Assembly: GCA_021200975.1 (NCBI GenBank)
Contig: JAJQFT010000038.1
Span: 12,469-47,297 of the forward strand
Source of the DNA: Bacillota bacterium
GTDB taxonomy: Bacteria > Bacillota > Clostridia > Oscillospirales > Oscillospiraceae
Direction: 5' to 3'
DNA length: 34,829 nucleotides
Below the pieces are notes generated by a model, which was given only the letters and a program-made list of their open reading frames with translations, was not told where the DNA came from and did no database searches. Of this stretch, positions 1 to 34,829 are shown in pieces; within the stretch, counting starts at the first letter, position 1, and each line of letters opens with the position of its first letter. A program made the position numbers and the translations under genes.

Positions 1-1021
1 CGCGGCAACCGCCTGCACCGAGCCGGTGACCATTCTGGGCGCGCAGGCCGGTTGGCTCAACAAGCAGGGTGTTTTCCCCCGCCTCCGCGCGGCCGCCGAG
101 GGCGGCGAGCAGGGCGGTCACCGCCGCGACCCGGTCGCTCTCCTTGAGCCGCAGGCGGCGAATATCGGTAAATTCCGCGCCATGGCAGACGGCGGCGGTG
201 ACGGCGAGAATCGGCACCAAATCGGGAATATCCCGCGCCGAAATGCGCGCATTGCCCGCGCGCAGCCGGGGCAGCAGCGCGGCAACCGCGCGATCGCCCT
301 GCGCGGAATCCTCCCGCAGCCCCGTGACCTCCACGCGCGAGCCGAGCGCGGCGGCAGCGAGGAAGAAGGCGGCGTTGCTCCAATCGCCCTCCACCGCGAG
401 CCGCTCCGGCACGGGGCGGGAGAAGATGTCGATCGCCTCGCGCGTCATGGCGATATAGGGCGCGGACTCGACCGTGCCGGTGACCTCCACACTGGAATTG
501 CCCAAAATCCTCGCGGCAAACAGCAAGCCGGATACAAACTGGCTCGAAACGCTGCCGTCAATTTTGTATTTCCCCGCGCGCAGCTGCCCGGTGCAGCGAA
601 CGGTATCGGGCGTGGGGCGGCTGAGCGTGAGCCCCATGCGCGTGAGCTCCTCCCACAGGGGGCTGAGCGGCCGCTGCGGCAGCCGACCCTCCATGCAGAA
701 GCAGGCATCGACGCCGAGCGCGCCCGCCACGGGGAGCAGGAAGCGCAGGGTCGAGCCGCTTTCGCCAACCTCCAGCCGCGCCGTGCGCGGCGGGCGATCG
801 ATGGGCGTCACCGCGAAGCCCTCCGGCGTTTCGGTAATGCGCGCGCCAAGCGCATTCAGGCAGCGGGCGGTGGCCTCCATGTCGCGGCTTCTGCGCGGGC
901 ACAGGAGCGTCACGCGCTGCGTGCCGAGCGCGGCGCAAATCAGCAGCCGGTGCGCCTGCGACTTAGCGGGAATCGCGGCGACCGTGCCCGCAATCCTTTG
1001 CGGAAAAATGGTAAGATTCAT
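1..1021 (-). CDS. aroA: 3-phosphoshikimate 1-carboxyvinyltransferase (EPSP synthase), C-terminus cut by window edge
   Basis: Open minus frame from ATG at 1021 to the edge: MNLTIFPQRIAGTVAAIPAKSQAHRLLICAALG...; contains AKSQAHR, GESGSTLRFLLP and LKESDRVAAL motifs. Not in the ORF track because it runs off the window. Confidence 0.93.
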   Translation of the reverse strand, partial: MNLTIFPQRIAGTVAAIPAKSQAHRLLICAALGTQRVTLLCPRRSRDMEATARCLNALGARITETPEGFAVTPIDRPPRTARLEVGESGSTLRFLLPVAGALGVDACFCMEGRLPQRPLSPLWEELTRMGLTLSRPTPDTVRCTGQLRAGKYKIDGSVSSQFVSGLLFAARILGNSSVEVTGTVESAPYIAMTREAIDIFSRPVPERLAVEGDWSNAAFFLAAAALGSRVEVTGLREDSAQGDRAVAALLPRLRAGNARISARDIPDLVPILAVTAAVCHGAEFTDIRRLRLKESDRVAAVTALLAALGGRAEAGENTLLVEPTGLRAQNGHRLGAGGCR

Positions 1022-1035
1022 GCCCGCCTCCACAT

Positions 1036-2094
1036 TCAGCCGTGCAAAGCGAGGCGCAGCAGCGGCAGCAGCCCGTCCACGGGGGTCGGCACAATGTCGC
1101 AGCGTCCAATCTCGCGCGGGACGATCAGGCTCACCATGCCGCCGCGCCGCTTCTTATCGGACAGGGCAGCCTCGGCGAGCGCGCTCGCCGGGAAGGGGCA
1201 GGCCGTAGAAAAACCGAATTGCTCCAAAAGGTTCTTTGTTTTTTGGAAAACCGAGGCGTCACACCAATTTTTGGCGGCAGAAATTTCGCAAATCAGCGCC
1301 ATGCCAATCGCGACGGCGCAGCCGTGCGAGATGGCGAAGCCGCTGCGCGCCTCCACGCCGTGCCCCAGCGTGTGGCCGAGATTGAGCTTCATGCGCTCGC
1401 CGCGGTCGAATTCATCCGCCTGCACCGCACGCCGCTTCCACTCGACACAGCGGGCAATGACCTCCTCGCGCGGGAAATCCAGCCCTGTCTGCTCAAGCAG
1501 CGCGAAAAGCGGCGCATCGTACAGCAGGGCATACTTGATGATTTCCGCGCAGCCATCGCGGAAAACGGCGGGCGGCAGGGTGGCCAGCGCGTCGCAATCG
1601 GCTATCACGAGGCTCGGCTGCCAGAACGCGCCCGCGAGATTCTTCCCGGCGGGCAGGTCGATGGCGGTCTTGCCGCCCACGCTCGAATCCACGGCGGCGA
1701 GCACCGTGGTCGCCAGCTGCACATATTCCACGCCGCGCAGGTAGGTCGCGGCGGCAAAGCCGCAAACGTCGCCGACGACGCCGCCGCCAAGTGCGACAAG
1801 CAAATCCGCGCGCGTGAGGCGGTTCTCGGCAAGGAAATTCAGCAGTGTAAGATAGGTTTCGCCGGTTTTGCTTGCCTCCCCGGCAGGAAAAACGAAGAAA
1901 ACCGGGTTAAAACCGGCGCTTTTCAGGCTATTTACCAGCTTTTCGCCATAAATCGGCCAAACGTTGCTGTCGCTCACAATCGCCGCGCGGCAGGGGCTGT
2001 GCGCCAGCGCGATCGCCTCCCCGGCGCGTGCAAGCAGACCGGAGCCGACCTGCACGCGGTAGGCGCGGGATGCCTCGACACAAATTTCTCTCAT
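1036..2094 (-). CDS. aroB: 3-dehydroquinate synthase
   Basis: 352 aa; LVALGGGVVGDVCGFAAATYLRGVEYVQLATTVLAAVDSSVGGKTAID and NLGHTLGHGVE motifs. Confidence 0.96.
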   Translation of the reverse strand: MREICVEASRAYRVQVGSGLLARAGEAIALAHSPCRAAIVSDSNVWPIYGEKLVNSLKSAGFNPVFFVFPAGEASKTGETYLTLLNFLAENRLTRADLLVALGGGVVGDVCGFAAATYLRGVEYVQLATTVLAAVDSSVGGKTAIDLPAGKNLAGAFWQPSLVIADCDALATLPPAVFRDGCAEIIKYALLYDAPLFALLEQTGLDFPREEVIARCVEWKRRAVQADEFDRGERMKLNLGHTLGHGVEARSGFAISHGCAVAIGMALICEISAAKNWCDASVFQKTKNLLEQFGFSTACPFPASALAEAALSDKKRRGGMVSLIVPREIGRCDIVPTPVDGLLPLLRLALHG

Positions 2095-2921
2095 CCGTCT
2101 ACCTCCTCCTTGCGCTTTTTGCCCTCCTCCAGCAGCGCGGTCAGCGCCCCGGCATCGCCGCAGCGCAGGGCAAGCCGGTACTTTTCCAGATTTTCTATAT
2201 AGGTATCCAGCTCAAAAAGCAGATTTTCCCGGTTATTCAGGAACAATTCTGCCCACATAGGGGCATTGAGCCACGCGACGCGGGTCAGATCGCGGTAGCT
2301 ACCGGCCGAGAAGCCGTCGTGCGCGCGGGCGGTGGGGGACTTGATGAAGGCATTGCTCAGGATGTGCGGCATCTGCGAGGTGAAGGCGATGCGCGCGTCG
2401 TGCTGCTCGGCGGTGCACACGGAGAAGGATCCGAAGCCGCAGGGGGCGAAGGCGTCCTTGCAGCGCTGCAGGAGGAAAATATCGTCGAAAACCGGCGGCA
2501 CAAGCACCATCGGCGTGCCGTGGAAGAGATTCGCGCGGCTGTACTTATAGCCCGAGTAGTGCGAGCCGGCCATCGGGTGGCCGCCGACAAAGGTGAAGCC
2601 GTAGCGCGCCGCAATCGGGAACGCGGCCTCGCAGACCTCGCGCTTGACACCGCACAGGTCTACCACCAGCGCATCGCGCGCCAGCGCCGGCGCATGCGCG
2701 CGCAGAAAATCCACGCACGCCGCCGGATAGACCGCCAGCAGGAGCAGGCTGCACCCGCCGATCGTTTCGTCCGACAGCACGCCCTGCACCACGCCCGAGA
2801 GCTGGGCAAATTCAAGAATGCTCTCGTCGGTATCCGCGGCGAAAACGCGGTGCCCCGCCTGCGAATAGGCGCGCGCCATCGAGCCGCCAATCAGCCCCAG
2901 CCCGAGAATGCCGACATTCAC
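2091..2921 (-). CDS. tyrA: prephenate dehydrogenase
   Basis: GTG start at 2921 (VNVGILGLGLIGGSMARAYSQAGHRVFAAD), overlapping the aroF stop in GTGA; GGHPMAGSHYSGY motif. The upstream extension in the ORF track overlaps aroF and is unlikely. Confidence 0.9.
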   Translation of the reverse strand: MNVGILGLGLIGGSMARAYSQAGHRVFAADTDESILEFAQLSGVVQGVLSDETIGGCSLLLLAVYPAACVDFLRAHAPALARDALVVDLCGVKREVCEAAFPIAARYGFTFVGGHPMAGSHYSGYKYSRANLFHGTPMVLVPPVFDDIFLLQRCKDAFAPCGFGSFSVCTAEQHDARIAFTSQMPHILSNAFIKSPTARAHDGFSAGSYRDLTRVAWLNAPMWAELFLNNRENLLFELDTYIENLEKYRLALRCGDAGALTALLEEGKKRKEEVDG

Positions 2922-3919
2922 CGCACGGCCTCCCGGATTTTGTGCACGCGGCGGCTGACCGTGTCGAACTGCGCAGGGGTGAGGCTCTGCGCGCCGTCGC
3001 ACAGCGCCTTGGCGGGATTGTTATGCACCTCGATCATGATGCCGTCCGCCCCGCAGGCCACGGCGGCGCAGGCCATCGACGGCACGAGCGCGGATTTGCC
3101 GGTCGCGTGGCTGGGGTCGACCACAACGGGCAGGTGCGTCATCTCGTGCAGCTGCGACACGGCGGAGAGGTCGAGAGTGTTGCGCGTGGCGGTTTCAAAG
3201 GTGCGGATGCCGCGCTCGCAGAGAATCACGTTCTCGTTGCCTTCGCTCATAATATACTCTGCGCTCATCAGCAGCTCCTGCAGGGAGTTGGCAAGCCCGC
3301 GCTTGAGGAGGATGGGCTTGTTGGTTCTGCCGATTTCCTTCAGCAGGTCAAAATTCTGCATATTCCGCGCACCGATCTGAATCACGTCCACGTCCGCGAA
3401 CAGGTCGAGGTGGTTGATGTTCATCAGCTCGGTGACGATGGGCATCCCCGTCGCCTCCTTGGCCTTCAGCAGCAGCTTCAGCCCATCCGCGCCCAGCCCC
3501 TGAAAGGCGTAGGGCGAGGTTCGGGGCTTGAAAGCGCCGCCGCGCAAAATGTCGGCGCCGGATTCCTTCACCGCTTGGGCGACGCCGATGATTTGCTCCT
3601 CGGTTTCAATCGAGCAGGGGCCGGCGATCATCGCGAAGTAGCCGCCGCCGATGCGCACGCCGCCGCAGTCGATGATGCTGTCGCGCGGGTGGAACTTGCG
3701 GTTGGCCTGCTTATACGGCTCGGAAACGCGCTGCACCCGCTCGACAATATCGAGCGAGCCGAGCAGCTCCATATCCACGCGGCTGGTGTCGCCAATCAGG
3801 CTCATCACCGTCACGTCCTGCCCCTCGCTCAGATGCACCTTCAGGTTCATCCTTTGCAGCCACTGGGAAAGGTGGGAAATTTGTTCTTCGGTTGCACCGG
3901 GCTTCAAAATTGCAATCAT
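2918..3919 (-). CDS. aroF: 3-deoxy-7-phosphoheptulonate synthase with N-terminal ferredoxin-like domain
   Basis: Start at MIAILKPGATEEQ with SD GGAGAG; core AGPCSIETEEQI, GGAFKPRTSPYAFQGLG, QIGARNMQNFDLLKE, DPSHATGK. Confidence 0.94.
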   Translation of the reverse strand: MIAILKPGATEEQISHLSQWLQRMNLKVHLSEGQDVTVMSLIGDTSRVDMELLGSLDIVERVQRVSEPYKQANRKFHPRDSIIDCGGVRIGGGYFAMIAGPCSIETEEQIIGVAQAVKESGADILRGGAFKPRTSPYAFQGLGADGLKLLLKAKEATGMPIVTELMNINHLDLFADVDVIQIGARNMQNFDLLKEIGRTNKPILLKRGLANSLQELLMSAEYIMSEGNENVILCERGIRTFETATRNTLDLSAVSQLHEMTHLPVVVDPSHATGKSALVPSMACAAVACGADGIMIEVHNNPAKALCDGAQSLTPAQFDTVSRRVHKIREAVR

Positions 3920-3935
3920 TGCTTTTCTCTCCTGC

Positions 3936-3968
3936 AAAAAAATACTGCACAGTGTCGGTACTGTGCAG
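3936..3968 (-). terminator. Intrinsic terminator in the aroF leader (attenuator)
   Basis: Minus strand CTGCACAGT-ACCGAC-ACTGTGCAG (perfect 9-bp stem) followed by TATTTTTTT, immediately before the aroF SD. Confidence 0.85.
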
Positions 3969-4021
3969 CGCATGGATTTTCAAATTCGCTTCCGATTGGG
4001 GGCAGCACAAACCGCTATTCC

Positions 4022-4078
4022 TTATTTTGCAAAGAAAAAGGAATAGTAGTAAAAGCAAAAGGAAACCGCGTATGCCAT
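4022..4078 (-). CDS. Aromatic-rich leader peptide MAYAVSFCFYYYSFFFAK (putative attenuation peptide)
   Basis: ATG at 4078, TAA at 4024-4022; SD GGAGG (plus cctcc 4087-4091) 8 nt upstream; 9 of 18 residues are Phe or Tyr. Confidence 0.85.
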   Translation of the reverse strand: MAYAVSFCFYYYSFFFAK

Positions 4079-4108
4079 GAAATTGGCCTCCGAATCGGGA
4101 TTTTCTCT

Positions 4109-4137
4109 ATGATACCATGCCTGCGCGAAAAAAGCAA
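4109..4137 (-). promoter_or_regulatory. Putative sigma-A promoter of aro leader/operon
   Basis: Minus strand TTGCTT-N17-TATCAT; start expected roughly 25-30 nt upstream of the leader ATG. The -35 match is weak. Confidence 0.6.
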
Positions 4138-4224
4138 GAGGAAAAATGCACTTTTTGAAAAAAAGATGGCGCGTTTACATAAGGGCGTCGGATTTTCTTA
4201 TGGAAACCCGGCGTGCGCGCGGAG

Positions 4225-4254
4225 TTATCCACATTCTCCACAGCTTTTTCCACA
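4225..4254 (+). promoter_or_regulatory. Cluster of three same-orientation DnaA-box-like 9-mers
   Basis: TTATCCACA (4225-4233), TTCTCCACA (4234-4242), TTTTCCACA (4246-4254). Confidence 0.6.
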
Positions 4255-4503
4255 GCCCGGGCGGCTCAAAATCTGAAAAAATCGGAAATTTTCCCCGATT
4301 TCGCCGCGCCCGCCGCATTCGCGAAAAATCTCCCTGCGCAACGCATTTCGTTACCATAACAACCGATTTTGCGCTTCCTTGCGCCGCCGCAGCGCAGCGC
4401 GCGGCGTATTTTTGCGCCATTGCGGGCATCCTATACGCGCCGGGAAATCCGAGAATTTGAACGGGTAGCCGAAAAAATTCAAAAATAATTTATATTCTAC
4501 CCC

Positions 4504-4532
4504 TTGACATTTTTGGCACTCTATAGTATAGT
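4504..4532 (+). promoter_or_regulatory. Sigma-A promoter of hrcA operon
   Basis: TTGACA (4504-4509) N17 TATAGT (4527-4532). Confidence 0.85.
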
Positions 4533-4536
4533 TTGC

Positions 4537-4563
4537 TTAGCACTCAGAGAAATTGAGTGCTAA
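4537..4563 (+). promoter_or_regulatory. CIRCE operator (HrcA binding site)
   Basis: Perfect TTAGCACTC-N9-GAGTGCTAA just downstream of the promoter and upstream of hrcA. Confidence 0.97.
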
Positions 4564-4588
4564 GTTCAGAGACTGAGGAGGCTGCGGC

Positions 4589-5683
4589 ATGGAGCTGAGC
4601 GAACGAAAGAAGCAAATCCTGCGCTCCGTTGTGGAAATCTACATCTCCACCGCCGAGCCCGTGGGCAGCAAGGCGATCGCCCAGCTGCCGGACGTGGACT
4701 TCTCCTCGGCCACCATCCGCAACGAAATGGCCGAGCTGACGGCGATGGGCTACCTCGAGCAGCCGCACACCAGCGCCGGGCGCGTGCCCTCTGCTGCGGG
4801 CTACCGGCTGTACATCGACGAGCTGATGGCCTCCTACCGCCTGAGCCTCGACGAGGCGCACTCCATCAACACCGCAATCGACGAAAAGATGCAGCGCGTT
4901 GACCAGATGATGGAAAAGGTCGCGAAGCTGGTTTCGCAGGCGACCGACCTTCCCGCCATCAGCATGGCAAGCCGCAGCGCCGAGGTGACGGTGAGCCGCT
5001 ACGACCTCATCGCCGCGGGCGGCGGGAGCTTCATTCTCGTGGCGATGCTCAGCTCCGACGAGGTCGTGAACAAGCTCATCCGCCTGCCGCTGGACGTGGA
5101 GGAGAGCGACCTGAAGCTGCTCAGCGCCCTGCTCAACACCGCAATGGTTGACCTGCCGGCCGAGGGCTTCACCCCTGCGCTGCTCGAGCGCGTCACCCGC
5201 TCCGCCGGGAGCGCCGGCTCGCTCGTGCCGGTAATCGTGGAATTCGTGACCGGCGCGCTGCGCCGCCAGGGCACAACGAATCTGGCCATCTCCGGCCAGT
5301 CGCGGCTGCTGGGTCTGCCCGAATACCGCGACATCGACAAGGCACAGAAGATGCTCTCCACCCTCGAAACCGACGCGCTCAGCGACCTGCCCGCCATTTT
5401 GGAGAATTCCAACGGCACGAAGGTGCTGGTCGGGCCGGAAAACGTCGCACAAGAGCTGAAGGACACCTCCGTGGTCGTAACCAAGTTCGACATCGGCGAC
5501 GGGATGCAGGGCATGATCGGCGTGGTCGGGCCGACGCGCATGGACTACGCAAAAATCACCGCCAGGCTGACCTACTTCGCCGAGAATCTTTCCAAGCACT
5601 TCGCCCCGCCGCCCAAGGAGCTGCCGCAGAGCAAGCCCGGCGAGGGCGCCGAATCCACATCAAATCCACCGCAAGGAGGCTAA
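4589..5683 (+). CDS. hrcA: Heat-inducible transcription repressor HrcA
   Basis: MELSERKKQILRSVVEIYISTAEPVGSKAIAQ...SSATIRNEMAELTAMGYLEQPHTSAGRVPSAAGYRLYIDEL. Confidence 0.97.
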   Translation: MELSERKKQILRSVVEIYISTAEPVGSKAIAQLPDVDFSSATIRNEMAELTAMGYLEQPHTSAGRVPSAAGYRLYIDELMASYRLSLDEAHSINTAIDEKMQRVDQMMEKVAKLVSQATDLPAISMASRSAEVTVSRYDLIAAGGGSFILVAMLSSDEVVNKLIRLPLDVEESDLKLLSALLNTAMVDLPAEGFTPALLERVTRSAGSAGSLVPVIVEFVTGALRRQGTTNLAISGQSRLLGLPEYRDIDKAQKMLSTLETDALSDLPAILENSNGTKVLVGPENVAQELKDTSVVVTKFDIGDGMQGMIGVVGPTRMDYAKITARLTYFAENLSKHFAPPPKELPQSKPGEGAESTSNPPQGG

Positions 5684-5686
5684 ACC

Positions 5687-6283
5687 GTGGCTAAAGAAGC
5701 AAAAGAAGCCAAGCAGACCAAGGAATCCCAAGAAGCAAAAGAAACGAAGGAAGCAAAGGAAAAGCCGGCCGCCGAGAACGCCGCAGGCGAGCAGGCAGGC
5801 GAGGGTGCAGCCGAAGCCGCTGCCGAACCCGCCGCCGGCGAAGCGGCCGAGCCGAACCCCTTTGAGGAAAAATATCTCGCCGAGCACGACACCCGCCTGC
5901 GGCTCGCGGCCGAATTTGAAAACTACCGCAAGCGCACCGCCAAGGAAAAGGACGCGGCCTACAGCCACGGCAAGAGCGACGCGGTCGAAAAGATCCTGCC
6001 GGTATACGACAATCTCTACCGCGCCCTGCAGCAGCACACCGAGGACGCCGCCTTCAAAAAGGGCGTGGAGATGACCATGACAGAGCTGGTGAAGATCCTC
6101 ACCGCGCTGGGCGTGGAAATCTTCGGCGCGGTGGGCGACAGCTTCGACCCGAACCTGCACAACGCCGTGATGCACACCGAGGACGAATCCAAGGGTGAGG
6201 GCGAAATCGTACAGGTTTTCCAGCAGGGCTTCCGCCTTGGCGATAAAATCGTTCGCTTCGCGACCGTGCAGGTTGCGAATTGA
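5687..6283 (+). CDS. grpE: Nucleotide exchange factor GrpE with low-complexity K/E/A-rich N-terminus
   Basis: GTG start with SD AAGGAGG; LRLAAEFENYRKRTAKEKDAAYSHGKSDAVEKILPVYDNLYRAL; position between hrcA and dnaK. Confidence 0.94.
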   Translation: MAKEAKEAKQTKESQEAKETKEAKEKPAAENAAGEQAGEGAAEAAAEPAAGEAAEPNPFEEKYLAEHDTRLRLAAEFENYRKRTAKEKDAAYSHGKSDAVEKILPVYDNLYRALQQHTEDAAFKKGVEMTMTELVKILTALGVEIFGAVGDSFDPNLHNAVMHTEDESKGEGEIVQVFQQGFRLGDKIVRFATVQVAN

Positions 6284-6358
6284 CAGCCCGCCCCGCGCCG
6301 GGACGGAATAGAAAATCATCTACTATATTATAAATAATCCATCAGGAGGAACTGCATT

Positions 6359-8170
<1,812 letters not shown>

Positions 8171-8212
8171 GAGAGGATCAGAATCATCCGCGCAATTCCA
8201 AAATCTCCATGA

Positions 8213-8235
8213 GGGGCGACCCATGTCGCCCCTTA
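8213..8235 (+). other. Hairpin in dnaK-dnaJ intergenic region
   Basis: GGGGCGAC-CCAT-GTCGCCCC followed by TTATT; weak U tract, so it could be an RNA-processing or stability element or weak attenuator. Confidence 0.5.
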
Positions 8236-8260
8236 TTGGCGCACAGGAAGTGGTGAAAAT

Positions 8261-9385
8261 ATGGCAGACAAACGTGATTACTATGAGGTTCTGGGGGTCG
8301 AAAAGGGCGCAACGACCGACGAAATCAAGAAGGCCTACCGGAAGCTCGCAATGAAATACCACCCCGACCGCAACCCCGGCGACGCGGCGGCGGAGGAAAA
8401 ATTCAAGGAGCTGGGCGAGGCTTACGAGGTGCTCTCCAACGACGAGAAGCGCTCGCGCTACGACAGCTACGGCTTCGCCGGCGTTGACCCCAACTACGGC
8501 GCGGGGCAGGGGAATCCCTACGGCGCGGGCTACGGCGGCTTCAGCGATTTCGGCGACTTGGGCGACCTTTTTGGCAGCATCTTCGGCTCGGGCAGCTCCG
8601 GCCGCCGCCGGCCGGACGCGCCCCGCCGCGGCGAGGATATCGGCATCCGGCTCGACCTGCGCTTTGAGGAGGCCGCCTTCGGCTGCGAGAAAAGCGTGGG
8701 CATCAACCACATCGAGAACTGCCCCTCCTGCGGCGGCAGCGGATCGGCGGACGGCAAGCGCGACACCTGCCCGACCTGCCACGGCGCAGGACAGGTGCGC
8801 ACGACGCAGAATTTTATGGGCATGTCCATGTCCTCCACCTCCGTCTGCCCGCAGTGCAACGGCCGCGGCACGATTACCAAAAATCCCTGCTCTACCTGCA
8901 AGGGCAAGGGCAAGGTGCGCCGCAGCAAGCAGGTGACCTTCAAGGTTCCCGCCGGCGTGGACGCCGGGCAGCCCGTGCGGGCCTACGGGGAGGGCAACGT
9001 CGGCTCCAACGGCGGCCCGAGCGGCGACGTGGTAGCGGAGGTGTACATTGCCCGCCACCCCAGCTTCCGGCGCGACGGCACCACCGTAGCGAGCGAGGTC
9101 CCGATTTCGTTCGCGCAGGCCGCGCTCGGCGCGCAGCTGGAGATACCGACGCTCGACGGCAGCATTTCCTACACCATCCCCGAGGGGACGCAGACCGGCG
9201 CAAGCTTCACGCTGCCCGGGCACGGCATTCCCTACTACAATAATCCCAAGCGCCGCGGCGACCACCGCTTCACTGTGGTGGTGCGCACGCCCACGAAGCT
9301 CACCGGCAAGCAGAAGGAGCTGCTGCGCCAGCTCGAGGGTGGCGAGGAGGAAGAGCCCGCCAAAAAGAAAAAGAAATTCTTCTAA
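8261..9385 (+). CDS. dnaJ: Molecular chaperone DnaJ
   Basis: J-domain with HPD ([10 protein letters not shown]), G/F-rich region, four zinc motifs ([32 protein letters not shown]). Confidence 0.97.
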
Positions 9386-9403
9386 AGGAGCCGGGGAAGG
9401 CCT

Positions 9404-9895
9404 ATGAAACGAAGCGACTACCTGAGCTGGGACGAGTATTTTATGGGCATCGCCATGCTCACCGCCCGGCGCAGCAAGGACCCCAATACGCAGGTTGGCG
9501 CCTGCATCATATCGCCGGAGAACATCATCATGTCCACCGGCTACAACGGGATGCCCAAGGGCTGCTCGGACGACGCCTTCCCATGGGAGCGCGAGGGCAC
9601 GGAAACGAAATACCCCTATGTCGTACACGCCGAGCTGAACGCCATCCTCAACGCCCACGGGCGGAACCTGCAGGGCTGCAAGCTCTACGTTGCACTGTTT
9701 CCGTGCAACGAATGCGCCAAGGCAATCATTCAGGCGGGGCTGCGCGAGGTGGTCTACCTCTCGGATAAGTACAACGGCACGCCCATGAACCGCGCCTCGA
9801 AGCGGATGCTGGACGCCGCCGGGGTGAAATACACCCGCCTCACGCCCACGCGCAAGAGCCTGCTGCTGGATTTTGATCCGGAGGAGAGCCGCTGA
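9404..9895 (+). CDS. Deoxycytidylate (dCMP) deaminase family protein
   Basis: MARRSKDPNTQVGACI-type start (TARRSKDPNTQVGACIIS), VVHAELNAILNA (HAE) and FPCNECAKAIIQAG (PCxxC) motifs. Confidence 0.93.
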   Translation: MKRSDYLSWDEYFMGIAMLTARRSKDPNTQVGACIISPENIIMSTGYNGMPKGCSDDAFPWEREGTETKYPYVVHAELNAILNAHGRNLQGCKLYVALFPCNECAKAIIQAGLREVVYLSDKYNGTPMNRASKRMLDAAGVKYTRLTPTRKSLLLDFDPEESR

Positions 9896-9933
9896 GGAGC
9901 ACGCCCAATATTCGGCAATTTTGAATATTTTTG

Positions 9934-9967
9934 AAAAACCGACCCACGAAAGTGCGGGTCGGTTTTT
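9934..9967 (+). terminator. Intrinsic terminator after the heat-shock operon/dCMP deaminase
   Basis: AAAAACCGACCC-ACGAAAGTGC-GGGTCGGTTTTTG. Confidence 0.9.
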
Positions 9968-10171
9968 GTTTGCGCCGCGGCCACACATCGGGCAAAAATG
10001 CCAAAAAGGCGGAAGTGTCTCCTTGAGATTCTGTCGGATTTACGCAAAATCCGGCAGGGAATCCCCGGGCGCGTGTGCGCCAGCGACGGACGGCTTTTGT
10101 GAAATGTTGCCAATTTCAGGGCGCATAAAGTGTTGAAAACAGAGAAAAAGCTCCCGGCCGCGAATTCATAC

Positions 10172-10200
10172 TTGCATTTGATTTTTATCGGTGCTAGAAT
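10172..10200 (+). promoter_or_regulatory. Putative promoter of mgl-type operon
   Basis: TTGCAT-N17-TAGAAT about 95 nt upstream of the mglB start. Confidence 0.6.
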
Positions 10201-10294
10201 ACAATCAGCCTTGTGGGCATCCATATCGGGGTCTCCTTCCATAGCGCTCGGCTTTGGAGGTTTCCTATATATTTTATTTTGGAGGAAAAGAACA

Positions 10295-11386
10295 ATGAAA
10301 AAAATCCTTGCAATCGCCCTCGCGCTGGTCATGGTCCTTGGCCTGGTCGCCTGCACGGGCGACAGCGGAAGCGACGATCTGAACATCGCCGTCTTCTACT
10401 ACACCTATTCCGACACCTACATCTCCTCTGTGCGCGCTGCGCTGGACGCTGAACTGACCGAGGCCGGTGTGACCTACACCGACTATGACTCCGCCGGCGA
10501 TCAGGCCACCCAGAACGACCAGGTCAACACCGCCATCACCGCGGGCGCGAACCTGCTGATTGTCAACCTCGTCACCTCCGGCTCGCCCGATGCCGCGCAG
10601 GTCATTATCGACGCCGCCGGCGACATCCCCGTGATTTTCTTCAACCGCGCGGTGGAATCTGACGATTCCGATGTCAACGTCCTGGCTGACAACGACACCA
10701 TCTGCTTCATCGGCACCGACGCGCCCGAGGCCGGCCATATGCAGGGCCAGATGATCGGCGAATACGTCATCGAGCACTTCGATGAGATGGATCTCAACGG
10801 TGACGGCGTCATCTCCTACGCGCTCATGAAGGGCGACGAGGCGAACGTGGAAGCCATCTACCGCACCCAGTACGGCGTTGAGGACGCCAATGCGCTCCTG
10901 ACCGCAGCCGGCCTGCCCGAGCTGGTCTACTTCGACTCCGCCTCCACGACCGGCTATCAGGTCGACCTGACCGGCCAGTGGTCCACCAGCGCCGCGCTCG
11001 ACTACATGACCACCAACCTGTCCCAGTATAACGAGACCAACGGCAACATGATCGAGCTGGTCATCTGCAACAACGACAGCATGGCTGAGGGCGTAATTCA
11101 GGCACTCAAGTCCGCCGGCTACAACGACGGTACCGGCACCACCATCCCCGTATTCGGCGTGGACGCGACCGACTCCGCGAAGGCTCTGATCGCCGCCGGC
11201 TCCATGACCGGCACCGTTAAGCAGGATGCCGAGGGCATGGCCGCCGCGATCGCCGCCATCGCCACCTCCGACGAATCCATCGCCGCTGCGGTCAGCACCG
11301 TCGCCGCTTCCGACGACAGCTTCTCCGTCGCCGACGGCTACACCAACAAGCTCTACGTTGCCTACGCTCCCTACACCGGCGAATAA
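10295..11386 (+). CDS. mglB: Sugar ABC transporter substrate-binding protein (galactose/glucose MglB-like)
   Basis: Lipoprotein signal MKKILAIALALVMVLGLVAC; periplasmic-binding fold; EF-hand-like Ca loop DLNGDGVISYALMKGD and following layout as in MglB; next to mglA/mglC. Confidence 0.85.
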   Translation: MKKILAIALALVMVLGLVACTGDSGSDDLNIAVFYYTYSDTYISSVRAALDAELTEAGVTYTDYDSAGDQATQNDQVNTAITAGANLLIVNLVTSGSPDAAQVIIDAAGDIPVIFFNRAVESDDSDVNVLADNDTICFIGTDAPEAGHMQGQMIGEYVIEHFDEMDLNGDGVISYALMKGDEANVEAIYRTQYGVEDANALLTAAGLPELVYFDSASTTGYQVDLTGQWSTSAALDYMTTNLSQYNETNGNMIELVICNNDSMAEGVIQALKSAGYNDGTGTTIPVFGVDATDSAKALIAAGSMTGTVKQDAEGMAAAIAAIATSDESIAAAVSTVAASDDSFSVADGYTNKLYVAYAPYTGE

Positions 11387-11417
11387 GCGCTAAAGGCTTT
11401 ACCAAAACGCACTATCC

Positions 11418-11459
11418 GGGGCAGCTGTCCGCCTAGGCGGCGCAGCTGCCCCCTTTTTT
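11418..11459 (+). terminator. Intra-operon terminator-like hairpin between mglB and mglA
   Basis: GGGGCAGCTG ... CAGCTGCCCC followed by CTTTTTT. Confidence 0.8.
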
Positions 11460-11489
11460 CAAACCCCGAAAAGTAAAGGAGGAAACACG

Positions 11490-13001
11490 GTGGAACAAAA
11501 CGAGCAGCAAGACGCCCTGCTTCGGATGGTGGACATCACCAAGACCTTCCCCGGCGTGAAAGCGCTGGACAAGGTCAGCCTGACCGTGAAGGCCGGCACG
11601 GTACACGCCCTGATGGGCGAGAACGGCGCCGGAAAATCTACCCTGATGAAATGCCTGTTCGGCATTTACAACAAGGACGAGGGGCACATTTACCTCGATG
11701 GGCAGGAGGTCAACTTCAAAAGCAGCAAGGACGCGCTGGAGCACGGCGTGGCAATGGTGCACCAGGAGCTGAATCAGGCGCTCAAGCGCAGCGTGATGGA
11801 CAATATCTGGCTGGGGCGCTACCCGACCTACGGCGGGATCATGGTCAATGAATCGAAAATGTATAAGGACACCAAGGAGATTTTTGACGAGCTGGACATC
11901 CAGGTGGAGCCGCGCAGGATCATGTCCACTATGCCAGTTTCCATGCGGCAGATGGTCGAGATTGCCAAGGCGGTATCCTTCCACTCCAAGGTGATTGTAT
12001 TCGACGAGCCCACCTCCTCGCTGACCGAGGAAGAGGTGGCACACCTGTTTAAGATTATCCATATGCTCCGCGACCGCGGCGTAGCTATCATCTATATTTC
12101 CCACAAAATGGCCGAAATCAAGCAGATTTCGGACGAAATCACCATCATGCGTGACGGCACATGGGTCGCGACCCGCCCCGCTGCCGAGCTGGAGGTGGGC
12201 GACATTATCCGCCTGATGGTCGGCCGGGAGCTGACGAACCAATTCCCGCCCAAGACCAACCATCCAGGCGAAATCTCGCTGGAGGTCGAGCACCTGAGCG
12301 CGCAGTACAGCCTGCTGCACGACGTTTCCTTCGTTGCGCGCAAGGGCGAAATCGTCGGCCTCGCAGGGCTGGACGGCTCCGGCCGCACCGAAACGCTGGA
12401 GAATATCTTCGGCATCGCGACGCGCAAGGAGGGCACCATCAAGCTCAACGGCAAGCAGGTCAGGAACCGCAACGCCCGCGAATCCATCAAAAACGGCTTC
12501 GCGATGCTCACTGAGGAGCGCCGGGCGACCGGCATCTTCGGCATTCTGGACATCCGGGAGAACACCACCATCTCGAGCCTGCACAAGCACCTGAAGCTCG
12601 GCTTCTGGATTGACGACAAGTCCCGCACCAAGGACACGCAGTGGTCAATCGACGCGATGCGCACCAAGACCCCCTCCCAGTCCACCAAAATCCGCTCCCT
12701 CTCCGGCGGCAACCAGCAGAAGGTCATCCTCGGCCGCTGGCTGCTCACCGACCCGACCGTGCTGCTGCTCGACGAGCCTACCCGCGGCATCGACGTCGGC
12801 GCAAAATACGAAATTTACCAGCTCATCATCGACCTCGCCAACAAGGGCAACACCGTGCTCATGGTTTCCAGCGAAATGCCGGAGCTATTGGGCATTTGCG
12901 ACCGGATTCTCGTCATGTCCGGCGGCCGGCTGGCCGGTGAGGTGGACGCCGCAGCCACCACCCAGGAGGAAATTATGACCCTGGCGGCAAAATATGTCTG
13001 A
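11490..13001 (+). CDS. mglA: Sugar ABC transporter ATP-binding protein (MglA-type, two ABC domains)
   Basis: GTG start after AAAGGAGG; Walker [17 protein letters not shown]; second domain [52 protein letters not shown]. Confidence 0.95.
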
Positions 13002-13015
13002 GGAGGAAAAGAAAA

Positions 13016-14095
13016 ATGGCAAATCCTGACGCATCCCTCCAGCGCACCGCTGAAGAACGCGAGGCCATGAGCAAGAAGAAGGATCGGCGCCGCCGCATTA
13101 CCGACGCCATCCTCAATAACGCGCTGTATATCCTGATGGCCATCTTTATCATCTACACCGCCATCATGCGGCCGAAATTTCTGGGCATCGGCTCCATTAC
13201 GAACCTGATTTCCCTCACCGCCGCGTACTTGCCCATTGCGCTCGGCATCGGCGGCTGCATCGTGCTCACCGGCACTGACCTCTCGGGCGGCCGCTGCGTT
13301 GGCCTCACCGCCGCCGTTTCCGCCGCGCTGCTGCAGCAATCCGGCATCACGAACCGCATCCTGCCGGATGCCTTCGCCAACTTCCCGATTCTCGGCGCGC
13401 TGCTCGTGGCAATCGTGATAGGCGGCATCATCGGCGCGGTAAACGGCTTCTTCGTCGCAAAATTCAGCCTGCATCCGTTCATCGTCACGCTCGCAACCCA
13501 GCTGATTACCTACGGCCTGATCCTGCTGTTCTACATGACCAACGGCAACAACGGTATGCCCATCGCCTCCCTGCGCTCGGACTACTCCTCGTTCATCACC
13601 GGCACGCTGATTAAGATTGGCACCGCCGCAATCCCGATGTATGTGCTGTATGCCATCATCCTGACCGTGCTGATGTGGTTCATCTGGAACAAGACCACCT
13701 TCGGCAAGAATATGTTCGCCGTCGGCTCCAATCCCGAGGCCGCGCGCGTTTCCGGCGTGAACGTTTTCCTCACCACCACGCTGGTGCACACCCTCGCGGG
13801 CGCGATGTACGGCGTGATGGGCTTCATCACCGCCGCCCGCGTCGGCTCCAACACCCAGAACCTCGGCATGAACTACGAATGCGACGCGATTGCGGCCTGC
13901 GTGATTGGCGGCGTATCCTTCGTAGGCGGCACCGGCAAGGTATCCGGCATTGTGCTGGGCGTATTTGTCCTGCAGCTGATTTTCGCCGCGCTGACCTTCC
14001 TCGGCGTGGACGGCAACATGGTCTACATCATCAAGGGTATGATTATCCTGGTTGCCTGCTCGCTCGATATGCGCAAGTATCTGGCCAAGAAGTAA
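13016..14095 (+). CDS. mglC: Sugar ABC transporter permease (MglC-type)
   Basis: Polytopic membrane protein; IALGIGGCIVLTGTDLSGGRCVGLTAAV, GKNMFAVGSNPEAARVSGV, AVGSNPEAARVSG permease motif. Confidence 0.93.
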   Translation: MANPDASLQRTAEEREAMSKKKDRRRRITDAILNNALYILMAIFIIYTAIMRPKFLGIGSITNLISLTAAYLPIALGIGGCIVLTGTDLSGGRCVGLTAAVSAALLQQSGITNRILPDAFANFPILGALLVAIVIGGIIGAVNGFFVAKFSLHPFIVTLATQLITYGLILLFYMTNGNNGMPIASLRSDYSSFITGTLIKIGTAAIPMYVLYAIILTVLMWFIWNKTTFGKNMFAVGSNPEAARVSGVNVFLTTTLVHTLAGAMYGVMGFITAARVGSNTQNLGMNYECDAIAACVIGGVSFVGGTGKVSGIVLGVFVLQLIFAALTFLGVDGNMVYIIKGMIILVACSLDMRKYLAKK

Positions 14096-14096
14096 G

Positions 14097-14354
14097 ATGA
14101 AGCACGCGCAGCGCAGCGTTATGCTCGCCATTATGGTGCTGTTTTACGAGGCCTACATGATTTACAACCTCGTAAGCGGCTATCTCGCGGGCGGGGAGGA
14201 TGCGCCGAGTCTCGGCGTGCTGATTGCCGGCTGCCTGCTGCTGGGCGCGGGCGGTATCGGCGTGCTGATTTTCGCCGTGCGCGCCTACCTCCGCAGTAAG
14301 GCCGCGCCGCCGGACGGCGGCGCCGAACCCCCGGCCGAGCCCGGGGAGCTATGA
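14097..14354 (+). CDS. Small membrane protein, unknown function (mgl operon tail)
   Basis: 85 aa, two predicted TM segments (VMLAIMVLFYEAYMIYNLVSGYL; LGVLIAGCLLLGAGGIGVLIFAVRAYL); starts 1 nt after mglC stop. Confidence 0.7.
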   Translation: MKHAQRSVMLAIMVLFYEAYMIYNLVSGYLAGGEDAPSLGVLIAGCLLLGAGGIGVLIFAVRAYLRSKAAPPDGGAEPPAEPGEL

Positions 14355-14377
14355 TGGCAGCCCAAAGGATTCTACAA

Positions 14378-14407
14378 AAAAATGTGCGGCTCGCGCCGCA
14401 CATTTTT
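14378..14407 (+). terminator. Bidirectional intrinsic terminator
   Basis: AAAAATGTGCGGC-TCGC-GCCGCACATTTTT: perfect 13-bp stem with A/T tails between convergent genes. Confidence 0.95.
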
Positions 14408-14423
14408 GCCGCTTAGGGTGTGT

Positions 14424-14762
14424 TCACAGCAGGATTTTGATTGTCATTGCCTTGCCGTCAATCTCCATCACCCAGTAAGAGCGGCCGCCCGAATCGAGCT
14501 GCACGCCGCCCGCGCCGTCCGCGCTCAGCGCCTGATAGCCAACGCCCGGCTGCGTGCCGGAATAGGGGACGCTGGCGTAGCCCGCCACCTGCACGGTCGC
14601 AAGGGTGTCGTCCACGGCGGTGCATACGCCCAGAAAGGCATTCCCCGCGCTGCAGTTGAGCGCCTTCAGGCCGGTGCCCACCTTCACCGGCGCGCCCACG
14701 CTGCAATTCGCCCCCGTGAGCGTGACAAACTTCTGCTCGAAGCCCTCCAAAGAAACCTGCAT
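14424..14762 (-). CDS. Uncharacterised 112-aa protein; resembles small phage decoration/DUF2190-like beta proteins
   Basis: MQVSLEGFEQKFVTLTGANCSVGAPVKVGTGLKALNCSAGNAFLGVCTAVDDTLATVQVAGYASVPYSGTQPGVGYQALSADGAGGVQ...; SD AGGAG upstream. Family assignment is memory-based and weak. Confidence 0.65.
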   Translation of the reverse strand: MQVSLEGFEQKFVTLTGANCSVGAPVKVGTGLKALNCSAGNAFLGVCTAVDDTLATVQVAGYASVPYSGTQPGVGYQALSADGAGGVQLDSGGRSYWVMEIDGKAMTIKILL

Positions 14763-14885
14763 ATCTCCTCTGCCTCCTGTTGAATTTGTAACCGTATCCG
14801 GTTCTACCCTAGCGCAAAAATCGCCCCGCGGTTGCCCCGGCGCGTGCAACCGGCGCGCAAAAGCCGCGCCAAACGCCCTTTTTTA

Positions 14886-14914
14886 TTGACAATCGGGGCT
14901 GCACAGATTATAAT
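14886..14914 (+). promoter_or_regulatory. Perfect-consensus sigma-A promoter of HprK/PqqD cassette
   Basis: TTGACA-N17-TATAAT. Confidence 0.93.
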
Positions 14915-14979
14915 AAGGAAGAAATGCTCCGGGCAGCGCGCCCGCCCGGCCCCGATTGGGAAAATCGAAAGGAAGCAAA

Positions 14980-15708
14980 ATGATTACCATTTCCATCGCC
15001 GGGAAGAACGTCGGCATTGACAACCGCTACCCCTACCTCGCGCGCCAATGCGCGCGCTACCATAGCACCGGCGCGGCGGATTTTACCGTGGCCGCCGGTG
15101 AGGCAGAGCTTGCCCGCGAGCGGGCGCTGAACGCGGCGGCGGACGGCCACGCCTGCGACTACTCGGACGGCTACATCGAATCGCTCGCGGTCTACCGCAA
15201 AATTGCCGAGAAAATGCTGGATTTCGACACGCTTTTGTTCCACGGCTCCGGCATTGCAGTGGACGGCGTTGGCTACCTCTTTGCCGCCGTGAGCGGCACG
15301 GGTAAATCCACGCACACCCGCCTCTGGCGGGAGAAATTCGGCGAGCGCGCCGTGATGGTCAACGACGACAAGCCCCTCCTGCGCCTGACCGGGAGCGGTG
15401 CGCTGCTATGCGGCACGCCGTGGAACGGCAAGCACGGTCTGGGCGCGCCGATGGAGGTTCCGCTCAAGGCCATTGTGGGGCTCAACCGCGCGCCGGAGAA
15501 CGCCATCCGCCGCGCCTCGGTCTACGAGCTCCTGCCGCTGCTGCTGCAGCAGACCTACCGCCCAAACAACCCCGCGCTGCTTAGCAAAACGCTTGCGCTG
15601 GTGGACAGGCTCTGCGAGAGCATCGAGCTATACACCCTGCAGTGCAACATGAACCCAGATGCCGCCGACGTTTCCTACGCCGGCATGAACAGAAAGGATT
15701 GCCTATGA
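14980..15708 (+). CDS. HPr kinase/PEP-carboxykinase-like P-loop protein
   Basis: MITISIAGKNVGIDNRYPYLARQC...; FAAVSGTGKSTHTRLWREKFG (P-loop) and MVNDDKPLLR (paired Asp) as in HprK-like kinases; lacks an HprK N-terminal domain. Confidence 0.8.
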   Translation: MITISIAGKNVGIDNRYPYLARQCARYHSTGAADFTVAAGEAELARERALNAAADGHACDYSDGYIESLAVYRKIAEKMLDFDTLLFHGSGIAVDGVGYLFAAVSGTGKSTHTRLWREKFGERAVMVNDDKPLLRLTGSGALLCGTPWNGKHGLGAPMEVPLKAIVGLNRAPENAIRRASVYELLPLLLQQTYRPNNPALLSKTLALVDRLCESIELYTLQCNMNPDAADVSYAGMNRKDCL

Positions 15709-15965
15709 AACTCAAGCAAGGAATGGTCACCAGCAAGGTTGGCCGCCAGCACGTCCTGATCCCCACCGGGGAGGTGCATTTCCACGGGGTGGTGCGCTCC
15801 AATCCCACCGCCGCCTTTATCATCGAGCAGCTCAAATCTGACACGAGCGAGGAGAAAATCGTCGATGCGATGCTCGCCGAGTACGACGCGCCGCGCGAGC
15901 AGATCGCGCAGGATGTGCACAAGGTCATCGAGCAGCTGCGCGAGCAGGGATTTCTGGACGAATGA
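15705..15965 (+). CDS. PqqD-like (RiPP recognition element-type) protein
   Basis: MKLKQGMVTSKVGRQHVLIPTGEVHFHGVVRSNPTAAFIIEQLKSDTSEEKIVDAMLAEYDAPREQIAQDVHKVIEQLREQGFLDE; typical PqqD length and pattern; overlaps upstream stop. Confidence 0.85.
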   Translation: MKLKQGMVTSKVGRQHVLIPTGEVHFHGVVRSNPTAAFIIEQLKSDTSEEKIVDAMLAEYDAPREQIAQDVHKVIEQLREQGFLDE

Positions 15966-16372
15966 CCTACGAGGAATACCTGGCCGCCTACGGCCAGCTT
16001 ACCTACCGCAACGTCGGCACCAGTATGCTCCCGCTGCTCAAGCAGGGGCGCGACCTGTTTGTGGTAGAAAAAAAAGGCGCGGCACGCTGCCGGAAGTACG
16101 ACGTGGTGCTCTACCGCCGCCCGCCGAATCAATATGTGCTGCACCGCATTGTCGAGGTGCGGCCGGATAGCTATGTGCTGCTCGGCGACAATTGCGTGGC
16201 GCGCGAATACGGCATCACCGACGGCGACATTCTCGCCGTGATGACCGCCTTCGTCCACAGGGGAAAGACGCACGCCGTGACCGAGCGGGGCTACCGCCTG
16301 TATTCTCGCCTGTGGGTGGCCAGCTTCCCGCTGCGGGTGCTGCCGAAAAAGCTTTGGGGACTACTGCGATGA
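15962..16372 (+). CDS. S26/S24-type signal-peptidase-like protein
   Basis: NVGTSMLPLLKQGRDLFVVEKK ... YDVVLYRRPPNQYVLHRIVEVRPDSYVLLGDNCVAREYGI: SMLP and GDN motifs. Confidence 0.8.
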   Translation: MTYEEYLAAYGQLTYRNVGTSMLPLLKQGRDLFVVEKKGAARCRKYDVVLYRRPPNQYVLHRIVEVRPDSYVLLGDNCVAREYGITDGDILAVMTAFVHRGKTHAVTERGYRLYSRLWVASFPLRVLPKKLWGLLR

Positions 16373-18003
16373 AAAAGCGATCCGCCGCGCTCGGCTGGCT
16401 CTGGGAAATCTCCGGCCGGGAAAAATGGAAGGTATTTTGGATGGCGCTGGTGCAGGCGGTGCTGGGGCTGGCCTCGGTGGCGAACGCGTGGCTGCTGCGC
16501 GGCCTGATCAACGCCGCGGTCTCGGCGGATTTCCCCCACTTCCGCGCCTATGCCGCGCTCTTCATCGGCCTGCTGGTATTCCAGCTGCTTGCCCGCGCGC
16601 TGTACCGCCATCTGCTCGAATCCGCCCGCTCCGCGCTGGAAAACGCCGCGAAGAACCGGCTTTTCACCGTGCTGCTGCACAAGGACTATGCCGCCGTGAC
16701 CGCCGTGCACACCGGCGAATGGCTCAACCGCCTTACCGGGGACGCCGCCCAGATCGCCGATGGGCTCACCGCCGTATTCCCGGAGGTGCTGGGCATGGCG
16801 GTCAAGCTCGCAGCGGCAATCGCGATGCTGCTCTACCTCATGCCCGGCCTGACCGGGCTGATTGTCGTAGGCGGCTGCGCGCTGATCGCTCTTACGTGGG
16901 CCTTCCGCGCCACGCTCAAGTGGCTGCATAAGCGCATTCAGGAGGCGGACGGGCGGCTGCGGGTCTACCTCACCGAGCGCCTCGGCGCGCTGATGATCCT
17001 GCGCGCCTTCGGGCAGGAGCAAAGCGCCGCGCAGGGCGCGCGGGAGAAGACAGATGAGCACCGCCGCGCGCGCATGAAGCGCAACCACTTCTCCAACCTC
17101 TGCAATCTCGGCTTCGGCGCCGCCATGAATGGCGCCTACGCCATCGGGGCGGTGTACTGCGGCTACGGGATCCTCACCCAGAGCCTCGACTATGGCACCT
17201 TCACGGCGGTTTTGCAGCTGATTGGGCAGATTCAATCCCCCTTTGCCAACCTCAGCGGCTACCTGCCGCGCTACTACGCCATGCTCGCCTCCGCCGAGCG
17301 GATGATGGAGGCGGAGAGCTTCGCCGACGATGACACCGCCGGGGAAACTCCGGAGGATTTTTCCGAGATCCGCTTCCAAAACGTATCCTTCTCCTACCCG
17401 GGCGAGGCGGGCGCGAAGCTGCCGGTGCTCCGGGGTATGGATTTTTCCCTGAAAAAGGGGGAATTTCTCGCGCTTGTGGGGCATTCCGGCTGCGGCAAAA
17501 GCACAGCGCTCAAGCTGCTGCTGGGGCTGTACCGGCCTGACAGCGGCAGCATCACGCTCGACGGTCGCCCGCTCGGCGGCGGCTGCAGGGGGCTGATGGC
17601 CTATGTGCCGCAGGGGAACCTGCTCATGCGCGGCACGGTGCGCGAGGTCGTCACCTTTGGCGAAGCTGTGCCGGAGGCGGATTTCCGCCGCGCGCTGGCG
17701 CTGGCCTGCGCCGATGAATTTGTCGATTCGCTCGAGCATGGGGCGGATACGCAGCTCGGCGAGCGGGGCGCGGGGCTGAGCGAGGGGCAGATGCAGCGTC
17801 TGGCGATTGCCCGCGCGCTCTGCGCCGGGCGCAAGCTCCTGCTGCTGGACGAGGCGACCTCCGCGCTCGACGAGGCAACCGAGCGGCAGGTGCTGGAAAA
17901 TCTGCGCCGCCTCACCGACCAGACCGTGATTGCCGTAACGCACCGCTCCGCGGCTCTGGAGATTTGCGACAAAATCATCCGCATGGAGGAAACGCAGCCA
18001 TGA
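16369..18003 (+). CDS. ABC exporter with fused membrane and ATPase domains
   Basis: ATGA overlap with upstream gene; Walker A LVGHSGCGKSTALKLLLGLYRPDSG, signature LSEGQMQRLAIARALC, Walker B KLLLLDEATSALDEATE. Confidence 0.93.
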   Translation: MKKRSAALGWLWEISGREKWKVFWMALVQAVLGLASVANAWLLRGLINAAVSADFPHFRAYAALFIGLLVFQLLARALYRHLLESARSALENAAKNRLFTVLLHKDYAAVTAVHTGEWLNRLTGDAAQIADGLTAVFPEVLGMAVKLAAAIAMLLYLMPGLTGLIVVGGCALIALTWAFRATLKWLHKRIQEADGRLRVYLTERLGALMILRAFGQEQSAAQGAREKTDEHRRARMKRNHFSNLCNLGFGAAMNGAYAIGAVYCGYGILTQSLDYGTFTAVLQLIGQIQSPFANLSGYLPRYYAMLASAERMMEAESFADDDTAGETPEDFSEIRFQNVSFSYPGEAGAKLPVLRGMDFSLKKGEFLALVGHSGCGKSTALKLLLGLYRPDSGSITLDGRPLGGGCRGLMAYVPQGNLLMRGTVREVVTFGEAVPEADFRRALALACADEFVDSLEHGADTQLGERGAGLSEGQMQRLAIARALCAGRKLLLLDEATSALDEATERQVLENLRRLTDQTVIAVTHRSAALEICDKIIRMEETQP

Positions 18004-18932
18004 AGAAAAAAATATTCGGCATCGCGATCGCCGCCATGCTGGCGCTGCTGTTTGCCGCGCTCGTAATCTATGAGGCAGCGTCGCAGGGCGCACAGCGCAA
18101 GGCGGCGCAGGCGTTGCAGCTGGAGGCGGAGAGCTACAGCAACGAAATCGTAAGCCTGCAAAACGAGCTGACAGCGCGCCAGCAGGCGCTCGACGCCATG
18201 TCCTGCGAGCACGCGGCGGTATTTATCTGCGGCTGGGCGGACACCGTCGGGGAGCTGGAGCAGCTTTGCGCGTGGGCGTCGGCTGCCGGCTTCCCGCTGG
18301 CGGCCGTGCTGGATGCGGACGGGGAGAATTTTGCCGTGCTGCTCGACTGCGCGGCGCAAAACGACTGCTGCGTGCTGCTGACCGGCTCGGGCGACGGCTG
18401 GATTTCCCGCGCGGAGGCGGCGCAGGCCGCTATCTCCGCGGCCGGAGCGGAGAGCGCCGGCTTCCTGTATCTGCAGGAAAACCCCACAGACGACGAGCTC
18501 GCGCAGATTGCCGCCGGCGATTGGCTGGGCTACAGCCTGCCGCTGGGGCTTTCGGATAGCATCAGCACCACGATGTCGGAGGACGGGCCGAGCCAAATCG
18601 GCCACCTGCTTCTGGCCGAAACCAATTCGCTCAACTCCGTGGCGCAGTCGGCAATCAGCCGGGGGCAGGCCTATATCCTCTCGATTGAGATGAATCAGCT
18701 GGGCAGCCTCTTTACCTCCGCGTCGGTAGAGCGCATTCTGCTCGCGCACAAGGACCGGGTGGACACCGGCTACCTCACCAACGAATCGCTCACCCAATAC
18801 ATGGACTCCTACGCCACGCGTCTGGCCGAGGCGGCCGAGCAGCGCGAGGCCTACGAGGTCTTCGCCGCCGAAACCGAGGCGCGTATTGCCGACCTGCGCG
18901 AGGCGCTGGCGGCGCTTTATGCCGCGCAGTAG
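18000..18932 (+). CDS. Membrane-anchored or secreted protein with N-terminal TM, coiled coil and uncharacterised C-terminal domain
   Basis: ATGA overlap with ABC gene; MKKKIFGIAIAAMLALLFAALVIYEAASQG then heptad-like QALQLEAESYSNEIVSLQNELTARQQAL. Confidence 0.8.
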   Translation: MKKKIFGIAIAAMLALLFAALVIYEAASQGAQRKAAQALQLEAESYSNEIVSLQNELTARQQALDAMSCEHAAVFICGWADTVGELEQLCAWASAAGFPLAAVLDADGENFAVLLDCAAQNDCCVLLTGSGDGWISRAEAAQAAISAAGAESAGFLYLQENPTDDELAQIAAGDWLGYSLPLGLSDSISTTMSEDGPSQIGHLLLAETNSLNSVAQSAISRGQAYILSIEMNQLGSLFTSASVERILLAHKDRVDTGYLTNESLTQYMDSYATRLAEAAEQREAYEVFAAETEARIADLREALAALYAAQ

Positions 18933-18965
18933 CGCAAAAGAAAAGAAAAATTTGTAAAATTTTTG

Positions 18966-18994
18966 TTGACATTTCTAGCAGATTCCTCTATAAT
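18966..18994 (+). promoter_or_regulatory. Perfect-consensus sigma-A promoter
   Basis: TTGACA-N17-TATAAT upstream of the zinc-ribbon protein. Confidence 0.93.
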
Positions 18995-19027
18995 GGAGGT
19001 AGAATTTCCGGAATGGAGGGTACATAT

Positions 19028-19669
19028 ATGTATAAAAACGTTGGCCGTACAATTCGTGGAATTGCGAAATTCCTCTGCTGGCTTGGAATTATTCTTTCGA
19101 TTTTCGCCGGGATTGGTATCATCCTTTCCGGTGTGCTGGGCGGCTCGCTCCTTGCGGGTCTGACCGGGCAGCATAGCCAGAACGCCGGGGCGGTGACCGG
19201 CGCGGGCATTGTGGCGTCCGTCATCGTGGGCGTCCTGACCGCCGCGATCGGCTCGTTCCTGTCTTGGCTGCTGAACCTGCCGCTGTGCGGCTTTGGCGAG
19301 CTGATTGCCGCATCCAGCGAAACCGCCGCCAATACCCGCGAGCTGCTGCGCCGCGAGGCCGCCGCGCCCAAGAGCGCGCCCGCACCGAGGGTCGTACCCC
19401 CTGCGCCTGCCGCGGCAAAACCCGCACCCGCTCCCGCTGCGCCGAAGAGCGTGCCCTTTGCGACCCCCGCTCCCGCTCCCGCACCTGCTCCCAAGAGCGA
19501 GCCTGTCGCCGAGCCTGCGCCGGAACCCAAGCCAGAGCCTGCGCCGGAACCCGCGCCAGAGCCCGCGCCGGAGCCCAAGGCGTCCAGCGCCCGCTTCTGC
19601 TCCAGCTGCGGCCGGAAGGTGGAAAACGACGCCGCCCGCTTCTGCCCGGAGTGCGGCAAGCCGCTCTAA
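19028..19669 (+). CDS. Membrane protein with Pro/Ala/Glu-rich linker and C-terminal zinc ribbon
   Basis: SD GGAGGG; two TM segments; PAPAPKSEPVAEPAPEPKPEPAPEPAPEPAPEPK linker; FCSSCGRKVENDAARFCPECGKPL. Confidence 0.85.
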   Translation: MYKNVGRTIRGIAKFLCWLGIILSIFAGIGIILSGVLGGSLLAGLTGQHSQNAGAVTGAGIVASVIVGVLTAAIGSFLSWLLNLPLCGFGELIAASSETAANTRELLRREAAAPKSAPAPRVVPPAPAAAKPAPAPAAPKSVPFATPAPAPAPAPKSEPVAEPAPEPKPEPAPEPAPEPAPEPKASSARFCSSCGRKVENDAARFCPECGKPL

Positions 19670-19695
19670 GACCGCGCGCAAATCCGATTCCTCCC

Positions 19696-19729
19696 ACCGG
19701 GAGCTGCATGGCGCAGCTCCCGGTTTTTG
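19696..19729 (+). terminator. Intrinsic terminator
   Basis: ACCGGGAGCTG-CATGGCG-CAGCTCCCGGT followed by TTTTGG. Confidence 0.9.
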
Positions 19730-19730
19730 G

Positions 19731-19759
19731 TTGACTTTGCGGCAGAAAACGGGTATAAT
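19731..19759 (+). promoter_or_regulatory. Sigma-A promoter of topoisomerase operon
   Basis: TTGACT-N17-TATAAT. Confidence 0.88.
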
Positions 19760-19890
19760 AAGCATATATTCCAAGGGAAACTCGCAAGGAAATCGTCTGC
19801 GGCGTCCTGCTTTTTCCCTTGCGCCGCATATGCGGTTTGAAAATGGGAAATACACCAAATTTTTATTCCACAGCGGAGGAATTCGAACCC

Positions 19891-21876
19891 ATGCCAACAA
19901 AACGCACTGAAACCTACGGCAACGCCTCCATCTCCATGCTCAAGGGCGAGGAGCGGGTGCGCAAGCGTCCCGCGGTCATCTTTGGCTCCGACGATTTGGA
20001 GGGCTGCAAGCACGCCGTTTTTGAAATTCTGTCCAATGCCATCGACGAGGCGCGCGAGGGCTTCGGCAGCACCATCACCGTGACCCGCTACGCCGACCTG
20101 AGCATCGAGGTGGAGGACTTTGGCCGTGGCTGCCCGGTCGATTACAACGAGAAGGAAAAGCGCTACAACTGGGAGCTGGTATTCTGCGAGATGTACGCCG
20201 GCGGCAAATACGGAGAAAACGGCGAAAACTACGAATATTCCCTCGGCCTGAACGGGCTGGGCGCCTGCGCGACGCAGTACGCCTCCGAATTTTTTGACGC
20301 GACCATCCGCCGCGACGGGCATCGCTACGACCTCCATTTCGAGGCCGGCAGGAACATCGGCGGGCTGAAAAAGGCGGACGCCGACCGTAAAAAAACCGGC
20401 TCCTGCTTTCATTGGCGGCCCGACCGCAGCGTATTTACCGACATTGATATCCCCGCCGACTACTACCGCGACGTGCTCCGGCGGCAGGCAGTGGTAAACA
20501 AGGGCGTAAAATTCCAATTTCGCTGTGAAACCAAGCCAAAGGTCTTTGAAACTGAGGAATATTATTACGAAAACGGCATCGAGCAATATGTCGGCGAGCT
20601 GGTGGGGGAGAACGCCTTCACCATGCCGGTTTACTGGGAGGCGGAGCGGCGCGGCCGCGACGCGGATAACCGCCCGGAGATGAAGCTGAAAATTACCGCC
20701 TGCTTCTGCTTCTCCAAGCAGCTGAGCCACATCGAATACTACCACAATTCCTCGTGGCTCGAATACGGCGGCAGCCCGGATAAGGCGCTGCGCTCCGGCT
20801 TCACCGCCGCCTTTGACAAATTCCTGCGCGAGAACAACAAATACAACAAGACCGAGGGCAAAATCCTCTTTCAGGACATTCAGGACAGCCTCGTATTCGT
20901 ATCCAACTGCTTCTCCACGATTGGCTGCTTTGAAAACCAGACGAAAAAGAGCGTCAACTCCCGCTTCACGCAGGAGGCCATGACGCAGTTTTTCAAGGAG
21001 AAGCTGCAAATCTGGTTCATCGAGAACCGACAGGAGGCCGAGCGCGCGGCGGAGCAGATCCTCGTCAATAAGCGTGCCCGCGAATCGGCGGAGAAGACCA
21101 AGTCCACCGTGAAGAAAAAGCTCTCCGGCTCCATTGACATCGCCAACCGCGTGCAGAAATTTGTCGACTGCCGCAGCCGGGACGTCAGCCGCCGCGAGCT
21201 GTATATCGTCGAGGGCGACAGCGCGCTCGGCTCGGTCAAGCTCGGGCGGGACTCGGAATTTCAGGGCATTATGCCGGTGCGCGGCAAGATTCTCAACTGT
21301 CTGAAGGCGGATTACGACCGCATTTTCGCCAGCCCCATCATCACCGACCTGATGAAGGTGCTCGGCTGCGGCGTGGAAATCTCCGGCCGTAAGGCCAAGG
21401 ATTTAAGCTCCTTCGACCTGAGCCAGCTGCGCTGGAACAAGGTCATCATCTGCACCGACGCGGACGTGGACGGCTTCCAGATTCGCACGCTAATCCTGAC
21501 GATGCTCTACCGCCTGTGCCCGACGCTGATATGGGACGGGTATGTATACATCGCCGAGTCGCCGCTGTTTGAAATCACCTGCAAGGACAAGACATGGTTT
21601 GCCTACAACGAGCAGGAAAAAACGCAGATTTTGCAGCAGCTCGCGGGCAAAAGGGCGACCATCCAGCGCTCCAAGGGGCTCGGCGAGAACGATCCCGAGA
21701 TGATGTGGATGACCACCATGAACCCCGAGACCCGGCGGCTGGTCAAGGTCATGCCCGAGGACGCGGAGCGCACCGCCTACTACTTCGACGTGCTCGAGGG
21801 CAACGAGCTGGAGCAGCGGCGCAGCTTTATCGCCGAAAACGGCGCGAAATATCTGGAATTGGCAGACCTTTCTTAG
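19891..21876 (+). CDS. Divergent type IIA topoisomerase subunit B (GyrB/ParE-like)
   Basis: GHKL motif EILSNAIDEAREGFG; toprim YIVEGDSALGSVKLGRD, PVRGKILN, IICTDADVDGFQIRTL; YIAESPLFEI. Confidence 0.92.
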   Translation: MPTKRTETYGNASISMLKGEERVRKRPAVIFGSDDLEGCKHAVFEILSNAIDEAREGFGSTITVTRYADLSIEVEDFGRGCPVDYNEKEKRYNWELVFCEMYAGGKYGENGENYEYSLGLNGLGACATQYASEFFDATIRRDGHRYDLHFEAGRNIGGLKKADADRKKTGSCFHWRPDRSVFTDIDIPADYYRDVLRRQAVVNKGVKFQFRCETKPKVFETEEYYYENGIEQYVGELVGENAFTMPVYWEAERRGRDADNRPEMKLKITACFCFSKQLSHIEYYHNSSWLEYGGSPDKALRSGFTAAFDKFLRENNKYNKTEGKILFQDIQDSLVFVSNCFSTIGCFENQTKKSVNSRFTQEAMTQFFKEKLQIWFIENRQEAERAAEQILVNKRARESAEKTKSTVKKKLSGSIDIANRVQKFVDCRSRDVSRRELYIVEGDSALGSVKLGRDSEFQGIMPVRGKILNCLKADYDRIFASPIITDLMKVLGCGVEISGRKAKDLSSFDLSQLRWNKVIICTDADVDGFQIRTLILTMLYRLCPTLIWDGYVYIAESPLFEITCKDKTWFAYNEQEKTQILQQLAGKRATIQRSKGLGENDPEMMWMTTMNPETRRLVKVMPEDAERTAYYFDVLEGNELEQRRSFIAENGAKYLELADLS

Positions 21877-21894
21877 GAATTGCAGGAGCACGAT

Positions 21895-24141
21895 ATGGCA
21901 AAAAAGAAATCCGCCGGGCAAGCCGGCAAAAAAATCAATACCGACGGCATCATGGGGCTATCCGGCTCGACGACCGAGCAGCCCATCTCCGAAACGCTGG
22001 AGCTGAACTTCATGCCCTATGCCATGAGCGTGATCGTTTCGCGCGCCATCCCGGAGATCGACGGCTTCAAGCCCAGCCACCGCAAGCTGCTCTACACCAT
22101 GTACAAGATGGGGCTGCTCAGCGGCGCGCGCACAAAATCGGCGAATATCGTCGGGCAGACGATGAAGCTCAACCCGCACGGCGACGCCGCAATTTACGAA
22201 ACGATGGTGCGCCTGTCCAAGGGCAACGAAACCCTGCTGCACCCCTTCGTCGATTCCAAGGGAAACTTCGGCAAGGTCTATTCGCGTGACATGGCCTACG
22301 CCGCCTCGCGCTACACCGAGGCGCGGCTCGACCCCATCGCCGCAGAGCTGTTCAAGGACATCGACTCCGACACCGTGGACATGGTGGATAACTACGACGC
22401 CACCGTCAAGGAACCGACGCTGCTGCCGACCACCTTCCCGAATGTGCTGGTTTCGTCGAATCTGGGCATCGCGGTGGGCATGGCGAGCAACATCTGCTCA
22501 TTCAACCTGCGCGAGGTCTGCGAAACCACCATCGCGCTGATGAAAAACCCCGAGCATGACCTGCTCTCGACCCTGCCCGGCCCCGACTTTTCCACCGGCG
22601 CGGAGCTGCTCTACGACGAAAAGACCACCCGCGAAATCTACCAAACCGGGCGGGGCAGCTTCGTGCTGCGCGCAAAATGGAACTACGAAAAAGAGGGAAA
22701 CCGCATCGAAATCACCGAAATTCCCTATTCCACCACCTGCGAAGCCATCATGGACAAGGTCGCCGAGCTGATCAAAGCGGGAAAGCTGCGCGAAATCGCC
22801 GATATGCGCGACGAAACCGACCTGGGCGGCCTGAAGCTCACCATCGACCTCAAGCGCGGCGTGGACGCCGGCGCGCTTATGGCGCGCCTGTTCCGCCTGA
22901 CCCCGCTGCAGGACAGCTTCGCCTGCAACTTCAACATCCTCATCGCTGGGATGCCGCGCGTGATGGGCGTGGGCGAGATCCTGCAGGAGTGGATTGCGTG
23001 GCGAAAGGGCTGCGTGAAGCGGCGCATCTATTTTCAGGTACAGAAAAAGCAGGAGCGGCTGCACCTGCTGAAGGGTCTGGAGCGGATCCTGCTCGATATC
23101 GACAAGGCCATCGCCATCATCCGCGGCACCGAGCTGGACGCCGAAGTAGTGCCGAACCTGATGATTGGCTTCGGAATCGACGAAATTCAGGCGAATTTTG
23201 TCGCGGAAATCAAGCTGCGAAACATCAACAAAGAATACATCCTCAAGCAGACGAACGCCATCTCCCAGCTTGAGAAGGAGATTGCCGAGCTGAACGCCAC
23301 GCTTTCCAGCGCCAAAAAGCTCGAAAATGTGCTGATTTCGGAGCTGAAGGCCGTCGCGGACAAGTACGGCAAGCCGCGCCGGACGGAAATCGTCTACGCC
23401 GCGCCCGAGCAGGACGCCCCCGAGGAGGCGCCGCAGGTGCCCGATTATCCCGTGACGGTATTCGTTTCGCGCGAGGGCTATCTGAAAAAGATTACCCAGC
23501 AGTCGCTGCGCATGAGCGGCGAGCAGAAATTCAAGGAGGGCGACGCTCTGGCGCTGCGCGCGCAGGCGAGCAACCGGGCGGAAATTCTGGTACTGACCGA
23601 CAAGCACCAGTGCTACAAGTCGCGCCTATCGGACTTTGACGACGGCAAGGCCTCCGCGCTCGGCGACTACCTGCCCCAGAAGCTCGGCATGGAGCCGGAC
23701 GAGCGGGTGCAGGCCGTGCTGCTGCCCGGCGACTATAAGGGCTTCGCGCTGTTTTTCTACAGCAATGGCAAGGCGGCGAAGGTGCCGCTGGCCGCCTACG
23801 AAACCAAGACCAACCGCAGGAGGCTCACCGGCGCTTTCTGCGACAAGGCGCCGCTCTGCACGGCGCTCGCGCTGCCAGAGGACACGCAGCTTGCCGTATA
23901 CACCACCGATCACCGCTGCCTGATTTTCTCCACCGCGCAGCTCGCCCCGAAGGCGACCCGCAGCACGCAGGGCGTGGCGGTCGTGAGCCTGAAAAAGAAG
24001 GCGGAGCTGGCCGGCGCGCAGCTGCTTGACGACAGCGGCATTACAAACCCCGCCCGCTACCGCGTGCGCAGCATCCCCGCTGCGGGCGCGCTGCTGCGCG
24101 CGGAGGACACGCCGGAAAAGCAGCTGGGCTTTGAGGTATAA
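21895..24141 (+). CDS. Divergent type IIA topoisomerase subunit A (GyrA/ParC-like)
   Basis: MSVIVSRAIPEIDGFKPSHRKLLYTMYKMG; NPHGDAAIYETMVRL; catalytic Tyr in AASRYTEARL (codon 22312-22314). Confidence 0.93.
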   Translation: MAKKKSAGQAGKKINTDGIMGLSGSTTEQPISETLELNFMPYAMSVIVSRAIPEIDGFKPSHRKLLYTMYKMGLLSGARTKSANIVGQTMKLNPHGDAAIYETMVRLSKGNETLLHPFVDSKGNFGKVYSRDMAYAASRYTEARLDPIAAELFKDIDSDTVDMVDNYDATVKEPTLLPTTFPNVLVSSNLGIAVGMASNICSFNLREVCETTIALMKNPEHDLLSTLPGPDFSTGAELLYDEKTTREIYQTGRGSFVLRAKWNYEKEGNRIEITEIPYSTTCEAIMDKVAELIKAGKLREIADMRDETDLGGLKLTIDLKRGVDAGALMARLFRLTPLQDSFACNFNILIAGMPRVMGVGEILQEWIAWRKGCVKRRIYFQVQKKQERLHLLKGLERILLDIDKAIAIIRGTELDAEVVPNLMIGFGIDEIQANFVAEIKLRNINKEYILKQTNAISQLEKEIAELNATLSSAKKLENVLISELKAVADKYGKPRRTEIVYAAPEQDAPEEAPQVPDYPVTVFVSREGYLKKITQQSLRMSGEQKFKEGDALALRAQASNRAEILVLTDKHQCYKSRLSDFDDGKASALGDYLPQKLGMEPDERVQAVLLPGDYKGFALFFYSNGKAAKVPLAAYETKTNRRRLTGAFCDKAPLCTALALPEDTQLAVYTTDHRCLIFSTAQLAPKATRSTQGVAVVSLKKKAELAGAQLLDDSGITNPARYRVRSIPAAGALLRAEDTPEKQLGFEV

Positions 24142-24201
24142 GGAAAGCCGAAACCAATCGCTCGTGGCAAAACCACCATCAACTTCTCTGGGAGGCCGGT
24201 A

Positions 24202-25065
24202 ATGAAGGGCTGGATGAAAGAAATCGGATGGCTTCTGGCCATTTTGGTCGGCAGCGCGGTGTTCGCGCTGGGCTTCGACCTGTTCCTAACCAACAACGGC
24301 ATGAACTCCGGCGGCGTTTCGGGGCTGGCAATGGTGTTCGTGCATCTGACAGGGCTGGGCAGCGTCGGCACCGTCACCGCGCTGATGAACCTGCCGCTCT
24401 TTATCCTTGGCGGGCTGAAAATCGGCCGGCGCTTCTTCTTCGGCTCGCTGATTGGGATGATTGGCTCCTCGGCGATGATCGACCTTTTTGCCCTGATTCC
24501 GATGGAGCCGGTCGAGCCGCTCCTCGGCGCCGTCTATGGCGGGCTGCTCTGCGGGCTGGGGCTGGGCATCGTATTCGCGGCGGGCGCGTCCACCGGCGGC
24601 TCGGACATTGTGGTGCGCCTGCTCCAGCGGCGGATGCGCGATGTGCCGATTGGCACCATCAACATGGTGTTCGACTTCTCCGTGGCGGTGCTGACCGGCC
24701 TCGCCTTTCAGGACGCCTCCAAGGCGCTCTACACCGGCGTGACGACCTACCTGACCGGAAAGGTCATCGACACCGTGGTTTACCGCTTCGACGATTCCAA
24801 AGTCGCCATCATCATTTCGCCGCGCTACGAGCAGATTGCCCACGCCGTCAACGAAAAGCTCGACCGCGGCGTGACCTTCCTCTATGGGCAGGGCTGCTAC
24901 AGCGGGCGCGAAACCAAGGTGGTGCTGACCGCGCTGAAGCGGCACCAGCTTGCGCAGCTCAAGGACATTGTCAGCTCCATCGACAAGGACGCCTTCATCA
25001 TCGTGCAGGATTCGCATCAGGTGCTGGGCGACGGCTTCGCGCGCAACGCGAGCGACTCGCTGTGA
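24202..25065 (+). CDS. YitT family membrane protein (DUF161 + DUF2179)
   Basis: ALGFDLFLTNNGMNSGGVSGLAMV, AGASTGGSDIVVRLLQRR, C-terminal IIISPRYEQIAHAVNEKLDRGVTFLYGQGCYSGRETKVVLTALKRHQLAQLKDIVSSIDKDAFIIVQDSHQVLGDGF. Confidence 0.93.
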   Translation: MKGWMKEIGWLLAILVGSAVFALGFDLFLTNNGMNSGGVSGLAMVFVHLTGLGSVGTVTALMNLPLFILGGLKIGRRFFFGSLIGMIGSSAMIDLFALIPMEPVEPLLGAVYGGLLCGLGLGIVFAAGASTGGSDIVVRLLQRRMRDVPIGTINMVFDFSVAVLTGLAFQDASKALYTGVTTYLTGKVIDTVVYRFDDSKVAIIISPRYEQIAHAVNEKLDRGVTFLYGQGCYSGRETKVVLTALKRHQLAQLKDIVSSIDKDAFIIVQDSHQVLGDGFARNASDSL

Positions 25066-25736
25066 CGGCCGGGGAGCTGCTCGCCCGCGCGCCGGGGCTT
25101 TCGCTGCGCCGCGACGCGCAGGGGCTCACGCTTGTGGGCAAGGGGGTGGAGCTGCGCGGCGACTTTGCGCGCATGAAGCCCCGCCTGCGGCCCAACGCGC
25201 TGGGCGCGGAGGCGCTGGTGCGCGCGGCGAAAATCAAGACCTGCGGCAGCGAGCCGCTGGCCATCGACGCCACCGCCGGGCTGGGTGAGGACGCGCTGCT
25301 GCTCGCGGCGGCGGGCTTTCGCGTGATTTTATACGAATACAACCCCGTGATTGCGGCGCTGCTGGACGACGCGCTCACGCGCGCGAGGCAGGACGCTACG
25401 CTTTCCGCGGCCGTCGCGCGCATGGAGCTGCGGCAGCAGGACAGCATCCCCGCCCTCGCGCAGAGCGCGCAGCTGCCGGATGTGGTGCTGCTCGACCCCA
25501 TGTTCCCCGCGCGGCAGAAAAGCGGGCAAATCAAGAAAAAATTCCAGCTATTGCAGCAGCTCGAGCCGCCCTGCGCAACCGAGGCGGCGCTGCTGGAGGC
25601 AGCCTTCCTCGCGCAGCCAGAGAAAATCCTCGTCAAGCGCCCGGCAAAGGCCTCGCCGCTGGCGGCGCGCAGGCCCAGCTACACCGTCCCGGCGGGAAAT
25701 GTGCGAATCGACTGCTATGTGCCCAAGCGGGCATAG
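25062..25736 (+). CDS. RsmJ-like class I SAM-dependent methyltransferase
   Basis: GTG start overlapping yitT stop (GTGA); LAIDATAGLGEDALLLAAAGFRVILYEYNPVIAALLDDAL; PDVVLLDPMFPARQKS. Confidence 0.85.
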   Translation: MTAGELLARAPGLSLRRDAQGLTLVGKGVELRGDFARMKPRLRPNALGAEALVRAAKIKTCGSEPLAIDATAGLGEDALLLAAAGFRVILYEYNPVIAALLDDALTRARQDATLSAAVARMELRQQDSIPALAQSAQLPDVVLLDPMFPARQKSGQIKKKFQLLQQLEPPCATEAALLEAAFLAQPEKILVKRPAKASPLAARRPSYTVPAGNVRIDCYVPKRA

Positions 25737-25796
25737 GCGGGCGCGGTCTTTCCCTCCCTTCGCGCCGGATTTTCTTCGGTTGCGCAAAGTTTCGCA

Positions 25797-25825
25797 TTGC
25801 ATTTTTGCGCACTCTATGCTACAAT
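25797..25825 (+). promoter_or_regulatory. Putative promoter of galE
   Basis: TTGCAT-N17-TACAAT. Confidence 0.65.
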
Positions 25826-25865
25826 AGTGGCTCAAAAAACTATCAATTCCATGGAGGTACTGGTT

Positions 25866-26882
25866 ATGAACGTTCTGGTCACCGGCGGAGCCGGGTATAT
25901 CGGCTCGCACACCTGCCTGCGGCTGCTTGAGAGCGGCTACGGCGTGGTGGTTATCGACAATTTGTGCAACTCCAAGGTGGAATCGCTGCGCCGCGTGGAG
26001 AAGCTCACTGGGAAATCGGTGAAATTCTACGAGGGCGACGTGCGCGACGAGGCGCTGCTGCGCAAAATTTTCGCGGAAAATGCGCTCGGCTGCGTGATTC
26101 ACTTCGCGGGGCTCAAGGCTGTGGGCGAGAGCGTTGCGAAGCCGTGGGAATACTATGACAATAACCTCAACACCACCCTGGTGCTTACGAAGGTCATGCG
26201 CGACGTTGGGATGAAGAACATCATCTTCTCCTCCTCCGCGACGGTCTACACCGCCGACAATACCATGCCCCTGCGTGAAACCTCCCGCACCGGCGGCTGC
26301 ACGAATCCCTACGGCTGGACGAAATTCATGACCGAGCAAATCCTATCCGGCCTCGCGCACGCCGACAGCTCGTGGAGCGTGTGCCTGCTGCGCTACTTCA
26401 ACCCCATTGGCGCGCACGAGAGCGGCGAGATTGGTGAGGATCCCAAGGGCATCCCCAACAACCTGATGCCCTATATCACGCAGGTAGCCATCGGCAAGCG
26501 CGACCACCTGAGCGTCTACGGCAACGACTACGACACGCCGGACGGCACAGGCGTACGCGACTACATCCATGTGATGGACTTGGCCGAGGGGCACGTCGCC
26601 GCGGTGAAATACACCACCGAGCACAGCGGCTGCGAGGTATTCAACCTCGGCACCGGCACAGGCTACAGCGTGCTGGACATCGTCAACGCCTTCCAGAAGG
26701 CGAACGACCTCGTGCTGAAGTACGAGATTGTCGGCCGCCGCCCCGGCGACATCGCCACCTGCTACGCCGACCCCGCCAAGAGCGAGGCCGTGCTCGGCTG
26801 GAAGGCGACGCGCAGTTTGGAGGATATGTGCCGCGACTCGTGGCACTGGCAGTCCAAAAACCCCAGAGGTTACGAAGATTAA
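25866..26882 (+). CDS. galE: UDP-glucose 4-epimerase
   Basis: MNVLVTGGAGYIGSHTCLRLLESGYGVVVIDNL; FNPIGAHESGEIGEDPKGIPNNLMPYI. Confidence 0.96.
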   Translation: MNVLVTGGAGYIGSHTCLRLLESGYGVVVIDNLCNSKVESLRRVEKLTGKSVKFYEGDVRDEALLRKIFAENALGCVIHFAGLKAVGESVAKPWEYYDNNLNTTLVLTKVMRDVGMKNIIFSSSATVYTADNTMPLRETSRTGGCTNPYGWTKFMTEQILSGLAHADSSWSVCLLRYFNPIGAHESGEIGEDPKGIPNNLMPYITQVAIGKRDHLSVYGNDYDTPDGTGVRDYIHVMDLAEGHVAAVKYTTEHSGCEVFNLGTGTGYSVLDIVNAFQKANDLVLKYEIVGRRPGDIATCYADPAKSEAVLGWKATRSLEDMCRDSWHWQSKNPRGYED

Positions 26883-26888
26883 TAGGAA

Positions 26889-26920
26889 CAGCGGCGATTT
26901 TCCTCCGAAAATCGCCGCTG
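26889..26920 (+). terminator. Hairpin between convergent galE and udg
   Basis: CAGCGGCGATTTT-CCTCCG-AAAATCGCCGCTG, 13-bp perfect stem; A/T within stem but weak U tail. Confidence 0.7.
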
Positions 26921-26926
26921 TATTGT

Positions 26927-27496
26927 TTACAAAATGCCAAGCTCCTGCGCCTTGGCGCGGATGGCAAGCAGGTCGCGGAAGGTATCCGGCCGCTTGGATT
27001 CGTCGCGCAGCAGCGCGGAGGGGTGGTAGATCGCGGTGAGCCACCTGCCGTCGCGCTCCTGCCACGCACCATGCTCGCGCGTAATGCGAAAATCCTCGCG
27101 AATCAGCCGCGTGGCGGCGATGCGCCCGAGGCAGACGAGCAGCTTCGGCTGTACCAGCGCGATCTGCTCGCGCAGCAGGCCGATGCAGGCCTCCTGCTCC
27201 TCCGGCTTGGGGTCGCGGTTCCCGGGCGGGCGGCACTTGACAATATTGGCAATGTAGACGTTGCGCCGCCGGTCGAGGTCGATGATGCACAGCATCTCAT
27301 CGAGCAGCCTGCCCGCCGCGCCGACGAAGGGCTCGCCCGTCAAATCCTCCTGCTCCCCGGGCCCTTCGCCGACGAGCATAATCTGCGCCTCGCGGTTTCC
27401 CACGCCCACGACCACATGATGCCGCCCGGCGCACAGGCCGCAGCCGCGGCAGGCGCGGCAGCGCTGCTCCAATTCCTCCCAGCTTGGCATGGTCAT
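26927..27496 (-). CDS. Uracil-DNA glycosylase, family 4-like
   Basis: MTMPSWEELEQRCRACRGCGLCAGRHHVVVG..; GEGPGEQEDLTGEPFVGAAGRLLD; NIVKCRPPGNRDPKPEE; YHPSALLR. Confidence 0.93.
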   Translation of the reverse strand: MTMPSWEELEQRCRACRGCGLCAGRHHVVVGVGNREAQIMLVGEGPGEQEDLTGEPFVGAAGRLLDEMLCIIDLDRRRNVYIANIVKCRPPGNRDPKPEEQEACIGLLREQIALVQPKLLVCLGRIAATRLIREDFRITREHGAWQERDGRWLTAIYHPSALLRDESKRPDTFRDLLAIRAKAQELGIL

Positions 27497-28923
27497 CGGC
27501 TCCTTCTGCGGCTCGCCCGCCGGCGGCGGCGCATTGCCCTGCGGCGCGCGCGCGAAATGGCATACCGCGCCGCCAGCAGCAGCGCAATCAGCAGCACCAG
27601 CGCGCCGAACAGGCCCAGCACCGTGAGCGCGACCGCGAGCAGATTGCTCTCGCTCTGCTCGCCGGAACCCTCCAGCGCCGCCGTGGCATTCTCCTGCTGC
27701 TGCAAAATCTGCTCGCTCACCGGCACGGAATTGACGGCGAAAAGCTCCATCTGTGCCACGCAGGTGCCGCCGTACCACAGCTGCAGGGTGGAGAGGCTGT
27801 CGCCGGCCTCCACCGGCGCGGTGAGCGACTGCGGCTCGTCCGCCCAGACCCAGTTCAGCCGCGACTCGTCGAGGCTGGTCGGCAGCGCGGAGTAGACGCC
27901 CACCAGCGGCGCGGCAGCAACGTCGTTGTCGCCATTCGTGACGTGGTACTGCGTGACCGTCTGCCCGGCGAGGTAGATTTGCCGGAATTCAAAATTGTCG
28001 AATACATAGTCCAGCAGCTCCGAGGTTTCGGTGAAGCTATAGTTGGTATCCAGCCCGAGGCCATCCTCCTCATACAGCTCGTCCGCGCCCATGAGGATGG
28101 TGAGCACGTTCATCCCGTTGCCCTCCGCCGTCGCCACCAGGCAGCGGCCGGCCTGGCTGGTATAGCCGGTTTTGCCGCCGGTCACGCGGCTGTCATAGTA
28201 CTTGGAAACCACGTCCTGACTCATCAGGTAGTTGGTGGTGCGCAGGGTGTACTCCTCGCGGACGTTAGAGGCGGGCAGGACATAGCGCGGCGTGCAGAAC
28301 ATGGTGTAAAAGGTTTCGTTCTCCAGCGCGTATTCCAGAATGCGCAGCAGGTCGCGGGCGGTGGTGTAGCTGCCCTCGTCGTGCAGGCCGGTGGCGTTGG
28401 AATAGTGTGTGCCGGTGCAGCCCAGCTCCTCGGCCTTGGCGTTCATCATCTCGGCGAAGCCCTCCTGCGAGCCGCCCACAGCCTCCGCCAGCACGACGGC
28501 GGCATCGTTGGCCGAGGCGACCATGACGGCATACAGCAGGCTCTCCACCGTGACCACCTCGCCCGCGGACAGCCCCGCGGAGACTGAGCCGACCGGCAGG
28601 AGATTCAGGGCGGACTTGTTGACCGTGACCTCGTCCGACAGGTCGCTGTTTTCCAGCGCGACCAGGCAGGCCATCAGCTTGACCATGCTGGAGGGATAAA
28701 TCGTCGCATCCGCGTTCCAGCTGTAGAGCAGGGTATCGCTGTTGAGGTCATAGGCAATCACAGCGTTGGCGGTGGCCAGCAGGCGGTCGGGCGTGCCGAG
28801 GCTCGACTGCGCCTCCACGCTGTGGCAGCCGCTGGTGACGGAGGCATCCTCCGAGGCCGCGCGCACGCACAGGCACAGCGGCAGCAGGCAGAGGACGAGG
28901 CAAAAAACGCGAAATTTTTTCAT
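27493..28923 (-). CDS. dacF: D-alanyl-D-alanine carboxypeptidase (DacF-type low-molecular-weight PBP)
   Basis: Signal peptide; YPSSMVKLMACLVAL (SxxK), SANDAAV (SxN), KTGYTSQAGRCLVA (KTG); C-terminal TM. Confidence 0.92.
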   Translation of the reverse strand: MKKFRVFCLVLCLLPLCLCVRAASEDASVTSGCHSVEAQSSLGTPDRLLATANAVIAYDLNSDTLLYSWNADATIYPSSMVKLMACLVALENSDLSDEVTVNKSALNLLPVGSVSAGLSAGEVVTVESLLYAVMVASANDAAVVLAEAVGGSQEGFAEMMNAKAEELGCTGTHYSNATGLHDEGSYTTARDLLRILEYALENETFYTMFCTPRYVLPASNVREEYTLRTTNYLMSQDVVSKYYDSRVTGGKTGYTSQAGRCLVATAEGNGMNVLTILMGADELYEEDGLGLDTNYSFTETSELLDYVFDNFEFRQIYLAGQTVTQYHVTNGDNDVAAAPLVGVYSALPTSLDESRLNWVWADEPQSLTAPVEAGDSLSTLQLWYGGTCVAQMELFAVNSVPVSEQILQQQENATAALEGSGEQSESNLLAVALTVLGLFGALVLLIALLLAARYAISRARRRAMRRRRRASRRRSR

Positions 28924-28951
28924 ATTTCTCCTTTTTGGGTAAACACCGGGC

Positions 28952-28980
28952 TTGCCCGGCGGGCGAGAATCGTGTATAAT
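28952..28980 (+). promoter_or_regulatory. Putative promoter of comEA-like gene
   Basis: TTGCCC-N17-TATAAT. Confidence 0.65.
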
Positions 28981-29018
28981 AGAGCTTAGCGGACAGCAGC
29001 GTAGAGAACGTGTATTCT

Positions 29019-29047
29019 ATTGTACCATTTTTTTGCGCGTCCGTCAA
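29019..29047 (-). promoter_or_regulatory. Putative promoter of dacF-udg
   Basis: Minus strand TTGACG-N17-TACAAT. Confidence 0.7.
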
Positions 29048-29065
29048 TGCGGGAGGTGGCCGGAA

Positions 29066-29536
29066 TTGAAAAATAAAGCAATCGTTTTTCTTGCCATCGT
29101 CACCGCAGCCGCCCTCGCCTTTCTTTCCGGGCTGTACGTCGGCCGCAGCTCGACGCACTCGCCCATCCAGCTTGCGGCGGTGAATCAGGGCACAAGCGCC
29201 AGCGCCGCGGCCTACGCGGCGTTCACGCAGGCGGCCGCCGAAACGCAGGCGGTCACCGAGGCGCCGACCGAAGCGGCGACCGAAGCGCCAACCAAGACGG
29301 CCGAAGCGCCGGCCGAAACGGCCGCGCCCACCGAAAGCGCCCGAATCAACATCAATACCGCCACGGCCGAGGAGCTGCAGGCGCTCAGCGGCATCGGGCC
29401 GGTGCTGTCGCAGCGGATTGTGGAGTACCGCGTCGCGCACGGCGCGTTCGCCTCGATCGAGGAGATTTGCAACGTTTCCGGCATTGGCGAGGTAACCTTT
29501 CAAAAGATTGCGGACTACATCACGGTAGGAGGATAA
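29066..29536 (+). CDS. ComEA-like membrane-anchored helix-hairpin-helix protein
   Basis: Likely TTG start after GGGAGGTGG; TM LKNKAIVFLAIVTAAALAFLSGLYVG; T/E/A/P-rich linker; ININTATAEELQALSGIGPVLSQRIVEYRVAHGAFASIEEICNVSGIGEVTFQKIADYI. Confidence 0.88.
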   Translation: MKNKAIVFLAIVTAAALAFLSGLYVGRSSTHSPIQLAAVNQGTSASAAAYAAFTQAAAETQAVTEAPTEAATEAPTKTAEAPAETAAPTESARININTATAEELQALSGIGPVLSQRIVEYRVAHGAFASIEEICNVSGIGEVTFQKIADYITVGG

Positions 29537-29540
29537 GAAC

Positions 29541-30221
29541 ATGAAAATTCTGGTGGTTGACGACGAGGAGCTGCTCGTGAAGGGCATCCGCTTCAACCTG
29601 CAAAACGAGGGCTACGAGGTTCTCACCGGCTTCAGCGGCATGGACGCGCTCCAGCTCGCGCGCGCGGAGAATCCCGACCTGATCGTGCTTGATGTGATGA
29701 TGCCGGAGATGGACGGGCTGACCGCCTGCTCGAAAATCCGGGAGTTTTCCGATGTGCCCATCATTCTGCTCACAGCCAAGGCCGAGGACATGGATAAGCT
29801 CATGGGCTTCGAGCACGGGGCGGACGACTACCTGACGAAGCCCTTCAACATTCTGGAGCTGAAGGCTCGCATCCGCGCGCTGCTGCGCCGCACCCGCGCG
29901 CCGCGCGAGCAGCAGGGCGAGAACGTGCTGACCATCGGCACAATCTCGCTGAATCTCGATTCGCGCAACACCTACCGCAGCGGCGAGCTGGTTGACCTGA
30001 CCGCCAAGGAATTCGACGTGATTGAGTTCCTGATGAAGAATCCCAACCGGGTCTACTCCCGCGAGGTGCTGCTCGACACCATCTGGGCCTACGAGTACCA
30101 CTCCGACATCCGCACGGTGGACGTCTATATCCGCCGCCTGCGCGAGAAGCTGGAGGAAAACCCGGCGGAGCCGGCGTATATCCTGACAAAGTGGGGGGTG
30201 GGTTATTATTTCCGAAAGTAA
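29541..30221 (+). CDS. OmpR/PhoB-family response regulator
   Basis: MKILVVDDEELLVKGIRFNLQNEGYEV; LDVMMPEMDG; winged-helix NRVYSREVLLDTIWAYEYHSDIRTVDVYIRRLREKLEE. Confidence 0.95.
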   Translation: MKILVVDDEELLVKGIRFNLQNEGYEVLTGFSGMDALQLARAENPDLIVLDVMMPEMDGLTACSKIREFSDVPIILLTAKAEDMDKLMGFEHGADDYLTKPFNILELKARIRALLRRTRAPREQQGENVLTIGTISLNLDSRNTYRSGELVDLTAKEFDVIEFLMKNPNRVYSREVLLDTIWAYEYHSDIRTVDVYIRRLREKLEENPAEPAYILTKWGVGYYFRK

Positions 30222-30267
30222 CGATTCCGCCCGCAAGCCCTACGGCAACACGCAGTTCCGCTACGCG

Positions 30268-31641
30268 GTGATTTACGTTTGCATCACAATGGCGGTGCTC
30301 ATCTTCCTGAACTTCTACTGCTCGGATATCAGCCAGCGGCTGTTCTACCGCAGCAAGGAATCCGCTATGCTGGAAAAGTGCCAGCTCGCCGCCGCCGAAA
30401 TCGGCAGCCTCGACGTGCTGAGCAGCTCCACCGTTGCGGCGCTGATTGAGCAGATGGACCCGCTCACCGCCACGCGGCTCGTGGTGACCGACCAGGACGG
30501 CATCACCGTATACGACGACCTCGAGGGCAGCGAGCTGGGCGGCTACTGCCTGCTGCCCGAAATTGTGAGCGCGCTCGAATGCCGCGATGCCTTCTCGTGG
30601 CAGTACCACGCGGGCGCGATGCAGTCCAAGTGCGCCACGCCCATCATCTCCTATGGCAGCGTGATTGGCTGCGTATACATGATGGAATCCGACCCCGACC
30701 AGGGCGCGCTGATCCAGTCGCTGCAAACGAATATCCTCGCCATCACGCTGGTGCTGGAAATTATCGTGACGCTCTTCTCGCTTGGCTACGCACTCGTTTC
30801 CTCGCTGCGCTTCCGGCGGATTTTCGCCTCGATGCGCATCATCCGCAAGGGCGACTACTCCCACAAGGTCGTCATGCGCGGGCACGACGAGCTTGCCGCC
30901 CTCGGCACCGAATTCAACCAGCTCACCGATAAACTGCAGGAATCCGAAAATAAGCGCAGCCAATTCGTATCGGACGCCTCCCACGAGCTGAAAACGCCGC
31001 TCGCCGCCATCAAGCTGCTGACCGACTCCATCCTGCAAAACGATATGGACGAGCAGACCGTGCGCGAATTTGTGGGCGATATCGGCGCGGAGGCCGACCG
31101 CCTGAACCGCATGAGCCAGAAGCTGCTCACCCTCTCGCACACCGAGGGGCAGCGCGGCGGCGACTGCGAGATCGTCTACATGGCGCCCACGGTCGAGCGC
31201 GTTGCGCGGATGCTGCGCACCATCGCGCAGGAGCATCGCATCGAGCTGGTGCTCGACCTTGCCGACGACAGTCCCATCCTCATACTGGAGGACGACCTGT
31301 ACCAGATTGCCTTCAACCTCGTCGAGAACGGCATCAAATACAACGTTCCCGGCGGCAGGCTCCGCATAACGCTGCGCCGGGAGGGGGAAAACGCCCTGCT
31401 CGAGGTGGCCGATACCGGCATGGGCATCCCACCGGAGGCGCTGGAGCACATCTTCGAGCGCTTCTACCGCGTGGACAAGGCGCGCTCGCGCAAGAGCGGC
31501 GGCAGCGGCCTGGGACTGGCGATTGTGAAAAACATGGTCGAGCGCAACCAAGGAACCATTCGGGTCGAGAGCGAGGTCGGCAAGGGCACGACCTTCATCG
31601 TCGCTTTCCCGGCCTTCGATACGGAGGTGGATCGGGTATGA
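30268..31641 (+). CDS. Sensor histidine kinase (HAMP, HisKA, HATPase); true start may lie slightly upstream
   Basis: SDASHELKTPLAAIKLL (H-box), NLVENGIKYN (N-box), VADTGMGIP, GGSGLGLAIVKNMVE; two TM segments flanking an extracytoplasmic domain. Confidence 0.93.
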   Translation: MIYVCITMAVLIFLNFYCSDISQRLFYRSKESAMLEKCQLAAAEIGSLDVLSSSTVAALIEQMDPLTATRLVVTDQDGITVYDDLEGSELGGYCLLPEIVSALECRDAFSWQYHAGAMQSKCATPIISYGSVIGCVYMMESDPDQGALIQSLQTNILAITLVLEIIVTLFSLGYALVSSLRFRRIFASMRIIRKGDYSHKVVMRGHDELAALGTEFNQLTDKLQESENKRSQFVSDASHELKTPLAAIKLLTDSILQNDMDEQTVREFVGDIGAEADRLNRMSQKLLTLSHTEGQRGGDCEIVYMAPTVERVARMLRTIAQEHRIELVLDLADDSPILILEDDLYQIAFNLVENGIKYNVPGGRLRITLRREGENALLEVADTGMGIPPEALEHIFERFYRVDKARSRKSGGSGLGLAIVKNMVERNQGTIRVESEVGKGTTFIVAFPAFDTEVDRV

Positions 31642-32150
31642 AAAGACTGCTTGCCATCGTGCTGCCGCTGTGCCTGCTCGCCTCGCTCTGCGCCTGCGCC
31701 GCGCAGGAGACGGAGCTGAGCGACCCCGTAAGCTTCTACTTCCTGCGCGCGGACGTGAGCTACTCCGAGGCCGGAGAGGTCTTCACGCCCGTAGAGGTGA
31801 GCGCGACCGGGCATACAGGCGACATCGCCTACCTGCTGGGCGAATACCTCGCCCTCGAGCCGGGCGAGGGCGTGAAATCTCCCTTCCCCGCGCAGCTTCA
31901 GCTGCTTTCGCTGGAGATAGGGGAGGAGGGCGTTAGCATCACCGTAAGCGACGAGCTTGCCGCGTGCACAGGCATCGCGCGCAGCCTCGCCTGCGCCTGC
32001 CTGACGCTCACCGCGGCGGAGCTGACAGAGCTCGACACCGTGACCATCCGCACCCCCGGCAGCGAGCAGGCGGAGGCCATCGAAATCACCATGTCGCTCT
32101 CGTCGCTGGAGCTGAGCGACAAGGCCATCGCACAGGAGGACAGCGAATGA
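31638..32150 (+). CDS. Lipoprotein with GerMN-like domain
   Basis: MKRLLAIVLPLCLLASLCACAAQE lipobox; YLLGEYLALEPGEGVKSPFPAQLQLLSLEIGEEGVSITVSDELAA...LACACLTLTAAELTELDTVTIRTPG resembles GerM domains; ATGA overlap with kinase. Confidence 0.75.
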   Translation: MKRLLAIVLPLCLLASLCACAAQETELSDPVSFYFLRADVSYSEAGEVFTPVEVSATGHTGDIAYLLGEYLALEPGEGVKSPFPAQLQLLSLEIGEEGVSITVSDELAACTGIARSLACACLTLTAAELTELDTVTIRTPGSEQAEAIEITMSLSSLELSDKAIAQEDSE

Positions 32151-32902
32151 AATTCTACTCATGGAATGTCAACGGCCTGCGCGCCTGCGTGGGCAAGGGC
32201 TTTCTGGAAGCCCTCGCGGCGGCGGACGCGGACTTCTTCTGCCTGCAGGAAACCAAGCTGCAAGCGGGGCAAATCTCGCTGGATCTGCCCCAATATACCC
32301 AATTTTGGAACTATGCCGAGAAAAAGGGCTATTCCGGCACGGCAATTTTCGCAAAAAAAGAGCCGCTTTCGGCGGCTTACGGCGTGGGCGAGCCCGCGCT
32401 GGACACCGAGGGGCGGCTGCTTACGCTGGAATATGACGACTTTTACATCGTGACCTGCTACACGCCGAACGCCCAGCCGGGGCTGGCGCGCATCGACTTC
32501 CGGCTGCAATGGGAGGCGGCGTTCGCCGATTATCTCGCGGCGCTGGACGCAAGGAAGCCCACCATCGTGTGCGGCGACCTGAACGTGGCGCACGAGGAAA
32601 TCGACCTGCGCCACCCGGCGGCGAACCGGGGAAACGCCGGCTTCTCCGACGCCGAGCGCGGCGCGTTTGACGCGCTCCTGCGCCGGGGCTTTACCGACAG
32701 CTTCCGCTTCCTGTACCCCGAGCGGGCGGGCTGCTACTCGTGGTGGAGCTACCGCGCCCACGCGCGGGAGAGCAACGCGGGCTGGCGCATCGACTACTTT
32801 CTGGTGTCGAACCGGCTCGCGCCCGCCATCCGCGGCGCCGGGATCCACGCAGATATTTTCGGCTCTGATCACTGCCCGGTGAGCTTGGAGCTGGAAATTT
32901 AA
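32147..32902 (+). CDS. Exodeoxyribonuclease III family AP endonuclease
   Basis: MKFYSWNVNGLRACVGKGFLEAL; FFCLQETKLQ; CGDLNVAHEEIDL; WRIDYFLVSNRL; GSDHCPVSLEL. Confidence 0.95.
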   Translation: MKFYSWNVNGLRACVGKGFLEALAAADADFFCLQETKLQAGQISLDLPQYTQFWNYAEKKGYSGTAIFAKKEPLSAAYGVGEPALDTEGRLLTLEYDDFYIVTCYTPNAQPGLARIDFRLQWEAAFADYLAALDARKPTIVCGDLNVAHEEIDLRHPAANRGNAGFSDAERGAFDALLRRGFTDSFRFLYPERAGCYSWWSYRAHARESNAGWRIDYFLVSNRLAPAIRGAGIHADIFGSDHCPVSLELEI

Positions 32903-34008
32903 GCCAATTCCTCGGCAAATTTGGCGATGGCCTCGGCAGCATCGTGAGGGATATGCGCGCGCTGGGCGCGGATCATCTCCTCCGCCACGCCCGGCTGCGC
33001 GAGCCGGTCGAGCGCGTCGAGCACCTGCTCCTCCGGCCGGTCGAGCGCGAGGCTCATGCCGGTCTGGGAAAAATAGGCCATGTTTCGCGTTTCGCAGCCG
33101 GGGATGGGGCTCAGATGCACAAGCGCCGTGCCCGCCACGGCCGCCTCCGTGGAGGATAGGCCGCCCGGCTTCGTCATATACACCGAGGCGCAGCGCAGGA
33201 GCAGGGGCATCCGGTCCGTCGTAGGCAGCACGGTCACGCGGTCGTTGCCGCGGTAGCGCGCCGCCATGCGCGCATACAGCTCCTGCCGGCTGCCGCACAC
33301 GGCAATCAGCGCGAGCTGCGGGTCCGTTTCCATCCGCTGCGCGAGCTTGTGCGCCACCGCCTCCAGGTGGCCGCTGCCCATGCTGCCGCCGCACAGCAGC
33401 ACATAGCGAAGCTCTGGCCTGTAGCCCAGCTCCCGCACGGCCTCCTCACGCGACAGCGGCGAGGAAAAGGCCTTGTCCACCGGGATCCCCAGCGGAAGGA
33501 GCTTCCGCTCCGGGATGCCACGGGCGATGCAGTCGGGAAGGGCGTCGCGGCAGGGCACGATATAATAGTCGCACTCCGTTTCCTCCGTAAAGGGGATGCA
33601 GACATAATCCGTTGAGATAAAAACGGTCGGGGGCAGGGGAAAGTGCTTGCGCTTCAGGCGCGTGAGCATCTCCGCCGGGAAGAGGTGGGTCATGAACACC
33701 ACGTCCGCCGGGTGCGCGCGCAGATAGTCCCCCAGCTGCCGCGCGACATGAAAATTCGCCGCGTACACCGGCGACTTGAGCGGGATTTTCCGCACCTGAT
33801 TGCCCAGGTAGTATACAAAGCCGAATACCTTCGGCGAGGTCTGCACCGTGCGCACATAGGCGCCGCCTACCAGCGCATCCGTGCCCGTGAGGGTATAGGG
33901 GTCGAGGAGCGTGACGCTGTGTCCCCGCTCCTCGAGGGCGCGGCGCAGGGCGAGCGCGGCGGCATTGTGCCCGCCGCCGGTTTTGCACGAAAGAATCAGC
34001 GCTTCCAT
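32899..34008 (-). CDS. MGDG synthase/UgtP-like glycosyltransferase
   Basis: MEALILSCKTGGGHNAAALALRRALEERGHSVTLLDPY (GGGHxxAA); CGGSMGSGHLEAV; MTKPGGLSSTEAAV. Confidence 0.9.
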   Translation of the reverse strand: MEALILSCKTGGGHNAAALALRRALEERGHSVTLLDPYTLTGTDALVGGAYVRTVQTSPKVFGFVYYLGNQVRKIPLKSPVYAANFHVARQLGDYLRAHPADVVFMTHLFPAEMLTRLKRKHFPLPPTVFISTDYVCIPFTEETECDYYIVPCRDALPDCIARGIPERKLLPLGIPVDKAFSSPLSREEAVRELGYRPELRYVLLCGGSMGSGHLEAVAHKLAQRMETDPQLALIAVCGSRQELYARMAARYRGNDRVTVLPTTDRMPLLLRCASVYMTKPGGLSSTEAAVAGTALVHLSPIPGCETRNMAYFSQTGMSLALDRPEEQVLDALDRLAQPGVAEEMIRAQRAHIPHDAAEAIAKFAEELA

Positions 34009-34604
34009 AAAAACGAAACCTCCAGCGCCTGCTTTTCCTCCGGCGCGGTGAGAATGCGGTAGGAAACGATCAGTCCGATGATGCCGAAGCCGGCGAGCAC
34101 GCTCGTGTGGATATGCAGCAGCGGCATGGCGACCAGCACCGCAGCATAGGTGGCGAGCGTGCGATAGCTGTGCGGGCGCACGATGACCACGATGGAGAAG
34201 AAAAGGAAGCTCACCACGAGCAGCAGCAGCGGCTGCGAATAGGGCAGCAGCCCCAGCAGCACGCCAAAGGTAACCGCGATGCCCTTACCGCCGTGCAGGC
34301 GGAAATAGCAGGGGAAGGCGTGCCCCAGCACGGGCGCCGCCAGCACCGGGATCAGGCAGGCGTCCATACTCTGCGCGGCGCGCAGGTACAGCGCCACCGG
34401 CAGCGCGCCCTTGAAAACGTCGCCCGCAAGCGTGAACAATCCGCAGGCCAGCCCGCCCCGGGCAAAGGCGTTGGCCGCGCCGGGATTTTGGTCGGGGCTT
34501 TCGGCAATCATTCCCTCGCAGCGAAACAGGCGCTGCGCCAGCCGCGCATAGAGAATGCTTCCGCCAAAATAGCCGAGAAGGGAATATAACAGGCAGCGAA
34601 GCAT
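33996..34604 (-). CDS. plsY: Glycerol-3-phosphate acyltransferase PlsY
   Basis: MLRCLLYSLLGYFGGSILYARL; SPDQNPGAANAFARGG; GDVFKGALPV; LGHAFPCYFRLHGGKGIAVTFG. Confidence 0.93.
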   Translation of the reverse strand: MLRCLLYSLLGYFGGSILYARLAQRLFRCEGMIAESPDQNPGAANAFARGGLACGLFTLAGDVFKGALPVALYLRAAQSMDACLIPVLAAPVLGHAFPCYFRLHGGKGIAVTFGVLLGLLPYSQPLLLLVVSFLFFSIVVIVRPHSYRTLATYAAVLVAMPLLHIHTSVLAGFGIIGLIVSYRILTAPEEKQALEVSFLWKR

Positions 34605-34648
34605 ACGATTTCTCCCAAATAATGCACGAAATTGTAACAAAATATCCA

Positions 34649-34677
34649 TTGACAATGCTTCCGGCGCAGAATATACT
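34649..34677 (+). promoter_or_regulatory. Putative rightward promoter at right edge
   Basis: TTGACA-N17-TATACT on plus strand. Confidence 0.6.
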
Positions 34678-34720
34678 TAAAGGTAAAGAACTCCGCGCGG
34701 TGCATTGCCCACACGCCTAT

Positions 34721-34749
34721 ACAATACCATTTTTCGAGCAATTTGTCAA
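34721..34749 (-). promoter_or_regulatory. Putative leftward promoter for plsY-glycosyltransferase
   Basis: Minus strand TTGACA-N17-TATTGT. Confidence 0.6.
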
Positions 34750-34829
34750 GACAGGCGCAAGGCAAATCGGTAAGGCCTTGTAGCGTTACAATAGATGTGA
34801 GACCAAGGTATAGAAAAAAGCGATTGAGT

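Follow-up and report, generated by a model that had tools for sequence, protein, structure and literature searches.

The stretch of DNA analysed here (the window, 34,829 nucleotides from the genome of a gut-type clostridial bacterium) contains a co-directional set of genes for an HprK-like kinase, a PqqD-type protein, an S26-like peptidase, an ABC exporter and a membrane protein with a coiled coil. Which substrate could such a set modify and export, with no evident precursor beside it? The original prediction was a possible uncharacterised modified-peptide or secretion system. The assignment to a modified-peptide system of the leader-peptide (RiPP) type stands, but the word "uncharacterised" does not, because a system closely related to the four-gene core was published in May 2026. 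This relative is the lppA-K-B-S-D-N pathway of Paenibacillus alginolyticus DSM5050 for Linear Polyphosphorylated Peptides (LPP; Popov et al. 2026, PMC13381572). The pathway was first described there, in Bacilli, and neither a final product nor a role was given (PMC13381572); a literature search found this sole description. It is very probable that the operon encodes the core enzymes and the exporter of an LPP-like pathway for phosphopeptides, with the precursor genes located in trans. The features of the locus are the following:

14886..14914, + strand: sigma-70-type promoter, TTGACA-17 nt-TATAAT, 12/12 consensus
14980..15708, + strand: K, HprK-like P-loop kinase, LppK-like, 242 aa
15705..15965, + strand: B, stand-alone PqqD-type RRE, LppB-like, 86 aa
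15962..16372, + strand: S, archaeal-type/S26 signal-peptidase-like leader peptidase, LppS-like, 136 aa
16369..18003, + strand: D, MsbA-like half ABC exporter, LppD-like, 544 aa, without C39 peptidase domain
18000..18932, + strand: fifth gene, membrane/coiled-coil protein, 310 aa

The promoter is, as had been claimed, a perfect one: in a motif scan of 5.5 kb, only this site and a second one at 18966 match all 12 consensus positions, and shuffled controls yielded 1.1 sites at 9/12 or better. The kinase ORF starts with an ATG preceded by AGGAAG, all four junctions of the operon are 4-base ATGA-type overlaps, exactly as the original prediction had them for five co-directional ORFs, and all five ORFs are intact. 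The possibility that the cassette is part of the upstream sugar-transport operon was rejected, since five genomes of the same genus have these transport genes alone, with no cassette at that place.

The original prediction had proposed looking for a conserved gene order, and such an order exists. In a set of 80 named loci retrieved through the kinase, B is found within 5 kb in at least 64, S in at least 59, D in at least 43 and N, the gene of the LppN-type nucleotidyltransferase, in at least 38; the contigs are short and these counts are lower bounds. The K-B-S-D(-N) order recurs far beyond chance, with the exact run K-B-S present in 43/80 loci and K-B-S-D in 28/80. More distant relatives of the kinase within the family (L057-L070) lie beside radical SAM enzymes and Cys-bearing peptides.

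Taken as a single sequence, the kinase has no match in a Pfam search and weak matches in NCBIfam to HprK_rel_B (18 bits, cut-off 200) and ScmC (17 bits, cut-off 125). The profile of its family matches HprK (1ko7, E = 4.8e-4), a weak and local similarity. In an alignment of 27 rows, the Walker A motif is invariant, and so are H88, G106, G108, K109, S110, T111, N128, D130 and G150. In LPP, the nearest pathway that has been characterised, no other enzyme than the kinase carries out the primary modification (PMC13381572), so that the earlier alternative of the kinase as the main modifying enzyme fits as well.

The PqqD identity claimed for the second protein is confirmed by its match to PF05402 (E = 3.4e-18). 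Its profile also matches the lasso RREs TbiB1 (3.4e-9) and TfuB1 (1.2e-6), as well as PbaB1 (9x90, 1.2e-4) and LppB (9x8z, 3.3e-4). Its N33 and D70 align with N33 and D70 of LppB 9x8z, which fix the Pro kink and the Tyr of the leader, respectively (PMC13381572), and they are kept in 0.94 and 0.88 of 86 homologues. The protein is an RRE of the LppB type, and leader binding is predicted from these two residues. The peptidase alone has a weak S26-like match (TIGR02228, 8e-7), and the SPase I/SEC11 matches of its family profile support the S26-like identity. Ser21, His61 and Asp76 (GDN) are invariant among the aligned homologues, with a His-Asp spacing of 15, whereas 25 is reported for LppS (PMC13381572). 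The exporter combines ABC_membrane and ABC_tran, and the domain search found no C39 peptidase domain in it.

The absence of a radical SAM enzyme, a cyclase and a precursor from the window had been correctly noticed: there is neither of the former among its predicted genes, which read otherwise, and none of the small ORFs has both the precursor motif and a convincing setting, the motif matches corresponding to wrong frames or unrelated genes. The putative precursors are encoded elsewhere. A profile search of the same genome, with a model that did not include them, found only two peptides of the precursor family, on contigs C15 and C44 (E = 4.2e-7 and 1.5e-5). They are 37-39 aa long, begin IKYNKPEIEIVKFAKMDVICTSG... 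and KIYLEPSMEVIRFTGEDDVLTTS..., and share YxxPx[I/M], then F, then a conserved Ser; the precursor consensus is here MKExYxxPEMEVIEFxxEDVITTS. The C15 precursor lies at a contig end and has a GTG start and a ribosome site within a hairpin. The C44 precursor adjoins a secreted-protein gene whose signal-peptide frame is one base off the register of its body. The sole PF14907 nucleotidyltransferase of the genome, LppN-like (C20:3869-5098, E = 1.1e-33), is also on another contig. The suggestion that a precursor and a maturase are encoded at a distance is therefore supported for the precursor and matches the location of the LppN-like enzyme, but a maturase in addition to the kinase and the nucleotidyltransferase is not needed. 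A second PqqD domain (C81) was considered as a partner and rejected, as it forms the N-terminal portion of a radical SAM maturase of the SCIFF type, which adjoins a SCIFF-type Cys-rich peptide and is unrelated.

The association between these peptides and the kinase extends across genera. Among 151 family genomes, precursors are present in 14/21 of those with a close kinase and in 3/130 of those without (p = 3.5e-12); when the four genomes that contributed rows to the model are left out, the figures are 10/17 and 3/130 (p = 5e-9). In many relatives (G036, G060, G061, G080, G085, G124, G138 and G140), the precursor is on a contig other than that of the kinase. A cassette without local precursor and nucleotidyltransferase could also be a decayed, non-functional remnant, a reading with which the frame offset of the C44 partner gene and the five cassette-less congeners would agree. 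Yet the intact ORFs, the kept catalytic and binding residues and the perfect promoter make this very improbable, and several relatives with intact cassettes likewise have trans precursors.

Alternatively, the operon could derive from a phosphorylated lasso-peptide (paeninodin-like) pathway in which the cyclase and the B2 protease were lost or displaced. The kinase, the RRE and the nucleotidyltransferase are common to paeninodin-type clusters (PMC13381572; PMC7533575), a YxxP motif resembling that of lasso peptides is present in the precursors, and the C15 peptide has a Thr before SG. Nevertheless, the RRE has N33/D70, the leaders carry Tyr where paeninodin leaders have Trp, and the S26-type peptidase is a component of LPP rather than lasso pathways. 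The sole strong Asn_synthase match (PF00733) is an ordinary AsnB at C15 with its N-terminal Cys intact; a second match, at C46, is weak and partial (E = 5e-5). This highly improbable lasso origin is rejected because the genome has no match to the B2 protease (Transglut_core3, PF13471).

The genomic context of the precursors in relatives suggests what the LPP-like peptides may be for. They usually lie directly downstream of giant secreted proteins that end in an uncatalogued domain, and in many relatives a peptide with the RRE-binding motif is flanked by the giant gene on one side and the kinase on the other. The C-terminal region has no Pfam match in four example proteins; the model of the domain is confident (pLDDT = 88.8), and a PDB structure search gave no match below E 1. 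The similarity of the C-terminus of the C44 secreted protein to this domain is not significant. These neighbours could be taken to mean that the RRE and the kinase belong to an accessory export system for general secretion or for the capsule, with polysaccharide machinery or larger surface proteins as their targets, the small peptides being incidental. Capsule genes (Wzz/CapD-like) indeed lie beside the relatives L037, L049, L050 and L065, and the nucleotidyltransferase of the present genome sits among acyl/acetyltransferase-like ORFs. However, this seems unlikely, as the peptides strongly track the kinase, often lie between it and the giant gene, and resemble those on which the characterised homologous system acts. 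Returning to an LPP-like pathway, it is possible, although less likely than not, that in Clostridia one kinase-RRE-peptidase-exporter cassette serves several scattered units, each consisting of a giant secreted protein and a small YxxP peptide of its own, and that the phosphopeptides are dedicated partners of the giants (tag, anchor or release signal) rather than free antimicrobials or signals. The link to giant secreted proteins is a new lead on the role of LPP-like peptides. The clostridial LPP-like branch is large, spans rumen and gut Firmicutes and has scattered precursors that travel with these proteins, so that cluster-based genome mining misses many of them.

The fifth gene is a rare accessory to the cassette, found in two cassettes; in a single further genome (L037/L119), a homologue with 27% identity adjoins a B-K-S-D cassette. 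The protein consists of an N-terminal TM helix leading into a long helix, an alpha/beta region (76-178, weakly modelled) and a C-terminal helix. A domain search recognised no domain in it, the AlphaFold model, built from two sequences, is of low confidence (pLDDT = 61.5, pTM = 0.44), and a Foldseek search with it had no convincing match. The proposal that it handles the substrate finds no support in this rarity and lack of a recognisable domain.

Every chemical step of the pathway that we propose is modelled on the P. alginolyticus lpp system. The RRE (15705-15965) would bind the YxxPx[I/M] leaders of the C15 and C44 precursors and the HprK-like kinase would phosphorylate the conserved Ser in their DVI/VL-x-TS motif. 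The Ser/His/Asp peptidase would then cut off the leader, with the RRE presenting the precursor, and the ABC protein would export the core peptide. The C20 nucleotidyltransferase may attach a further group.

Among known systems, SynChlorMet (ScmC/ScmD) and HprK-rel-A/B with PqqD (TIGR04249, TIGR04355, TIGR04353) also have an HprK-related kinase adjoining a PqqD-type protein, but the profile matches are weak, with scores far under the curated cut-offs, and the present operon has no radical SAM enzyme. Paeninodin-like lasso systems share the HprK-like kinase, RRE, ABC exporter and nucleotidyltransferase, but here the B2 protease is missing from the genome, no lasso cyclase was seen and an S26-type peptidase is in place. 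The closest resemblance is to LPP: the first four genes correspond to lppK-B-S-D in the same order, with a stand-alone RRE bearing N33/D70, YxxP leader peptides, an SpI-like (archaeal/SipW-type) Ser/His/Asp peptidase, an MsbA-like exporter, an HprK-like kinase (weak by single sequence) and an NTP_transf_5 enzyme in the genome. Strictly speaking, the operon does not qualify as an lpp cluster, since the genes for the precursors and for LppN lie outside it, on other contigs, and the precursor consensus differs: the Bacilli consensus is YxxPxVLxHQxIxFETxxS (PMC13381572), whereas the present precursors lack the HQ/FET part and have an F-to-Ser spacing of 9 instead of 5, so that cleavage and phosphorylation sites are not readable from the LPP consensus. 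The fifth gene, the clostridial host and the tie between precursors and giant secreted proteins in relatives, absent from the main text of PMC13381572, are further differences. The operon most likely works like LPP and would represent a clostridial, dispersed version of that pathway.

Re-reading the window sequence places the promoter, all five ORFs and each of their four overlaps exactly at the positions originally predicted. Domain searches unambiguously recover the second protein, B, as a PqqD-type protein (PF05402, E = 3.4e-18) and D as an ABC exporter that lacks a peptidase domain. As single sequences, the S26-like protein S and the kinase K match weakly; their family profiles retrieve signal peptidase I and SEC11 for S and HPr kinase 1ko7 (E = 4.8e-4) for K, so that both appear clear enough to be assigned at the family-profile level despite the weak single-sequence matches. 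The Walker A motif of K and residues Ser21, His61 and Asp76 of S are invariant. B, the RiPP recognition element (RRE), carries N33 and D70, which are also kept by 94% and 88%, respectively, of 86 homologues. Pfam and NCBIfam searches gave no significant match for the fifth protein. Two further features flank the operon: a second 12/12 consensus promoter (18966-18994) 5' of the gene for a membrane/zinc-ribbon protein of 218 aa (19013-19669) and, divergent from the operon, a stand-alone 112 aa protein (14424-14762, reverse strand) that looks like a putative phage structural or decoration protein.

The kinase was found in 31 of the 151 sampled family genomes, 21 of which carry close relatives (E below 1e-30), and a scan of named genomes gave at least 588 relatives. 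Most of the best 80 belong to Ruminococcus, Lachnospiraceae, Oscillospiraceae and other gut or rumen Firmicutes. Within 5 kb of their kinases are found a PqqD gene (64/80), a peptidase (59/80), an exporter (43/80) and a PF14907-type nucleotidyltransferase (38/80), all lower bounds since contigs are short, and the exact run K-B-S-D occurs in 28 loci, likewise a minimum. The four-gene core is therefore a widespread unit. The fifth gene is not part of it: it is matched in three of 201 family genomes (the window's own included, and one match weak and located elsewhere) and accompanies only one other cassette (L037/L119), at a different position. Since five congeners sharing the upstream sugar-transport genes have no cassette at that place, the cassette counts as a variable genomic element, a behaviour also reported in Bacilli for the Linear Polyphosphorylated Peptide (LPP) pathway (PMC13381572).

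In relatives, peptides of roughly 30-47 aa with a YxxP-type start are encoded near the kinase. A profile built from 33 of them, the two window-genome peptides not being among these, has the consensus MKExYxxPEMEVIEFxxEDVITTS, with F15, D19 and S24 nearly invariant. In the window's genome it retrieves two members and no more, both on other contigs, which supports the suggestion of a distantly encoded precursor.

Candidate components encoded in trans in the window's genome
Contig C15: precursor, GTG start, MIKYNKPEIEIVKFAKMDVICTSGAPTTGEDEGEIDVGG, profile E = 4.2e-7
Contig C44: precursor, MTKKIYLEPSMEVIRFTGEDDVLTTSRGGEVAGEIYF, profile E = 1.5e-5
Contig C20: PF14907 nucleotidyltransferase, 409 aa, the only one in the genome, surrounded by acyl/acetyltransferase-like ORFs

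On C15 (L079, 125-300), the likely ribosome-binding site of the precursor forms part of the 3' arm of a hairpin that looks like the terminator of the upstream gene, and the contig ends shortly after, near another inverted repeat. Searches of the genome found no lasso-type B2 protease, and the single strong Asn-synthase match is an ordinary AsnB. The only other PqqD match is the N-terminal part of a maturase on contig C81, which is encoded with a SCIFF-type Cys-rich peptide (L056, 158-1755).

Among the 151 genomes, 17 are positive for the precursor profile and 14 of these have a close kinase. The precursor is thus present in 14/21 genomes with a close kinase versus 3/130 without (Fisher p = 3.5e-12; 10/17 versus 3/130, p = 5e-9, once the four genomes contributing rows to the profile are left out); for any kinase, p = 6e-9. 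Of the three exceptions, two are genomes with a completeness of just 59% and 67%. Nine genomes, the window's own among them, have one or more precursors on a contig other than the kinase's; as these are draft assemblies, some such contigs could adjoin those of the kinases. Precursors deep within long contigs (e.g. G080:C35, G036:C3 and C44 of the window's genome) cannot be cassette neighbours.

The gene directly 5' of the precursor in relatives usually encodes a giant secreted protein of about 500-2800 aa, and these giants most often share one C-terminal domain.

Domain shared by the giant secreted proteins
L142, 5846-6175, and 23 others (alignment A6): C-terminal domain, roughly 100 residues

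Of the 27 precursors in the 151 genomes, 14 begin at most 400 nt downstream of this domain. Its occurrence tracks that of precursors (p = 1.6e-7) and that of close kinases (p = 6e-8), somewhat favourable figures given that the domain was defined from kinase- or precursor-selected loci, some in the same genomes. The domain is present in high copy number in some genomes (19 matches in G138, 9 in G060, 8 in G085). Its AlphaFold model is confident (pLDDT 88.8, pTM 0.78); Foldseek found no PDB relative, and the examples tried had no Pfam match there. In the window's genome, the C44 precursor starts 22 nt past a secreted-protein gene (L080, about 12400-13592). The link is weak there, because the C-terminus of that protein has no significant match to the domain and a one-base shift at a run of C separates the protein's signal-peptide frame from its body frame; this offset may reflect phase variation, decay or assembly error.

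Many loci also have a gene between those for precursor and kinase; its product, 78-269 aa long, combines a signal peptide or lipobox with a disordered linker and, at the C-terminus, a short tail (e.g. ELPFVP).

Tail-bearing proteins
L086, L092, L108, L113, L115, L127, L136, L142: secreted or lipid-anchored, mostly disordered protein, between precursor and kinase

Within a locus, this tail and the precursor's C-terminus are similar, as in L115 (GELPFVPAE / ...IELPFVPAF) and L092 (GGADGNTGGAGNED / GGDSTGSVGGAGTED). The summed local-alignment score over 16 loci is 379 versus 265 +/- 24 in shuffles, one of 20,000 of which reaches 379; since the pairs were hand-picked from gene tables, this mimicry is suggestive. 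The window's operon showed no such protein.

A second form of the cassette occurs. Distant kinase relatives (L057-L070) of about 285 aa are accompanied by radical SAM enzymes and PqqD, with 60-100 aa Cys-bearing peptides (MKKxYxKPxxxxExFxLxxxIAxxC) adjoining giant secreted proteins. In Faecalibacterium prausnitzii APC923/51-1 (L096, 12065-12801), the kinase precedes a radical-SAM-like protein of roughly 450 aa and two tandem precursor-family peptides, some with Cys.

The genes, their residues, their order and their co-occurrence are direct observations. From the homologous LPP pathway we infer the chemistry (binding, phosphorylation, cleavage and export): on the best reading, the RRE would capture the remote YxxP peptides, the kinase would phosphorylate the conserved Ser, the peptidase would take off the leader, the exporter would release the core, and the remote nucleotidyltransferase may add a group. 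The LPP pathway was described in Paenibacillus alginolyticus (Popov et al., Nat Commun 2026, PMC13381572). Its RRE, LppB, binds a YxxP leader, with N33 and D70 fixing the Pro kink and the Tyr; the HprK-like LppK adds several phosphates to a single core Ser; and LppS, which is signal-peptidase-like, removes the leader, aided by LppB. According to the authors of that work, the final product and its role are unknown. The window order K-B-S-D is that of lppK-B-S-D, and N33 and D70 of the window RRE line up with those of LppB in a profile alignment, whereas the His-Asp spacing of the peptidase is 15 instead of the 25 of LppS. Because three cluster-level features of LPP are missing here (an in-cluster precursor, an in-cluster nucleotidyltransferase LppN and the exact precursor consensus), the window cassette is better called a new, LPP-like variant than an lpp cluster.
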